From Phormidium tenue FACHB-1050 (GTDB taxonomy: Bacteria; Cyanobacteriota; Cyanobacteriia; Pseudanabaenales; Pseudanabaenaceae): DNA of 64,000 bases. Each line of letters opens with the position of its first letter. Positions within the stretch are counted from its first letter, which is position 1. The position numbers and the translations under genes were made by a program. Location of the stretch: positions 1 through 64,000 of the forward strand of contig NZ_JACJQY010000016.1 of assembly GCF_014696925.1 (NCBI RefSeq), read 5' to 3'. Of this stretch, positions 1 to 64,000 are shown piece by piece. The notes under the pieces were generated by a model. It did not search any database, was not told where the DNA came from, and worked only from the letters and a program-made list of their open reading frames with translations.

Positions 1-1032
1 ATTGAGAAGGTGATCAATGCGTTGACTTCTAAGCATTTCAGCCGCGCTCATTTTTTGAGTAGTTTGGATCGGTTTTATGGGGCGATCGAGGAGACGGCGG
101 CAACGATTGATGATTTTTCGCAAAAGCAGAATTTTTTGAATACGGTCTATGAGAAGTTCTTTCAGGGCTTTTCGACGAAGGTGGCGGATACGCATGGGAT
201 TGTGTATACACCGCAGCCGATTGTAAATTTCATGGTGAAGAGTGTGGAGGAGATTTTGCAACGGGAGTTTGGGAAGTCTCTGGTGGATAAGGGTGTGCAT
301 ATTCTCGATCCGTTTGTGGGTACGGGAAATTTCATCATGCGGGTGATGCGTGAGATTGCGGAAATCCAGAAGTCGGCTTTGCCTCACAAGTATGAGCATG
401 AGTTGCATTGCAATGAGGTGATGTTGTTGCCCTATTACATTGCGTCGATGAATATTGAGCATGAGTATTTTGAACAGACTGGGAAGTATGAGGCGTTTGA
501 GGGGATTTGTTTAGTTGATACGTTTGAACTTGCTGAAGCAAAGCAACTAAGTTTGGCGCTTTTCTCTACAGAAAATACGAAGCGTGTTGAGAGACAAAAG
601 CAATCACCGATTTTTGTGATTATTGGGAATCCTCCCTACAATGCCTATCAATCAGAAGATTTGAATAATCGCAATCGCAAATATCCGACAATGGATAAGC
701 GCGTGAGTGAGACTTACAGCAAGGATTCTAAAGCAACAAACAAAAATGCTCTTTCTGATCCTTACGTTAAAGCAATTCGATGGGCTTCTGATAGGATAGG
801 AGATAAAGAAGGCATAGTTGCTTTTGTGACCAACAATAGCTTAATCAATGATCTTGCTTTTGATGGAGTTAGAAAAAATCTAGAAAATGATTTCGATCAG
901 GTCTACATTTTTGATCTAGGAGGCAATGTAAGAAAAAACCCAAAATTATCTGGGACAAAGAATAATGTGTTTGGTATTCAGGTTGGTGTCAGTGTCAATA
1001 TTTTTGTTAAACATCGTAAGGAGAATAATTAG
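1..1032 (+). CDS. Type ISP-like restriction-modification enzyme, methyltransferase part (5' end outside window, 3' end split off)
   Basis: The reading frame is open to the window edge, so the start lies upstream; the GTG at 10 is only the first possible start inside the window. The visible part is an N6-adenine DNA methyltransferase domain: a TPQPIVNFMV entry region, SAM-binding motif I (DPFVGTGNF, about residue 100 from base 10) and catalytic motif IV (GNPPYN, about residue 206). In type ISP (LlaGI-like) enzymes this domain follows an N-terminal nuclease/helicase and precedes a target-recognition domain. Here the frame stops after FVKHRKENN. The missing C-terminal region is encoded at 1639-2973, beyond a toxin-antitoxin pair. 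The methyltransferase motifs look intact. Whether the split enzyme still works cannot be told from sequence. Confidence 0.85.
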   Translation: MEKVINALTSKHFSRAHFLSSLDRFYGAIEETAATIDDFSQKQNFLNTVYEKFFQGFSTKVADTHGIVYTPQPIVNFMVKSVEEILQREFGKSLVDKGVHILDPFVGTGNFIMRVMREIAEIQKSALPHKYEHELHCNEVMLLPYYIASMNIEHEYFEQTGKYEAFEGICLVDTFELAEAKQLSLALFSTENTKRVERQKQSPIFVIIGNPPYNAYQSEDLNNRNRKYPTMDKRVSETYSKDSKATNKNALSDPYVKAIRWASDRIGDKEGIVAFVTNNSLINDLAFDGVRKNLENDFDQVYIFDLGGNVRKNPKLSGTKNNVFGIQVGVSVNIFVKHRKENN

Positions 1033-1034
1033 CA

Positions 1035-1262
1035 ATGAGATTTACAAGAATTACGGTCAATCCCAAGAAAATGGGTGGTGTACCTTGTATTCGAGAGCTT
1101 CGCATTCCAGTTGCTACTGTGGTTGGGATGTTTGCTGAAGGTATGCGGGATAACGAAATTTTAGAGGCATTACCTGATTTACAAACTGATGACATCCGTG
1201 AGGCTCTGCACTATGCTGCTCAAGCTATGCGTGAAAGAGAATTACCTTTATTAAGTGCATGA
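1035..1262 (+). CDS. DUF433-family antitoxin
   Basis: This 75-residue protein has the DUF433 pattern: an N-terminal strand (RITVNPKKMGGVPCIRELRIPV) followed by a helix-turn-helix-like segment (EILEALPDLQTDDIREAL). DUF433 proteins are commonly antitoxins paired with DUF5615 PIN-like toxins, which is the arrangement here: the toxin starts four bases before this gene's stop (ATGA overlap). The ATG lies two bases after the stop of the methyltransferase part, with a GGAG ribosome site inside the upstream gene's last codons. The pair is therefore placed for translational coupling to the restriction gene. Autoregulation is usual in the family but no operator is identified here. Confidence 0.88.
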   Translation: MRFTRITVNPKKMGGVPCIRELRIPVATVVGMFAEGMRDNEILEALPDLQTDDIREALHYAAQAMRERELPLLSA

Positions 1263-1633
1263 AATTTCTAATCGACAACCCTTTATCCCCAGCGATCGCA
1301 TTTGGCTTGAGGCAGGCTGGTTTTGATGCTAGTCATGTCCGAGACTATGGTATGCAAGCATCTGAAGACATCGAGATTTTTGAATATGCAGCTAGAGAAG
1401 GACGCACGGTTATTTCCGCAGATACCGATTTTGGTACTTTGCTGGCTTTGAAGCAGGAATCTAAACCCTCAGTTATCTTGTTTCGCCGCAATAGCGATCG
1501 CCGACCTGAAACACAATTACAAATCTTGTTGGCAAATCTTCCTAGCCTTGAAGAAAGTATTGATGCAGGTAGCATTATCATTTTTGATCGCGATCGCATC
1601 CGTATTCGCTCTTTACCAATTAATGGAGATTAA
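1259..1633 (+). CDS. DUF5615 PIN-like toxin
   Basis: This 124-residue protein matches the DUF5615 PIN-like family: N-terminal KFLIDNPLSP with the first conserved Asp, then SADTDFG carrying the later conserved acidic residues, and VILFRR before the C-terminal helices. PIN-fold toxins are usually metal-dependent ribonucleases neutralised by the cognate antitoxin. It overlaps the DUF433 gene by four bases, so translation is coupled. It ends five bases before the start of the C-terminal restriction fragment, which makes a compact four-gene string. HIP1 sites lie in this gene (1290s and 1490s), so base signature does not mark it as a very recent import. The family call is firm; RNase activity is inferred from the family. 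Confidence 0.88.
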   Translation: MKFLIDNPLSPAIAFGLRQAGFDASHVRDYGMQASEDIEIFEYAAREGRTVISADTDFGTLLALKQESKPSVILFRRNSDRRPETQLQILLANLPSLEESIDAGSIIIFDRDRIRIRSLPINGD

Positions 1634-1638
1634 GATTA

Positions 1639-2973
1639 ATGGGAAAGGCAAAGATTTATTATGCAAGAGTTGATGAGTTCTGGACAAAAGAACAAAAACT
1701 ACAACATTTAGAGTCGATTGATAGTTTCAAACATATTAAATGGGAATCTATTGAGCCTGACGCAAAGTATAACTGGCTTTTGGAAGGTTTACATTCTGAG
1801 TATGAAGATTTTATTCCGCTTGGAACAAAAGAAGCAAAATCGACTGATGGGATAGCGGCTTATGCAATTTTTAAGCTTTATAGTCGAGGGGCTGAAACTG
1901 CTAGAGATGAATGGGCTTACAATTTCAACATTCAAGAACTATCCAAAAACATACAGTCATTTATAAATTTCTATAACGAACAGGTTTACAAATGGGAAAA
2001 TGAAAGAAAAGAAGGTGATAGCGTTGATTCTTTTGTTTCATACGACGAAACAAAAATTAAATGGAGTAGCCGATTAAAAGAATGTTTAGAATCTGGAGTA
2101 AAAGTAGATTTCAGCACAGGAAAAATTAGACAATCTATTTATCGTCCATTTACTCGCCAGAATTTATATTTTGACAATGTTTTAACTCATAGAAGAGGTC
2201 AATTCCACTTAATATTTCCAAACAAAAAGAGCGAAGAAGAAAATCAAGTTGTTTGTATCGTTACTGAAGCTCAAGTTCCATTTTCTGCTCAAATAGCAAA
2301 TTGTATTCCTTGTCTTCATTATGGTGGTAGGCAAACTCAATGTTTTTCTTTTTATACTTATAGCGAAGATGGAACTAATCGCCAAGAAAACGTTACTGAT
2401 TGGGCGTTAGAACAATTCCAAACCCATTATCAAGATCCCAAAATTACAAAATGGGACATCTTCCATTACACCTACGCCCTACTTCATCATCCCCACTATC
2501 GCCAACGCTACGCCGCCAACCTCAAACGCGAACTACCACGCATCCCCTTCACACCAGAGTTTCATCCTTTTGCCACAGCAGGAAAACGCCTCACCGAAAT
2601 CCATATCAACTACGAACAACAACCCGAATATCGCCTCAAACATATTGAAAACAAAGACCTCCCAATTGATTGGCGAGTCGAAAAAATGCGCCTCAGCAAA
2701 GACAAAACCCAAATCAAATATAACGACTTCCTAACGCTTATAGGTATTCCCCCAGAAACCTTTGAATACAAACTAGGCAACCGTTCCGCTCTAGACTGGA
2801 TCATCGATCAATACCAAGTCAGCACCGACAAACGAAGCGGTATCACCAACGATCCTAATCGCCTTGATGACGAGGAATACATCGTGAGATTGATTAAGCA
2901 AGTCATCACCGTTAGTTTGGAAACCGTTAAAATTGTCAAAGGACTACCAGATTTAGGATTACCAAACGATTAG
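1639..2973 (+). CDS. Type ISP-like restriction-modification enzyme, C-terminal specificity part (split gene)
   Basis: This 444-residue product begins MGKAKIYYARVDEFW and continues with SIYRPFTRQNLYFD, FHYTYALLHHPHYRQRY and DWIIDQYQ. This is the region that normally follows the methyltransferase domain in type ISP enzymes and recognises the target. It is the direct continuation of the product ending at 1032. A GGAGATT ribosome site about ten bases before the ATG suggests separate translation rather than simple decay. No helicase or methyltransferase motif is present, so alone it cannot be a complete enzyme. It may work in trans with the upstream half as a two-subunit enzyme, or be a remnant. 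The frame is open with no internal stop, which favours selection or a recent split. Confidence 0.85.
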   Translation: MGKAKIYYARVDEFWTKEQKLQHLESIDSFKHIKWESIEPDAKYNWLLEGLHSEYEDFIPLGTKEAKSTDGIAAYAIFKLYSRGAETARDEWAYNFNIQELSKNIQSFINFYNEQVYKWENERKEGDSVDSFVSYDETKIKWSSRLKECLESGVKVDFSTGKIRQSIYRPFTRQNLYFDNVLTHRRGQFHLIFPNKKSEEENQVVCIVTEAQVPFSAQIANCIPCLHYGGRQTQCFSFYTYSEDGTNRQENVTDWALEQFQTHYQDPKITKWDIFHYTYALLHHPHYRQRYAANLKRELPRIPFTPEFHPFATAGKRLTEIHINYEQQPEYRLKHIENKDLPIDWRVEKMRLSKDKTQIKYNDFLTLIGIPPETFEYKLGNRSALDWIIDQYQVSTDKRSGITNDPNRLDDEEYIVRLIKQVITVSLETVKIVKGLPDLGLPND

Positions 2974-3067
2974 GGATGATAAATATGCGACATCTACAGA
3001 CCGATAAAATTACGAACGCATGGCGCGACAGAGATATATAAATTTTTAAATTTTGGAGCAATTAAAA

Positions 3068-3598
3068 ATGAGTATTCAATTTCGACACATTACGCTGATG
3101 AACAATGAGAAGCCCATGACCTTTGAAGAAGCGATCGCCTATACAGAGAAACTTCTATCGCGCACCGATCTTGATGAGGCTCAACTGCAATCCGAAATTA
3201 CCAACCTTGTCAAAACTTCCAATGGAGCCAGAGGCTTTTTCGTGTGCTTTTTGACAGGAGAATGGGAACTCTCCGACAATCCTAGCCCTGCGATCGTTCA
3301 AGCTTTACAAGCTGAACCTAATGCGATCGCGGAATTGCTAGTGAAAAATCTCGCTATGTCCACCGCTATGGCGATCGCCCATCGGCGCAATGGCAATGAG
3401 GAACAAGCACAAGGTTCCGATCGCGTGGCAAAACGCACGGCTCGGCTAATTGAGCAAGTCGATCTACTTGAAGTTCGTACCATTGCTAACCAAATGCAGG
3501 ATTCAGCCACTACGAATAGTGGCGAGTATGCAGCGTTTCTTGAAAAATGGGGCTATGACGCTGAGCAGAAACAGGCGATCGCTAATGTTTTAAGTTAA
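3068..3598 (+). CDS. Conserved hypothetical protein
   Basis: I do not recognise the family. The ATG at 3068 is preferred over the in-frame TTG at 3053 because TGGAG lies about eight bases before it. The product is about 176 residues, soluble and mostly helical by composition. It has an N-terminal segment MTFEEAIAYTEKLL, a GARGFFVCFLTGEWEL core, an Ala-rich helix AIAELLVKNLAMSTAMAI and a C-terminal EYAAFLEKWGYDAEQKQAI. There is no signal peptide, membrane segment or catalytic motif. Four HIP1-type octamers lie in the gene, so it looks native to the genome. It stands alone downstream of the restriction fragment, about 95 bases after its stop. Confidence 0.7.
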   Translation: MSIQFRHITLMNNEKPMTFEEAIAYTEKLLSRTDLDEAQLQSEITNLVKTSNGARGFFVCFLTGEWELSDNPSPAIVQALQAEPNAIAELLVKNLAMSTAMAIAHRRNGNEEQAQGSDRVAKRTARLIEQVDLLEVRTIANQMQDSATTNSGEYAAFLEKWGYDAEQKQAIANVLS

Positions 3599-3600
3599 CT

Positions 3601-3853
3601 AAGAGATCCCCCTCAATCCCCCTTGTAAAGGGGGAAGAAGAAAATTATCCCCCCTACGGTGTACACACAAGTCTCTCTGTCTACGTTTTGATTTATCTAA
3701 GCCCCCTAAATCCCCCAATTCTGGGGGACTTTGAAAGAATTTTATTTTCTTGTTCCCCCAGAATTGGGGGCTAGGGGGCGATTAATTGTTGACTTGACTG
3801 GGTTTTATGACTTGTGTGTACACGGTAGCCTTTACAAGGGGGGATCTCCTTTA
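3601..3853 (+). repeat. Nested palindromic repeat element
   Basis: The gap between 3599 and 3916 is almost entirely repeat. An outer unit begins AGATCCCCCTCAATCCCCC and closes with the inverse near GGGGGGATCTCC at 3836-3848. Inside it sits a second unit bounded by perfect 15-base inverted ends, GTGTACACACAAGTC at 3659-3673 and its complement at 3809-3823. The inner unit itself contains a C-rich palindrome (CCCCCAATTCTGGGGG type, about 3700-3778). This looks like one miniature element inserted in another. The outer family recurs at 36048-36123. No coding sequence is visible. Confidence 0.75.
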
Positions 3854-3916
3854 CCCATAGACAATAATTTATAAATGGTTTTTCAAATACCTCAAAATTA
3901 TCAATAGCTTATAATT

Positions 3917-4840
3917 ATGATTTATCGAGTATTTCAATTTATGCGATCGCTAAGAAATTGGGTAATTATTTCCCTAATCACCATATTTACCATAGCTTGC
4001 AATCCCGCTATCCCTTCCCAATCTACGACTCCAACAACACCCGCACAATCCCCAACCGCAGAGGTTAAACCCGTTGGTGCTTCTAAAGTGGTTGCTTTAA
4101 CTTCGCTTTCCGCCGATATTGTGCATCGCTTAGACAAAACGAAACTAGTCGGTATTCCTGGAAGTCGCTTGTTGAGAGAGAATGCTGAAATCTCCAAAAT
4201 CACCCAAGTTAGCGAAGGACAAACCCCTCCAAATTTAGAGAAAATCATCGCTCTCAAGCCTGACTTAGTAATTGGCGCAACAGGGTTTCATGATCAGGTT
4301 CTTGCTAAATTGAAGGAGCTAGGGATCAAGACCATGACCTCTAGCATCACTAGTTGGCAGTCATTAGAAGAATTAACCAAGGCGATCGCCACCGAAATTC
4401 AAGCCGATCCCACAGCCCTAATTCAGTCCTATCAATCACTAATTTCTGCAAAGGCGACTACTCCCAAATCAACCCTCGTTCTCGTCAGTTCGCAACCCAT
4501 TCTCGCACCCAATAAAAATAGTTGGGCAGGGGATTTACTAACCCAGTTCCAAATTAATAACGCGGCTGCCGAGTTACAAGGTCAAAGCCCTGTGCGTGGC
4601 TACATCACACTTTCGGCGGAGAAAGTTTTAGAAGCAAATCCTCAGGTTCTTATTCTCGTTGATGTGGGTGATGGCACAATTAATAAATTAAAGGAAACTC
4701 CCTTTTGGAATAAGCTTGATGCTGTGACCAGCGATAGCGTTTACACCTTCGACTACTTTGGACTAGTCAATCCTGGAAGTATTGACGCAATTTCTGAGGC
4801 TTGCAATAAGTTACAGGAGATCGTTAAAGGTAAGGCATAA
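3917..4840 (+). CDS. Periplasmic metal-complex/cobalamin-type substrate-binding lipoprotein
   Basis: This 307-residue protein resembles the helical-backbone (Peripla_BP_2) binding proteins used for siderophores, haem or cobalamin: VVALTSLSADIVHRL, then LEKIIALKPDLVIG, a long spanning helix, and a second lobe ending VYTFDYFGLVNPGSIDAI. The N terminus carries a lipoprotein signal with lipobox TIAC followed by a Ser/Thr/Pro-rich linker. The ATG at 3941 would give a more standard signal (MRSLRNW...TIAC) than the ATG at 3917; neither has a clear ribosome site. It precedes a TonB-dependent receptor and exbB/exbD/tonB genes, so it should take ligand from that receptor. The matching ABC permease and ATPase are absent from the window. 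The ligand is unknown. Confidence 0.82.
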   Translation: MIYRVFQFMRSLRNWVIISLITIFTIACNPAIPSQSTTPTTPAQSPTAEVKPVGASKVVALTSLSADIVHRLDKTKLVGIPGSRLLRENAEISKITQVSEGQTPPNLEKIIALKPDLVIGATGFHDQVLAKLKELGIKTMTSSITSWQSLEELTKAIATEIQADPTALIQSYQSLISAKATTPKSTLVLVSSQPILAPNKNSWAGDLLTQFQINNAAAELQGQSPVRGYITLSAEKVLEANPQVLILVDVGDGTINKLKETPFWNKLDAVTSDSVYTFDYFGLVNPGSIDAISEACNKLQEIVKGKA

Positions 4841-4868
4841 GTCTTAGAGCTAGACGCAAATAAGTACC

Positions 4869-4938
4869 TATGCGAAATATTACTAAAGCCCGTAAAGTTA
4901 CGCCCTATAGAGTGCAACTTTACGGGCTTTGCTTTGAA
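4869..4938 (+). repeat. Palindromic repeat, CCCGTAAAGTT family; possible terminator
   Basis: AAGCCCGTAAAGTTACGCCC is followed after a short loop by its near-complement GCAACTTTACGGGCTTTG, giving a strong hairpin downstream of the binding-protein gene. Related hairpins occur at 25801-25847 and 43907-43959. Its position between two genes on the same strand could attenuate read-through into the receptor gene. Confidence 0.65.
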
Positions 4939-5077
4939 ATTAATTCTTAGATCCTTATGTTTATTTGACACTCTGTCTTTTGACATTGGCTATGAAAAAG
5001 TCAAACAATATGCCTTTTACACTGCTGTCTAGTATTTCTAAGCCTAACGGCTAAACTTGTGAGGAGTTGAGATTAAT

Positions 5078-7210
5078 ATGAAGTCTGTAAGGTTACTACT
5101 TTTAGCACCTTGTTTCGCGATGCCCGTTTTTAGCTTTGTAGAAATTGCAAAGGCAAATCCAATTACAGAAAGTGGTGATTCTCATAAGATCTTGACCGTT
5201 GACGAATTGCGATCGCAAAGTTCCCGTAGTAGTTCAGATTTGTTGCCAGAAATAAGTAGAGAATATTCTCAGGATCAAAAGAATCAAAATGGACAAGCGA
5301 TCGCTCAATCTCAAGAGCAATCTGACTTAAATGATGATCAAGAGGAAGAGGAGATAACGGTCACAGGGAAGTCTCCCAGCTTTGCTCCTTCATCTGCACC
5401 CACTTACATCGTACCCAAGTCAGAAATTGAGAAGCAAAATCCCAGCACCGCCTCTGAATTGTTACGGAGTTTGCCAGGATTTGCGATCAATGACTACGGC
5501 TTTGGGGCAGATATTCATACTGGTACTTTTTTGCGTGGATTTTCCATTAACCAATCAACATTCCAAATTAATGGTCGCTCCTTTGGGAGTAACGTTAGCA
5601 CCTATCACGGTGCTACTGACCTCAATAGTATTCCCGTAGATGCGATCGAGCGTGTGGAATTAACAAGTGGAACTAGTGCCACACTTTATGGTTCTGAAGC
5701 CTTTGGTGGTGTGATTAATCTTATCACCAAAAAAGCGCCTCAACCACTCAAAGCTACTGCTGGGATTGAATTAGGTTCCTATGGTTATCAACGCTATCGT
5801 GTTGGATATGGAGGAACCTTGGATGGTGTTAATTTTCGTTTAGGTTATGAGCGCTTTTCAACAGATAATAATTATCCTGTACCTGTAGGAGCAGCTAACC
5901 GTAATCCTGTTGACGGTAAGCTCTTTAATGGAGATTCGCGGATTGACAATTTTTATGGAAATGTTGAAATCCCTCTAGATTTTCGCAATTCCTTGAGTGT
6001 TGATGCATATAAGACAGCAAGTCGGCGTGGGCTGCTTTACTTTGGGTTTCCGCTGCAACGCGATCGCCTCGATCATGATTTGTTGAATATTGGCGCAACC
6101 TTAACTAGTAAATTGAGTGAGGGCGATAATTCGATCTTAAAAACAACAATCGCTTTTAATCAAGATTTCTTTAATACCTATGGCCCAACAGGAGTAAGTG
6201 CTTTTCGTAGTGGTGCTTTAGACTCTCGCACTTTGAGTGGTCGCGTTGAACACCAGTGGCAACTAGCAACCAACAACAAGCTCACATGGGGATTTGATAT
6301 TAAGTCTGACTCTATTCGTGGTGATGTACTTAGCTCTCTTCCTGCACTGGTTAGATTCAATGGCACTGTTAATCGCGATCGCTCTCTAGTTGCCCTCTTT
6401 GCTTTAAATGCTTGGAAAATTACCAATGATTTTCAATTGGAACTAGGTTTGCGTCAGAATTTCACTAGTGATTATGGAAGTTATCTCAATCCTACGGTCG
6501 GCACAAGGTGGAATATTACGCCCGAACTGGCTTTCCGTAATAGTTTTGCCGTACTTCAGCGAAATCCTGGACTAGATCAGCTTTTTGTATTTGATACTGT
6601 GCATAATTGGCTGTCAAATCCCAATCTCGTACCTGAACGTGGTGTAGCCTATACTGCTGGCTTAGACTTGAGTGTGACTGATTCAGTGCTGGCTCAGTTA
6701 ACCTATTTCGGTAGCAATTTAAGCGATCGCCTTGGTATAGTCGCAGGACGTTGGGAAAATGTAGGACAAGTGAGTACCAATGGTATCGAGGCTGGACTGA
6801 AGTGGAAGCTCTCTCCAGAGTTTTCGACATTTATCAACTACACCTATACTGATGCCAAGATTAATAGTAGTAAAATCGCTTCTGAAGTGGGATTGCAACT
6901 GGCTACAGTTCCCTATTCTGTTGGCAAGCTGGGCGTTAGCTATGATTCTAATGGCTGGCAAGCAAATCTATTCTTTAACTATTCCAGTGGCTCGCGCCGC
7001 GCCGTTTTTGCCCAAGGGGTAGCAGGACAGTCAGCGACTGACTTTTCTCCTGCTTATCTCAGTCTAGATTTTAATGCAAGGGTTCCATTATATAAAAATG
7101 TATCCTTGACTTTAAATCTAGAAAACTTGACTGGTAATAGTTACGAAAAAACAAATCGCATCTATCAACCAGAGTTAACCTATCGAGTTGGTCTGCAAGC
7201 TAGTTTTTAG
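5078..7210 (+). CDS. TonB-dependent outer-membrane receptor
   Basis: This 710-residue protein has a signal peptide (residues 1-25, ending near AKA), a Gln/Ser/acidic linker and a TonB-box-like EEITVTG near residue 90. A plug domain (about 100-215) follows, with FLRGFSINQSTFQINGR and VELTSGTSATLYGSEAFGGVINLIT. The C-terminal 22-strand-type barrel ends in Phe (VGLQASF). It imports a scarce ligand such as a siderophore, haem or cobalamin across the outer membrane, powered by TonB-ExbB-ExbD. The upstream binding lipoprotein and the downstream exbB, exbD and tonB genes on the same strand support one uptake locus. No B12-riboswitch box or clear Fur operator was recognised upstream. A GAGGAG ribosome site lies upstream of the ATG. 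Confidence 0.92.
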   Translation: MKSVRLLLLAPCFAMPVFSFVEIAKANPITESGDSHKILTVDELRSQSSRSSSDLLPEISREYSQDQKNQNGQAIAQSQEQSDLNDDQEEEEITVTGKSPSFAPSSAPTYIVPKSEIEKQNPSTASELLRSLPGFAINDYGFGADIHTGTFLRGFSINQSTFQINGRSFGSNVSTYHGATDLNSIPVDAIERVELTSGTSATLYGSEAFGGVINLITKKAPQPLKATAGIELGSYGYQRYRVGYGGTLDGVNFRLGYERFSTDNNYPVPVGAANRNPVDGKLFNGDSRIDNFYGNVEIPLDFRNSLSVDAYKTASRRGLLYFGFPLQRDRLDHDLLNIGATLTSKLSEGDNSILKTTIAFNQDFFNTYGPTGVSAFRSGALDSRTLSGRVEHQWQLATNNKLTWGFDIKSDSIRGDVLSSLPALVRFNGTVNRDRSLVALFALNAWKITNDFQLELGLRQNFTSDYGSYLNPTVGTRWNITPELAFRNSFAVLQRNPGLDQLFVFDTVHNWLSNPNLVPERGVAYTAGLDLSVTDSVLAQLTYFGSNLSDRLGIVAGRWENVGQVSTNGIEAGLKWKLSPEFSTFINYTYTDAKINSSKIASEVGLQLATVPYSVGKLGVSYDSNGWQANLFFNYSSGSRRAVFAQGVAGQSATDFSPAYLSLDFNARVPLYKNVSLTLNLENLTGNSYEKTNRIYQPELTYRVGLQASF

Positions 7211-7224
7211 GTTTTCTAATTTCC

Positions 7225-7316
7225 TATAGTGTTTATCTGTGTGGTGAAGTATGGGTTTGTTTCCCCGCCTTCGGCGGGGAAACAAACCTTTGTACCTCGC
7301 TTGCTTGAAAAGCTGA
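7225..7316 (+). repeat. Palindromic repeat, GGTTTGTTTCCCCGCC family, copy 1
   Basis: The core is a perfect hairpin GGTTTGTTTCCCCGCC-TTC-GGCGGGGAAACAAACC. The flanks (TATAGTGTTTATC on the left, TGTACCTCGCTTGCTTGAAAAG on the right) match copies at 19437-19531 and, inverted, at 55628-55720. The remainder of this gap (7317-7600) holds a palindromic stretch around GGAGACCAAGCCCC/GGTCTCCAAATCC (7321-7380), an ACAGCTTATTGA...TCAATAAGCTGT hairpin (about 7451-7483) and an AATTCAGGAA...TTCCTGAATT hairpin just before exbB. Confidence 0.75.
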
Positions 7317-7600
7317 GATGGGGGCTTGGAGACCAAGCCCCTACTTTTACAAATATGTAGGGATTTGGTCTCCAAATCCTTTTTTAAGATGATATAGAAA
7401 CATGATGACAATCTTTGCTCTACGTAACATCACTCATTATAGAAAATATACAGCTTATTGATATATAATCTCAATAAGCTGTATGCTAATTCAGGAAGCA
7501 CAACTAAACTTTCCTGAATTAAAAACTAAACCCAGTAAGGGTTTCAACAACCTGTGTTTTGGCATTACTAGAGTTTATCTAATCCAACCTTACATTTGCT

Positions 7601-8257
7601 ATGTCTAAACTATTCGATACTCTTGTTGCAGGTGGGATTACGATTATCCCTCTCATGGTTTGTTCATTTTTAGTGATTGCCTTAGCAATTGAGCGCTCCA
7701 TTTTTTGGTCGCAGGACAGAAAAAACCAGAAGCGAGTCGTGAGAACAGCACTACAAATTTATCAAGAAGATCCTGCTCAATCTGAAGAGTTTCTGCAACA
7801 GCATGGAGACCTAGCGATCGCCCGCATTTATTTAGAAGCTCTATCGATACCTAACGCTACACCCAATGAATTTGCCCTTGCCCTTGACGCAAGGACACAA
7901 TCGGAATTACCTAATCTCAGGCGTTTCAATATTGTTTTTGAAGTCATTGTGGGGCTAGCTCCCTTACTAGGTTTACTTGGTACGGTAACTGGACTCATCA
8001 CCTCATTTGGTTCGCTCACTTTAGGTGACATCGGTGGCTCTAAGTCTCTCAATGTCACTGGTGGCATTAGTGAAGCGCTTATTTCTACTGCGGTAGGATT
8101 GATTGTGGCGGTAATGGCTTTGATTGCTGCAACTATTTTTCGATCTCTTTATGCTCAACAGATTGCTTATTTTGATGAATGCTGCACTCAATTGGAATTA
8201 CAACATTTGCGATCGCATCGTCAACAGGCTCATCAACAGGTAAATACCCATGTCTAG
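7601..8257 (+). CDS. exbB: ExbB/TolQ/MotA-family proton channel subunit
   Basis: This 218-residue inner-membrane protein has the ExbB arrangement: a first membrane helix at about residues 14-35, a cytoplasmic domain, then a conserved pair of helices (about 118-140 and 155-182). The pair carries LAPLLGLLGTVTGLI and GGISEALISTAVGLIVAV, the family signature. With ExbD it conducts protons and energises TonB. Its last eight bases overlap the exbD start and tonB follows, so the three form one operon. No strong ribosome site precedes the ATG. A TolQ role is possible in principle, but the TonB and receptor genes around it favour ExbB. Confidence 0.92.
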   Translation: MSKLFDTLVAGGITIIPLMVCSFLVIALAIERSIFWSQDRKNQKRVVRTALQIYQEDPAQSEEFLQQHGDLAIARIYLEALSIPNATPNEFALALDARTQSELPNLRRFNIVFEVIVGLAPLLGLLGTVTGLITSFGSLTLGDIGGSKSLNVTGGISEALISTAVGLIVAVMALIAATIFRSLYAQQIAYFDECCTQLELQHLRSHRQQAHQQVNTHV

Positions 8258-8678
8258 AAGACTACGCCGCCGCTATGAGGCTGAAATGGCAAATCAGCCT
8301 CTAGAAATCAAGAACCTTTTGCCGCTGATGGACGTAATTTTTGCACTGTTGACATTTTTTGTACTTTCTTCATTATTTCTCAATCGTACCGAAGGCTTAC
8401 CCGTAGACTTACCCAAAGCTCAGTCTGGCGCAATGCAAAAAACACCCGCTCGCGCTACGATCAGTGTCAATGAGAAGACAGAGGTATTTCTTAATAAACA
8501 AAAAATCGGAATTGCCGAAGTCAGCGATCGCGTCAAACAATTGCTAGAACCAAACCAAGATCTAATTGTCGTCCTCAATGCTGATCGCACTGTCCAGCAT
8601 GGCGATGTGGTTCAAATTATGGATCAACTGCGCCAAATTCCCCGCGTCAAAATGGCGATCGCTACAAAAAACAATTAA
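8250..8678 (+). CDS. exbD: ExbD/TolR-family transport protein
   Basis: This 142-residue protein has one N-terminal membrane helix containing the essential acidic residue (LMDVIFALLTFFVLSS, Asp about residue 28). A periplasmic domain follows (VDLPKAQSG..., VVLNADRTVQHGDVVQIMDQLRQ), typical of ExbD/TolR. In the ExbB-ExbD motor this Asp carries the proton and the periplasmic domain engages TonB. The basic N terminus (SRRLRRRYE) fits an inside-negative topology. It overlaps exbB by eight bases and is followed after 29 bases by tonB, indicating coordinated translation. Confidence 0.92.
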   Translation: MSRRLRRRYEAEMANQPLEIKNLLPLMDVIFALLTFFVLSSLFLNRTEGLPVDLPKAQSGAMQKTPARATISVNEKTEVFLNKQKIGIAEVSDRVKQLLEPNQDLIVVLNADRTVQHGDVVQIMDQLRQIPRVKMAIATKNN

Positions 8679-8707
8679 TGATTACAGACTAACTAGGAGA
8701 TCAATCT

Positions 8708-9931
8708 ATGCATGAACCTAAACTTGTTGACGCTCTAGCGAAAAAAGAAAACAAAGCTTTAACATCCTTACTATTTATAGGCTTAGTCGGATCTACCTGT
8801 GTTCATGCAGCAGTTATGATTGTTCCAGTACCTACTCTATGGAAAACAACTAACAAAGAGCCAGATGACACTATCGAAATAGTGGTTGAGGCAAGCCAAT
8901 CCACTGAAGAAAAAATCCCCGAAATTGCCACAGAACCAGAACCAATCACACCTGTAAATGAAGAAATCCCCCAGATTGAAACTGCTCCTATAGCGATCGC
9001 CCTTGCGCCCGAAACGATCACACCCATAAAAGAAGGTAAAGATGCTGCGGCTCCAGATGACTTGAAACCTTTGCTAACGAATGGAGCTAGCAACACAACA
9101 ATCCAGCAGGGCGGGGGGACTATCATTGTTAAAAATGGGATTGGATCTGGTTTTGGTAACAACAAAATTCCGACAGGCTTTATTTTAGGTGGCAAAAAGA
9201 ATGGTAATCCCGATGGCAAGAAGAATGGTGTCATTGGTGGAATTACGAATGGTAAACCAGATAGTAAAGGTACTCAAACTAATGCTTTACCGCCCGTTCC
9301 ACCTGTAGAAACTAGAGCCGTAAAACTGGAATGCCTCAGTTGTCCTAAACCTCAATATCGTGGTAGAGAAGGAACTCCCAGAGTTACCTATGACATTACC
9401 CCAGATGGTCGAGTGACAAATGTGCGACTGCGTCAGTCTAGCGGCGATGAGCAGACTGATCGCGAAACGCTAGAAGCAATGAGTAGATGGCAATTTAATC
9501 CCCAAACTGTGCCTGAGGGTGGTCGAGTTAATGTAAAAGTGAGGGTCACCTTTGAAGAAGAAGGTTCTAAATTTCAACGCCAAAACGAGGAGCGTCGTCG
9601 TCAGGAGGCTGAGCAGCTAGCCGCTCAAGAGGTTGAACAAAGAAGATTAGCAGAAGATCGTCGTCAAAGGGAATTAGAAACTCCTAAACCTACGGCTGTG
9701 ACTATTCCCGTGAATTCACAACCTGTGCGATCGCCAGAGCCACAGATAAATTCACCTGAACCAGTTACAACTCCAGTTCAGCCAATTGTTAATTCGCCAG
9801 CCCCAACTGTTACCGAACCAGTCGTACAACCCCTTACCGAACCAGTTGTGGATAATCCCCCTCCCATTACACCCTCACCTCCTTCTATTGAGGCTCCAAT
9901 TACTCCAGAAAAATCTCCATCAGATCCATAG
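8708..9931 (+). CDS. TonB-family energy transducer with long C-terminal extension
   Basis: This 407-residue protein has one membrane helix near residues 20-42, a periplasmic acidic/Pro-rich linker, then a low-complexity Gly/Asn/Lys stretch (about 135-190). A TonB C-terminal domain spans about 212-287 (PRVTYDITPDGRVTNVRL, MSRWQFNP). In classical TonB this domain ends the protein. Here about 120 residues follow: an Arg/Glu/Gln-rich probable coiled coil (290-325) and a Pro/Thr/Val-rich tail. The gene closes the exbB-exbD operon and should energise the upstream receptor. An AGGAGAT ribosome site precedes the ATG. The tail may reach peptidoglycan or other receptors; that is inference. Confidence 0.88.
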   Translation: MHEPKLVDALAKKENKALTSLLFIGLVGSTCVHAAVMIVPVPTLWKTTNKEPDDTIEIVVEASQSTEEKIPEIATEPEPITPVNEEIPQIETAPIAIALAPETITPIKEGKDAAAPDDLKPLLTNGASNTTIQQGGGTIIVKNGIGSGFGNNKIPTGFILGGKKNGNPDGKKNGVIGGITNGKPDSKGTQTNALPPVPPVETRAVKLECLSCPKPQYRGREGTPRVTYDITPDGRVTNVRLRQSSGDEQTDRETLEAMSRWQFNPQTVPEGGRVNVKVRVTFEEEGSKFQRQNEERRRQEAEQLAAQEVEQRRLAEDRRQRELETPKPTAVTIPVNSQPVRSPEPQINSPEPVTTPVQPIVNSPAPTVTEPVVQPLTEPVVDNPPPITPSPPSIEAPITPEKSPSDP

Positions 9932-9946
9932 TGAGCGACTCATACC

Positions 9947-10001
9947 AAAACACAAGAATTGAGTGGCGGCGCTTCGCGCCGCCACTCAATTCTTGTGTTT
10001 T
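9947..10001 (+). terminator. Perfect long hairpin between convergent genes (GGCGGCGCTTCGCGCCGCC core)
   Basis: A perfect inverted repeat with arms of about 25 bases (AAAACACAAGAATTGAGTGG outward from the GC core) lies between convergent tonB and the gene at 10072. The T-run on either strand would let it terminate both transcripts. The core GGCGGCGCTTCGCGCCGCC, and the downstream ATGTCCTAAGCAAA flank, recur elsewhere (19268-19340). The outer arm sequence is unique to this copy yet perfectly paired. Confidence 0.7.
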
Positions 10002-10071
10002 ATGTCCTAAGCAAAGCTTACTTTGCTATAAGCATTCAAATTTACTAACAATTCCGCTAAATTAGAATAAG

Positions 10072-12132
10072 TTAGAACAATCTAGAAGTTAGGAGTAAAA
10101 GCGATAAACCTAGCAGAACTAGAATCGAACTACCGATATTGTTCCAGAATTGGTGATAGCTGGTGAGAGAAGCGCGTTGCTTGGGGCGATCCTCCATAAT
10201 GGGTTGTAACGTCGATAGATCGATGATTGGAAACTTACCGCGCCGAAACCAGCCTGTCGCAATTACCGAGCGATCGCATAGCATTTCTAGATTTTTGATG
10301 GTATTAGAAGGATCGATAATCCATTGACGGAAGTTGGGAATATAGTTGATGAAGGCTAAGCCACCTTGATCTTCTAGGCGTAGCATATAACCAATATAGA
10401 ACTCATCAGTACCATAGCCGAGCAACTCCCCAGGGATTTGAACAGGAGAGCCTTGGACATAACTGGCATAGGGATCGATCATTAGACTTACTAGATCAGT
10501 ATCAGCCACTTTGCGAAAATCGGGATAGCGCAAACTGCCTTGCAGCATAAATCCTAAGCCTAAACCAATCATCGACAAACTCAATAATAACCATCGGTTA
10601 TATAGTTGCGATAACAGCATGGCAGCAGTTACAGCGATCGCAACACCAACAACAGGCGAAATTTGGATTAACAAATCGCGCCAAAAGTTTTGATATAAAG
10701 CTTTTTTATTGAGCTTTTTCTCTTCCTTTAATAGTTCCGCAAAGTCATATTCTGTTAACAGACCCAATTGTTTGGAATATCCTGAAAGAAACTTCAAACG
10801 TTTCCCAACTAGGGGATGGGTGGAATGGATTTCTAGCCAACGCCGCCAAGGATTGAATAGTTCCCAGAGGAAAACTCGATAGGGATCTTGATCGGTTTGT
10901 CCGACATGGGCGATTTCCATTGCTAGCCCGATCGCTGTCATGGTTTGGCGATCGCATATTCCTAATGCTCTCGTAGACTCTAAAAGACGATTAGTGGGCA
11001 TGGCAGGCTGATTAAAAGGCAGCATTTGCCTCGCCATTTTGGGTAGCGCACGAGCCAGAGCATTAGGATTGCCTGTTACTTCTGAAGCAAAGCGATCGCT
11101 GACAATCGTACTGACATGGGAGATCCAAACCAACAAATAATTACTGAGAGAATAGAGAACATTGGCAAAGGTTGCTGTGATTTGCCAGATTTGTTTAGCA
11201 CTTTTAGCGCGATAACTTTGACGGCTCAATAACACATAAATATAATAAAGAACTTGAACGGGAGCGGAAACAAAGGTCAAAACTGCAAAGCTTTTGTTCC
11301 GAATCCTTCCAAGTTGATAGGCATAAACCGCAGCAATTTCATCATCATCTAGACAAGCGAATAACCCGCGACTAACGACAATTCGCGTTGAGTTGGAGAT
11401 TACTCCATAGGTAAAAGCCACAGGTGCATCGTCTTCAATCCATCCCAATCGCGGCACAAATATATTGTACTTTTCACAAAAATTCTCAATGATTTCAACT
11501 GCTTCAGGACTCTTTTCATCCAAATCCGCCAAGGTAATCCATTGAATGCGGTGATATTGTTTTTGAGTGATGTCGATAATCCAAGGTGACATAAAAAACA
11601 GCAAAACGCTGAATACCACTGACACGATCGCCGTTGTGGTTACCCAAGCTTCTGAAAAGTAATCGGTAAAAATTCGCGAAATTCCATAGCTGATTAAAAA
11701 TTGTACGCCGATGATCGCCACGATTGTTAGCACGATCGCCGCAATCAGGAAATATGTATAGCGAGAGGAAAGCGATAGGGTAACGTCTTTTTTGCGATAG
11801 CGACGAGGATCGGACTTGATTACCGAAGCGACATCTTCATTCCGCCTGATGCGATCATCAGTTGGCGCATCAAGGGCAGCACGAAGGGTAATTAAGGATT
11901 TTTGCGCCCATTTTTGCAATTGTGGATCAGAAGATGTTGCTAATTGTTCACAAATAGCGATCGCTTTATCAGCTCGACCTGTTTTTTTGTACGCCGAAAC
12001 TAGCCAAATTTGCGCTTGCACATAGTCTTTGGAGGTCAAATCATTACTATCTTGACTATATTCAGTCAAGATAGCGATCGCCTCAGTATAGTGCTTTCGC
12101 AGCAACGCTTCTTTGCCAGCTTTTAGTGACAT
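10072..12132 (-). CDS. Membrane protein with N-terminal TPR and a degenerate M48-peptidase-like domain
   Basis: This 686-residue protein starts with about 100 residues of TPR-like helices (HYTEAIAILTEYSQ, AQIWLVSAYKKTGRADKAIAICEQL). Two membrane helices (about 127-152 and 163-188) follow, then a region collinear with M48 (HtpX/Ste24-type) metalloproteases. Where M48 enzymes have DDELEAVLAHELGHI, this protein has DDDEIAAVYAYQLGRI near residue 270, so both zinc-binding His and the catalytic Glu of HExxH are replaced. The later DRFASE and STHPLVGKRLKFL segments are retained. It is therefore predicted to be a catalytically dead M48 homologue, perhaps a scaffold or regulator. Further membrane helices lie near residues 510-560 and at the C terminus. 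It converges on tonB. Confidence 0.75.
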   Translation of the reverse strand: MSLKAGKEALLRKHYTEAIAILTEYSQDSNDLTSKDYVQAQIWLVSAYKKTGRADKAIAICEQLATSSDPQLQKWAQKSLITLRAALDAPTDDRIRRNEDVASVIKSDPRRYRKKDVTLSLSSRYTYFLIAAIVLTIVAIIGVQFLISYGISRIFTDYFSEAWVTTTAIVSVVFSVLLFFMSPWIIDITQKQYHRIQWITLADLDEKSPEAVEIIENFCEKYNIFVPRLGWIEDDAPVAFTYGVISNSTRIVVSRGLFACLDDDEIAAVYAYQLGRIRNKSFAVLTFVSAPVQVLYYIYVLLSRQSYRAKSAKQIWQITATFANVLYSLSNYLLVWISHVSTIVSDRFASEVTGNPNALARALPKMARQMLPFNQPAMPTNRLLESTRALGICDRQTMTAIGLAMEIAHVGQTDQDPYRVFLWELFNPWRRWLEIHSTHPLVGKRLKFLSGYSKQLGLLTEYDFAELLKEEKKLNKKALYQNFWRDLLIQISPVVGVAIAVTAAMLLSQLYNRWLLLSLSMIGLGLGFMLQGSLRYPDFRKVADTDLVSLMIDPYASYVQGSPVQIPGELLGYGTDEFYIGYMLRLEDQGGLAFINYIPNFRQWIIDPSNTIKNLEMLCDRSVIATGWFRRGKFPIIDLSTLQPIMEDRPKQRASLTSYHQFWNNIGSSILVLLGLSLLLLTSRLF

Positions 12133-12218
12133 CGTTTCGCCTCAATCTCACAACGTTAGAACTTATTTTGACACTTACCGCACCAAATATAACCATGTTT
12201 GAGTTAGTTAAGACAAAT

Positions 12219-12272
12219 CAAAACCCCAAAGGGAATGACAGAGCTTCTCGCTGTCATTCCCTTTGGGGTTTG
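12219..12272 (+). repeat. Perfect hairpin CAAAACCCCAAAGGGAATGACAG...
   Basis: A perfect inverted repeat with 23-24-base arms and a short loop (about AGCTTCTCG) sits in the gap between the divergent genes at 12132 and 12493. Between divergent genes it cannot serve as an ordinary gene-end terminator, so it is better seen as a dispersed palindromic element. The rest of the gap (12273-12480) is AT-rich and presumably holds both promoters; none could be assigned with confidence. Confidence 0.65.
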
Positions 12273-12492
12273 AGTACAAAGTTCTAGTGATGAATAGGTT
12301 GCGCTGGTCTATTCATACCTTTAGGTATAGGTGAGTGTAAAACGCTTGCATATACACTAGTGTGATAACAATGGCTATATTAAAAGTAGCTATATTTACA
12401 GAATTTAATATTGGGATCGCCAAAATTGTCCATAACAACTGGTAGCTCATACCAATGTTGAATGTTCTGGTTAACATAACAGGAGGAGAACC

Positions 12493-12699
12493 ATGTCTAA
12501 TATCCCAACTGGCGGTCAAATGCTTTGGAAGCTTGAAGATGGTGAACGTGTCTTACATTTACGCCACAATGCAGCAGAACAATGGCGACACTATGAAGAT
12601 TTCCCTGAATATGCGATGCAAGACCCCGTAGGATTTTCCAAAGGTATCGCCACTTTTGTCACATTACTAAAAAGAGATTGGGTAGCTATTAAGTCCTAA
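12493..12699 (+). CDS. Small conserved-looking protein of unknown function
   Basis: This 68-residue product is preceded by a perfect AGGAGGAG ribosome site four bases before the ATG, which strongly supports translation. It is a single soluble domain rich in aromatic and charged residues: LWKLEDGERVLHLRHNAAEQWRHYEDF, then FSKGIATFVTLLKRDWVAI. There is no Cys, signal peptide or membrane helix. I do not recognise the family. It ends against a hairpin shared with the convergent SulP gene and is divergent from the M48-like gene. Confidence 0.75.
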   Translation: MSNIPTGGQMLWKLEDGERVLHLRHNAAEQWRHYEDFPEYAMQDPVGFSKGIATFVTLLKRDWVAIKS

Positions 12700-12740
12700 T
12701 AAAAGAGAATGCGGTGCGATGCACCGCATTCTCTTTTATT
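12698..12740 (+). terminator. Bidirectional hairpin terminator carrying both stop codons
   Basis: AATAAAAGAGAATGCGGTGC pairs perfectly with GCACCGCATTCTCTTTTATT. The left arm overlaps the stop codon of the small protein gene (12697-12699). The right arm contains the stop codon of the convergent SulP gene (12736-12738). The AT-rich outer arms give a U-run on both strands, fitting a shared terminator. Confidence 0.75.
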
Positions 12741-14496
12741 CATCCCAATCATGCCATTCGACTTTATTTACTTCCAAATACATATCCACAGCCTGTCCAA
12801 TGGTGGGAAAGAAGTCATCTTTGCCAATCTTGGTAAAGAGTCCGTAACGTTTGAGGCGATCTTTGGTGGGACCTTTCATCTCTGCGAAGCATAATTCGAT
12901 GTGTGCTTCGCAGAGAGTTTTATCAAGTTCAGCGATCGCATCCGCAGCCGTAAGATCGATATCAGTGACAGGTTCTGCGGCTACCAATACCCACTTAGTT
13001 GTCGTTGGTGCGGTCATAACTGCCTGCCACACCTGTTCACAAAAGGTTTCAGCATTAGCAAAAAACAGCGGTGCATCCCACCGAAAGATTACTAATCCTG
13101 GAATATGTCTAGCTTCGGGATGACGCGAGACATCGTGATAGCCTTTGATACCATCAATACGACCAAGTACTGCATAGTGTGGTCGCCAAGCACTCCAAAC
13201 AAAGGCTATCAACGCTAAAACGACAGCGCCAAAGATGCCTTGAATCACACCGAGGATTGCGACACCACAAAAGCAAACAATTGATAGAAAAAATTCAAAT
13301 CGTCGTAACTGATATAGGCGTAAAGTTCCCCTAATCTCAAAAATGGCTATACCAGCAGAAATTACCACAGCGCTGAGAGCTGCTTGCGGTAAATCTCGTA
13401 ATAACATCGGGGCAAACCATAAAACTATGGCAAGACAAATTGCTCCCACGACTCCTGTAATCTGAGTTTTTGAGCCTGCGGCTTCGGCTACAGGTGTACG
13501 CGAAGCACTACTACTAACGGAAAATCCTTGAAATAATCCTGCGGCAATATTAGCAATACCCAAGGCAATTAATTCTTGATTGCGATCAACTTTATAACCA
13601 CCCCGTATGGCAAAAGTCCGTGATAACACACTCAGATCGGCATAGGATACTAAGGCGATCGCCAAAGCACTGGAAAACAGAGTATCAAATTTGATCGGTG
13701 CAATGTTGGGAACCTGAAACATGGGTAATCCCTGTGGCAAGACTCCGACTACAGATATGCCTGATCGCTGTGCAAGGTCGAATAAAGAACTAACTATCGT
13801 TGCTACAACCACTACTATCAAGACCCCTGAGATTTTGGGAGCTATTCTCTTGAGAACTAGAATCATCAGTAAACAAGATAAGCCGATCGCTAGTGCTGTC
13901 GTGTTGGTTTTGCCCTCTTGGACACCTTGCACAAATCCAATCAGGGCTTCCCAAATCGTATTGCCAGATACTGAAAATCCAAATATCTTCGGTAATTGAC
14001 CAATTAAAATGGTCACAGCAATTCCATTCAGATATCCATAGCGGATTGGTTTAGAAAGTAGTTCGGTAATAAAGCCAAATCTTGCTAGCCCTGCAACAAT
14101 GCAGATAATTCCCGAAAGAATTGCTAACACTCCTGCGATAGCGATCGCCTGTAGAGGATCGCCATTAGACAGTGGGAGTACTGTCGCCGAAATAAGCGGA
14201 ATTAGCGCAGAGTCAGGACCTAATACCAAAATCCGACTAGGTCCAAAAATGGCATAGGCAATTAGTGGCACAATCGTGGCATATAGCCCATAGATCGCAG
14301 GTAAGCCTGCGGCTTCAGAATAGCCCATACCTGCGGGAATAAGGATTGCGGTCAGTACCAATCCTGCAACTATATCTTGGAGTAACCAAGGGAGTTGATA
14401 ATTCTTTAACACAGCGATAATGGGCATCCATCGGGCTAACCCATGAGGACGCGCAGCAAGAGGAGATGGAATATTCGGTGGGGGCTTTGTCAACAA
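12736..14496 (-). CDS. SulP-family anion transporter with STAS domain
   Basis: This 586-residue protein has the SulP pattern: an N-terminal signature region (GLVLTAILIPAGMGYSEAAG, LPAIYGLYATIVPLIAYAIFG), 10-14 membrane helices to about residue 430, and a cytoplasmic STAS domain (about 445-560, RWDAPLFFANAETF and VTDIDLTAADAI). SulP proteins carry sulfate, bicarbonate or other anions, usually coupled to sodium or protons. The sequence is unlike the BicA bicarbonate subgroup at the N terminus (GPDSALIPLI here), so the substrate is left open. The ATG at 14496 begins MLTKPPPNIPSP. It ends against the terminator shared with the small gene on the other strand. Confidence 0.9.
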   Translation of the reverse strand: MLTKPPPNIPSPLAARPHGLARWMPIIAVLKNYQLPWLLQDIVAGLVLTAILIPAGMGYSEAAGLPAIYGLYATIVPLIAYAIFGPSRILVLGPDSALIPLISATVLPLSNGDPLQAIAIAGVLAILSGIICIVAGLARFGFITELLSKPIRYGYLNGIAVTILIGQLPKIFGFSVSGNTIWEALIGFVQGVQEGKTNTTALAIGLSCLLMILVLKRIAPKISGVLIVVVVATIVSSLFDLAQRSGISVVGVLPQGLPMFQVPNIAPIKFDTLFSSALAIALVSYADLSVLSRTFAIRGGYKVDRNQELIALGIANIAAGLFQGFSVSSSASRTPVAEAAGSKTQITGVVGAICLAIVLWFAPMLLRDLPQAALSAVVISAGIAIFEIRGTLRLYQLRRFEFFLSIVCFCGVAILGVIQGIFGAVVLALIAFVWSAWRPHYAVLGRIDGIKGYHDVSRHPEARHIPGLVIFRWDAPLFFANAETFCEQVWQAVMTAPTTTKWVLVAAEPVTDIDLTAADAIAELDKTLCEAHIELCFAEMKGPTKDRLKRYGLFTKIGKDDFFPTIGQAVDMYLEVNKVEWHDWDE

Positions 14497-14526
14497 ATCA
14501 CCTCAATATAAGGATTCTGCAATTTA

Positions 14527-14567
14527 AGATTTTTGATGGCGCGGCGAAGCCACGCCACCAAAAATCT
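14527..14567 (+). repeat. GC-core hairpin (GGCGCGGCGAAGCCACGCC)
   Basis: AGATTTTTGATGGCGCGGCG pairs with the near-complement ending CCACCAAAAATCT, with one or two mismatches. It lies in the gap between the divergent SulP and APH-fold kinase genes, so it is not a gene-end terminator for either; it belongs with the dispersed GC-core palindromes. Confidence 0.6.
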
Positions 14568-14674
14568 GGTTCTTTATTTTACGGCGCAGCCCTAAGTTTT
14601 TAGATAGACTTTCCAGATTACCCAAAAAATGACACTATGCTTAGCCAAAGAATTGTTGATATTACCTAAAACTT

Positions 14675-15799
14675 ATGGCTCAAAATATCCAAATAGATAA
14701 ATTTGCTAAATCGCAAATTATGGCGATCGCCCAGCAGTTCTCTCCTCAAAAACAAATTACTGACATTAAACCCTTTGGCAGTGGCAATATTAATGATACT
14801 TTTTTAGTCTCTTTGCAAGCAGCAGCAGATCAATCTTTTATCTTGCAACGTATCAATACCAAAGTATTTCATGATCCAAAGTTAGTCATGCAAAATATGC
14901 GGGGTTATACAAATCATGTACGCGATCGCCTGCAAAATCACCCACTAGAGCGACGATGGGATATCCCGAAAATATTACCAACGCAGCAAGGGCAAGACTA
15001 TTGGCAGACTGAAAGTGGAGAATTTTGGCGATCGCTTAGTTTTATTGCAGGTTCTCAATCCTTTGATGTTATGGAAAATATGGAACAAGCGCGAGAAGTT
15101 GGCTATGCTTTAGGAACGTTCCATCATTTGACTAGTGATTTAGCACCAGAGAGATTAGCAGATACTTTGGAGGGTTTTCATATTACGCCGCGCTATCTTC
15201 GCCAGTATCAGGAAGTTCTTTCGAGGGCACATTTTAAGCGATCACCTGAAGTCGATTATTGTTTGAAATTTGTAAGCGATCGCCATAGTTTAGCGCATAT
15301 TTTAGAAGATGTAAAAGCGGCAGGGAAATTACCTTTGCGAACGATGCATGGCGATCCCAAGGTGAATAATATTTTATTTGATCGGCAGACGCAACTGGCG
15401 GTGAGTGTCGTCGATTTGGATACGGTGAAATCTGGTTTAGTGCATTACGATATTGGTGATTGTTTGCGATCGGGTTGTAATCCTGCGGGTGAAGAGACTG
15501 AACAATGGCAAGATGTTCAGTTTGATACGGAACTCTGTCAAGGGATTTTGCAGGGATATCTCTCAACTGCGCGATCTTTTCTCACAGAGTATGATTATGC
15601 CTATATTTATGATGCGGTTCGGGTAATTACCTTTGAGTTAGGATTACGCTTTTTTACCGATTACTTAGCAGGCAATATCTATTTTCATGTCAAATATCCT
15701 GAACATAATCTATTGCGATCGCTTGTCCAGTTTCGATTAGTGGAGAGCATAGAATCTCAACAGACAGTTATCAATAAAATTATCAAAGATATAAGATAG
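14675..15799 (+). CDS. APH-fold phosphotransferase (sugar/N-acetylhexosamine kinase-like)
   Basis: This 374-residue protein has the aminoglycoside/choline-kinase fold: N-lobe FGSGNINDTFLVSL with the ATP-binding lysine region replaced by ILQRIN, a catalytic loop HGDPKVNNILF (about residues 226-236), and the metal-binding VVDLDT. This combination resembles N-acetylhexosamine 1-kinase-type enzymes rather than antibiotic kinases. The likely reaction is ATP-dependent phosphorylation of a sugar or other small hydroxyl compound; the substrate cannot be read from sequence. The next gene follows after 15 bases and is probably co-transcribed. Confidence 0.78.
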   Translation: MAQNIQIDKFAKSQIMAIAQQFSPQKQITDIKPFGSGNINDTFLVSLQAAADQSFILQRINTKVFHDPKLVMQNMRGYTNHVRDRLQNHPLERRWDIPKILPTQQGQDYWQTESGEFWRSLSFIAGSQSFDVMENMEQAREVGYALGTFHHLTSDLAPERLADTLEGFHITPRYLRQYQEVLSRAHFKRSPEVDYCLKFVSDRHSLAHILEDVKAAGKLPLRTMHGDPKVNNILFDRQTQLAVSVVDLDTVKSGLVHYDIGDCLRSGCNPAGEETEQWQDVQFDTELCQGILQGYLSTARSFLTEYDYAYIYDAVRVITFELGLRFFTDYLAGNIYFHVKYPEHNLLRSLVQFRLVESIESQQTVINKIIKDIR

Positions 15800-15814
15800 A
15801 GACATTGCAAAGCA

Positions 15815-16468
15815 ATGTATTCATCGCTGCAAACATATATGGAATCATCACAACAAATCCTAGAATTTCTCGATCGCCGTTTTGATGCGATCGATATGCC
15901 TTGTTTTGGCAATGTGAATATTGACTATATTTCTTCCAGATTATTAGCATTTCGGGATGACAGTCGTTGGTTAATTCTGTTTAACTCAATTACTTGGTGT
16001 CCTGCGGGCGAAGGATTGACGACGATATTGGAGTGCGTTGGCAATTGCGTTCAGGGAAGACAAGGATTTGATAGTGATCGCTACCTAATTACAGGACAAA
16101 TTCAATACGATGAAATGTCCAATGACTATTATGTAACTGTCCGTGGGAAGACCATTCCTTTGTCAGAGTTGCAGATTATTTCGCGACCAGATTTGTTTTC
16201 TGAGCATGAGCCGAATATTGCGATCGCGCTATTAGAAAACTACCGTGAAGAGCTATTGGCTAATCAGGAAGAATATGGAGTGTTTATTCCCGAAGGATTG
16301 ACTGAAATTTTACGCCTTGATGAGTGGCATCATCCAGATTGGGATTGTCCACCTAGTCAGACTGAGAGTTTTCCTCTCATTGCTGAAGTTCTATATACTG
16401 GTAAGCCTGATTTGTACAAACCACCATCAAAGCCCAATACTGACTGGAGTTTTTGGTTCCCAAAGTAA
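15815..16468 (+). CDS. Hypothetical protein, 217 residues
   Basis: I do not recognise a family with confidence. The protein is soluble and acidic: QQILEFLDRRFDAIDMP at the N terminus, a β-rich middle (DDSRWLILFNSITWCPAGEGLTTILECVGNC), a DYYVTVRGKTIPLSELQII strand pair, and a Trp/Pro-rich C terminus (EWHHPDWDCPPSQTESFPLIAEVL). The conserved-looking Trp and Cys positions suggest a genuine folded domain. It follows the APH-fold kinase by 15 bases in the same direction. A second in-frame ATG lies at residue 9. Its stop codon forms part of a hairpin shared with the convergent AarF gene. Confidence 0.65.
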   Translation: MYSSLQTYMESSQQILEFLDRRFDAIDMPCFGNVNIDYISSRLLAFRDDSRWLILFNSITWCPAGEGLTTILECVGNCVQGRQGFDSDRYLITGQIQYDEMSNDYYVTVRGKTIPLSELQIISRPDLFSEHEPNIAIALLENYREELLANQEEYGVFIPEGLTEILRLDEWHHPDWDCPPSQTESFPLIAEVLYTGKPDLYKPPSKPNTDWSFWFPK

Positions 16469-16508
16469 CAAACGAATGACGGCACTTTGCGCCGCCATTC
16501 GTTTGTTA
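16466..16508 (+). terminator. Bidirectional hairpin built on the stop codons of two convergent genes
   Basis: TAACAAACGAATGACGGC pairs with GCCGCCATTCGTTTGTTA (one mismatch in the core). The first TAA is the stop of the gene ending at 16468, and the complementary TTA at 16506-16508 is the stop of the AarF/ABC1 gene on the other strand. The arms therefore extend exactly from one stop codon to the other. Confidence 0.75.
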
Positions 16509-18197
16509 TTGTTCAGCAATATTATCAATTTTTTCACGGATTGATAGCTGGACGAGAGCGCGAATTAGCGAAAATCCAGAGAAGAAAGCACCTGTAAAGG
16601 CGGCGATCGCCCAGCCAGAGTAAGCAGTAGTACCAACTAATAGCACGGCTCCAACTAAAGCCAAGAAGCCCGTTAAACAAGCATAGATTAAAGCTTTAAC
16701 AGCAATGTTAATTCTTTTGAGAGTGCGATCGCTTTCAGAAGACTTGACTTGAATCATCAACTCGCCACGCTCAATTCTCTCTTCCAATCTTTCTAATAAA
16801 ATTTCCATGCGACTGGGCTTATTGAGTTGATAGACCAGAAAATCTTTAGCTTGTTGAGCCAAAGCTCCTAAAGTATTGCCCCGACCTTTAGTGAGAACGA
16901 TGCTTTTCACAAAGGGCTGGGCGGCGGTGGTAAAGTTGTATTCTGGATCGAGAATTCTGGCGATACCGTCAAGGGTAGTGAGAGACTTGAGGAGATAGGT
17001 CATTTGGGGAGGCAAACGGAATGGCTGCTTCTCAAAGATGGCTACTACTTCACCTTTAATTTGCTCAAACTCATAGATATTCACAGGTCTTTCGGTGAAA
17101 CGATCTAACACAAATTTTAACATGCGTTTAATCGGACTCATATCCGCGATCGGTTCGATAAAACCCATGCTCAGCAAGCTATCAACAACTTCATTGGTAT
17201 CTTTGCGTAGTACTGCAAAGAAGGTCTTCACCATTTGATCCTTTGCCATAGTTTTGACTTCAGCCATCATGCCGTAGTCATAGAAAATCAAACTTCCACT
17301 GGGGCTAACGGCTAAATTCCCAGGGTGGGGATCAGCATGAAAGAATCCATCTTGGAGCAGTTGTTTGAGATAACAACAGATTCCTAATTGATTAATTTCT
17401 TTAGGATTCAATCCACAGGCTTCGAGGGCTTGGCGATCGTCTATTTTGATGCTAGGAACATATTCTAAGGTCAAAACTACTGAGGTGGAATAGTCCCAAT
17501 AAATTTTAGGGACAACAATGCGCGGATAGCCTTCAAAATTTTTGCGAAAGCGATCGGCGTTGATGCCTTCGATCGCATAATCAATTTCTTGATAAAGAAT
17601 AGTAAAAAATTCTTGATAAATTCCTTCTAAGTTATATTTACGCGTCCAAGCAAAATAGCGTCGAAATACTTTGAGAAGTTTACCAACCGCAAGTAAATCA
17701 AGATCGAATAGTTTTTTTAACCCAGGACGTTGGACTTTGACAACAACTTCTTCGCCACTATATAAAGTAGCTCGATGTACTTGTCCAAGGCTAGCGGCGG
17801 CAAGAGGAATTTCGTCAAAGTCACGATAGATCGCATACAGAGATTTTCCGAGTTCGAGTTCGATAATGTCTCTGGCTTCTTTGGCGCTGAAGGCTGGCAC
17901 TTTGTCCTGAAGTTGTGCCAAGGTACTAATATATTCAGGTGGTAACAAATCCACACGAGTGGATAAGGATTGACCGATTTTGATAAATGTTGGACCTAGT
18001 TCGAGCATATTGCGAACTAGCCATTCCGCCCTTTTGCTGCGAGTCCGTGATGTATTGTCTTGCCAGAATTTATCCCACCATATAAAAAACAGGAATGTAA
18101 ACGCAGCTAAGAATACTTCGCGTTGACGGGCTAGTGAAGAACTTTTGCTTCTTTGCCAGCGTAGCTTTTTGTATGGTAATTGGGCGATCGCAGACAT
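16506..18197 (-). CDS. AarF/ABC1/UbiB-family protein kinase-like protein
   Basis: This 563-residue protein has the ABC1/UbiB hallmarks: KIGQSLSTRVDLLPPEY (KxGQ motif, about residues 92-108), the Ala-rich loop AAASLGQVHRA in place of a glycine loop, VVVKVQRPG, and EIDYAIEGINADRF (ExD motif). The catalytic segment is FHADPHPGNLAV with YDYGMM. Two membrane helices lie near the C terminus (about 500-545). ABC1 proteins bind ATP and support quinone or prenyl-lipid metabolism; in cyanobacteria and plastids several paralogues act in membrane lipid and quinone homeostasis. It is divergent from the coiled-coil gene at 18528 across a 330-base AT-rich gap with no clear feature. Confidence 0.9.
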   Translation of the reverse strand: MSAIAQLPYKKLRWQRSKSSSLARQREVFLAAFTFLFFIWWDKFWQDNTSRTRSKRAEWLVRNMLELGPTFIKIGQSLSTRVDLLPPEYISTLAQLQDKVPAFSAKEARDIIELELGKSLYAIYRDFDEIPLAAASLGQVHRATLYSGEEVVVKVQRPGLKKLFDLDLLAVGKLLKVFRRYFAWTRKYNLEGIYQEFFTILYQEIDYAIEGINADRFRKNFEGYPRIVVPKIYWDYSTSVVLTLEYVPSIKIDDRQALEACGLNPKEINQLGICCYLKQLLQDGFFHADPHPGNLAVSPSGSLIFYDYGMMAEVKTMAKDQMVKTFFAVLRKDTNEVVDSLLSMGFIEPIADMSPIKRMLKFVLDRFTERPVNIYEFEQIKGEVVAIFEKQPFRLPPQMTYLLKSLTTLDGIARILDPEYNFTTAAQPFVKSIVLTKGRGNTLGALAQQAKDFLVYQLNKPSRMEILLERLEERIERGELMIQVKSSESDRTLKRINIAVKALIYACLTGFLALVGAVLLVGTTAYSGWAIAAFTGAFFSGFSLIRALVQLSIREKIDNIAEQ

Positions 18198-18527
18198 ATT
18201 TTGCCAGTAATAACAAAGCTAACTAGCAGTGCTGTGTTTATATTACCCAAATTAATAACAATTCTGCGAAGTAACGCGAATTATAGCCATAACCAAAAGA
18301 CAGCAAAAATGGCAAGACTTTGCTATGGTTATGTTTAGTGGCGATCGCCCAAAACATTATGCATATCAAAGTTTTTACATTGGTATAGACAATGTAAAAA
18401 TTGCAAACCAAAATTATTATGGGTTTTACGGTTTGCAAGTTGTCTATAGCAATTTGCAAAGCTTACTATGTAGAGCCTTGAGACCAAAAACTTCGTACCT
18501 GTTCAAATCATTCCTAGAGGTAACCTA

Positions 18528-19211
18528 ATGGGTGAAATCACCAGAGATGAAATTCGCGAACGCTTAGGCAATATTGATCAAATTCGCGATATCATTTTCG
18601 GCGCACATTTGCGCGAATACACTAGTCGGCTAGATAAAGCTGAGTCGGATATCTCGGCAATTCAGCAAGATGTACGCGATCGCCTTAGCGACTTGAAAAC
18701 AGTGTTAGCCAGTGAGTTACGGGCGGCGGTTGAGTCTATTGATAAGCGACTAAAAACGATTAGCGCCTCTACTCAAGAGGAAGCTGCTGACTTACGTCAA
18801 CAATTTGATCGCATTAATCGCAAGTTTACCAGTAGTATTGAAACCCTTGATGAGAATGTTGAAGCGCAACGGGTAGCGCTGCGGGAAGAAATTGCCCAAA
18901 CTAGAGATAATTTACAAAATGATACTCGTGAATTGCGATCGCTAGTTTTAGAGGAGCTAGACCGTCATTTCTCAATTTTGCGGGAAGACAAGCTTTCTAA
19001 AGATGATATGGCTGAGCTGCTATTTGAGTTAGGTATGCGACTTAAGGGTTCTGAGTTTGTACCTGAACTGCGTGAAGCGGCTGAAGAAAAGGTGGAAGAG
19101 AAGTATGAACGGGTGAGTATCCTCGATTCTGAGCCAAAAGTCTCAACTAGTGCGGAGTCAACTAGCCCTGCAACTAGAACTACATCACGCACTTCTAAAG
19201 CCAAGCCATAA
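18528..19211 (+). CDS. Coiled-coil protein of unknown function
   Basis: This 227-residue protein consists almost wholly of charged heptad-like helix from residue 30 to 165 (RLDKAESDISAIQQDVRDRL, ETLDENVEAQRVALREEIAQ). A short helical domain follows (DDMAELLFELGMRLKG, about 158-173) and the tail is disordered and Ser/Thr/Lys-rich. There is no signal or membrane segment, so it is cytoplasmic. The start has a TAGAGG site upstream. It precedes the OmpA-like scaffold and Rab-like GTPase genes on the same strand, but a terminator and repeats (19238-19531) separate them. A shared role is possible and unproven. Confidence 0.75.
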   Translation: MGEITRDEIRERLGNIDQIRDIIFGAHLREYTSRLDKAESDISAIQQDVRDRLSDLKTVLASELRAAVESIDKRLKTISASTQEEAADLRQQFDRINRKFTSSIETLDENVEAQRVALREEIAQTRDNLQNDTRELRSLVLEELDRHFSILREDKLSKDDMAELLFELGMRLKGSEFVPELREAAEEKVEEKYERVSILDSEPKVSTSAESTSPATRTTSRTSKAKP

Positions 19212-19237
19212 ATTCCTTAAAAAGTAACCACAAGTAC

Positions 19238-19266
19238 GAAACGAGGGGCTGAAGCCTCTCGTTTTG
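19238..19266 (+). terminator. Rho-independent terminator of the coiled-coil gene
   Basis: GAAACGAGGGGCTGAAGCCTCTCGTTTTG forms a compact GC-rich hairpin followed by TTTT, 26 bases after the stop at 19211. It differs in sequence from the dispersed palindromes nearby. Confidence 0.75.
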
Positions 19267-19267
19267 T

Positions 19268-19404
19268 AACCAAAATAAATGAAGGCGGCGCTTCGCGCCG
19301 CCTTCATTTATTTTGGTTTTATGTTCTAAGCAAAACTTTCATTGCTATATAGCAATCCTAAATGCTTTGTGGAAGCGCACCCCTTCGGGGTGCGCTTCCA
19401 CAAA
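19268..19404 (+). repeat. Two GC-core hairpins in tandem
   Basis: The first (19268-19318) is a perfect palindrome with core GGCGGCGCTTCGCGCCGCC and outer arms AACCAAAATAAATGAA; it is followed by ATGTTCTAAGCAAAAC, like the element after tonB. The second (19366-19404) is a perfect TTTGTGGAAGCGCACCCC palindrome. No gene is present between 19212 and 19563. Confidence 0.7.
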
Positions 19405-19436
19405 CCCAAAAATCTACAAATGATTTAGGACTGCTA

Positions 19437-19531
19437 TATAGCGTTTATCAGTCTAGTGAAGTACGGGTTTGTTTCCCCGCCGAAGGCGGGGAAACAAACC
19501 TATGTACCTCGCTTGATTGAAAAGCGCTATA
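19437..19531 (+). repeat. Palindromic repeat, GGTTTGTTTCCCCGCC family, copy 2
   Basis: The unit runs from TATAGCGTTTATCAG to GAAAAGCGCTATA, so its ends are inverted (TATAGCG / CGCTATA). Its centre is the perfect GTTTCCCCGCC hairpin. It lies immediately upstream of the OmpA-like gene and forms most of its visible leader. Copies occur at 7225-7316 and 55628-55720. Confidence 0.75.
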
Positions 19532-19563
19532 GTACAAAAATACTGTCATTATGCAAAAGTAGT

Positions 19564-22449
19564 ATGTCAGAGCAAAAAGAAGAGCAACAGGGTAACTTCC
19601 AGAATAAAGCGCTCAGTGATGTTGAGAAGTTTTTACTCCTGCTCTCTGAGCTAAATATTATTGACTCTGAAAAACCTAATACTCCTCAAAACCAGCAACG
19701 CATAGATGATTCAAGTCTGTTAAATATTGATCATAAAGATGATAAATATATAGATATTAAGTCTAGTAAATCTAGCTCCAGACGATTGGAAATCGAGCAG
19801 GACTCATCGGCTCAGGCGAAACCTAAATATTTAGATAGGAAATCTATAGATATAGAGCGATCGCCAAATGGACAGAACTCATTGGCTAAGCCCATTCAAC
19901 AATCTTCAGATGAAGATTTTGCAGATATAGTGCGATCGCCTTCCGTATACCCTTTCCCTAGTCTGTTAGATGAGCTGCCATTTTTAAGAGACATTCAGCC
20001 TGCTAATTTTCATGATGTTGATCGGAATCATGATTCTGATCAACATCATGAAAATTTAAATCTCTCTAATCATAATGACAATGTAATCTTAGAAAAAATT
20101 GAATCCTCAACAACGGAAGAAGTAGAGACGGTAAATCTTATCCAAGAGCTTCTTTTTGGTAGTGAAAACAACCAAGTTTCGTCTCCAAAGATTTCTCAAA
20201 TAGCATCACTCCAAAACCCTCAGAAAAAATCTCAATCCACTACTCAATTATCTTCTCAAGCGACTTCTCAGACCCCATCTCCATCTGCTACTCCTCCCAA
20301 ATCTCAATCACATTCACAAAACAATAATTTAGAAGAATTATCAGAGGAGGATGATAAAGCAATTCATATGTTACAGGATATTCTGGTTGTTCCAGAGCTA
20401 GAAGACTTACGAAACTTCAAAATTGCGGTTGAGCAAAAGCTGGGAATAGTCGAAAGTCAGGTTAATAATCCTGCAATCATGAACAAAATTGAAGGGTTGG
20501 AAAGTTTATTGCAAAATGCTTCTCGCCGACTTTCAGTAATGGATGATGAACAGAGCAATATTCCAATGGAGATTGATAAGGTTAGCGATCGCGTTGCTCA
20601 GTTAGAAAATCAACTTAATCAACCCGCAGAATTAGTCCAGCTTTTGCTGCCAATTATTGCTGAGTTGCTCAGTCTCAAAGCCGATCAAGCTAGAGAAGAG
20701 ATGTGTCAGGCGATTACGCCAATTATTGCTGAGGTGATCTTTGAGCGATCGCAACTAGATCGAGTGTCAATGAGCCATGCGATCGCCGATCTTTTACCCA
20801 ATGCGATTAGTGAACAAATTCGTAGTAACCCTGAGCAAATTGCTAAAGCACTTGGGCCAGAGGTTGGAGCAGCAATTCGCGAGCAAATTCGGATTGATCG
20901 AGATGAAATCGTTGATGCACTTGCGCCAGAAATGGGAGCTGCAATTAAGCAACAGATCGTGTTAGAACGTGATGCTATGGTTGATGCCCTGTATCCTGTA
21001 ATTGGGAATACGATCTCTAAATATTTTGCGGAGGCAATTCGTTCGATTAATGAAAAGGTTGAACAGACTTTTAGTGTGGAAGGGCTACAACGTAAATTTC
21101 GCGCCCGCATGAAAGGTGTATCGGAAGCCGAGTTGATTCTTAAAGAGTCAGTTCCCTTTGAAATCCAGGCCATATTTTTGATCCATAACCTTTCAGGACT
21201 AGTAATAATCGACATCCAAAAAAGTGATCTCGATTCTTTAGTAGAGCCAATTGACTCAGACATGCTAGCGGGGATGCTGACCGCAATTCGGAGCTTTGCT
21301 AATGAATGTATATCGCGATCGGAAAGTACTACGGAACTTGATGCGATTAACTATAGTGGTTCTAAGATTTTGCTGGAAGTGGCAGGATATTGTTATCTTG
21401 CAGTAATCATTCAAGGAGAGCCTGACGCGGCTTTGGTAAATAAAATTCGTGATGTTTTTGGTCGAGTTGTACAAGTCTATGGCGATCGCTTCAAAGCATT
21501 TGATGGTGATCCCAGTATCATTCCAATAGAAGTAGAAATTCAACTCAAAACATTAATAGAAGCCGAGTCAACCAAATCTTCTAAACAGTTACCAAAAGCA
21601 TTGATTTTGACTGGTTTAGCTATACTTGCCCTAATTTTTGTGCCAATCGGAATTTATCAATATCAATCGAATCGAGATCGTCAACTTGAAACTAGGGTTT
21701 TAGAAGCATTTGCCAGTACTCCCGAACTGGCTGTTTATCGCCTGAATGTCACTGTCGATGGCGATCGCTTGAAGTTAGGAGGCAAATTGCCAAATCAACG
21801 CTTGCGCGATCGCGCATTGCAAGTGGCGATCGCTGCCTCAAAAGCAGACATAGCGGACGGCAAGATTAACAATAATATCTATACGGTCAACATCCCGCCC
21901 GACCCAGAACTTGTAGCGATCGAAGTCCAACGACTTACGAAAGCACTCAACTATACCCAAGGCGTAAACATTCAAAGCCAAATTAAAGATGGACAAGTAA
22001 CAATTACAGGACAGATTGAGCAGCCCAGAATGATCCCTAAAATCACCCAAGCATTCACTAAAATCGCAGGAATTTCGACTGTTAGCAATGCGGCTACGAT
22101 TCTGACCCCAAAGCTATCAACACGCATCTACTTTCCACTGTTGGTGACAGTACTAGAACCAACTGATACTGAAAAATTAATAGAAATTCAAGCTTTTCTG
22201 GATCTTTACCCAGATTACAATCTTAAGATTTTGGTAAAGAATGATAACATTGGAGATCGTGCTATCAACTATCAACTAGGGATGAAACGCGCACAAACTG
22301 TTCGAGACGCTCTATTGCAAAGAGGTGTAAATGCTAAACGCTTACATATTTCTGGAATAATAGATATATCCGTACAGCAGCCCTCTGAGCAAATGTTACG
22401 GTGGGTTGAGTTTCAACCAATTTTAAAGCCCATGTCCGTATCTAATTAA
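19564..22449 (+). CDS. Trans-envelope scaffold: cytoplasmic coiled-coil/longin-like region, one membrane helix, BON-like and OmpA-like periplasmic domains
   Basis: The ATG at 19564 is chosen because the in-frame codons before it (from 19456) are translation of a dispersed repeat. The product is about 961 residues. Residues 1-300 are disordered and Ser/Gln/Asp-rich. Residues 300-500 are helical, with imperfect repeats of the type EIVDALAPEMGAAIKQQI. Residues 515-660 form an α/β domain (AIFLIHNLSGLVIIDI, ILLEVAGYCYLAVIIQG) that resembles longin/roadblock-type domains. One membrane helix lies near 678-698. Then come BON-like repeats (705-845) and an OmpA-like peptidoglycan-binding domain (850-955, NYQLGMKRAQTVRDALL). 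The stop abuts the start of a Rab-like GTPase gene, so the two are translationally linked. A longin-like platform joined to a peptidoglycan anchor suggests a GTPase-controlled envelope structure; this is inference. Confidence 0.75.
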   Translation: MSEQKEEQQGNFQNKALSDVEKFLLLLSELNIIDSEKPNTPQNQQRIDDSSLLNIDHKDDKYIDIKSSKSSSRRLEIEQDSSAQAKPKYLDRKSIDIERSPNGQNSLAKPIQQSSDEDFADIVRSPSVYPFPSLLDELPFLRDIQPANFHDVDRNHDSDQHHENLNLSNHNDNVILEKIESSTTEEVETVNLIQELLFGSENNQVSSPKISQIASLQNPQKKSQSTTQLSSQATSQTPSPSATPPKSQSHSQNNNLEELSEEDDKAIHMLQDILVVPELEDLRNFKIAVEQKLGIVESQVNNPAIMNKIEGLESLLQNASRRLSVMDDEQSNIPMEIDKVSDRVAQLENQLNQPAELVQLLLPIIAELLSLKADQAREEMCQAITPIIAEVIFERSQLDRVSMSHAIADLLPNAISEQIRSNPEQIAKALGPEVGAAIREQIRIDRDEIVDALAPEMGAAIKQQIVLERDAMVDALYPVIGNTISKYFAEAIRSINEKVEQTFSVEGLQRKFRARMKGVSEAELILKESVPFEIQAIFLIHNLSGLVIIDIQKSDLDSLVEPIDSDMLAGMLTAIRSFANECISRSESTTELDAINYSGSKILLEVAGYCYLAVIIQGEPDAALVNKIRDVFGRVVQVYGDRFKAFDGDPSIIPIEVEIQLKTLIEAESTKSSKQLPKALILTGLAILALIFVPIGIYQYQSNRDRQLETRVLEAFASTPELAVYRLNVTVDGDRLKLGGKLPNQRLRDRALQVAIAASKADIADGKINNNIYTVNIPPDPELVAIEVQRLTKALNYTQGVNIQSQIKDGQVTITGQIEQPRMIPKITQAFTKIAGISTVSNAATILTPKLSTRIYFPLLVTVLEPTDTEKLIEIQAFLDLYPDYNLKILVKNDNIGDRAINYQLGMKRAQTVRDALLQRGVNAKRLHISGIIDISVQQPSEQMLRWVEFQPILKPMSVSN

Positions 22450-23007
22450 ATGCATTCTCCTACCAAAGTAATTTCTCAAAAAATATGTCTGATTGGTGAT
22501 TTTGGTGTTGGTAAAACTAGCCTAATTCGCCAATTTGTTGACCGTCAATTTAGCGATAAATATTTGTCAACGGTTGGTGTAAAAATCTCTCGAAAATTAG
22601 TATCTATTAATGAAACCAGCGTAAATGATTCTCCAATAGAATTAAAACAATTACAGTTAATTATTTGGGATATTGAAGGCAGTACTCGTTTTAAGGCGAT
22701 CGCACCTAGTTATTTGCAAGGTGCAAAGGGAGCAATCATCGTTGGCGATGTCACCAGAAATACAAGTATGCAAAATCTCAAAGCTCATGTACAGCTTTTT
22801 CAATCTATTAATCCTCAATCAAACTTAATCATCGCCTTAAACAAAGTTGATCTAATTGAAAGTCATGAAAGGGAAAGTCTATTGAAATCTATCCCTGCTG
22901 ATTTTGCTAACCTCAATATATCTACAAATATTACATCCGCTAAAACTGGTGAAGGTGTTGATGAAACATTCCAAAAATTGGCGTTTCAGATGCTAATGCT
23001 AGAATAA
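22450..23007 (+). CDS. Rab/Ras-like small GTPase
   Basis: This 185-residue protein is a single G domain: G1 GDFGVGKTSLIRQF, switch I LSTVGVKI, G3 WDIEGS, G4 ALNKVDL, G5 TSAKTG. The position of the catalytic switch II glutamine (DTAGQ in Rab/Ras) is Ser (DIEGS), predicting slow intrinsic hydrolysis and dependence on a partner. There is no C-terminal prenylation-type cysteine. The ATG directly follows the stop of the OmpA-like scaffold gene (TAA-ATG), which makes a two-gene unit in which the scaffold's longin-like domain is the natural candidate partner. A hybrid histidine kinase follows 98 bases downstream. Confidence 0.88.
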   Translation: MHSPTKVISQKICLIGDFGVGKTSLIRQFVDRQFSDKYLSTVGVKISRKLVSINETSVNDSPIELKQLQLIIWDIEGSTRFKAIAPSYLQGAKGAIIVGDVTRNTSMQNLKAHVQLFQSINPQSNLIIALNKVDLIESHERESLLKSIPADFANLNISTNITSAKTGEGVDETFQKLAFQMLMLE

Positions 23008-23105
23008 AGACTCTATGACTAAAATCAAAGTATTAGAAAGCTACAAGTGAAAATATCCTAAACAAATAATCATTCGGCATTCTATTTATCACATCATTAA
23101 CTGCT

Positions 23106-25637
23106 ATGAAACAGTCAAAACTTCTAAAAAAACTTCTCACTGCTTCAGAGCGATCATTTATTACGATTGATCGCCAGTTTATGATTACTGATACTTCCTA
23201 TGGAGCCGAGAGATATTCGGAATATCCTTACGAATCATTGCTAAACAAAGATATTCGCAATGCATTTCCAGAAACAATTGGATTAGAAGACTCTTTTAAT
23301 AATATTTGGCACAACCAACTTACTAGTTTTGAGATCAAAGGGGTATATCGTTCACTCAATCCTCAAAAACCTCTCTATTTTAATTTCTACATTATTGGAA
23401 CTAATGAATTAGAAGACGAAGACAAAAACATCATTATCTGCATTGAAGATGCCACAGATATGATGATAATGACTCAAACATTAATGCAAAGAGCCAATGA
23501 ATCTGATTTACTTGCTCATGCTCTATTGAAGTCAAAGGAATATATTGACAAAATTATTTCTGCGATGGCTGATGCTTTAATCGTCACTAATTATCAAGGT
23601 AAAATTAAAACTGTCAATCCTGCTGCCATCAACTTATTTGGTTATTCTCAAGATGAACTAGTAAATAAGTCGATCGCTTCGTTATTTAAAAATCCTAATC
23701 AGCTAAATTTAATTCATCAACAATATCTAGAAAACCAGTCAAATAATGAACAATCTTTAGATAGCGATCGCTATTTTTCAAATATTGAAATATTATGTCT
23801 ATCGAAAAATAATGAAGAGATTTTAATCTCTTTCTCTTGCTCAACCATCCAAAATCATCAAATTGAGTACAGTACGCAATCTAGCCATGATTTTGTTTAT
23901 GTAGGTCGTAATATTACAGAACTGAAACGTAAAGAACAAGAATTGTTAGCTGCTAGACAATTTGCTGAGCAATCAGCAAAAGCTAAGACCATTTTCTTAG
24001 CAAATATGAGTCATGAAATTCGGACTCCCATGAATGGGGTTTTGGGAATGACAGACCTATTACTTGCAACTCCCCTAGATGTTCGTCAGCAAGACTTTGT
24101 AGAAAACATTCGGCTAAGTGGTAATTTATTGCTTAGTTTGATTAATCGCATTTTGGATTTATCAAAGTTAGAAGAAGGGCAGTTAGAGTTAGAAAGTCTA
24201 CCCATTGACTTGGAGAAATGTATAGAAGAAATTCTTGAGCTTTTTGCATTACAAGCCCATAATCAGGGTCTGGAAATCAATGCTTGTTTTGAGGAAGGCT
24301 TACCAACTTCATTAATAGCAGACACAGTTAGATTTAGACAAATTATGATGAATCTAATTGGTAATGCAATTAAATTTACTACTGAAGGCGAGATAGTGGT
24401 ACGGGTGGAACGCGATCGCACTTTTGAGCAAGCTAACTCTTTAGCAAATAAGGATTCGCCCCAATCTCAAGTCTATTTGCGATTCTCAGTGATCGATACG
24501 GGTATTGGTATTGATCCCGAAAATCAGGATAAGCTCTTTAAACCTTTTTCTCAAGTTGATACTTCTACCAATCGCCGTTTTGGCGGTACTGGCTTAGGAC
24601 TCGCAATCTGTCGTCAGTTAGTGGAGCTAATGCAAGGTGAGATCGGTGTATCTAGCCCTCTCGAAAATGGCAAAGGAACTTGTTTTTGGGTGAGGCTTCC
24701 TTTAACTCTTCAATCAGTTCCAAATCCAGCATCTTTAGATTATAATTCACACCCATTAAGTAAGCGAAGTATTTTAGTAGTTGACGCAAACCGACATACT
24801 CGCCATGCAATACGTTATTACCTCACTAAATTTGGAGCAGAAGTCTATGAGGTATCCCATATGGTTGACGCGCTCAACTATATGGATGCGAGTCACAAAG
24901 TTGATGTTGCCATTATAGATTGGAGACTGACTGATTTTAATGGCTCTAAGTTAGTGCAGCAAATTCATGAAAAAGAAGGATTTGCTGATTTACCAATCAT
25001 GGCAATGTTGACAGCCGATAGGCAAGGTGAAACAGAAATAATCATGCGTCAAGGCTTCTGTGGGTATATAACGAAACCCTTTAAGGAGCAGCGACTACTT
25101 AAAGCTGTGTTTTCATCTCTGGGAATTGAGATTCCAGTCTTATCCAATGATTCTTCTACGAGTGCCGTTGTTCCTCGTCTTCGAGATAGCTCTAAGCCAA
25201 ATATTGGTTTAGAAGAGTTGAAAAAATCAAAAATTCTATTAGCAGAAGATAATATTGTCAATCAGAAAGTGACAATGACGTATTTATCACAATTAGGATG
25301 TCAAGCAGACCTAGCTGAGAATGGGGAGCAGGTACTAGAGTTAATGCGAAGTAAAGACTACGACATTATCTTGATGGATTGTCAAATGCCTTTGTTGGAT
25401 GGATATGACACAACTCAAGCCATCCGTCGAATCGAGTCTAATGCTCAGATATCTAGACATGTAGTGATCATTGCGATGACTGCTAATGCTTTTACAGAGG
25501 ATCGCGATCGCTGCTTAGCGATAGGAATGGATGATTTTCTGAGTAAGCCGATCCGTCGGCAACAACTTAAGGAGACTCTTGAGGATTGGATTATCAAACA
25601 AAAACTTAAGGAGAATCTTAGGAGTTGGATCATATAG
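23106..25637 (+). CDS. Hybrid sensor histidine kinase with PAS and two receiver domains
   Basis: This 843-residue soluble protein has a PAS-like N terminus (about 10-120) and a clear PAS domain (about 140-270, ADALIVTNYQGKIKTVN). HisKA follows with the phospho-acceptor His in [11 protein letters not shown] (about 302), then HATPase_c (about 405-540; N-box IGNAIKFT, G-boxes DTGIGI and [10 protein letters not shown]). Receiver 1 (about 552-670) is divergent but keeps Asp in IIDWRL. Receiver 2 (about 705-825) is canonical (ILMDCQMP, SKPI). There are no membrane helices, so it senses an internal signal or binds a membrane partner. It follows the GTPase gene on the same strand. The last 24 residues contain an imperfect duplication (LKETLEDWII / LKENLRSWII). 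Confidence 0.9.
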   Translation: MKQSKLLKKLLTASERSFITIDRQFMITDTSYGAERYSEYPYESLLNKDIRNAFPETIGLEDSFNNIWHNQLTSFEIKGVYRSLNPQKPLYFNFYIIGTNELEDEDKNIIICIEDATDMMIMTQTLMQRANESDLLAHALLKSKEYIDKIISAMADALIVTNYQGKIKTVNPAAINLFGYSQDELVNKSIASLFKNPNQLNLIHQQYLENQSNNEQSLDSDRYFSNIEILCLSKNNEEILISFSCSTIQNHQIEYSTQSSHDFVYVGRNITELKRKEQELLAARQFAEQSAKAKTIFLANMSHEIRTPMNGVLGMTDLLLATPLDVRQQDFVENIRLSGNLLLSLINRILDLSKLEEGQLELESLPIDLEKCIEEILELFALQAHNQGLEINACFEEGLPTSLIADTVRFRQIMMNLIGNAIKFTTEGEIVVRVERDRTFEQANSLANKDSPQSQVYLRFSVIDTGIGIDPENQDKLFKPFSQVDTSTNRRFGGTGLGLAICRQLVELMQGEIGVSSPLENGKGTCFWVRLPLTLQSVPNPASLDYNSHPLSKRSILVVDANRHTRHAIRYYLTKFGAEVYEVSHMVDALNYMDASHKVDVAIIDWRLTDFNGSKLVQQIHEKEGFADLPIMAMLTADRQGETEIIMRQGFCGYITKPFKEQRLLKAVFSSLGIEIPVLSNDSSTSAVVPRLRDSSKPNIGLEELKKSKILLAEDNIVNQKVTMTYLSQLGCQADLAENGEQVLELMRSKDYDIILMDCQMPLLDGYDTTQAIRRIESNAQISRHVVIIAMTANAFTEDRDRCLAIGMDDFLSKPIRRQQLKETLEDWIIKQKLKENLRSWII

Positions 25638-25648
25638 CAACGCGAGTT

Positions 25649-25847
25649 ATGCAGCGCTTTGCGTCAAACCCAAACCAAGAGATTTTTTGAAAGTGTTGCT
25701 TCGCAACACTTTCAAAAAATCTCTTGGTTCGCTCAATAATTGCTGTAAAACCCAAAAGATGAGTAGCAGCGCTTCGCGCTGCTACTCATCTTTGCAAATC
25801 CAAGCCCGTAAAGTTGCGCCTCTATGGGGCGCAACTTTACGGGCTTG
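25649..25847 (+). repeat. Cluster of three palindromic repeats
   Basis: Three perfect hairpins follow one another in the gap before ychF. At 25673-25729 is an AACCAAGAGATTTTTTGAAAG palindrome, flanked by CAGCGCTTTGCG and AATTGCTGTAAA, of a family also at 32078-32180, 40636-40735, 54079-54134 and 55740-55830. At 25755-25793 is an AAAGATGAGTAGCAGCGC palindrome. At 25801-25847 is a CAAGCCCGTAAAGTTGCGCC palindrome (family also at 4869 and 43907). No gene is seen in this 316-base gap. Confidence 0.72.
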
Positions 25848-25953
25848 AATAATGATGCTTGGAGCTAAATTTTAGTAAAAGTCTCACTTGGTGAGACTTT
25901 TGTGACAAAATTTATAAGCACAAGTCAAAAAAGTTTTCGTTTAGATAGCCATC

Positions 25954-27045
25954 ATGCTCAAAGCTGGGATTGTCGGACTACCCAATGTGGGGAAGTCTAC
26001 GTTATTTAATGCTCTAGTTGCCAACGCCAAGGCGGAAGCAGCCAACTTTCCCTTTTGTACGATTGAACCCAACGTTGGCTCGGTGTCCGTCCCTGACGAT
26101 CGCCTAAATACCCTCGCCGAAGTCGGTAAATCCGCGCAAACCATCCCCACTCGAGTCGAATTTGTCGATATTGCAGGATTGGTCAGAGGCGCAAGCAAGG
26201 GCGAAGGGTTAGGAAATCAGTTCCTAGGAAATATTCGTGTCTGCGATGCGATCGTTCATGTCGTGCGTTGTTTTGAAAATGACGACATCATCCATGTTGA
26301 AGCCTCAATCGATCCAGCCCGTGACATTGAAATTATTACCCTCGAACTAGCTCTATCTGACCTATCTCAAGTCGATCGCCGCATTGATCGTACTCGCAAG
26401 GCAGCCCGTGCCGATGCTGATGCCAAAATCGAATTAGCGGCTCTTGAAAAAGTTCGCGAGACCTTAGACGCTGGTAAGCCTGCACGTCTTGCTAATCTCA
26501 ACGACGAAGAAAAAGAAGCAATTTCGGTGTTGCAGTTGCTGACCCTCAAGCCGACAATTTACGCAGCAAATGTCTCTGAAGATGATCTCGCGACTGGCAA
26601 TGCTTTTGTCGATAAAGTCAAGGCGATCGCGGCGGCGGAGAATGCTGAAGTAACTATTGTCTCGGCTCAGGTTGAAGCTGAACTTTTAGAATTGCCAGAT
26701 GATGAACGTCAAGACTTTCTAGAATCCCTTGGAGTTAAAGAAGGCGGTTTAAAATCTCTAATCCGTGCCACCTATCACCTTTTAGGTTTACGCACTTACT
26801 TCACTGTTGGACCAAAGGAAGCCCGCGCTTGGACAATTCATGCGGGGATGAAAGCACCCCAAGCCGCAGGCGTAATTCACTCTGATTTCGAGAAAGCCTT
26901 TATTCGTGCCGAAACAGTTGCTTTTAAGGATCTTGTGGAGTGCGGCTCGATGAGTGCGGCTCGTGCTAAGGGGTTGCTCCGCAGTGAAGGTAAGGAATAT
27001 GTGGTGCAAGAAGGTGATGTAATTTTATTCCTGACTAGCGCCTAG
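25954..27045 (+). CDS. ychF: YchF/Obg-like ATPase
   Basis: This 363-residue protein is full length for YchF/OLA1. It has a P-loop GLPNVGKSTLFNAL (residues 7-20), switch region NFPFCTIEPNVG, G3 DIAGLVRGAS, a coiled-coil insertion (about 130-180, DRTRKAARADADAKIELAAL) and a C-terminal TGS domain (FTVGPKEARAWTIHAGMKAPQAAG). YchF prefers ATP over GTP and binds ribosomes, with a role in stress and translation control. The gene is monocistronic by context: repeats upstream and a strong bidirectional terminator 70 bases downstream. Confidence 0.97.
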   Translation: MLKAGIVGLPNVGKSTLFNALVANAKAEAANFPFCTIEPNVGSVSVPDDRLNTLAEVGKSAQTIPTRVEFVDIAGLVRGASKGEGLGNQFLGNIRVCDAIVHVVRCFENDDIIHVEASIDPARDIEIITLELALSDLSQVDRRIDRTRKAARADADAKIELAALEKVRETLDAGKPARLANLNDEEKEAISVLQLLTLKPTIYAANVSEDDLATGNAFVDKVKAIAAAENAEVTIVSAQVEAELLELPDDERQDFLESLGVKEGGLKSLIRATYHLLGLRTYFTVGPKEARAWTIHAGMKAPQAAGVIHSDFEKAFIRAETVAFKDLVECGSMSAARAKGLLRSEGKEYVVQEGDVILFLTSA

Positions 27046-27070
27046 GTTCAAAATATTGCGAAGCAATATT

Positions 27071-27154
27071 TATAGCAAGTAATGGCGGCGCAAAGCGCAG
27101 CTATTACTTGCTATGAAACAAAAAGACCTAGCCATTGGCTAGGTCTTTTTGTTT
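27071..27154 (+). terminator. Hairpin repeat followed by strong bidirectional terminator
   Basis: At 27071-27114 a TATAGCAAGTAATGGCGGCG palindrome (imperfect) resembles the GC-core family. At 27116-27154, AAACAAAAAGACCTAGCC-ATT-GGCTAGGTCTTTTTGTTT is a perfect rho-independent terminator with U-runs on both strands. It would end ychF on the plus strand and the short transcript from the minus-strand promoter near 27434. Confidence 0.85.
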
Positions 27155-27254
27155 CGGAATATTTTAGGATCTTTAGGTCACAGTCAACTGCTGGAAGGAT
27201 CTCAGGTTTACTAGGAAATTAGGCTAGAGAACTAGAGATAATTAACTAAATACC

Positions 27255-27329
27255 TTACAGAACAGCTCCAGCACACAGCTCGGAAACCTGAAGACCCACA
27301 CGTTTACCGTTACTACTATCTGATTGCAT
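27255..27329 (-). CDS. Possible 24-residue peptide gene
   Basis: On the minus strand a perfect ribosome site AGGAGGTGAT (27334-27343) ends a few bases before an ATG that opens a 24-codon frame. The product begins MQSDSSNGKRVG and ends SELCAGAVL, then TAA. The first part is polar with Lys-Arg, the end is small/hydrophobic with one Cys. The frame is too short to be judged by length, but promoter (27411-27439), ribosome site, frame and terminator (27116-27154) together form a complete transcription unit of roughly 290 bases. I do not recognise the peptide. It could be a signalling or membrane-active peptide, a leader peptide, or part of a dual-function small RNA. Confidence 0.5.
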   Translation of the reverse strand: MQSDSSNGKRVGLQVSELCAGAVL

Positions 27330-27410
27330 GGGCATCACCTCCTGTTGTCTAAATGTTTATTATCAAGTGTGATTTGGCTTGAAACCAAAGGTTTATTCAG
27401 CCTGTGATGT

Positions 27411-27439
27411 AATATAACTGACAAATCAAAATTTGACAA
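27411..27439 (-). promoter_or_regulatory. Sigma-70-type promoter of the short peptide unit
   Basis: Read on the minus strand, TTGTCA (complement of 27434-27439) and TATATT (complement of 27411-27416) are separated by exactly 17 bases. Transcription would start near 27404 and give a leader of about 75 bases before the small frame's ATG. Confidence 0.55.
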
Positions 27440-27454
27440 TAGCAATCTTGAAGC

Positions 27455-27508
27455 AACTTTCAGAGAAGTAAGGGCAATTCATGAATTGCCCCTACTTCTC
27501 TGAAAGTT
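27455..27508 (+). repeat. Palindromic repeat containing GGGCAATTCATGAATTGCCC
   Basis: AACTTTCAGAGAAGTAAGGG pairs with its complement around a CAATTCATGAATTG centre. It sits just beyond the 3' end of the channel gene on the minus strand and may act as its terminator. The centre recurs at about 32347-32376, 37762-37790 and 48550-48609. Confidence 0.7.
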
Positions 27509-27511
27509 TTG

Positions 27512-30115
27512 CTATAGTGCTTTGCGGAAAATAATAATTGTTCTATTACTATTTTTAGCGATCGCTTCAGGAATATTCCCATGCATAACCTGCTGTAAAA
27601 TCCCTTCACGACTTGCCCCTAACATAATCACATCACTTCTCTCTTGATTTGCCAGATCGAGAATTGCATCAGCAATCGATTTAGAACATATAGGAATTGT
27701 GCCAACGGAAAAATGGAGCGACTTATATAAAGAATTGGCATATTTTTCTAAGTGACTCGTTTTATGTTTTTCGTCAGTAGGAGAAAAGATTTGGCAGAGA
27801 CAAACTTCTGGATAAGGAGAAAGTGACATCAAACTTGGGAGCAGTAGCAATGCATTCTCGGTGTTTGGTCCCCCAGAAATCGGAATTAGCCAACGATTGA
27901 AGGAAATATTGGGCTTCTTAAATTCTTGATTAAATGGATTAACCTTTTGAAGGCGATCGCTAAATTTGACTAGCATTACATCACAATTTGCTTGCTTCAC
28001 TACCGTATCTACGGTGTCACCAAATATGCGATCGGGAGATTTTGATTTGCCATGCCAACCGATTAATAACAAATCAATCTTACGATCGCTAGCTACCTCT
28101 AAAATTGTCTGACCAGCATCATGGGCTACACGCACTTGGGTATGCAGTGATATTTGCCTAATCTTGGCAGCATCGGTAATCTGTTGAAATAGTTCCAAAC
28201 TAGAATTCAAATCAACCGTAGTAGTTGAGGGAGCAAGATGCGGTGAGATGGAAATGATATGCAGACATTCGATTTCATAGTTGTGTTTTTCGGCGATCGC
28301 TAGAGCAATTTCAATCAAATATATCGCGGTTTGAGGATTGCTCAAAGGTAGCAATAGTCTGCCTTTGCCTGTAGCTGTTCCTCGTTGTTGGTAGACAAGA
28401 TAGGATGGTTTAGATATTTGGGAACTGACTCCGCGCAATCGCTTTGCTTGAGCGCGTAAAATATCGCTGCGGGTGATGATGCCAACAAGCTTATCGCGGT
28501 CAATGACAGGTAATCGCGAAAGTTTGTAATAGGAAAGCAAATATAGAACTTGAGTAAGGCGCTCTTCAGGACTAACTGTGATTGGTTGAGGGGTCATAAT
28601 TTGGCTAATCGTCATATCTCCCGACACCTTGCTTTCTTGGGCTTTCACCAAATCCATTTGGGTGATAATACCAACTAGATGTTCTTGGGAGACTACAGGA
28701 AAGCCTCGATGGCGCGATCGCGCAAAAGCCTGCATCGCCTCATCGATCAGCATTTCACTGTTTAGGGTTTCGACCTGTCGCTGCATCACATCAACGGCTC
28801 TCAGTCCATCCCATAATCCATCAGTAACGGCTTCTGCTTCAAGATGAATGCCTTTTAGTTCCAATAAATGTGTGTACAAAGAACCAGGGGCATATTTTTC
28901 TGTACAAAGATAAGCAACTACGCTGGTAATCATCAATGGCAGAATAATATTAAAATCTCGTGTGATTTCAAAGACAATCACAAAAGCGGTAATGGGAACT
29001 TTTGCAACCGCTCCAAAAAAAGCGCCCATTCCCGATAGTGCATAGGTCGCGAGAGTTCCTGTACCCAGCAGTGAATGTTCTAAGTTCCCCACTAAAGATC
29101 CAAGGGCTGAGCCTAAGATCAGGCTAGGTACGAATAATCCGCCAGAAGTCTCGGCACTACAAGCAATAAGAGTGAGGATAAACCTTACGGCAAAAGTCCC
29201 TGCTGTTAGTTGCCATTCAGATTGCCCCATGGCAAGAAACATCTGTAACCCTGTACTGTCGCGAAAGTCGCTAGGTAACATAGCGATCGCCATACCAGAA
29301 AAACATCCTGCGATCGCAATTCGCCATGCTAATCCGACTTTAAAAAAGCTCCGATTCCATTTCGTAACCGCAAGGACACTGTGATTAAAGAATGCGGCAA
29401 ACCATCCAACCAGTAGCCCTAGCAATAGTAAAAAAGGAATCTCTTGGGCGGAAAATTGAATTGTAGGGATCACTGAGACAAGGCTCTGCCCTGACAACAT
29501 TAAAGAAACAACTCCGCCGATAAAAGAAGCCAGAATCGCAGTTCCTAAAGTCAAGCTAGAAACATCATGGAGCAATTCTTCAATTACAAATAACACACCT
29601 GCGATCGGGGCGTTAAATCCTGCGGCAAGTCCTGCGGCTGCTCCTGCGGCGATCAGTTGGCGTTGATATTCGGGAGAAGTGGGAATCCATTGACTCACCT
29701 GTCCTGCGATCGCAGCTCCAATCTGTACGGTTGGTCCCTGACGACCAAGTGCTAATCCTGAACCCAGCGCCAAAATTGTACTGGCAACTTTAACAATGGC
29801 AACACGCAAATTTAGAGCGATCGGTACATAACCAAGGGCTGCCTTCACTTGGGGGATGCCACTGCCTGAAGCCTCAGTTGCAAATTGTTCAATTAAAAAT
29901 CCTGAAAGATATCCACCAGTCAAGCCAATGATCGGCAATGCGAACCATGCGGGTAAGTCGTTAGCAATCTGTAGCCGCCAACCACCGAGCCAACCAATCC
30001 CCTGTTTCAACATGACGGCGGCTAAGCCTGACAATACCCCAATCAAACAAGCTTCAAAAATGGCTAGCCGTTTTGGTTTTAACCATTTATGCAGCGATAA
30101 TATGCCTGAAGCCAT
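27512..30115 (-). CDS. ClC-family chloride channel/transporter with CBS pair and two USP domains
   Basis: This 867-residue protein has a ClC membrane domain (about 1-430), two CBS domains (about 445-565; SEERLTQVLYLL-type repeats) and two universal-stress-protein domains (about 590-715 and 735-867). ClC ion-path motifs are present: GSGIP, GGLFVP and VIEEL near residue 178 (the internal proton Glu region). The gating motif GREGP is GRQGP near residue 125: the codon is CAG, so the gating glutamate is Gln. In the well-studied E. coli ClC this exchange uncouples proton transport. CBS and USP domains bind adenine nucleotides, which suggests gating by energy state. The ATG at 30115 gives MASGILSLHKWL. 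No co-directional partner is close. Confidence 0.9.
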   Translation of the reverse strand: MASGILSLHKWLKPKRLAIFEACLIGVLSGLAAVMLKQGIGWLGGWRLQIANDLPAWFALPIIGLTGGYLSGFLIEQFATEASGSGIPQVKAALGYVPIALNLRVAIVKVASTILALGSGLALGRQGPTVQIGAAIAGQVSQWIPTSPEYQRQLIAAGAAAGLAAGFNAPIAGVLFVIEELLHDVSSLTLGTAILASFIGGVVSLMLSGQSLVSVIPTIQFSAQEIPFLLLLGLLVGWFAAFFNHSVLAVTKWNRSFFKVGLAWRIAIAGCFSGMAIAMLPSDFRDSTGLQMFLAMGQSEWQLTAGTFAVRFILTLIACSAETSGGLFVPSLILGSALGSLVGNLEHSLLGTGTLATYALSGMGAFFGAVAKVPITAFVIVFEITRDFNIILPLMITSVVAYLCTEKYAPGSLYTHLLELKGIHLEAEAVTDGLWDGLRAVDVMQRQVETLNSEMLIDEAMQAFARSRHRGFPVVSQEHLVGIITQMDLVKAQESKVSGDMTISQIMTPQPITVSPEERLTQVLYLLSYYKLSRLPVIDRDKLVGIITRSDILRAQAKRLRGVSSQISKPSYLVYQQRGTATGKGRLLLPLSNPQTAIYLIEIALAIAEKHNYEIECLHIISISPHLAPSTTTVDLNSSLELFQQITDAAKIRQISLHTQVRVAHDAGQTILEVASDRKIDLLLIGWHGKSKSPDRIFGDTVDTVVKQANCDVMLVKFSDRLQKVNPFNQEFKKPNISFNRWLIPISGGPNTENALLLLPSLMSLSPYPEVCLCQIFSPTDEKHKTSHLEKYANSLYKSLHFSVGTIPICSKSIADAILDLANQERSDVIMLGASREGILQQVMHGNIPEAIAKNSNRTIIIFRKAL

Positions 30116-30198
30116 AAAGAGTTACTGAGTCTTGCGATAAAAACTCATTACATTGAATATTTAAGTAGTTTAGCCGACAATGAGTAGGCGATCGCTAT

Positions 30199-30239
30199 AA
30201 AAAGCTTTGGCGCACGCGCAGCGTGCGCCAAAGCTTTTT
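30199..30239 (-). repeat. Perfect hairpin AAAAAGCTTTGGCGCACGC
   Basis: Perfect arms (AAAAAGCTTTGGCGCACGC and complement) surround GCA. On the minus strand the hairpin ends in a T-run and overlaps the stop of the short frame at 30238-30396, so it can serve as its terminator. Confidence 0.65.
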
Positions 30240-30396
30240 AGGGGGTTAAGGTTTCTTTATTTCCGCTCACTTCTCGTTTAATCTGATTGGGGAAATTAGG
30301 GACTAATAGAGATTGAGCTAACTCCCCTTGTTCATTATAAAATCTTAGTAGTCGTAACACATCATTTAGAGAAGCTGAATATGGAGTACATTTCAC
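30238..30396 (-). CDS. Short frame directly after the acetyltransferase remnant (52 codons)
   Basis: A GTG immediately follows the TAA of the broken acetyltransferase gene, in the same frame, and opens 52 codons (KCTPYSASLNDVLRLLRFYN...). It ends in the arm of the hairpin at 30199-30239. Composition looks protein-like (LNDVLRLLRFYNEQGELAQ) and resembles the end of a longer protein more than a complete one. It could be a gene remnant or a small coupled gene. The family is not recognised. Confidence 0.3.
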   Translation of the reverse strand: MKCTPYSASLNDVLRLLRFYNEQGELAQSLLVPNFPNQIKREVSGNKETLTP

Positions 30397-30992
30397 TTAA
30401 ACTATAAACTTATAGACCATATTAAAAGAAATACCACCAACTCGATTCACAACTTCGCTGCCTTCGACTTTCGCGAAGCCCAATCGTTGATATAAATTCA
30501 CCACTGGATTATCTGACCGCACACTCAGACATATTGCAGGAAATAAACCTTCAGCCGATCGCAAAACTTGCTTTAGCAAAGTAGTACCAACGCCATTACC
30601 TCGATATTCAGGCAACACAGCCATCGCTAACTCTGGAATATCGGAAGCAATGTACCCAAATCCTGCATCTTCTTCTGAGCCTAAACGTAGCCAAGCCGAG
30701 GCGATCGCCTTTTCTCCCACTAAGGCAACAAATCCCATATCCCCTATCCTTCCCCATCCATCTACATAGCGAGTAATACCAAAGCACAAAATGGCTACGC
30801 CATTTTGTGCTTTTAAAACCCTTACTGGGTTTGGTTTTTAATTCATAAAAGTGTTGCCACACTTTCGTGAATTGGTATAAGTATTGGCTGACGTTGCACA
30901 GACTCAAGTGAAGGTTCATGAGCCGCATACATGAGCATTGTCCAAAGAATCGGCTCATCAGCAACTGTCAAATCTCGAATTCTATAATCCAT
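30397..30992 (-). pseudogene. GNAT-family N-acetyltransferase gene broken by a 102-bp element
   Basis: Two pieces of one acetyltransferase are visible on the minus strand. The N-terminal piece starts with ATG at 30992 (MDYRIRDLTVADEPILWTM...) and runs into the element at 30776-30877, where it stops. The C-terminal piece continues after the element with TRYVDGWGRIGDMGF and holds the acetyl-CoA loop PEYRGNGVGTTLL and the typical NPVVNLYQRLGF. Deleting the element plus one TA copy restores a continuous frame through Q-P-I-L-T-R-Y. The insertion adds 104 bases, shifting the frame and bringing a stop. A TTG in the element could start the C-terminal piece, but without the N-terminal strands activity is unlikely. 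Upstream genes on the same strand are intact. Confidence 0.88.
30776..30877 (+). mobile_element. 102-bp miniature inverted-repeat element, copy 1 (inside acetyltransferase gene)
   Basis: The element begins ATACCAA and ends TTGGTA. It is flanked by TA on both sides (30774-30775 and 30878-30879), as expected for a TA-target (Tc1/mariner/IS630-like) element. It holds two internal hairpins: CACAAAATGG-CTACG-CCATTTTGTG and one near the other end (CACGAAAGTGTG-type). It encodes nothing. Copies of identical length are at 32218-32319 and 40434-40535. Confidence 0.85.
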
Positions 30993-31020
30993 ATCTAACT
31001 TCAAACCCAAACCCATTGAT

Positions 31021-31443
31021 TTACATAACGACACAGAAATGGAATAAATCGCCCTCTGTCTCAATCTTCTCAACCTTTGCGATACAATCATCCAGATCCT
31101 CAAGTAAATCTTCTGAGAGATACTCTTTACCCTGCTCCAAAAGACTTTCGCGCTCAGACTCGTTACTTGCCACATATTCACGCACAGCTCTCAGCATTGG
31201 TAAAGCTGCCGATGGATTGAACCATGATGCTTTATCTCTCAATACTTCCTCATCAGGGAAATCATCTTCTTCAAACATATTGGCTTCAAAGTCTGTCCAA
31301 TCAAGAAATTCAGAAATCTTCGTTAAACCTATTTGATCACATACAAGGTCGAGTTTCTCCACAGCATAAAACAATGCCGAATGATCCCAGTCATCGGTTT
31401 CTGTAGTCTTGCCCTTACTTAATACCCAGATTGTAGTTCCCAT
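31021..31443 (-). CDS. Conserved hypothetical protein, 140 residues
   Basis: I do not recognise the family. The protein is small, acidic and soluble: TTIWVLSKGKTTETDDWDHS at the N terminus, LDLVCDQIGLTKISEFLDW, then an acidic FEEDDFPDEE segment and a helical C terminus (LPMLRAVREYVASNESERES, LLEDLDDCIAKVEKI). Such Asp/Glu-rich small proteins often occur with immunity- or toxin-like neighbours, but nothing here proves that. It lies 28 bases upstream of the broken acetyltransferase and downstream of a DUF4259-like gene, all on the minus strand. A hairpin repeat at 31507-31545 separates the last two. Confidence 0.6.
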   Translation of the reverse strand: MGTTIWVLSKGKTTETDDWDHSALFYAVEKLDLVCDQIGLTKISEFLDWTDFEANMFEEDDFPDEEVLRDKASWFNPSAALPMLRAVREYVASNESERESLLEQGKEYLSEDLLEDLDDCIAKVEKIETEGDLFHFCVVM

Positions 31444-31506
31444 TGAGCTTCTCCCAATTAACTAAATGACTAAATATAGCTGTCGTCATTCTTGTTAGGA
31501 CATAAA

Positions 31507-31545
31507 ACCCAAATAGTGTGAAGCGCCGCCTCACACTATTTGGGT
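31507..31545 (-). repeat. GC-core hairpin
   Basis: ACCCAAATAGTGTGA...TCACACTATTTGGGT pairs around a GCGCCGCC centre. The flank TAGCTGTCGTC...AGGACATAAAACCC matches, in reverse order, the flank of other GC-core elements (for example at 9947 and 61689). Confidence 0.65.
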
Positions 31546-31588
31546 GTTGATTTGTCCCGATACAGATGGCTATAGCTATAATAAAACT

Positions 31589-31999
31589 TCATAACTTGAC
31601 GCGATGCTTTAATTCAGCGATAGAGGCTAACCAAGCGACATAGTCTTCAGTGTCTTGCCATAGCTCATGCAATTCTGAATTTTCAGCAAGAATGCATTTG
31701 ATCGCTAAATGAGCTTTCTGGACTAAATCCGTTGAGGGCTGGATTTGGTTAGCTTCAACCCAATTGTCAAGCCTCTCGGAATAGGCGCTACGCTCGCCCC
31801 AATTGCCTTGCAATCGGGCAATCACCTCGATCGCGGCGATCGCTTCAGTTGCTTCAGTTGCCTCTACACCATCATCCCCAGAATTCAGCACTGCATTTAG
31901 AGCGTCTTCAACTGGTGAAAGGTCTTTAGCTTTTTCAAGTTCATAAGTCCAGTCACAAGCATCATCATTTCCAAAGGAATCAACAGCCCAAGTTCCCAT
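31589..31999 (-). CDS. DUF4259-like protein
   Basis: This 136-residue protein starts MGTWAVDSFGNDDACDWTYEL, the N-terminal signature of DUF4259 proteins (MGTWG..F.ND.A.DW). The rest is helical (VEDALNAVL, AAIEVIARLQGNWG, AHLAIKCILAENSELHELWQ). Function is not established for the family. It is the first of a minus-strand group with the 140-residue protein and the broken acetyltransferase. The middle contains a short Glu-Ala-Thr repeat (ATEATEAIAAIE). Confidence 0.75.
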   Translation of the reverse strand: MGTWAVDSFGNDDACDWTYELEKAKDLSPVEDALNAVLNSGDDGVEATEATEAIAAIEVIARLQGNWGERSAYSERLDNWVEANQIQPSTDLVQKAHLAIKCILAENSELHELWQDTEDYVAWLASIAELKHRVKL

Positions 32000-32077
32000 A
32001 GCTCTCTCTTAAAAAAAGTCATACATTAGTCTGAATAAAGGCAAATTACCGCAGATTTCTACTCTAAGTCAATCGCA

Positions 32078-32180
32078 AACCACAGCGCTTTGCACTTAAG
32101 CCAAGAGATTTTTTGAAAGTTTTGCTTCGCAAAACTTTCAAAAAATCTCTTGTGGTTCATTTGATCAGTAATTGCTGTAA
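32078..32180 (+). repeat. Palindromic repeat, AGAGATTTTTTGAAAG family, copy 2
   Basis: The perfect hairpin CAAGAGATTTTTTGAAAGTT / AACTTTCAAAAAATCTCTTG is flanked by ACAGCGCTTTGC on the left and AATTGCTGTAA on the right, as in the copy at 25649. It lies in a 505-base gap (32000-32504) that also holds the 102-bp element at 32218 and a GGGGGCAATTCATGAATTGTCCC palindrome near 32347. No gene is seen in the gap. Confidence 0.72.
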
Positions 32181-32217
32181 GTCAATCGCGATCGCCCTGA
32201 TCGCATCACATGAAGTT

Positions 32218-32319
32218 ATACCAAAACACAAAATGGCTACGCCATTTTGTGTTTTTAAAACCCTTACAGGGTTTGGCTTTTAATTCACAGAAGTGTAGTC
32301 ACACTTTTGTGAATGGGTA
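32218..32319 (+). mobile_element. 102-bp miniature inverted-repeat element, copy 2
   Basis: The element runs from ATACCAA to ATGGGTA, the same length as copies 1 and 3 and with the same order of internal hairpins. The right end has one substitution, and the right target base pair is no longer a clean TA, which suggests an older insertion. It lies between genes. Confidence 0.8.
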
Positions 32320-32504
32320 TTAGGGCTTACGCAAAATACCGAGATGTAGGGGGCAATTCATGAATTGTCCCTACGATAAAATGAGGATTTTAAGGCATTT
32401 TTGCTTAAGTCCTATAAGTTACAGAAAATGTAACGACGATAGGCGATCGCAAATTATGTCCTAAGCTAAAAAAGTAGAAATCTTGAGGTTTAGAAATCAG
32501 TATT

Positions 32505-33809
32505 ATGAAAACTTGTTATCTTGCCACAATTATCAGCCTTTTAGCTTTAGCCCTAATGGGATGTGCAGCGCCAAACAATTCTAATCCTCAAGTTTCACTA
32601 ATTAGCACAGTCAGCCCAGCCCCCACTGTCGCGACCTCTCCAAAACCAACTATCAATGATCGTGCTAATCGCAAAGTGAAACTTGATGAGCGCTTAGTTA
32701 AAGCAAATAGCAGTTTCGGCTTTAATCTATTTGATCGCATTACGAACCAAGACACTAATAAAAATATATTTATCTCTCCTGTGAGTGTGGCGATCGCCCT
32801 ATCGATGACCTATAACGGTGCAAGTGGAGAAACTCAACAGGCGATCGCCAAGGCTTTAGAACTAGAGGGTATCAAAATCGATGAGGTCAATGACTTCAAC
32901 CGAAATATTCAACAATTACTAACCAATGGCGATACCAATGTTGAGTTAAATATTGCGAACTCGCTTTGGGCAAGAAAGGATATTGCTTTGGAAGCTACTT
33001 TTTTGAATAAGGTCAAGGAGTTCTATCAAGCCGAAATTACTAATCTTAATTTTGACGAGCCTAATTCTGTAAATACAATTAATACTTGGGTAAAGCAAAA
33101 TACCAAGGAAAAAATTGAGAAAATCGTTGATCGCATCGCTCCCGATAGTTTACTCTTTTTGATTAATGCCGTTTACTTCAAAGGTAAATGGGAAGCTCCC
33201 TTTGAGAAAGCACTTACTAAACCCCAGCCTTTTACTCTAAGCGATGGGAAAAAGATTCAACATCCTGCCATGTCGCGATCTGGCGAGTATCGCTACTACG
33301 ATGCACCAACTTTTCAAGCGATTAGTCTTCCCTACGGTTCTGGGCGCTTCAGTATGGAGGTGTTCTTACCAAAATCTAAATCGAATCTCGTAGAGTTTCA
33401 GAAACAACTGACAGCAAAAAATTGGCAAGAATGGTCAACAAAATTTATTCGCAGAGAAGGCTTGATTCAATTGCCACGCTTTAAAATGGAATATGAGACT
33501 AGTCTCAAAAATGCTTTACAAAACATGGGTATGGCGATCGCATTCAATCCCGACAAGGCAGATTTTCGTGATCTGACAGCCGTTAAAGCTTTTATCAGTG
33601 ATGTTAAACATAAAACCTTTGTTGAAGTTAACGAAGAAGGCACAGAAGCGGCGGCTGTTACTTCAGTCGAGATGCGTGCAACCTCAGCCATCCCCAATGA
33701 AGAGCCTCCATTTAAGATGATCGTCGATCGCCCATTTTTCTTCGCAATTAGCGATCGGCAAACTGGCACAATCATCTTCATGGGCGCAATTCAAAATCCA
33801 TCTAAATAA
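32505..33809 (+). CDS. Serpin-family protease inhibitor, predicted lipoprotein
   Basis: This 434-residue protein has a lipoprotein signal (ALMGC, Cys 20), a Ser/Pro/Thr linker and a full serpin domain (about 65-434): NIFISPVSVAIALSMTYNGA, NSLWARKDIALEATFL, LFLINAVYFKGKWEAPF and the C-terminal DRPFFFAI. The hinge of the reactive-centre loop is EEGTEAAAVTS (about 379-390), with small residues at the positions needed for loop insertion, so it should be inhibitory. The scissile bond is probably near EMRATS, which would favour a trypsin-like target if Arg is P1; that assignment is tentative. Anchoring to the cell envelope suggests defence against external or periplasmic proteases. It appears monocistronic. 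Confidence 0.93.
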   Translation: MKTCYLATIISLLALALMGCAAPNNSNPQVSLISTVSPAPTVATSPKPTINDRANRKVKLDERLVKANSSFGFNLFDRITNQDTNKNIFISPVSVAIALSMTYNGASGETQQAIAKALELEGIKIDEVNDFNRNIQQLLTNGDTNVELNIANSLWARKDIALEATFLNKVKEFYQAEITNLNFDEPNSVNTINTWVKQNTKEKIEKIVDRIAPDSLLFLINAVYFKGKWEAPFEKALTKPQPFTLSDGKKIQHPAMSRSGEYRYYDAPTFQAISLPYGSGRFSMEVFLPKSKSNLVEFQKQLTAKNWQEWSTKFIRREGLIQLPRFKMEYETSLKNALQNMGMAIAFNPDKADFRDLTAVKAFISDVKHKTFVEVNEEGTEAAAVTSVEMRATSAIPNEEPPFKMIVDRPFFFAISDRQTGTIIFMGAIQNPSK

Positions 33810-33849
33810 TGAAATGCGGCGCTTCGCGCCGCATTTCATTATTTAGATG
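33799..33849 (+). terminator. Perfect hairpin whose arm includes the serpin's last codons
   Basis: CATCTAAATAATGAAATG and its exact complement CATTTCATTATTTAGATG flank the common core CGGCGCTTCGCGCCG. The left arm contains the last two sense codons and the stop codon (33807-33809). The opposite arm is thus an inverted copy of this gene's own 3' end. Confidence 0.75.
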
Positions 33850-33884
33850 TTGGCGGCTATAATTAAACAGATCAAGTTTTGTAA

Positions 33885-36005
<2,121 letters not shown>

Positions 36006-36047
36006 GAAATTATTCAAGAATTAGTTTCTGCAATCAAAAATCCTAAG

Positions 36048-36123
36048 AGATCCCCCTCAATCCCCCTTAAAAAGGGGGAAGAATTTAATTCTCCCCCCTT
36101 TTTAAGGGGGGCTGGGGGGGATC
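36048..36123 (+). repeat. Palindromic repeat, AGATCCCCCTCAATCCCCC family
   Basis: AGATCCCCCTCAATCCCCC and its near-complement GGGGCTGGGGGGGATCT bracket an inner AAAAAGGGGGA/TCCCCCCTTTTT hairpin. It lies between ligA and the glutathione reductase gene, ending 30 bases before the latter's ATG. The outer element at 3601-3853 belongs to the same family. Confidence 0.72.
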
Positions 36124-36152
36124 TATACTTACAAAAAAGACAAGAAAAATTT

Positions 36153-37523
36153 ATGACAAATTTTGATTACGACCTATTTGTGATTGGGGCAGGTAGCGGT
36201 GGACTCGCAGCCTCAAAACGGGCTGCGGCACTTGGCGCAAAAGTAGCGATCGCGGAAGGGGATTTAGTAGGGGGGACTTGTGTAATTAGGGGATGTGTAC
36301 CTAAAAAGCTAATGGTATATGCATCACATTTTTCGCATTTCTCTCAAGAAGCATCTGGCTATGGCTGGGAAATTCCCGCAGGTAAGCTGGACTGGAATAA
36401 GCTCCGTGATGCTATTCAATCCGAAGTATCACGCTTAAATAAACTACATATAAGCTTCTTAGAAAAAAGTAATGTCGAGCTAATTTCAGGATTTGCCAAA
36501 TTTGTGGACGCGCATACGGTGGCTGTAGGAGATCGCCAATTCACTGCCGAACGCATCCTGATCGCTGTTGGTGGTGAAGCTTCTAAACCAGACTTAGCAG
36601 GTATGGAACATGCCATCACCTCCAAGGAAATGTTTTTAATGCCCAAATTTCCACAGCGCTTTGCGGTGATTGGTGGAGGGTACATCGGTACGGAATTTGC
36701 AGGAATTATGCGTGGGTTGGGAGCCGATGTCACCCAAATAATTCGCGATCGCTATGTCTTACGTGGTTTTGATCATGATGTCCGCATCAATGTCCAAGAA
36801 AGTATGGTCAATCATGGGATTAAATTTCATACTTGCATTAACAGTGATTCTCTAACTATTTCTAAAAACGCTTCTAAAGATGAAAGTGAACTCACGATTT
36901 CATTTAAGGATGGTGATGGGAACTTGCAGCAAATCAATGCTGATACAGTTCTAGCCGCAACAGGTCGTCAACCAAATCTTTCACCTTTAAGCTTAGACAA
37001 AGCGAATATCGAAGTTGTGAAGGGGGCAATCGCTGTCAAAGAAGATAGCAGCACCAATCAACCCCATATCTATGCGATCGGCGACTGTACTAATCGCGTC
37101 AACTTAACACCCGTGGCGATCGCTGAAGGTCGCGCCTTTGCCGAAACAGTTTACGGACATACGCCCAGATTTATCAGTCATAACAACATTCCTTCTGCCG
37201 TATTCTCACAACCCGAAGCCGCTACCGTTGGCTTATCTGAAGAAAAAGCACGGGAATTATATGGCGATCGGATCAAAGTTTATAAAACCAAATTTCGCCC
37301 CATGTTTTATAGCCTTGCGGGAGGAGACACCAAAACGATGATGAAACTAATCGTTGTTGGTGAAGAAGAGCGGGTTTTGGGGTTACAAATGGTAGGTAAA
37401 GATGCTGCCGAGATCATTCAAGGCATGTCGTTAGTCGTAACTATGGGGGGATGTAAAAAAGATCTTGATAACACTATGGCAATGCACCCCACGGCAGCCG
37501 AAGAATTTATGACGATGCGGTAG
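36153..37523 (+). CDS. gor: Glutathione-disulfide reductase
   Basis: This 456-residue flavoprotein has the FAD-binding GAGSGGLAASKRAA (about 11-24) and the redox-active disulfide GGTCVIRGCVPKKL (about 41-54). The NADPH-binding Rossmann motif is GGGYIGTEFAG, then come the FAD-contacting YAIGDCT and the C-terminal HPTAAEEF with the catalytic His. It reduces oxidised glutathione with NAD(P)H, protecting against peroxide and photo-oxidative stress. The C-terminal HPT and the GCVPKK disulfide separate it from mercuric reductase and lipoamide dehydrogenase. It follows ligA after a repeat of about 75 bases, so separate transcription is likely. Confidence 0.95.
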   Translation: MTNFDYDLFVIGAGSGGLAASKRAAALGAKVAIAEGDLVGGTCVIRGCVPKKLMVYASHFSHFSQEASGYGWEIPAGKLDWNKLRDAIQSEVSRLNKLHISFLEKSNVELISGFAKFVDAHTVAVGDRQFTAERILIAVGGEASKPDLAGMEHAITSKEMFLMPKFPQRFAVIGGGYIGTEFAGIMRGLGADVTQIIRDRYVLRGFDHDVRINVQESMVNHGIKFHTCINSDSLTISKNASKDESELTISFKDGDGNLQQINADTVLAATGRQPNLSPLSLDKANIEVVKGAIAVKEDSSTNQPHIYAIGDCTNRVNLTPVAIAEGRAFAETVYGHTPRFISHNNIPSAVFSQPEAATVGLSEEKARELYGDRIKVYKTKFRPMFYSLAGGDTKTMMKLIVVGEEERVLGLQMVGKDAAEIIQGMSLVVTMGGCKKDLDNTMAMHPTAAEEFMTMR

Positions 37524-37552
37524 TTGTATAGCTGTCGCCAAAATAAAACCCA

Positions 37553-37688
37553 ATAATCGAGTGGCGGTGAGAAGCGCCGCTACTCGATTATTTAACGTCA
37601 GTTCGACGAAAGCGAAAAATGGTAAGAATCGCTAAGCGATTCTTACCATTTTTCGCCATTTGCGGCGTGCGAAGCACGCCGCAAATGG
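37553..37688 (+). repeat. Three consecutive hairpins
   Basis: Adjacent palindromes lie at 37553-37592 (AATAATCGAGTGGCGG...), 37611-37655 (perfect GCGAAAAATGGTAAGAATCGC) and 37656-37688 (perfect CCATTTGCGGCGTGC). The left flank TAGCTGTCGCC...ATAAAACCC is shared with other GC-core elements. The remainder of this 820-base gap is AT-rich; see the hairpins at 38000 and 38227. Confidence 0.68.
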
Positions 37689-37869
37689 CTATATCGAACT
37701 CACGTTTATTTAGCGCAAAGCCCAGTAATTCAATTTTGGAGAACTCACTAAACCTATATATCTAGGGTCAATTCATGAATTGCCCCTAGATTTAAATTAA
37801 ATAAAACGTCTATATTGTGAAGATATATTTAAAGATATTGAGACTACTTTAAATATATTTATATTTATT

Positions 37870-38036
37870 TAACCTAGAGAATCTTGTAAAGATTTATAAG
37901 GATTATGTATTGATAATTGATCTTTAATTATTTTTTAATCATCAATCAATCCCTTACAGCCAAGCAAGGTCTAGTAATTAGTTCTTGTTGTTTTTAAAGC
38001 GGGGATCGCTTATCTGGCAATGATCCCCATTTTTTA
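37870..38036 (+). ncRNA. Possible small RNA ending at a rho-independent terminator
   Basis: At 38000-38035 is GGGGATC-loop-GATCCCC followed by ATTTTTT, a standard terminator, yet the nearest upstream gene ends about 480 bases away beyond three other hairpins. That leaves an orphan terminator in AT-rich sequence and suggests a short non-coding transcript. The start is not defined: a weak TTGAGA/ATATTT pair occurs near 37840-37870. No frame with a ribosome site is visible. I do not match it to a known cyanobacterial RNA family. Confidence 0.25.
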
Positions 38037-38226
38037 TGCTTATAATCAAAGCAAGTTTGAAATTGATTATAAAAGTTTAACTCACACTTACTTTTTTAAA
38101 TCTAAATCCTCAAATTTATTTAAATATTTCTAACTATTCCCTTAGAAATACTTTTAACAAGCCAAATTAAATTTTAACTTCAAATAAAATCAAGCCTTTC
38201 TTGTGATGAACCCATTACAAACGCTG

Positions 38227-38281
38227 AATAATTGAGAAATATAATGTACTGATTCTAAGCCTGTTATATTTCTCAATTATT
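38227..38281 (+). terminator. AT-rich hairpin AATAATTGAGAAATATAA
   Basis: Perfect 18-base arms enclose a 19-base loop about 65 bases upstream of the zinc-ribbon gene. It may be a leader structure of that gene or a palindromic repeat; there is no gene just before it to terminate. Confidence 0.45.
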
Positions 38282-38346
38282 CATTTATCTCAAAATTTTA
38301 TTGATACTTATTTTAAATCTACCTATATTTTAAGGACTTAACCAAA

Positions 38347-38610
38347 ATGATTGAATCTATACGCTGCCCCAATTGCGGTGCGATCGCTGAACGTCACCAC
38401 CTCTCATATCTTGCCCAAGTTAAAACCCAATGCGAAGACTGTGACTATCTATTGGTAATGTGTACTCGCAGTGGACATGTCCTAGAGTCCTATGCTCCAG
38501 GATTACCATCAGAGCCTCGACCAATGCAACCTATTGCTGCTCGCATCACTTCTTTTACCCAAACTCACAGCAATAATTCTCGTAAAGATGTTGCTGCTTT
38601 AACAATTTAA
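38347..38610 (+). CDS. Small four-cysteine zinc-ribbon protein
   Basis: This 87-residue protein has CPNC at residues 7-10 and CEDC near residue 30, the spacing of a zinc ribbon, followed by DYLLVMCTRSGHVLESYAPGL. The C-terminal third is polar and probably disordered. AAGGA about ten bases before the ATG supports the start. Similar short cyanobacterial proteins are sometimes labelled replication-restart or PriA-like because of the Cys pairs, but no helicase is present and no function is shown. It stands alone between an AT-rich gap and accC. Confidence 0.7.
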   Translation: MIESIRCPNCGAIAERHHLSYLAQVKTQCEDCDYLLVMCTRSGHVLESYAPGLPSEPRPMQPIAARITSFTQTHSNNSRKDVAALTI

Positions 38611-38663
38611 GTTGCCATGTGAGGAAATTGGGATTTAGATGCAACCACTTACATACAGAAAAA

Positions 38664-38711
38664 TAGCTCTCTCAGATTTGATTCACGAGTTAATCAAATC
38701 TGAGAGAGCTA
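38664..38711 (+). terminator. Long perfect hairpin TAGCTCTCTCAGATTTGATT
   Basis: Perfect 20-base arms with an eight-base loop (CACGAGTT) lie 54 bases after the zinc-ribbon gene. It is the likely transcript end, although the U-run is weak. A frame running through it (38639-38857) is better explained by the palindrome. The remaining gap to accC (38712-38947) shows a short direct repeat CCAAACACCAA just before the gene and nothing else. Confidence 0.55.
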
Positions 38712-38947
38712 AAATTTGTGCAGGTGGAATTTACAGAATGACCCAATACGCTGGTCAAACAAACATAATCACAAACTTAATCAACATAGCTACCCAAAAA
38801 AAGTTAAAATTCAAAAGCTCTAAGTCATCGTCTACTAACAAAAGCGTAAATCAATGACTGCAAGCTCAATCGGGATTTGCAACCTACCAAAACAGAGCAA
38901 CCAATCACCGATTACCAAACACCAAACACCAATTACCGTTCTGAAAC

Positions 38948-40312
38948 ATGGCTCCAATCGCCAAACTCCTGATTGCCAATCGAGGTGAAATTGCCCTCCG
39001 AATTATTCGGACTTGCGAAGAACTCGGAATTCCGACAGTTGCTGTTTATTCTGATGTCGATCGCAATTCTTTGCATGTACAACTAGCCCATGAAGCTGTC
39101 TGCATTGGCGATTCCCCTAGCAGCAAAAGCTATCTAAATATTCCCAATATTATTTCGGCAGCGCTTACCCATAATGCTACTGCCATCCATCCTGGCTATG
39201 GTTTTCTCTCAGAAAATGCTAGATTTGCCGAAATTTGTGCCGATCATAACTTGATGTTCGTGGGGCCAAGCCCCCACTCGATCCGCTCAATGGGTGACAA
39301 GTCCACCGCCAAAAAGACGATGCAAAAGGCAGGTGTACCAACTATTCCTGGTAGTGAAGGCTTAATTGAGTCGGAAGAGCAGGCGATTAAAATTGCCCAT
39401 GAGATTGGCTATCCCGTAATGATCAAGGCAACCGCAGGCGGCGGCGGTCGGGGGATGCGTCTAGTTACAAATCCTGATGACTTACTGCGTCTGTTACGTG
39501 CGGCTCAAGGTGAGGCTGAGGCGGCTTTTGGCAATGGTGGGGTCTATATGGAGAAAGTGATTGAGGAGCCACGCCACATTGAGGTGCAGATCTTGGCAGA
39601 TATGCATGGTCATGTGGTGCATTTGGGTGAAAGAGACTGCTCGATCCAACGTCGTCACCAAAAATTATTAGAAGAAGCGCCCAGCAGTGCGGTCAATCCG
39701 AAATTACGCGAAAGAATGGGGGATGCGGCGGTAAAGGCTGCTAAAGCAATTAACTATCTCGGTGTGGGGACAGTTGAATTTTTGCTGGATAAATACGGCA
39801 AGTTTTACTTCATGGAGATGAATACTCGCATCCAAGTTGAGCATCCTGTCACCGAGATGATCACAGGTATTGACTTGATTGCTGAGCAGTTACGAGTTGC
39901 TCAAGGCGAGAAGTTGAGATTTCAACAAAAGGACATTGAGATTCGCGGTCATGCGATCGAATGTCGGATCAATGCTGAAGATCCCGATCATAATTTCCGT
40001 CCCAATCCCGGCAAGATCAGTGGCTATTTACCGCCTGGGGGACCTGGTGTTCGCATGGATTCCCATGTTTATACGGATTATGTGATTCCACCCTATTACG
40101 ATTCGCTGATTGCGAAGTTGATTGTCTGGGGTAGCGATCGCAATGCGGCGATTTTACGGATGAAGCGAGCGTTACGCGAATGTGCGATTACAGGTGTACC
40201 AACGACGATTCCTTTTCATCAGAAGGTTTTAGATGATGAGGAATTTAGATTGGGGCATGTGTACACTAACTATGTGCCATTGCTACAAGCGAGACTGGCG
40301 GAACGAGAATAA
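38948..40312 (+). CDS. accC: Biotin carboxylase subunit of acetyl-CoA carboxylase
   Basis: This 454-residue ATP-grasp enzyme is full length for AccC. It shows [21 protein letters not shown] at the N terminus, [11 protein letters not shown], the glycine-rich lid [30 protein letters not shown], and the catalytic [16 protein letters not shown]. It carboxylates biotin on the carrier protein AccB using bicarbonate and ATP, the first step of fatty-acid synthesis. The other carboxylase subunits are not in the window; the genes are commonly dispersed in cyanobacteria. A strong terminator overlaps its stop codon, so it is the end of its transcript. Confidence 0.97.
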
Positions 40313-40343
40313 AGAAAAGCACCCCGACGGGGTGCTTTTCTTT
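40311..40343 (+). terminator. Rho-independent terminator of accC
   Basis: AAAGAAAAGCACCCC-GAC-GGGGTGCTTTTCTTT is a perfect hairpin beginning within the stop codon of accC and ending in a T-rich run. Confidence 0.88.
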
Positions 40344-40357
40344 TATTGCTTTGAATT

Positions 40358-40399
40358 AAAAAGATGAATGGCGGTGCTTCGCGCCGCCATTCATCTTTT
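40358..40399 (+). repeat. GC-core hairpin
   Basis: TAAAAAGATGAATGGCGG pairs with CCGCCATTCATCTTTTT around GTGCTTCGCG. It is followed by TTTTGTCCTGACACAATCGACGGCAGCTATA, a flank shared with other members. It lies next to the 102-bp element at 40434. Confidence 0.65.
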
Positions 40400-40433
40400 T
40401 GATTTTGTCCTGACACAATCGACGGCAGCTATA

Positions 40434-40535
40434 ATACCAAATCACAAAATGGCGTAGCCATTTTGTGATTTTAAAACCCTTACTGGGTTTGGTTTTTAAT
40501 TCCCGAAAGTGTAGCCACACTTTCGGGAATTGGTA
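40434..40535 (+). mobile_element. 102-bp miniature inverted-repeat element, copy 3
   Basis: ATACCAA at the left and TTGGTA at the right are flanked by TA on both sides (40432-40433 and 40536-40537). Internal hairpins CACAAAATGGC-GTA-GCCATTTTGTG and TCCCGAAAGTGTAG/CCACACTTTCGGGA match copy 1 in position. Intergenic. The remaining gap (40536-40839) includes an AGAGAAATTTTTGGAAG palindrome (about 40636-40735) of the AGAGATTTTTTGAAAG family and otherwise nothing. Confidence 0.85.
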
Positions 40536-40839
40536 TAAATTGCGATCGCTTAAATTTGAAATGTTCAAAATGCTATCCTTTTGTTGTAATCCTTTAATCC
40601 TTTTAGAGATTCAAATTTGTCTAAAGTCCAGTCCTAAGTACAGCGCTTTGCGATTAGTTAAACCCCAGAGAAATTTTTGGAAGCGTCCCTCCGCACCTCT
40701 TCCAAAAATTTCTCTGATATTGCATTTCATTATTGAATTGGCGTGATCTAGGGGCTGCTTCACTGCCCACACAAAACAGTTGTTTAGTTAATTTTGTTTC
40801 GTTATTTGGTTTAGGACACTATATTCAATGGCTTAAGTA

Positions 40840-43377
40840 ATGGGCTTCACCAAAGTATTAGGGTCAAAAGTGCGATCACATAGTCAGCTTGTGGGTTTAG
40901 TTCTGCTGCTAACAATGGGATTTGTCGGTAACTATTACCGATGGACATTATTTTTTGATATTGACTTTATATTCGGTTCGATCGCCGTTTTGATTGTTGT
41001 TTGTTTGTACGGTACAAGATGGGGAACTTTTGCAGGATTTATTGCAGGGCTATGTACCTATGTGATCTGGAAGCATCCTTATACTGTGATTACATTTACT
41101 CTCGAAGCTCTATTTGTAGGAGGGATATTTCATCGGCAACAAAATCATCGCCAAAAGCCAAATAACCAAAATAATATTGTTCTGATTGATGCCTTGTTTT
41201 GGCTAGTGCTAGGAATGCCTCTAGTCTGGTTCTTTTATGCAATTTTGTTGCGGGTTGATCAGACTCAAGCGCTGATTATTTTGATTAAGCAGCCTGTTAA
41301 TGCCATTTTTAACGCCTTAGTCTCAAGCCTCTTACTAACACATTTTCCAATTTATCGTTGGGTAAAACGTCCACATGCTCTCAATAGCCTCTCATTGGCT
41401 CAGACATTATTTAATCTTTTACTTGCTTTTGTCTCAGCTCCAACTCTGGTTTTGATCGTACTAGCTAGCCATCAAGTCGTTGACGATATAAAAAATGCAG
41501 TAAGTTTAGATTTGAATGATGCTTCTCGTTATCTCACGGTAGAGGTGCGAGTTTGGTACGATCGCCGCCTTGTGGCTGTCAGTCAACTTGCTGAATTGGC
41601 TAAAGTTAGCGATGTGCAGAGTATCTCATTTCAGCAAAGTGTTAAATTTATTAGTGGGGCTTTTCCTGATTTTCGCCATGTCCATGTTTTAGATATTAAT
41701 GGCAAAACCGTTTTAGATTTGGACAATACGGAAATCAAATCAGAACTTAGTTTTGATCAAGCGGCTTATTTTCAGAAATTGCAGCGATCGCCACAACCAT
41801 TTCTTTCCCCTGTACTGACTAAGATAGATGCTCAGCATTTACCCCATCCTATAGTTCTATTGGGAATACCCATATTGCAAGATGGTAGTCTTATAGGCGC
41901 AATTTTTAATGAGATTGATTTACAAGGGATTACGCGACTTCTAGAGTTGAATGTCGGAGAAGAATCCTTAAATATCTCCATTGTCGATCAACACAAAACG
42001 ATCGCAGCTAGTACTCATCCCCAATTAATTGGCACTCAAAAATTTGATTGGCGCGAAAATGGCGATGTTAAAGATTTAGGTCGCCAATCTTATCACTGGT
42101 TGCCGAATAGTGGCAGTCGTCTCGTGATGGTGCAATGGCAAAACTCTGTCTTTGTTAAAGAGGTGATGATTCGTGCTGATATTCCATGGACGTTGATCAT
42201 TCAAATTGCCGCAACGCCCCTTGTACGGCAGATTGAACAAGTACATATCCAAAATATGGCTTTGATGTTACTAATATCTGGAATAGGGCTTTTTTTTGCA
42301 GCCTTGGTCAGTCATCAGGTAGTTAAACCTTTGATGCAGTTAGCCGAAGTTACGACTAACTTACCTGATAAATTGCTAGAAAAAGAACCCATCCCATGGA
42401 TTCGTAGCTATATTACCGAGTTGTCATTGTTAGTCAATAATTTTCAGATAATGTCTAAGAGTTTGCAGCAAAAGTTTAGTGAAATCCGTCAAGCAAATGA
42501 ACTCTTAGAAGAGCGGGTGCAAGAACGTACTAAAGCTCTTCAGCAAACTAATGAAGAGTTAGAAATGGAGATTCAAGAACGACATCAGGTTGAACAAGAG
42601 CGCGATCGCCTCATCGAAAACCTACTACTATCGGAAACAAAGGTACGTCAACTCAATGCGGATCTCGAAGAACGAGTAGTCCAACGGACGAAACAATTAG
42701 AAATGGCAAATCAGGAATTAGAGTCTTTTTCCTATTCGGTTTCCCATGATTTACGCACTCCGCTTAGAGCGATCGATGGGTTTTCGAGAATGTTGCAAGA
42801 GGATTATGGTCAGATTTTTGATCGTGAAGCCCATCGTTATCTCAAGATTGTGCGTGACAATGCCCAGCGCATGGGAAGTCTAATTGACGATCTACTTAAT
42901 CTTGCACGCCTCAATCGTAAAGAAATATCCAAGCAAACTATTTTTCCCAAAGATCTCGTCAATCATCTGCTCAATGATCTACGTCCTAGTTGGGGCAATC
43001 GTGAGGTTGAATTTGCGATCGCGGATTTACCGCCTCATCAAGGCGATCTGTCTCTATTTACACAAGTCTGGATCAATCTCCTGAGTAATGCCATCAAATA
43101 CACTAGCAAAACTGAGCAAGCTTACATTGAGATCGGTTTTATGGTCATAAATTCGGAAATAGTGTACTTTATTCGAGATAATGGAGCTGGGTTTGATATG
43201 CAATATGCCAGTAAATTATTTGGAGTGTTTCATCGGATGCACCTCGATAATGAGTTTGAAGGCACTGGCATCGGACTAGCGATCGTGCAACGGATCATTC
43301 AAAGACATGGTGGTCGGATCTGGGCTGAAGCAGCTATTAATCAAGGGGCAACCTTTTATTTCACAATTCCCGATTAA
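40840..43377 (+). CDS. Membrane-bound sensor histidine kinase
   Basis: This 845-residue protein has about six membrane helices in the first 230 residues (GSIAVLIVVCLYGTRWGTFAGFIAGL and following). An extracytoplasmic sensor region follows (about 235-470, Cache-like: FPDFRHVHVLDINGKTVLDL, PILQDGSLIGAIFNEIDL), then a membrane helix near 472-495, HAMP, and a long coiled coil (about 545-625). HisKA has His in YSVSHDLRTPLRAIDGF (about 638) and HATPase_c covers 725-845 (NAIKYT, DNGAGFD, GTGIGLAI). The kinase core is of the Cph1-like type but there is no GAF or chromophore domain. An Rcp-type response regulator starts 11 bases after its stop, so the two form a two-component pair. Confidence 0.9.
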   Translation: MGFTKVLGSKVRSHSQLVGLVLLLTMGFVGNYYRWTLFFDIDFIFGSIAVLIVVCLYGTRWGTFAGFIAGLCTYVIWKHPYTVITFTLEALFVGGIFHRQQNHRQKPNNQNNIVLIDALFWLVLGMPLVWFFYAILLRVDQTQALIILIKQPVNAIFNALVSSLLLTHFPIYRWVKRPHALNSLSLAQTLFNLLLAFVSAPTLVLIVLASHQVVDDIKNAVSLDLNDASRYLTVEVRVWYDRRLVAVSQLAELAKVSDVQSISFQQSVKFISGAFPDFRHVHVLDINGKTVLDLDNTEIKSELSFDQAAYFQKLQRSPQPFLSPVLTKIDAQHLPHPIVLLGIPILQDGSLIGAIFNEIDLQGITRLLELNVGEESLNISIVDQHKTIAASTHPQLIGTQKFDWRENGDVKDLGRQSYHWLPNSGSRLVMVQWQNSVFVKEVMIRADIPWTLIIQIAATPLVRQIEQVHIQNMALMLLISGIGLFFAALVSHQVVKPLMQLAEVTTNLPDKLLEKEPIPWIRSYITELSLLVNNFQIMSKSLQQKFSEIRQANELLEERVQERTKALQQTNEELEMEIQERHQVEQERDRLIENLLLSETKVRQLNADLEERVVQRTKQLEMANQELESFSYSVSHDLRTPLRAIDGFSRMLQEDYGQIFDREAHRYLKIVRDNAQRMGSLIDDLLNLARLNRKEISKQTIFPKDLVNHLLNDLRPSWGNREVEFAIADLPPHQGDLSLFTQVWINLLSNAIKYTSKTEQAYIEIGFMVINSEIVYFIRDNGAGFDMQYASKLFGVFHRMHLDNEFEGTGIGLAIVQRIIQRHGGRIWAEAAINQGATFYFTIPD

Positions 43378-43388
43378 TGTACTAATCA

Positions 43389-43868
43389 ATGACAGAACAA
43401 CTTCACGAGCAGTTTTATGAGCAGTTTGCTGATCAAAAAGTTTTTATCTTGTTAGTTGAAGACAATCCTGCTGATGCGGAATTAGCAATTCGAGCTTTAC
43501 GTCGGGGACGGATTAGCAATGAAATACATCTATTAAAAGATGGTGCAGAAGCACTAGATTTTATTTTCTGCCGAGGTGACTATGCTCATCGCACAATCAC
43601 TGATTACCCTAAAATGATTTTGCTGGATTTAAAGCTTCCCAAAGTCAGTGGATTAGAAGTTTTACAACAACTTAAATCCGATCCGCGCACGCAAATGATT
43701 CCTGTCGTAGTACTAACTTCCTCGGCGCAAGATAGCGATGTACTGGAAAGCTATAAACTCGGTGTAAATAGTTATATTGTGAAACCCGTAGATTTTGAGC
43801 AATTTAACAAAGCTGTCGAACAACTAGGTTTTTACTGGGTTTTAATTAATCGCTCTCCCTATGCTTAG
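43389..43868 (+). CDS. Rcp1-type single-domain response regulator
   Basis: This 159-residue protein is one receiver domain: [17 protein letters not shown] with the acidic pair, phospho-acceptor Asp in [12 protein letters not shown], the switch Thr/Ser in VLTSSAQ and the Lys in VKPVDF. The insertion [20 protein letters not shown] is typical of the Rcp1 group that serves Cph1-type kinases. With no output domain it probably acts by protein contact, for example on motility or a downstream relay. It is co-transcribed with the kinase just upstream. Confidence 0.93.
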
Positions 43869-43906
43869 GAATGGCGACAGCTATAAGTAAATGAGCAAAG
43901 TAAATT

Positions 43907-43959
43907 ACCCAAACCCATAAAGTTGCGCCCCGCAGGGGCGCAACTTTATGGGTTTGGGT
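43907..43959 (+). repeat. Palindromic repeat, CCCATAAAGTTGCGCC family
   Basis: ACCCAAACCCATAAAGTTGC and its complement are perfectly paired around GCA. Related to 4869-4938 and 25801-25847. The gap to the protease gene also holds a perfect TAGTTTTTTGTGGCGCGGC hairpin at 44103-44143, and otherwise nothing recognised. Confidence 0.7.
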
Positions 43960-44171
43960 TTGTAATTAATTATGCCCATTTACTTATAAGTACGAATTAA
44001 AGCAACATTCGGGAACCAAAATACTTCTAATATTGACAGAACTTATGCAGTAGCCCTGCGTTCAAGTTCTTGGTTTATTTGCTTACGGTAAAATTAAAGA
44101 ATTAGTTTTTTGTGGCGCGGCAAAGCCGCGCCACAAAAAACTAGCTGATGATCGTGACTGAGGATAGTTTT

Positions 44172-45590
44172 GTGAAAAAAGGATTAATTAAATTTTTGGC
44201 AACTAGCCTAATACTATGCGGTGGTATCAGTACGATCGCTACTGTTCCTTTGATCGCACCGTCACCTGTACAAGCCCAAGACGAAGATACAAATATTCGT
44301 GTCTATAAACAAGCTAGCCCTGCCGTCGTCTCAATTCAGTCACGGAGTGGTAATGGCAGTGGCTCAATCATTGATCCCAAAGGTTTAGTTTTAACTAATG
44401 CCCATGTGGTACGTGGTGCAACTACAGTAAATGTAATCCTCAGTGATAAGCGTCAATTTCGCGGGGTAGTGATTGCTAGTAGTCGCAATCCTGATCTGGC
44501 GGTGATCAGACTGGATGGCGTAACCACAAATCTACCGACAATTCAGATTGCATCTTCCAGTGGCATTCAAGTGGGGCAAAGGGCTTTTGCGATCGGCAAT
44601 CCCTTCGGGCGATTTGCGGGGACTTTGACGACAGGGATCATTAGTCGCATTGACAGCGATCGCAAATTATTACAAACCGATGCTGCTCTAAATCCCGGAA
44701 ATTCAGGGGGACCTTTGCTAAATAGCCGTGCCGAACTGGTGGGTGTAAATACAGCGATTTTTACAACGAGTTCCGCTAATAGTGGCATTGGTTTAGCGAT
44801 CGAAGCTGATACGGTTAAGCAATTTATTGCCGCAGTTCGCCAAGGAGCGATCGCCAATAATCCTACGCCTGCGATCGCGGCTACCAATGTCCTTACTCTA
44901 GATGGCAATGTAATCTCTGCGGTTTTGACGGCTTCAGACAGAACCTTACCCGATGGCAGCTATTTCAAAGCCTATCAATTTCAAGGTCAAGCAGGACAAT
45001 CCGTAGTGATTGAGATGCGTGCTAATGCGATCGATCCCTATCTAGTCCTATTTGATGCTGCGGGGCGTAAAGTTGCTGAAGATGATGATGGCGGTGGTGG
45101 TAAAAATGCTCGTCTTGCCGTTACTTTACCAACTACGGGTAAATATACTCTCTATGCCAACTCCTATGAAGTAGGACAAACAGGCTCCTTTACGATCGCG
45201 GGGATGATCGCAGGTAGGGTAAGCAATAACTTTACTTCTCAATCCTCAATTGAACCAAGCGATCGGCGGATCATCTTGCAAAAAAATGGAGTTCTGGGAA
45301 CGCAGAGTCGAGTTTTTGCTAGAGATGGCAGTCGGTTTGATGCTTTTAGTTTTAATGGTCGAGCAGGGCAAGTAGTCCAAATTGAACTTGTCAGTTCCGA
45401 TTTTCATCCCTATTTAGTCTTATTCTCACCCGACAGCAGGGTATTGCAAGAAAACAACGGTTTACCGAGCCGTAAGAATGCATCAATGACGCTTGAATTG
45501 CCAATTACAGGAACCTACCGCACGATTGTCAATGCTTTTGATCGCACAGGCAAAGGTGCATACAAACTTATCGTCAAAACGGTTGATTAA
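44172..45590 (+). CDS. Secreted trypsin-like serine protease with two PPC domains
   Basis: The GTG at 44172 is preferred because GAGGA lies about nine bases before it; an ATG at 44148 adds eight residues without a ribosome site. A signal peptide ends near VQAQ. The protease domain (S1C/HtrA type) has His in NAHVV (about 76), Asp in NPDLAVIRL (about 108) and Ser in GNSGGPLL (about 177), so the triad is complete. No PDZ domain follows. Instead there are two bacterial pre-peptidase (PPC) β-sandwich domains (about 240-345 and 370-470; FKAYQFQGQAGQSVVIEM, DPYLVLFDAAG). It is likely a periplasmic or extracellular quality-control or processing protease. It is alone on its transcript. Confidence 0.92.
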   Translation: MKKGLIKFLATSLILCGGISTIATVPLIAPSPVQAQDEDTNIRVYKQASPAVVSIQSRSGNGSGSIIDPKGLVLTNAHVVRGATTVNVILSDKRQFRGVVIASSRNPDLAVIRLDGVTTNLPTIQIASSSGIQVGQRAFAIGNPFGRFAGTLTTGIISRIDSDRKLLQTDAALNPGNSGGPLLNSRAELVGVNTAIFTTSSANSGIGLAIEADTVKQFIAAVRQGAIANNPTPAIAATNVLTLDGNVISAVLTASDRTLPDGSYFKAYQFQGQAGQSVVIEMRANAIDPYLVLFDAAGRKVAEDDDGGGGKNARLAVTLPTTGKYTLYANSYEVGQTGSFTIAGMIAGRVSNNFTSQSSIEPSDRRIILQKNGVLGTQSRVFARDGSRFDAFSFNGRAGQVVQIELVSSDFHPYLVLFSPDSRVLQENNGLPSRKNASMTLELPITGTYRTIVNAFDRTGKGAYKLIVKTVD

Positions 45591-45615
45591 CTCACCTTAC
45601 GCAGAAAAAAGATCT

Positions 45616-45713
45616 GCCCTCATCCCCCAGCCCCTTCTCCCGCAGGAGAAGGGGAGAAATATCTATTAATTCTTGTTCCCCTCTCCTGCGGGAGAGGGGC
45701 TAGGGGTGAGGGT
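45616..45713 (+). repeat. Palindromic repeat, CCCTCATCCCCCAGCCCC family
   Basis: GCCCTCATCCCCCAGCCCC and GGGGCTAGGGGTGAGGG form the outer arms. Two internal hairpins (CTTCTCC-CGCA-GGAGAAG and CTCTCC-TGC-GGGAGAG) lie between. This is an intergenic copy of the family that has entered ligA and mnmE. A perfect AAATCTAAAGGTGC hairpin follows at 45745-45781. Confidence 0.75.
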
Positions 45714-45872
45714 CTTATAGATTTTTCGCATAACATGAGTAATTAAATCTAAAGGTGCTGCGGTGCTGCACCTTTAGATTTAACTTCTAAAACTTTTCTA
45801 TAATCCCTTGCGAACCACCGAGAAAATCTGCCAAGATGTAGTAAATGTCGTTTGCTTTAAGGGAAGATTTGC

Positions 45873-48542
45873 GTGACTGTTGCTGTTTCTGTTTCTTCGC
45901 CTAATGTCCAGATTCCGACCGATTCGGGAATTTATATTACGATCCACGGTCACTTTTATCAGCCTCCGCGTGAAAATCCTTACCTGAATGCGATCGAGCG
46001 GCAAGAAAGCGCAGCTCCTTTCCATGACTGGAATGCGCGGATTCATCATGAATGTTATCGACCCAATGCCTTCTCACGGATCGAGCGTTATGATGGCAAG
46101 ATCGTGAAGATTGTCAATAACTATGAGTACATGAGTTTCAACATGGGACCAACATTGCTCTCATGGATGGAATTTCACGATCGCGATACCTATCAAGCCA
46201 TTTTAGATGCCGATAAACGCAGTGCCGATCGCCTTAATGGTCATGGTAATGCGATCGCCCAAGTCTATAACCACATCATCATGCCCTTGGCAAATTGGCG
46301 TGACAAATTGACGCAGATTCGGTGGGGCAAGGAAGATTTCAAGGCAAGGTTCGGGCGCGAAACTGAAGGGATGTGGCTTGCCGAGACAGCCGTTGACTAT
46401 GAAACCCTAGAAGCTCTGGTTTTAGAAGGGATCAAGTTTATTATTCTTGCGCCATCACAGGCTCAGCGTTGTCGTCCCATGCCCACAAAAGACAATCCCA
46501 ATCCTGCATGGGAAGAGGTGGGTGGAGCGCAAATTGATCCCAACCGTCCCTATCGTTGCTATTTACGTCGCCATAATTCCAGTAGCAGTAATGTGTCGGA
46601 ACTGGGGCAGTTCCATTTACCTGCGGATACGGATGCTTATATCGATGTATTTTTCTATGATGGTCCCATTTCTCGCGATATGGGATTTGGGGATCTTCTA
46701 GGAAGTTCTCATAATTTTGCTAAGCGTCTCAGTCAAGCAGTGCGTGGGGATCACCGTCCGCATCAGCTTGTTTCTGTGGCAACCGATGGGGAAACCTTTG
46801 GACATCATAAACACTTTACAGAAAAAACTCTTTCCTATGCCTTCGTCGAAGAATTTCCCAGACGAGGTTGGAATGTTACTAATTACGCGCATTATTTAAG
46901 TCTATTTCCGCCACAGTGGGAAGCAGAACTAAAATCCGTAACTGCTTGGAGTTGCGCCCACGGTGTCGATCGCTGGCAAGGCGGTTGTGCCTGTGGCGGT
47001 GAAGGCACTAACTATCAACTACTATGGCGGCGACCACTCAGGGATAGTCTCAACTGGTTGCGTGATCGCATGGCAGCCGTATATGTGGATATCGGGCGCA
47101 AATATTTTAATGATCCTTGGGAAGCCCGCGATCGCTATATTGATGTGCTGAAATATTCATTACGCGATGGACTGGAAGAACATTCACCCGTTTTAGAGAA
47201 GTTTTTTGAAGAACAATGTGGCAATAAGGTATCGACATCTGCCCAGAAGATAGACGCTTTGCGACTGTTAGAAATGCAACGCCATGCCTTACTCATGTTT
47301 ACCAGTTGCGGTTGGTTCTTTGAAGAATTATCACGTCCTGAAACTGTGCAGATTTTACGCTATGCCGCTAGGGCGATCGAACTAGCCGCAGATGTTGCAG
47401 GGGTCTTGCTTGAGGATGAATTTATTCATCGCATGGCAAAAGCCCCCAGTAATCTGCCTGAATTTAAAGATGGCGAAGGTGTATTTCGGCATCAAGTGGC
47501 GACTAATCGAATTACCCTCGCTCAAGTGGCGGCTCAATATGCCCTGAGTTCAACTTTTGGCAATTATGCGCGATCGCAACAAATTTATTGCTACCAGATC
47601 CAACAGCAGGATTATCAACTGCAACGAATTGGCTCCATGTCCTTAGCGATCGGGCAAATTCAACTAGTTTCAGGAATTACCCAAGAATCTGTAAATTATA
47701 TTTTTGCAGTGCTGCACCTCGGTGGTGATGACTTCCATTGCTGTATCCAACCCTTTACAGGAAGGCGCGAATATGAGGAGATCAAGGCAACCTTGTTTAA
47801 GGTTCTCAAACAAGCGAATACGGCAGCGGTAATTCTGGCGATGGCTAGTAACTTTAGTGGTGAGCAGTTTAATTTGCATCATCTCTTTGCCGAGGAACGT
47901 CATCGGATTTTGCGTATGCTTGCTGACGAGACGTTAACTAGACTCGATCAACTATACGAGCAAGTTTATCGCGATAATTATGGAATTCTGATCTCCTTCC
48001 GTCGAGATGATTTGCCAGTGCCGCGTGAACTGCAAGTTGCTGCGGATATTGTCTTAAATAACCGTCTCACAGAGGAACTCAAGCGCTTAGAAACAGGTGC
48101 ATCACTTCCGAACGTTGGATTAGATGCAGTGGCGATCGAGGCAATCAATCTAGGTTGTAAGTTTACCCATGAGGAAGATGCCAAAATTCTTGAAAATTAT
48201 ATTTTGAGACAAATCCAGCAACTTTCTCAACTTCAGGAAATTGACGAAAAGTCGCTCTTTAACTATCTCAATCAGATTGAGCAGTCTTTAGCGATTAGCG
48301 ATCGCCTAAATCTCAAGCTAAATCTCAATCTCTCTCAAGAGGCCTTTCTCAACTATCTATCATCATGGATTGCCCCTAAATGTGTACTTGCGAGACAGAT
48401 TCTCGATTTGGAATCTGTCCAGAAGCAACCAATTCACATTGAGGTAAATCTTTGTGAAAGCATTTCTAATTTGGAGCTACATCAATTAATTGATACTGCC
48501 AGCAAGTTAGGAATTGCCACTGAAGCTTGGCTTCATGACTAA
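45873..48542 (+). CDS. GH57/DUF3536-family glycoside hydrolase-like protein
   Basis: This 889-residue protein starts at GTG 45873 (AAGGGAAG upstream). The N-terminal GH57 β/α barrel shows IYITIHGHFYQPPRENPYL, FNMGPTLLSWM, ETEGMWLAETAVDYETL, DGETFGHHKHFTEKTL and WSCAHGVDRWQGGCACGG. The C-terminal half is the DUF3536 region (QRHALLMFTSCGWFFEE). GH57 enzymes act on α-1,4 or α-1,6 glucans; this subgroup's substrate is not firmly known, though a role in glycogen or starch-like polymer metabolism is the usual guess. Cytoplasmic, no signal peptide. The Asp in TDGETFGHH and the Glu in WLAET are the likely catalytic acids by position. Confidence 0.92.
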   Translation: MTVAVSVSSPNVQIPTDSGIYITIHGHFYQPPRENPYLNAIERQESAAPFHDWNARIHHECYRPNAFSRIERYDGKIVKIVNNYEYMSFNMGPTLLSWMEFHDRDTYQAILDADKRSADRLNGHGNAIAQVYNHIIMPLANWRDKLTQIRWGKEDFKARFGRETEGMWLAETAVDYETLEALVLEGIKFIILAPSQAQRCRPMPTKDNPNPAWEEVGGAQIDPNRPYRCYLRRHNSSSSNVSELGQFHLPADTDAYIDVFFYDGPISRDMGFGDLLGSSHNFAKRLSQAVRGDHRPHQLVSVATDGETFGHHKHFTEKTLSYAFVEEFPRRGWNVTNYAHYLSLFPPQWEAELKSVTAWSCAHGVDRWQGGCACGGEGTNYQLLWRRPLRDSLNWLRDRMAAVYVDIGRKYFNDPWEARDRYIDVLKYSLRDGLEEHSPVLEKFFEEQCGNKVSTSAQKIDALRLLEMQRHALLMFTSCGWFFEELSRPETVQILRYAARAIELAADVAGVLLEDEFIHRMAKAPSNLPEFKDGEGVFRHQVATNRITLAQVAAQYALSSTFGNYARSQQIYCYQIQQQDYQLQRIGSMSLAIGQIQLVSGITQESVNYIFAVLHLGGDDFHCCIQPFTGRREYEEIKATLFKVLKQANTAAVILAMASNFSGEQFNLHHLFAEERHRILRMLADETLTRLDQLYEQVYRDNYGILISFRRDDLPVPRELQVAADIVLNNRLTEELKRLETGASLPNVGLDAVAIEAINLGCKFTHEEDAKILENYILRQIQQLSQLQEIDEKSLFNYLNQIEQSLAISDRLNLKLNLNLSQEAFLNYLSSWIAPKCVLARQILDLESVQKQPIHIEVNLCESISNLELHQLIDTASKLGIATEAWLHD

Positions 48543-48549
48543 ATCACAA

Positions 48550-48609
48550 CTGTAGGGGCAATTCATGAATTCCTAAACTGTAGGGGCAATTCATGAATTG
48601 CCCCTACAG
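48550..48609 (+). repeat. Tandem/palindromic CTGTAGGGGCAATTCATGAATT repeat
   Basis: CTGTAGGGGCAATTCATG appears twice in direct orientation, then in inverted form (CATGAATTGCCCCTACAG). The second and third parts make a perfect palindrome. It looks like one palindromic unit with a duplicated left half, between the GH57 gene and nadC. Confidence 0.7.
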
Positions 48610-48650
48610 TTTAGAAACCTTTTCTCAATCATTTAACAAATACCTAGATA

Positions 48651-49505
48651 ATGCTCCCTCCTTTTATTGTTTTAGATCCGATTCTTGAAAACTGGTTACG
48701 TGAAGATATTGGACGAGGCGATCGCAGTACCAGTGGGTTATTCCCAAATGGTTATGCTCCCCTTGGCAAAGCAGTATGGATTGCGAAAGCAGATGGAGTA
48801 ACTGCGGGTTTACCAGTTGCCGCCAGAGTATTTCAATTGTTGGATCAATCAGTAAATTTTGTGGCGATCGCGCAGGATGGGAAGCCCGTAAAATCTGGAG
48901 ACTTGATTGCAGAAATTAATGGTAGTCTCGCTACATTGCTCATGGGTGAACGGGTTGCGCTAAATCTAGTCATGCGATTATCGGGAATTGCTAGTGTGAC
49001 TGCGGAATATGTCAAGGCAATTTCTGGTACGAAAGCTCGTCTAGTCGATACTCGTAAAACTATTCCTGGGATGAGATTATTAGAAAAATATGCCACATTT
49101 ATCGGTGGGGCGATCAATCATCGCTATGGCTTAGATGATGCGGTGATGCTCAAGGATAATCACATTGCGGCGGCGGGAGGTATCACCGAAGCAGTGCAAC
49201 GTGTGCGAGAAAACATTCCCTTTACAACATCGATTGAAGTGGAAACTGAGTCAATTAATCAAGTCAAAGAAGCAATGCAGCTAAATTTGGATGTGATTAT
49301 GCTGGACAATATGCCATTGTCGATGATGAGTGAGGCGATCGCTTTAATTCGTCAGCATAGCCCCCAATCTAAAACCGAAGCTTCGGGCAATATTACCCTC
49401 GATACGATCACTCAGGTTGCAGAGCTAGGCGTAGATTATATTTCCACTTCGGCAATGGTGACGCGATCGCATTGGCTCGATATTAGTATGCGAATTAGCT
49501 CCTAA
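48651..49505 (+). CDS. nadC: Nicotinate-nucleotide pyrophosphorylase (quinolinate phosphoribosyltransferase)
   Basis: This 284-residue protein is full length for NadC: LREDIGRGDRST near the N terminus, GERVALNLVMRLSGIAS, the substrate-binding RLVDTRKTIPGMRLLEKYA, HRYGLDDAVMLKDNHI, and the β/α-barrel segments IEVETES, VIMLDNM and VDYISTSAMV. It converts quinolinate and PRPP to nicotinate mononucleotide in de novo NAD synthesis, in the cytoplasm. The downstream hairpin at 49507-49542 begins at its stop codon. The transporter gene behind it is on the same strand. Confidence 0.97.
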   Translation: MLPPFIVLDPILENWLREDIGRGDRSTSGLFPNGYAPLGKAVWIAKADGVTAGLPVAARVFQLLDQSVNFVAIAQDGKPVKSGDLIAEINGSLATLLMGERVALNLVMRLSGIASVTAEYVKAISGTKARLVDTRKTIPGMRLLEKYATFIGGAINHRYGLDDAVMLKDNHIAAAGGITEAVQRVRENIPFTTSIEVETESINQVKEAMQLNLDVIMLDNMPLSMMSEAIALIRQHSPQSKTEASGNITLDTITQVAELGVDYISTSAMVTRSHWLDISMRISS

Positions 49506-49506
49506 A

Positions 49507-49542
49507 TAATAAAGTGCGGCGCTTCGTGCCGCACTTTATTAC
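49507..49542 (+). terminator. GC-core hairpin after nadC
   Basis: AATAATAAAGTGCGGCGC pairs with GCCGCACTTTATTA, starting three bases past the stop of nadC. It separates nadC from the BASS transporter; codons inside it create a false N-terminal extension of the latter. Confidence 0.7.
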
Positions 49543-49573
49543 CCTAAACACAATACCCATTTCACAACAAAAG

Positions 49574-50446
49574 ATGCAAGAAAGTATTTTTACAACTTTA
49601 ATCTTACCCATTGCTTTAGCCTTAATCATGCTGGGGATGGGGCTATCGCTAAAGTTTGAGGATTTCCAACGGATCACCAAATATCCTAAGGCTGTGGCAG
49701 TGGGATTATTTAGTCAAATCATTCTGTTACCAATCATCGGCTTTGTAATTACCAAAATTGTGCCAATGCCACCAGCGATCGCAGTGGGACTGATGATCAT
49801 TGCTATTTCTCCTGGTGGTGTGTCATCAAACATGATTACTTACCTCGCATGTGGAGATGTCGCACTGTCGGTGACACTGACGGTATTCAGTAGCATTATC
49901 ACCATATTTACGATTCCGATACTTGCAAATCTGGCTCTAAATCATTTTCTCGGACAGAGTGCTGCGATCGCCTTGCCAATTGGAACGACAATGGGACAGA
50001 TCTTTTTAATTACAATTATTCCCACTGCGATAGGAATGTATATACAGTATAAGTTTCCTGAGCTTGCCCGTAGTTTAGAAAAGGTTACTAGTCGCCTAGC
50101 GATCGGCTTTCTTGCTTTAATTATTCTGATTCTAGTTATTCGTGAGTGGAGTCGCTTACCTGAGTTTATTTTGCAAGCTGGAGCAGGGGTGGTTTTGCTG
50201 AATATATTCTCAATGACAGCAGGTTTTGTGATCAGTAAATTGCTAAAGCTTAGTCCACCGCAGCAAATTTGTGTAGCGATCGAAGTTGGTATTCAAAATG
50301 GAACTTTAGCGATCGCGATTACAGCAGGAATGTTGGGCAATCAAGATATGGCAATTCCTGCGGCTATTTATAGTCTGTTTATGTATATGACTGGATTTGG
50401 GGCAATTCTCTATGGCAAGAGCTTATCGAAAACTGCCTCAGTTTGA
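49574..50446 (+). CDS. Bile-acid:sodium symporter (BASS)-family transporter
   Basis: The ATG at 49574 is chosen because the in-frame GTG at 49514 lies inside a palindromic repeat. The product is 290 residues with about nine to ten membrane helices: LPIALALIMLGMGLSLKFEDF, IAISPGGVSSNMITYLACGDVALSVTL and VEIGIQNGTLAIAITAGM-type helices. The broken helices with GGVSSN and the second E-x-G-x-QN repeat are the sodium and substrate site of the family. BASS proteins import organic anions with sodium; substrates in bacteria include pyruvate and pantoate-type acids. The substrate here is open. Confidence 0.9.
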   Translation: MQESIFTTLILPIALALIMLGMGLSLKFEDFQRITKYPKAVAVGLFSQIILLPIIGFVITKIVPMPPAIAVGLMIIAISPGGVSSNMITYLACGDVALSVTLTVFSSIITIFTIPILANLALNHFLGQSAAIALPIGTTMGQIFLITIIPTAIGMYIQYKFPELARSLEKVTSRLAIGFLALIILILVIREWSRLPEFILQAGAGVVLLNIFSMTAGFVISKLLKLSPPQQICVAIEVGIQNGTLAIAITAGMLGNQDMAIPAAIYSLFMYMTGFGAILYGKSLSKTASV

Positions 50447-50510
50447 TAATAATTATTTTGCCATCGTGGTAATTAATTCAGTTACTACAATGAGTTGAGG
50501 AACTAAGATT

Positions 50511-52112
50511 ATGGAATATGCGATTGATTTTGGAACGAGTAATACTGTTGTTGCGAGAATTAATGAGAATGGAGAGATTGAAACTGTCAAGTTAGATGCT
50601 TATAGTAGTTTTATTGCTGACAATCCACCATTAATTCCTAGTTTTGTATATGTACAGGATGCTATCAAAGAGCAGGTACTAATTGGGCAGGAAGTGAGCG
50701 ATCGCGGTTTAGACAACAAAAGCATCAAAGGTGAGCCGCGATTTTTTAAAGCTTTTAAACGAGCGATTGGTTCTAACGTGTCGATGTTTGTGCCAGAAAT
50801 TGATGGGCGCGAAATAGAATTTGAACTAGTGGGAGAATGGTTCTTAAAGAGAATTATTGCTTGCTTGCCTGATGCTGACTCACTGATTTTTACCGTTCCT
50901 GTCGATAGCTTTGAGTCCTATCGAAACTGGTTAGGCAAAGTTTGCGAGAAGTTAACCGTTGATCAAGTCCGCATCCTTGATGAACCAACGGCGGCAGCTT
51001 TGGGTTATGGGCTTAATGGTGGTGGTGAAACTCTGTTAGTGGTGGATTTTGGTGGTGGAACTTTAGATTTATCCTTAGTGAAATTATCATCAGGACAATC
51101 TCAATCTGCGGTCAATCAACCTAAATCACCTCTAGGCTTTTTACTGAAATGGGGCGATCGCACGATCAAAAATACATCTACATCCAATAATCAAAGTTCA
51201 CAAACAGCAAAGGTTTTCGCGAAAACAGGTCAAAATCTCGGCGGGATTGATATCGATAACTGGATTGTTGATTATTTCCATAAAGAGCTAGGATTACCCA
51301 AAAACTCTATCGTAACGCGCTTGGCTGAACGCATTAAAATCTCTCTTTCGAGCAGCGAATCAGTAACGGAAGTTTATTTTAATGATCAAACCTTTGAATC
51401 TTATGAATTGACTTTGACGCGATCGCAGTTAAATCAAATCCTTGAACAACAGAAATTTTTTGCTAATCTCGATCAAGCTCTTGATCGTATTCGTCAACAA
51501 GCAACACGCCAAAATATTGACCTAGACAAGGTTGATGCAGTTCTTCTTGTCGGTGGCACATCCCAAATTCCTGCGGTGAAAGAATGGGCATTAAAACATT
51601 TCCCATCGGAAAAAGTAAAAGCCAATAAACCCTTTGAGGCGATCGCTCATGGAGCAGTTTCCCAAGGCTGGGAATTGCAGGACTTTCTCTATCACAGCTA
51701 TGGTGTGCGCTATTGGGATAAAAGATACAAAAAACATAACTGGCATACCATTGTTAAATCTGGTGCAATCTATCCCCTAGAAAAGCCAGTAGAACTTACA
51801 CTCGGCGCGTCTATTGCCGATCAGCCTAGCATTGAGCTAGTCATTGGTGAGTTAGGTGAAACCAATGTGGAAGTATATTTTGAAGATGAGAGGCTGGTAA
51901 CCCGTGTTTTAGATGGCAAACAAGTTGCTGTGCAGATCCTTAATGAAAATAGCAAAGCGATCGCTCAACTCGATCCGCTTGGTCAAACGGGTAGCGATCG
52001 CATTAAAGTCCTCTTTCAAGTAGATCAAAAGCGAACATTGCGAATTACAGTGCAAGACTTGTTAACGAAGCAGAACCTATTAGACGATGTAGCTGTAGTA
52101 CAACTCGTATGA
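50511..52112 (+). CDS. Hsp70-family (DnaK-like) protein
   Basis: This 533-residue protein has the actin-like ATPase of Hsp70: IDFGTSNTVVARI (phosphate 1), DEPTAAALGYGL (connect 1), VVDFGGGTLDLSLV (phosphate 2) and VLLVGGTSQIPAVKEW (adenosine). A Ser/Asn-rich insertion (about residues 195-240) precedes NLGGIDIDNWIVDYF. A short C-terminal β-domain (about 400-533) replaces the full DnaK substrate domain and lid, so it is shorter than DnaK (about 640) and not the housekeeping chaperone. It probably serves a dedicated client set. A GAGG site lies upstream of the ATG; a hairpin starts four bases after the stop. Confidence 0.9.
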   Translation: MEYAIDFGTSNTVVARINENGEIETVKLDAYSSFIADNPPLIPSFVYVQDAIKEQVLIGQEVSDRGLDNKSIKGEPRFFKAFKRAIGSNVSMFVPEIDGREIEFELVGEWFLKRIIACLPDADSLIFTVPVDSFESYRNWLGKVCEKLTVDQVRILDEPTAAALGYGLNGGGETLLVVDFGGGTLDLSLVKLSSGQSQSAVNQPKSPLGFLLKWGDRTIKNTSTSNNQSSQTAKVFAKTGQNLGGIDIDNWIVDYFHKELGLPKNSIVTRLAERIKISLSSSESVTEVYFNDQTFESYELTLTRSQLNQILEQQKFFANLDQALDRIRQQATRQNIDLDKVDAVLLVGGTSQIPAVKEWALKHFPSEKVKANKPFEAIAHGAVSQGWELQDFLYHSYGVRYWDKRYKKHNWHTIVKSGAIYPLEKPVELTLGASIADQPSIELVIGELGETNVEVYFEDERLVTRVLDGKQVAVQILNENSKAIAQLDPLGQTGSDRIKVLFQVDQKRTLRITVQDLLTKQNLLDDVAVVQLV

Positions 52113-52116
52113 TCCT

Positions 52117-52149
52117 GTATATTGCGGGTGCGTCGCGCCCGCAATATAC
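52117..52149 (+). terminator. Perfect hairpin between convergent genes
   Basis: GTATATTGCGGGTGC and its complement GCGCCCGCAATATAC surround CGTC. It lies between the Hsp70-like gene and the convergent MEKHLA gene and could end both transcripts. Confidence 0.72.
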
Positions 52150-52169
52150 GACTATTTTGTATTTTGGTA

Positions 52170-52655
52170 TTAGGCGATCGCTTCCCAGTTAGAAAAAGTT
52201 GCTGCTTGTCCCCACAATTTGTCGTTTTTGTCCACTACGTTCCAGATAATTGCTTGATTGATATAAAAGCGATCGCCTGTACTTGCAATCCGAATCCCGC
52301 GATAATCACTGATATATCCTTGAGATTTTGCCTGCGCTAATAGTTGTTCTCTTTCGCTACGTTCCATTGGCTCAGCCGTATATCTTGATGGCGTTGAAGT
52401 GAAAGTCTGCCAATCCATTTTCCATAGTTCTAATGCTTTTTGATTGCCGTAGTTGAGAATTGGATCGGCTTGAGTGCCATGGGAAACAACTACAAAATTT
52501 GCATTAAATAATAAATTAGCAATTTCTTCTGGTGTTTGGCGATCGGTCACTGGCATTAAAGGTTTGCCAGTCCAATAGTGAAAGCTATACAGCAATAGTT
52601 GAATATGTTGTAATAGTTCTTTTTGTAACCAAGGTTGAGATTTATCTATATTCAT
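52170..52655 (-). CDS. MEKHLA-domain (PAS-like) protein
   Basis: This 161-residue protein matches the stand-alone MEKHLA proteins: LLLYSFHYWTGKPLM, SHGTQADPILNYGNQKALELW, the PSRYTAEPMERSEREQLL segment and IRIASTGDRFYI. MEKHLA is a PAS-related sensor fold, first named from plant HD-ZIP proteins, and its ligand in bacteria is unknown. There is no membrane segment or DNA-binding domain. It is convergent with the Hsp70-like gene. A GC-core hairpin at 52700-52740 lies behind its start. Confidence 0.85.
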   Translation of the reverse strand: MNIDKSQPWLQKELLQHIQLLLYSFHYWTGKPLMPVTDRQTPEEIANLLFNANFVVVSHGTQADPILNYGNQKALELWKMDWQTFTSTPSRYTAEPMERSEREQLLAQAKSQGYISDYRGIRIASTGDRFYINQAIIWNVVDKNDKLWGQAATFSNWEAIA

Positions 52656-52699
52656 AGGTATTTTTAAATTGGATGAATCAAATACTGCCTTCCAACCGA

Positions 52700-52740
52700 A
52701 GAATCAATGGTGCGGTGCTTCGCGCCGCACCATTGATTCT
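52700..52740 (+). repeat. GC-core hairpin
   Basis: AGAATCAATGGTGCGG...CCGCACCATTGATTCT is a near-perfect palindrome with the usual CTTCGCG centre, between two minus-strand genes. It may terminate the fusion gene at 52810-54015. Confidence 0.65.
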
Positions 52741-52809
52741 TTTTAATGTTAGGACTTACGCTGTAGCCCTTTGAGACGGGATAAATAGAGTCAGCGCTTT
52801 GCGCCGAAT

Positions 52810-54015
52810 CTATTCTTTTGGGTTTTGAATCGCAGAACCATTCGTGGTAATGCGATCGTCAAAGACAAAACATTCGCCTTCCCAAAGACTTTCTTCGGGA
52901 GGAATTTCTGCTAGATATTTGAGAATGCCACCCTTGAGATGGTAGACCTCATCAAAGCCTTGAGCCAACATATAGGCACTAGCCTTTTCGCAACGGATAC
53001 CACCTGTGCAGAACATGGCGATTTTTTGCTGCTTGCGATCGCTCAAATTCTCCTCGACATACTTAGGAAACTCATGGAAGAAATCTAAATTGGGATCAAT
53101 TGCTCCTTTAAAAGTACCAAACTCCACCTCATAAATATTGCGCGTATCAATAACCAATACATCAGGATCGCTAATTAATTGGTTCCAATCTTGAGGATTT
53201 ACATAGGTTCCCACTTCTTTGCTAGGATCAATATCAGAAACTCCAAACTTTACAAGTTCTTTTTTAAGTCTTACCCTGAGCTTGTTATAGGGCATGACAT
53301 CACAATAGCTTTCTTTATGCTCTAGCCCTTGCAAACGTGAGTCAGATCGTAAGTAGCTTAAGAGCGCATCGATTCCCTCTCGACTACCCGCAATCGTGGA
53401 GTTAATTCCTTCCTGTGCTAATAAAATCACCCCTTTTAGTTCATGACTATTACAAAAATCTGTAATCACAGGACGCATGGATACATAATCAGCAAGATCA
53501 GCAAAATGATAAAACGTAGCGACAACAAAAGGTTCGGGCTTCTCTAAATACTTAGCAAGCGACTTTTCCATAACAAAATTGGTCAGCTTTTCACCACGAC
53601 AAGTTACCTGCTGTTCTGTAACTACAGAAAATCCCCGACTTTTAAAAAAGGCTCTCGCCGTAATACTTACTTCTACAAATAAACGTTCTATTTTTAATTC
53701 TAGAGCTTTTGCCTCGATCGCTTGATATAACCGCGTTCCTACACCGCAGCGCTGATAGTCCTTATGGCAAAAGAAACAATCAATATGACCATTAGTTTCG
53801 AGTTGAGCAAAACCAATGATTTCGCCTTCTTCTTCCGCAACATAGGTAAAGTTGCTAGTGCAGTCTTCTGTCCAATTGGTGAAATATAAATCATCTGGAG
53901 CCCAAGCCTGTACCTGTGCAGGCGAATAGTCGCGAATATTTACCTCGCGGATAGTGTCATGAAACAACTTGGCGATCTGGTCGCTGTCTTGTTTTTGAAA
54001 TAATCGAATTAGCAT
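52810..54015 (-). CDS. Fusion of a GNAT acetyltransferase to a TrhO-type rhodanese tRNA hydroxylase
   Basis: This 401-residue single frame joins two families. Residues 1-150 are a GNAT acetyltransferase (IREVNIRDYSPAQVQAWAP, HKDYQRCGVGTRLYQAIEAKAL as the acetyl-CoA loop). Residues 160-395 are the TrhO/YceA family (FVVATFYHFADLADY, LKGVILLAQEGINSTIAG, a rhodanese domain with catalytic Cys in FCTGGIRCEKA near residue 335). TrhO makes 5-hydroxyuridine at the wobble position of tRNA using oxygen. No stop or second ribosome site was seen at the joint (KSLAKYLEKPEPFVV). The acetyl acceptor is unknown; a tRNA or ribosomal target would fit but is only a guess. mnmE, another wobble-uridine enzyme, lies next on the same strand. 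Confidence 0.88.
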   Translation of the reverse strand: MLIRLFQKQDSDQIAKLFHDTIREVNIRDYSPAQVQAWAPDDLYFTNWTEDCTSNFTYVAEEEGEIIGFAQLETNGHIDCFFCHKDYQRCGVGTRLYQAIEAKALELKIERLFVEVSITARAFFKSRGFSVVTEQQVTCRGEKLTNFVMEKSLAKYLEKPEPFVVATFYHFADLADYVSMRPVITDFCNSHELKGVILLAQEGINSTIAGSREGIDALLSYLRSDSRLQGLEHKESYCDVMPYNKLRVRLKKELVKFGVSDIDPSKEVGTYVNPQDWNQLISDPDVLVIDTRNIYEVEFGTFKGAIDPNLDFFHEFPKYVEENLSDRKQQKIAMFCTGGIRCEKASAYMLAQGFDEVYHLKGGILKYLAEIPPEESLWEGECFVFDDRITTNGSAIQNPKE

Positions 54016-54033
54016 AGTTTTAACATTTATAGA

Positions 54034-54134
54034 ATGGGTAGCGTTTCGCGCTACCCATCTCTACTCTAGATCAAACGAACCATAAGAAATTTTTTGAAAA
54101 TGTTGCTTTGCAATATTTTCAAAAAATTTCTTGG
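54034..54134 (+). repeat. Two palindromes upstream of the fusion gene
   Basis: At 54034-54060 is a perfect ATGGGTAGCG-TTT-CGCTACCCAT hairpin. At 54079-54134 is a CCATAAGAAATTTTTTGAAAA palindrome of the AGAGATTTTTTGAAAG family, followed by GAGCGCAAAGCGCTGTAG. They lie between mnmE and the fusion gene, both on the minus strand. Confidence 0.68.
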
Positions 54135-54166
54135 TTTGGTTTTGAGCGCAAAGCGCTGTAGGTTGT

Positions 54167-55597
54167 TTATTTGCCAATGCAAAATCTACTGAAGATTTGA
54201 TCTAGAACTGATTCCGTAACCTCTTCGCCTGTAATCTCACCGATAGCACTAATGGCATCTCGTAAATCAATTGTCCAGAAATCAAGCGGTAACTGATCGG
54301 CGATCGCAATTTGCACATTAGCTAAGGATTGCACCACCCTTAACAAACAAGCTTTCTGACGCTGATTAATGGCAACCTCTATATTTGCCGCAGCGATCGC
54401 ATCTTGGTGGATACATTTTAAAATCGCCGCTTCGAGATCCTCGATTCCCTGTTGTTGAGAAGCCGCAGTTTTGACAATGGGAATACCCTCACCCCCCAGC
54501 CCCCTCTCCCGCAGGAGAGGGGGAGTAAAGATATAATCTTGCTCCCCTCTCCCTATGGGAGAGGGGCTGGGGGTGAGGGCAAGATCAATCTTATTCATCA
54601 CCAAAATTACAGGGCGATCGCGTACAGTTTCATAGATTTCCGAATCCTTCTCAATCCAGCCCACACTTGCATCAATTACCATCAATACTAAATCCGCTGA
54701 CTGAGCAGCTTGGCGCGATCGCTCCACACCGATCTTTTCCACTACATCCTCGGTTTCCCTAATCCCTGCGGTATCGAGAACTTGAATGGGAATACCACCC
54801 ACCACCAATTGCGAATCAACGACATCGCGAGTTGTCCCTGGCAAATCCGTAACGATCGCCCGATCGCTACGGCTCCATGCATTTAATAAACTCGATTTAC
54901 CGACATTAGGACGACCGACAATCGCCACTTTTAAACCCGTTCGCAATAGTTCCCCGCGATCGGCTGTGGCTAAAATTTGTTGCGATTCTTGAGAAACCGT
55001 CTTAACTTCTGCTTTGACCCATTCCACATCAAGGGGTGGCAAATCATCTTCAAAATCAATCCGCGCTTCGATTTCAGTTAAGACATTTAAGCATTTACCA
55101 CGCAAATATTTTAAAGATTGTGCTAGCTTGCCACGAAGAGAAGCGATCGCCGATTGGGCTGCTTGTGCTGATTTAGCACCAACGAGATCATTAATACTTT
55201 CAGCTTGCGTAAGATCAATTCGACCATTGAGAAAAGCCCTTAAACTAAATTCCCCTGCTTCTGCTAGTCTTGCACCCTGCTCTAAACAAAGATTTAACAC
55301 CTGCTGCACTGCCATAATTCCCCCATGACAATGAAACTCTACGACATCTTCGCGGGTAAAAGAACGAGGCGCTTTCATCAATAACAATAGGCTCTCATCG
55401 ACAATAGTTTTCGAGACTGGATGCTTCACGTAGCCATAAAGAATACGATGACTTTCCCAAACTTGTTTCCCGCCTGCATGGAAAAGCTGTTGCGCGATCG
55501 CCATTGCCTGCTCTCCAGACAATCTCACAATGCCCACACTCCCCTGCTGCGGTGAAATTGCCGTGGCAATGGCAGCGATCGTGTCAGATAGACTCAT
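54167..55597 (-). CDS. mnmE: tRNA uridine-5-carboxymethylaminomethyl(34) synthesis GTPase
   Basis: This 476-residue MnmE has the N-terminal folate-binding/dimerisation domain ([24 protein letters not shown]), a helical domain, and an inserted G domain: [14 protein letters not shown] (about 226-239), [17 protein letters not shown], and NKID (about 333-336). It ends with the required C-terminal FCIGK. With MnmG it modifies wobble uridines of certain tRNAs. Between NKID and the G5 loop (KTAASQQQG), about 33 residues are encoded by a palindromic repeat (PSPSPIGRG... [11 protein letters not shown]). This enlarges a surface loop near the nucleotide site. All catalytic motifs remain, so it should be functional. 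Confidence 0.96.
54482..54582 (+). repeat. Palindromic repeat inserted in-frame in mnmE
   Basis: The stretch consists of CCCTCACCCCCCAGCCCC, two internal hairpins and GGGGCTGGGGGTGAGGG, the same design as the intergenic copy at 45616-45713. It is about 100 bases and maintains the reading frame on the minus strand. Confidence 0.82.
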
Positions 55598-55627
55598 ACC
55601 GTTACTCTCAAAAACTGAATAAATGAC

Positions 55628-55830
55628 TTATAGCGCTTTTCAAGCAAACGAGGTACATGGTTTTGTTTCCCCACCGAAGGCGGGGAAACAAAACCATACT
55701 TCAACTGATAAACGCTATATAGCAATTTGGATCAAACACCTCCAGAGATTTTTTGAAAGTGTCGCTAAGCAACACTTTCAAAAAATCTCTGGGCTTGGGG
55801 TTGAACACCCCGCGCTTTATGATTGCTATA
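55628..55830 (+). repeat. Two palindromic repeats upstream of a hybrid kinase gene
   Basis: At 55628-55720 is the third copy, inverted, of the GTTTCCCC family (TATAGCGCTTTTCAAGC to GATAAACGCTATA). At 55740-55830 is a CCAGAGATTTTTTGAAAG palindrome of the family at 25673. The gap 55831-56094 is AT-rich, with no gene or clear promoter assigned. Confidence 0.72.
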
Positions 55831-56094
55831 GAAAATAATCTTATGATTGTTATAGAATAGAAAAGACAAGACTGTAAAAAAACGCTAAAAACTAATTTTG
55901 TGATGTTAAGGGGATATATGCCACAAGAGAATTTTTTAAGATAACCATATAGATTTTAGGGCTTTTAAGTCAAAACAACTGAAAACCCTTAAATTGACTA
56001 AATTACAAAGTTTTTTGGGAATATCACTCGACAAATTTATATTATTTTCTTGTCTATTATTAGATTAATTTCGTATCTGGGTCTTCTTTAAATT

Positions 56095-59000
56095 ATGCCT
56101 AAACCTACTAATGGAGATTTGCCAGCTTACCCAGAAAGACACAGAAATTCTTTAAATAAGGGGATGACAAAAACAGCAAAAAGTACAGTCCAAGAAACAT
56201 TGAAATTGCACCAAGCAATTTTAGATAGTGCCAACTACTCAATTATTGCGACAACCATTGATGGAACAATTTGTGCTTTCAATACCACGGCTGAGCGTTG
56301 GCTAGGCTATGCAGCATCAGAAATAATTGGCATTTGCTCTCCTGAGCGCTTTCATGATTTGTCTGAGGTTCAACAGCGGGCGATCGCCTTAACAGAGGAG
56401 TTAGGAAAACCCATCCCTGTAGGCTTTGAGGTATTTGTTGCCAAGGCGAAATTAGGGCAAATCGAAGAAATCGAATGGACATATATCCGTAAAGATGGAT
56501 CGCGATTTCCTGTAATGCTTTCCATTTCAGCACTGCGAAATGACGACAATCAGATTTCAGGCTTTTTAGGTATTGCTACCGATTTGTCAAGCCGAAAGTT
56601 TGCCGAGTCTAAGTTACAAACTACTTTACACGAGTTAGAATTTCAAAAATTTGCTCTTGACCAAGCCGCGATTGTTGCTGTTACTGATTTAAATGGAGCG
56701 ATCACCTATGCCAATAGTAAATTTTGTGAAATTTCTGGCTATAGCCAAAATGAATTAATAGGAAAAAACCATCGATTTATTAATTCCGAGTATCATTCAC
56801 CAGAATTTTTTGCCAACCTGTGGGATACCATCTCCAGCGGTAAGGTTTGGCGTGGCGAAGTTCGCAATAGGGCTAAAGACGGCTCATTTTATTGGACTGA
56901 CAGTACGATCATCCCCCTACTAGATGATTGTGGTAAGCCGATGCAATATCTAGCAATTCGCTTTGATATTTCCGATCGCAAAAAATTTGAAGAAACGCTG
57001 CGTCTCCAAGAACGGGCGATCGCTTCTAGCCACAATGGTATCGTCATTACTGACTTTCGTCGCCCCAATAATCCGATTGTCTACATAAATTCTGCATTTG
57101 AGAAAATAACTGGTTACGAAGCTAGCGAAGTGATGGGTAAAAATTGTCGTTTTTTGCAAGGAAGCGATGTATTTCAACCTGAAAAAGATATTCTCAGAAA
57201 TGCAACTTTGAAAGGAGAATCTTGCAGTGTTGTCATCAGAAACTATCGCAAAGATGGCTCTTTATTTTGGAATGAGTTAAATATTTCGCCAATATTTGAT
57301 GATATTGGTAGAGTAACTCACTTTATTGGTATCCAAACAGATATCACAGCGAGAAAAGAGGCTGAGAAAGATTTAAAAAGGCAAATGCGTCTTACGGTAT
57401 TACTTAACCGCATAACTGATGAAATTCGCCAAAGTCTGGATATAAAAAGCATTTTTCAAACGGCGGCTCATCAGATTCAGTTGGCTTTTCATGCTAGTCG
57501 TTGTCTGATTTATAAGCTGGATTATCAAAACCAAGATTCAGCATTACAATCTCAAATTTCTCTAATGTCAGAACAATTAGCTGAAAGAGTCTTTTCAGTA
57601 AAAGATATTGAATTGCCGCTGTTAGATAGTGATTTCGGAAAAAGAATTTCTAGTCAAGATCAAGCGATCGCCATTACTAATGTTTATACCGAGCAAGACT
57701 TAGATGAATTTGGCGAACTGTTCTATCGAATGCAATTGCGATCGCTTTTAGCGATCCGTACTTCATCCCATGGATTAACCAATGGGATTATTTTATTACA
57801 CCACTGTAATAGCTTTCATGAATGGACAATTGAAGAAAAAGAGTTGTTTGAATCGGTAGCAAATCAAGTTAGTATTGCTCTCTCGCAAGCAAATTTACTA
57901 ATCCAAGAAACCCGTCAAAGGGAACAACTAATCAAACAAAATAATGAGTTAGAAGAAGCGCGAGTGATCGCGGAAGCAGCTAATCGATCTAAGAGTGATT
58001 TCTTAGCAACCATGAGCCACGAGATCCGTACGCCCATGAATGCCGTAATTGGGATGACAGGAGTATTACTAGACACAAATTTGACTAGAGAGCAACGGGA
58101 ATTTGTGGAGATTGCTCGTAATGCGGGTAATACCTTGTTGACGATCATCAATGACATTTTAGATTTTTCCAAAATTGAATCAGGACATTTAGAACTAGAA
58201 GAACAAACCTTTGATTTGCGAACTTGTTTGGAAGATACGATCGAGTTGCTCTCAGCTAAGGCATTAGAAAAAGGTATTGAACTTGGTTATTTGATTCATC
58301 CCGATGTGGATTTGATTGTGATCGGTGATATGACACGATTACGACAAATTTTGGCGAATTTAATTGGCAATGCGATCAAATTTACGAGTCGAGGCTCTGT
58401 CAATATTTCGGTTACCCAAATGCTTGTTTCGCATTATTTGCGTTGTGAACTTAGCGATCATCATGAAGAATCTCAGTTGTTGCGAACTTTACAATTTGCA
58501 GTGAAGGATACAGGCATTGGTATCCCTAGCGATCGCTTATATCGACTATTTCAGCCCTTTAGCCAAGTAGATGCCTCCACCACTAGACAATATGGAGGAA
58601 CTGGGCTAGGGCTGGCGATCAGTAAACGTCTGAGCGAACTGATGGGTGGCACGATGTGGGTGGAAAGCGGTGAGCAAAAAGGTTCTACTTTTTACTTTAC
58701 GATTACGGCTCCCGTTAACATTTGGGAACAACCTGAACCAATCAATATTAATGATTCACAACTGATCTCACCCACGGCGCGATCGCCTCAGGTAATTAGT
58801 CAAACCATCAGTCAAAATATTGCTCAAAACCTAGCTAATCAGTCAAATACAGCTCAAATTTCCCTAGTCTCACCAAAGAAAAGTTTTGCCTTTGATCCAC
58901 TCATGGCAAGAAACCATCCATTGCGAATTTTGCTAGCCGAGGACAATGTGGTTAACCAAAAAGTAGCCATCCATATTTTGCAACGAATGGGCTATCGGGC

Positions 59001-59664
59001 TGATGTGGCCGCTAATGGATTTGAGGTACTATCGGCGCTTTCACAGCAGCCCTATGACTTAGTGTTTATGGATATGCAAATGCCTGAGATGGATGGACTT
59101 GAGGCGACTCGACTGATCGAGCAGAATTTGCAAAGCGGTAAAATCATCTCCAAGCCGAGGATTGTGGCGATGACGGCTAATGCTATGCAAGGCGATCGCG
59201 AGATTTGTCTAGCCGCAGGTATGGACGACTATCTCAGCAAACCCATCATTAACGCTGAACTTGTGCGGGTTTTGCGAGAATGTCCGTCTGTGATACCAAA
59301 TAAATCTAGTCCATTATCTTCAATTAATATTTCTACTCTTCATGAAGTCGCGAGTGATATTGGCGGCGAAGATCCAGAATTTTTGATTGAACTGATTGAC
59401 AGTTATCTAGATAATACGCAATCACTCCTCCAAGAGTTATATACTAGCTTTGCACAGAAAAATTTTGAGGTGATGGTGCGAACTGTTCACACCTTGAAAT
59501 CCAGCAGTAGTGTAATTGGTGCAGAAGATCTCTCAACTCTATGCCGCGAATTGGAAACAAATCTACGCAATCAAAAATATGAGGACTTAGATATCAAAAT
59601 CAATAAAATTACTGATGAATATGCAAATGTTAAATCTGAGTTAGAGCATGAAAAATATCACTAA
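56095..59664 (+). CDS. Hybrid histidine kinase: PAS repeats, GAF, kinase, receiver, HPt
   Basis: This 1189-residue soluble protein has three PAS/PAC units (about 40-165, 180-300, 305-425; [34 protein letters not shown]). A GAF domain (about 440-600) follows, then HisKA with His in [15 protein letters not shown] (about 641), HATPase_c (about 745-875), a receiver (about 942-1065, [12 protein letters not shown]) and an HPt domain with His in [14 protein letters not shown] (about 1130). The second and third PAS units resemble LOV-like/PAS9 sequences ([11 protein letters not shown]), where the Cys of NCRFLQ suggests a flavin-binding LOV domain. That makes blue-light sensing plausible. A REC-GGDEF gene follows. 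The start is uncertain: no good ribosome site precedes the ATG at 56095. Confidence 0.88.
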
Positions 59665-59697
59665 GTAGCTAGGCATAAGTAAACTAGAAAACCAGAA

Positions 59698-59730
59698 GAT
59701 TGTTCCGCCCACCATGCAGGCGGAACAATC
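59698..59730 (+). terminator. Hairpin after the hybrid kinase gene
   Basis: GATTGTTCCGCC and GGCGGAACAATC pair around a nine-base loop, about 35 bases past the stop at 59664 and before the cyclase gene. It could attenuate but not necessarily separate the two genes. Confidence 0.6.
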
Positions 59731-59820
59731 TCTGGCTTTGGGTTTTAACTATGCTAAACCACTTACACTCTTCAGGTAGACGCATGTCTGTTAACGTCAA
59801 TTTTACCGTCTAACCATGTA

Positions 59821-60864
59821 ATGACAATCGATGATATTAGCGATCGCCATAAGCAGCATCCTAACCAAGAAGTAAGCCCAGATATCAATATTCAAGAAAA
59901 ATCATCATCCAAGACTGCTCAGATTTTAATAGTGGATGATGATTTGTTTATGCGAAAAATTTTGGTGCGCTATTTGGAGCGGGAAAATTATCGTGTGGTT
60001 GAGGCTGCTAACGGGATGGAAGCGTTAAAGCTTTATCAAGAATATCAGCCAGATATCATTTTACTGGATGCTATGATGCCTGTGTTAGATGGCTTTGAAT
60101 GTTGTTCACGGTTGCAAAAACTGCCTCATGGTGATCATACGCCTGTTTTAATTATTACGGCGCTGGAAGATCGCGAATCTGTAGATCGAGCTTATGCGGT
60201 GGGGGCTTCAGACTATGTTACTAAGCCCATTCATTGGGCGGTACTACGGCAAAGGGTGCGCCGTTTACTGGAGCAAGCCAATCTCCGCCAGCAGCTTGAA
60301 GCTGCCAATCAACAGTTAGCTGTTGTGGTGCAAGAGCTAAGAAGATTGGTTTCCATCGATGGCTTAACGCAAGTGGCTAATCGTCGTTGCTTAGATGAAT
60401 ATCTAGAACAAGAATGTAAGCGATCGCATCGAGAACAAGTTCCAATTTCCTTGGTGTTATGCGATATCGACTTTTTTAAAAACTACAACGATAACTATGG
60501 ACATCAAGAGGGGGATCATTGCTTGCAGCAAGTAGCCCAAGCAATCAGTAAGTCAACCAATCGTCCTGCGGATTTGGTGGCTCGGTATGGGGGGGAAGAA
60601 TTTGCGATTATTTTGCCAAACACCGATGCCGAAGGGGGGATGAATGTGGCGATTCGGGCTACGGAAATTGTGCGATCGCTGCAATTGCCGCACGATTACT
60701 CGAAAGTTGCTAATCATGTGACGATTAGCTGTGGTGTGGCGACACTTTTCCCAGCTCAAGATTTTGAAGTGATGCATTTACTCAAATCGGCTGATCGCGC
60801 CTTGTATGTCGCTAAAGCCGAAGGTCGCAATTGCGTCAGGCAAAATGTTTATGTCCCAGAATAA
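59821..60864 (+). CDS. Response regulator with GGDEF diguanylate cyclase output
   Basis: This 347-residue protein has a receiver (about 35-155; [11 protein letters not shown], Asp in [14 protein letters not shown]). A helical linker and a GGDEF domain (about 180-345) follow: [21 protein letters not shown], the active-site GGEEF, and an inhibitory-site RPAD five residues before it. It should make cyclic di-GMP with product inhibition when the receiver is phosphorylated. The upstream gene's HPt-bearing hybrid kinase is the obvious phosphodonor. Cyclic di-GMP typically controls motility and attachment in cyanobacteria. Confidence 0.94.
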
Positions 60865-60868
60865 TCCC

Positions 60869-60958
60869 AAAATACAAAGCGGCTAAGCCGCTTTGTATTT
60901 TTACCCCCAATAGCGAGAGGCGGCGCTTCGCGCTGCCTCTCGCTATTGGGGGTAAAAA
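60869..60958 (+). terminator. Two adjacent hairpins after the cyclase gene
   Basis: At 60869-60901 AAAATACAAAGCGGC-TAA-GCCGCTTTGTATTTT is a perfect terminator. At 60898-60958 TTTTTACCCCCAATAGCGAG pairs around the GC-core centre, with one mismatch. Confidence 0.75.
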
Positions 60959-61033
60959 TCGCGACGTTCTCTAAAATATGGTACGGTCATAGCTGAATGC
61001 TATATGACTAAACTACGGTAATCGCATAATTTT

Positions 61034-61648
61034 ATGGAATGGCATATTACGGACGCACAAAGCTTAGCAATAATCGACAACGAGATTGGTGAACACTCAC
61101 TTTCACCATCTGAATATGAAATTGTGCGCCAAGTAATTTATGCAACCGCAGATTTTGAGTATAAAAATCTCGTCAGTTTTTCTGAAAATTCCCTACAGGC
61201 TGGAGCCACAGCCCTCGCTACTCGCACCACAATTATCGTAGATGTCCCAACGGTACAAGCGGCGATCTTTCCTAAAATCTGTGGTACTTTTGCCAATCCT
61301 ATTTATTGTGGTTTTGAAGCGATTACCCGTCCCCAAAAAGGTAAAACCCAAGCAGCTTGGGGAATTGAAACTTTGGCAAAACGCTATCCTGAAGCCATTT
61401 TTGTGATCGGTGAGTCGCAAACAGCATTGGCAACTTTGGTAGATTTGATCGAGATGGAGGATGTTAAGCCTGCTCTGGTAATTGGTACTCCTGCGGGGTT
61501 TATTGACACCGATGTGATCAAGTCACGTTTAAATGACTCATTAATTCCCCATATTCGTGTTGATGGTCGTAAAGGCAATGCGATCGCTGCCGCCGCGATA
61601 TTTAATTCACTAGTCAATTTGGCATGGCAAGCCTACGGCAATAAATAA
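61034..61648 (+). CDS. Precorrin-8X methylmutase (CobH/CbiC) family protein
   Basis: This 204-residue protein matches the CobH/CbiC fold: VIYATADFEYKNLVSFS near residue 34, ALATRTTIIVDVPTVQAAI, RPQKGKTQAAWGIETLA, FVIGESQTALATLVDL, ALVIGTPAGFIDT and VDGRKGNAIAAAA. CobH moves a methyl group in precorrin-8X to give hydrogenobyrinate on the way to cobalamin. The catalytic His expected in VIHxTADFE is Tyr here (about residue 36), so either this subgroup uses another residue or it has a different role. No other cobalamin gene is nearby. Confidence 0.82.
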   Translation: MEWHITDAQSLAIIDNEIGEHSLSPSEYEIVRQVIYATADFEYKNLVSFSENSLQAGATALATRTTIIVDVPTVQAAIFPKICGTFANPIYCGFEAITRPQKGKTQAAWGIETLAKRYPEAIFVIGESQTALATLVDLIEMEDVKPALVIGTPAGFIDTDVIKSRLNDSLIPHIRVDGRKGNAIAAAAIFNSLVNLAWQAYGNK

Positions 61649-61650
61649 TT

Positions 61651-61739
61651 ATCAAGGTGACGCTCCGCGTCACCTTGATAGCTACAATACCCAAAAAAGC
61701 GAGTGGCGGCGCTCCGCGCCGCCACTCGCTTTTTTGGGT
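61651..61739 (+). terminator. Two hairpins between convergent genes
   Basis: ATCAAGGTGACGC-TCC-GCGTCACCTTGAT lies at 61651-61679. A longer perfect palindrome (ACCCAAAAAAGCGAGTGG... with core GGCGGCGCTCCGCGCCGCC) lies at 61689-61739. Both sit between the CobH-like gene and the convergent pentapeptide gene. The flank GGTTTGACGACAGCTATA belongs to the GC-core family. Confidence 0.75.
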
Positions 61740-61764
61740 TTGGTTTGACGACAGCTATAAAATT

Positions 61765-62496
61765 TTATGACCAGATGATACCTGTTAAATTTGCCTCTTG
61801 GGTCAACATCCCCTCAGTGACAGCGTCTGCCATTTTTGCTTTACTTAAGTTAGCCTTATAAAAATTTACGCGAGATAGATCAGAACCTTGGAGATTGGCA
61901 CTGGTGAGATCGGCTTCGCTCAGATCGGCATCACATAAACTTGCACCGTACAGACTCGCAAAAGTTAGATCTACCTCACATAGCATGGCTTTATTTAGAT
62001 TTGCACCATTGAGACTAGCCCTACTCAGATCAGCACGTTGCAACATCGCCTCATTTAGCCCAGCCCCAAATAACCGCGCATCCCTGAGAATAGCCTCACT
62101 AAGATCAGCACGATTTAGCTTGGCTTTACCCATATTTGCGCCATTTAGTTTTGCACGGGGTAATTTGGCTTTGTTCAAAATAGCCCCATACAAATTCACC
62201 CCATAGAGCTTGGCATCACTAAGATTGGCTTCACTAAGATCCGCCTCTCCTAAATCAGCGCCACTGAAATTAGCACTGACAAGGTTAGCGCGATATAGCT
62301 TTGCACCATTAAAATCTGCACCATTTAGTTTTGAGTGGCTTAAGTTTGCACCATAGAGACTTGATTCACTCAGATTTGCACCACTGAGATCGGCATGACT
62401 TAGGTCAATTCCATTCATATCCGTTTTACTGAGATTGACTCCTGCAAAGTTGCGGCGACCTGCGTGGTAGCTATTGATTAGTTCACTGACTTCCAT
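61765..62496 (-). CDS. Pentapeptide-repeat protein
   Basis: This 243-residue protein is nearly all A(D/N)LSxA-type pentapeptides from residue 20 to 225 (GADLGEADLSEANLSDAKLY and similar), which fold into a right-handed quadrilateral β-helix. About 40 repeats give a long rod. No membrane helix or signal is present. Such proteins are numerous in cyanobacteria and mostly uncharacterised; DNA-mimic gyrase protection is known for a few distant relatives only. It lies 50 bases downstream of a GvpG-like gene on the same strand, separated by a hairpin. Confidence 0.93.
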   Translation of the reverse strand: MEVSELINSYHAGRRNFAGVNLSKTDMNGIDLSHADLSGANLSESSLYGANLSHSKLNGADFNGAKLYRANLVSANFSGADLGEADLSEANLSDAKLYGVNLYGAILNKAKLPRAKLNGANMGKAKLNRADLSEAILRDARLFGAGLNEAMLQRADLSRASLNGANLNKAMLCEVDLTFASLYGASLCDADLSEADLTSANLQGSDLSRVNFYKANLSKAKMADAVTEGMLTQEANLTGIIWS

Positions 62497-62518
62497 TAGT
62501 TTGTACCGTTTCTGTCAA

Positions 62519-62553
62519 GAATAAACCAGAGGGCAACGCGCTCTGGTTTATTC
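62519..62553 (-). terminator. Hairpin carrying the stop codon of the GvpG-like gene
   Basis: GAATAAACCAGAG pairs perfectly with CTCTGGTTTATTC around GGCAACGCG. Read on the minus strand the first arm is the gene's last codon (GAA) plus the stop TAA (62548-62550); the second arm is its inverted copy. Confidence 0.75.
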
Positions 62554-62775
62554 CTCTTGTTCATTGATTTCTGCTTCCATCGCTTCTAAAATCTCTTGTT
62601 CTTGAGCCATGAAATCTTCTTCACTAATATCACCAAGATCAAATTTTAGTTGTAAAGTAGTGAGCCGTTTTTGCAGGTTTTCGGTTTTTTCTAATTCAGT
62701 AGTCGCCCTTTCTTCGATTTGTTCTGCAATCCAGACTAGTCCATCGAGGGGTGCTGTCAGTAGTTGCCATATCAT
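62548..62775 (-). CDS. gvpG: GvpG-like gas-vesicle protein
   Basis: This 75-residue protein resembles GvpG: an N-terminal hydrophobic stretch (WQLLTAPLDGLVWIAEQIEERA), then a charged helix with the family pattern LQLKFDLGDISEEDFMAQEQEIL. GvpG is a minor protein needed for gas-vesicle assembly in haloarchaea and cyanobacteria. No gvpA, gvpC, gvpN, gvpF or other vesicle genes are in the window, so it is an orphan copy here. It is followed by a pentapeptide-repeat gene. The symbol reflects family resemblance, not proof of vesicle formation. Confidence 0.8.
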   Translation of the reverse strand: MIWQLLTAPLDGLVWIAEQIEERATTELEKTENLQKRLTTLQLKFDLGDISEEDFMAQEQEILEAMEAEINEQEE

Positions 62776-62806
62776 TGGGAAATGTACTCCTTAATTCCTT
62801 ATTGCC

Positions 62807-62831
62807 GCTTTTCTTGCTTCGCAAGAAAAGC
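62807..62831 (+). repeat. Short hairpin GCTTTTCTTGC-TTC-GCAAGAAAAGC
   Basis: A perfect 11-base-arm palindrome sits between the divergent GvpG-like and pyrD genes, 16 bases before pyrD. It may influence pyrD translation or be a remnant repeat. Confidence 0.55.
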
Positions 62832-62846
62832 TAATTAACTAAACCT

Positions 62847-63959
62847 ATGTTAAGTGCTGCCTATCAATATGGGGTGCGTCCCCTGTTATTCTCCCTCGAT
62901 CCTGAAGCTGCTCATCATTTAGCGATCGCCACTTGTCGGCGGATTAGTGAGTCATCCATACTACAAGCGATCGCCAAGTCCACCTTTTACTATAGCGATT
63001 CGCGACTGTCACAAACTTTATGGAATCTAAAATTTGAGAATCCCGTTGGGTTGGCAGCAGGTTTTGATAAAAATGCAGAAGCGATCGGCGCATGGGAACA
63101 TCTGGGCTTTGGCTTTGCAGAAGTAGGGACAATTACCGCCCATGCTCAGTCTGGCAATCCCCAACCACGTTTGTTTCGCTTACCTAGCGATCGCGCTGTT
63201 TTGAATCGCATGGGTTTTAATAATCGCGGTGCAGCAGCAACAGCATTAGATCTCAAAAATTATTTGCAAGCTCATAAGCTGAGTATTCCCCTTGGTATTA
63301 ATCTGGGCAAGTCTAAAATTACGGAGATCGCTGAAGCGAAATTAGACTATGCCGAAAGCTTGCGATCGCTTTACGAGTTTGGTGATTATTTTGTAGTCAA
63401 TGTTAGTTCACCCAATACGCCGAATTTACGGGATTTGCAAGCGACCGATCAGCTATGTGGAATTCTTGCGGAGCTAAATCCGATTAATATACAGAACAAG
63501 CCGATTTTAGTAAAAATTGCCCCAGACTTGAATGATGCCGATATTGTGGAAGTGGTTAAGGCAAGTCAAGCCTACGGTGTAGCAGGGATTATCGCTACGA
63601 ACACGACGATTTCACGACAGAATTTAACAACTACGCATCTAGCAATGACTGGTAAACCTGTCACCGAAGAAGCTGGCGGTATCAGTGGTCAGCCTGTGCG
63701 CGATCGCTCTCTGGAAGTAATTAACCTGATCTGGCAAACTACACAGGGTAATCTTCCAATCATCGGCGTGGGCGGGGTTTTCACAGCAGAGGATGCTTGG
63801 CAAAAAATTACAGCTGGAGCGACGATCGTGCAGGTTTATACGGGCTTAATCTATGAAGGTCCAATGATTGTTAAGCAGATCTTGCAAGGTTTGGTTGCTA
63901 AGTTAGAAGTCAATGGCTTAGAGAATATTCAACAGGCGATCGGGCTAGCCCATAAATAA
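62847..63959 (+). CDS. pyrD: Quinone-dependent dihydroorotate dehydrogenase (class 2)
   Basis: This 370-residue protein has the N-terminal membrane-associating helices of class 2 enzymes (YQYGVRPLLFSLDPEAAHHLAI). The FMN barrel follows: NPVGLAAGFDKNAEAI, NRMGFNNRGA, LGINLGKSK, the catalytic Ser in VVNVSSPNTPNLRDL (about residue 185), KIAPDL, ATNTTISR, GGISGQPVRDRS and IGVGGVFTAEDA. It oxidises dihydroorotate to orotate in pyrimidine synthesis and passes electrons to quinone. The Ser base and the N-terminal extension exclude class 1. A terminator overlaps its stop. Confidence 0.97.
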   Translation: MLSAAYQYGVRPLLFSLDPEAAHHLAIATCRRISESSILQAIAKSTFYYSDSRLSQTLWNLKFENPVGLAAGFDKNAEAIGAWEHLGFGFAEVGTITAHAQSGNPQPRLFRLPSDRAVLNRMGFNNRGAAATALDLKNYLQAHKLSIPLGINLGKSKITEIAEAKLDYAESLRSLYEFGDYFVVNVSSPNTPNLRDLQATDQLCGILAELNPINIQNKPILVKIAPDLNDADIVEVVKASQAYGVAGIIATNTTISRQNLTTTHLAMTGKPVTEEAGGISGQPVRDRSLEVINLIWQTTQGNLPIIGVGGVFTAEDAWQKITAGATIVQVYTGLIYEGPMIVKQILQGLVAKLEVNGLENIQQAIGLAHK

Positions 63960-63990
63960 AAAGAAGACGGGCAAAGCCCGTCTTCTTTTT
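63958..63990 (+). terminator. Rho-independent terminator of pyrD
   Basis: AAAAAGAAGACGGGC-AAA-GCCCGTCTTCTTTTT is a perfect hairpin with a terminal T-run, beginning within the pyrD stop codon. Confidence 0.9.
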
Positions 63991-64000
63991 ATTTAAATGG

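Follow-up and report, generated by a model that had tools for sequence, protein, structure and literature searches.

The question raised by the minus strand between positions 27115 and 27439 of the window (the whole 64,000-nt stretch of DNA that was analysed) is whether selection there maintains a very short peptide or an RNA. An earlier note had described a complete miniature transcription unit for a possible 24-residue peptide, and each of the parts that it listed is present. The promoter is formed by a -35 box, TTGTCA (27434-27439), and a -10 box, TATATT (27411-27416), separated by a 17-nt spacer and matching the consensus at 10 of 12 positions. Placing the start site by the -10 box predicts an RNA of about 289 nt (27116-27404), and the ATG at 27329 sits approximately 75 nt past that start, the leader length that had been given. 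The ribosome-binding site AGGAGGTGAT (27343-27334) ends 4 nt upstream of the start codon of the 24-codon frame MQSDSSNGKRVGLQVSELCAGAVL, which together with its stop occupies 27329-27255 (codon 24 at 27258, TAA at 27257-27255), and the unit is closed by an intrinsic terminator hairpin at 27155-27115. Consensus scans are weak evidence when taken alone; five promoter-like sites were found in the region versus 1.9 +/- 1.3 in shuffles, and one terminator-like site versus 0.6 expected. The promoter and terminator calls are strong because comparison within the genus conserves these parts with sharp outer edges: 21 same-genus loci retain both promoter boxes with the distance between them (the -35 box being TTGTCA in 19 and TTGCCA in the other two) as well as ribosome site, frame and terminator, and the alignment breaks off directly upstream of the -35 box and directly downstream of the terminator. 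The unit is present in a single copy in its own genome.

The genes that flank the unit vary. Upstream there is psbD in many Nostocales-type loci (28 counted), cobB in another group (13 loci) where it ends about 50 nt before the ATG, nadC in a third group and, in Pseudanabaena, a ClC-type channel gene. Downstream there is often a pterin dehydratase-like gene followed by a porin, and in the window there is a convergent ychF. Given such varying neighbours, we consider the RNA to be free-standing. That it is the leader of the downstream gene was rejected as a general explanation, since downstream genes vary and the Pseudanabaena ychF is convergent and lies beyond the terminator. Across many genera (loci L001-L204) the downstream order is RNA, pterin dehydratase-like gene, porin, Rrf2-type regulator, cysK and a DnaJ-like gene. 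Two repeats border the unit in the window. A palindromic repeat around GGGGCAATTCATGAATTGCCC (27463-27508) lies directly upstream of the promoter, and its core recurs at many sites in the genome (most of 81 matches); a second inverted repeat, AGCAAGTAATGGCGGCGCAAAGCGCAGCTATTACTTGCT (27060-27114), lies between the terminator and ychF, and similar sequence is found at that position in locus L008.

Very likely this locus represents the Sye_sRNA1/ncl0160 family of sRNAs in its Pseudanabaena-type form, as an independently transcribed, single-copy RNA about 290 nt long. The identification follows from the match of gene context and frame to the published descriptions, the comparison having been made by description only. 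The ncl0160 family is attributed to Mitschke 2011 and Brenes-Alvarez 2016. Sye_sRNA1, an RNA of approximately 200 nt verified by Northern blot, is more abundant than any other sRNA in S. elongatus UTEX 2973; it has 53 homologues with a conserved structure, sited downstream of psbD or cobB, including TU475 in Synechocystis 6803 and TU2045 in strain 6714, and relatives of the RNA are among the most abundant non-rRNA transcripts of model cyanobacteria (PMC6091082). For ncl0160, a frame of 23-25 amino acids with a ribosome site was reported in 83 genomes, with an ATG start and a TAA or TAG, rarely TGA, stop, and Brenes-Alvarez 2016 already proposed that a peptide is translated from it (PMC4734099). 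The psbD and cobB contexts were found in relatives of our locus, as were the conserved frame, the ribosome site and the same stop codon usage. Our locus shares with Sye_sRNA1 its free-standing character, its conserved structure and, in relatives, the psbD/cobB contexts, and differs in its ClC-type and ychF neighbours and its terminator sequence. The finding is largely already known; what is added here is the placement of the ORF within a hairpin and the evidence for the RNA as the main object of selection. The Sye_sRNA1 paper treats the molecule as an sRNA and its main-text discussion does not take up the short frame (PMC6091082), while the main text on ncl0160 takes up neither the frame's place in a covarying hairpin, as one of its strands, nor the missing third-position bias (PMC4734099). 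Rfam 15 contains no family whose covariance model matches the RNA at gathering score. 6S RNA (RF00013), like this one an abundant rod-like bacterial RNA, gave no match at any E-value up to 5 in sub-threshold scans, and a known Rfam RNA (6S, tmRNA, RNase P or a riboswitch) was rejected on these scans.

The earlier note had named lack of frame conservation in related strains as a refutation of its reading; the frame is in fact conserved across the genus and in many families. By blastn the block is present in all 23 sampled genomes of the genus (its own included) and in genomes from 7 of 15 other families; the ribosome site, the ATG and 23 or 24 codons recur in many other cyanobacterial families, and in most sampled families of Cyanobacteriia the frame has 23-24 codons (17 in some lineages). 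The pattern GGAGGTGATGCCCATG...TGYGCNGGNGC matched at least 114 contigs, and the organism names among the matches listed were all cyanobacterial. A covariance model (R1) of the 3' half only, with the frame not included, had a single match in each of 111 genomes out of the 386 from the phylum; of these, 109 belong to the same class and two are marginal matches elsewhere. No copy was found in 61 genomes of the Prochlorococcus/marine Synechococcus-type family (that of G023), where the best match had an E-value of 0.04. Loci that were recovered through the 3' half, with no use of the ribosome-site pattern, still have a ribosome site and a frame. Among 198 distinct loci (a count whose filter removed L094, with 22 codons) all have an ATG and a ribosome site; the frame has 23 codons in 154, 24 in 33, 17 in 10 and 25 in one, and it ends in TAA in 105, TAG in 88 and TGA in 5. 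The ribosome site, complementary to the 16S 3' end over at least 10 bases, is near invariant, although some lineages (L235-L244) have a shorter or changed version. The loci recovered through the 3' half include family f5 (L240 and L241), in which an entirely different spacer precedes the start codon (GGGAGGTTCCTGCGG-ATG) and the peptide reads MPDSSSCKGRQVGFSRLCAGAVL. Conservation across the class rules out a chance frame.

If the peptide were the main product, an excess of third-position changes in orthologues would be anticipated, and this was the check that had been proposed. We ran it on 22 codons in 123 frames, using as a control the neighbouring pterin-4a-carbinolamine dehydratase-like gene from nearly the same genomes. 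Counted by simple parsimony among related sequences, on trees from the same short region and with an assumed transition weight, changes at codon positions 1, 2 and 3 numbered 131, 139 and 162 in the frame versus 636, 425 and 1536 in the enzyme gene, so that no excess was found. The dN/dS-like ratio was 0.70-0.79 for the frame versus 0.12-0.47 for the control. Per 22 codons there were 61 synonymous changes in the frame versus 314-352 in the control, and 128 amino-acid replacements versus 113-429, a replacement count on a par with that of the most conserved stretch of the control gene. Changes are therefore even across codon positions because synonymous change is suppressed and not because replacement is fast, and the test shows a dominant constraint at the RNA level while leaving room for a functional peptide. 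We attribute the lack of a third-position excess to base-pairing of codons 9-23 with the 3' half of the molecule. Synonymous variation is almost absent at Ser, Gly and Leu codons. Codons 3-6, which are unpaired (27329-27305 and relatives), read GAnAGTAGTAAA with almost no synonymous change, and AGC accounts for 1 of 244 Ser codons; this suggests that the GAnAGTAGTAAA stretch may have a sequence-specific role. From these comparisons we conclude that most of the sequence conservation serves the RNA, with selection acting mainly at that level.

Some constraint on the amino acids does exist, as synonymous outcomes are slightly preferred when a site has changed (162 versus 148 expected, P 0.005). 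Premature stops are depleted (3 reconstructed versus 11.8 expected, P 0.001), every indel seen in the frame has a length divisible by three, and the position of the stop tracks indels across the class. Translation is likely, given that the frame stays open and keeps its ribosome site, its start and its stop. Families f12 and f32 have a stop (TGA or TAG) at codon 18 and retain the 3' half; in the truncated f32 clade the old codon-24 stop was lost in most genomes, and it is still TGA in L281 and in family f12. Release of the old stop after truncation was considered as proof of translation and holds in part, given the TGA kept in L281 and f12. Translation of at least codons 1-17 has probably been maintained. 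What stood of the proposed peptide-coding unit is an independent, conserved transcription unit with a probably translated frame; the peptide as its main point did not, for want of a third-position excess.

What the conserved nucleotides appear to build is a 220-290-nt structured RNA, and on comparative grounds the unit is such an RNA and not mainly a peptide gene. Using RNAalifold on 48 divergent full-length RNAs (set A1), with pair counts made on the named structure, we found a long hairpin, or rod, in which codons 9-23 pair with GAGTTCCTCCCGGCAGTCAGGTTTCAACCTGAAGACCC 3' of the stop; the family terminator stem, CTAnACCGCTC...GAGCGGATAG, comes after it. In the window RNA the rod pairs codons 11-24 (27258-27297) with the 3' strand GAGATCCTTCCAGCAGTTGACTGTGACCTAAAGATCC (27167-27203), the placement being based on family covariation and the window fold and, for the 3' strand, also on the genus alignment. 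Within the rod 95.9% of cells are paired and both sides have changed in 24 of 45 pairs; doubly changed cells number 180 versus 50.1 +/- 9.5 in shuffles and 16-37 with the partners slid. This covariation shows what we take to be a selected RNA structure, clearly conserved. The window RNA folds computationally to the same rod (-84.6 kcal/mol, z -3.98 versus 200 shuffles), and the RNA of L036 has a fold z-score of -6.06. A stem of the form CTAnACCGC...GCGGATAG (L036, 1458-1716, and other relatives) is nearly invariant throughout the class, which is unusual for a terminator; in Pseudanabaena the class stem is fully replaced. In L014, from 1570 onward, an 11-nt direct duplication begins at the stop codon of the frame, and the frame is intact.

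A second, local hairpin competes with the rod. In the family it pairs the start-codon region GATGCCCATG with codons 7-10 (90% paired); in the window the nascent fold and family consensus place its 5' arm, GCCCATGC, which includes the start codon, at 27326-27333 and its 3' arm, GTGTGGGT, corresponding to codons 10-12, at 27294-27301, overlapping the 5' strand of the rod. Its arms are invariant and it shows no covariation in the family alignment. In all 10 of the loci folded, the start region is computed to be less open in the nascent 5' part on its own than in the complete RNA.

A plausible scenario, to which we give an even chance, is that this is a ribosome-gated regulatory RNA whose rod would be opened and closed by translation of the frame, the peptide being at most a secondary product. 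In this working model the nascent 5' end would at first sequester the start codon by folding it against codons 7-12; once the rod is complete, codons 7-12 would be withdrawn and the start site freed; ribosomes loading at the extended site would translate the frame; and each translating ribosome would then open the rod, the opened or closed state giving the regulatory output. The gating step may not be universal, because the alternative hairpin is invariant and is not kept in every lineage, being missing in L240 and L241. More tentatively, the selected trait might be the act of translating the first ~17 codons through the RNA's own hairpin and not the peptide, with ribosome availability setting conformation and activity; we lean somewhat against this stronger form. 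In hok-type toxin mRNAs, a local 5' hairpin versus long-range refolding governs access to the ribosome site. The likeness here lies in that alternation, which in our case is computed; the differences are that neither a hydrophobic toxin frame nor an antisense RNA was seen and that there is a single chromosomal copy. The dual-function RNAs SgrS/SgrT and SR1/SR1P are likewise sRNAs with a short frame, which is translated in those systems, but in SgrS the frame lies apart from the pairing region whereas here the frame is one strand of the main hairpin.

We consider it unlikely that the RNA is a true micro-protein mRNA, whose function would lie in the 23-24-residue peptide, the rod doing no more than control peptide synthesis or the stability of the RNA. 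This is the view reached by Brenes-Alvarez 2016 (PMC4734099), and the conserved start, ribosome site, open frame and stop, the widely shared core SS..G....LCAGAV, the indels in threes and the slight synonymous preference are all consistent with it. However, the residues that are conserved are those encoded by paired or invariant nucleotides, trinucleotide AGT slippage can account for some of the 3n indels, some lineages lose the last six residues yet retain the 3' half, and the codon data (no third-position excess; Ser, Gly and Leu codons almost fixed synonymously) argue against it. Quite improbable, in our estimate, is a ribosome sponge or decoy that by virtue of very high copy number and a perfect extended site captures 30S subunits, or ribosomes stalled at the rod near codon 9. 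The near-invariant complementarity to 16S RNA, the abundance of relatives (PMC6091082) and the fact that the stable rod begins right after the footprint of an initiating ribosome would fit such a role, but a decoy has no need to keep stop codons and an open frame downstream, and the site is shortened or altered in L235-L244. A plain base-pairing sRNA with an incidental frame is very improbable: it would account for the strong RNA-level conservation, unpaired GAnAGTAGTAAA segment included, and the C/U-rich 3' strand TTCCTCCCGG could meet mRNA ribosome sites, but the frame, start and stop are kept class-wide with the stop tracking indels, premature stops are depleted, and most f32 genomes truncated at codon 18 have lost the old codon-24 stop.

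The relatives of this RNA are reported to be highly abundant in model cyanobacteria, yet it matches no Rfam 15 family and no function for the Sye_sRNA1/ncl0160 RNA was found in the literature searched. Its architecture, with one strand of a covarying hairpin supplied by the frame, a competing hairpin at the start site and, in some lineages, a truncated frame with the hairpin kept, offers concrete mutants that would separate the contributions of peptide, translation and RNA structure. If the ribosome-gated reading is true, the most abundant sRNA of many cyanobacteria would be a device operated by ribosomes.
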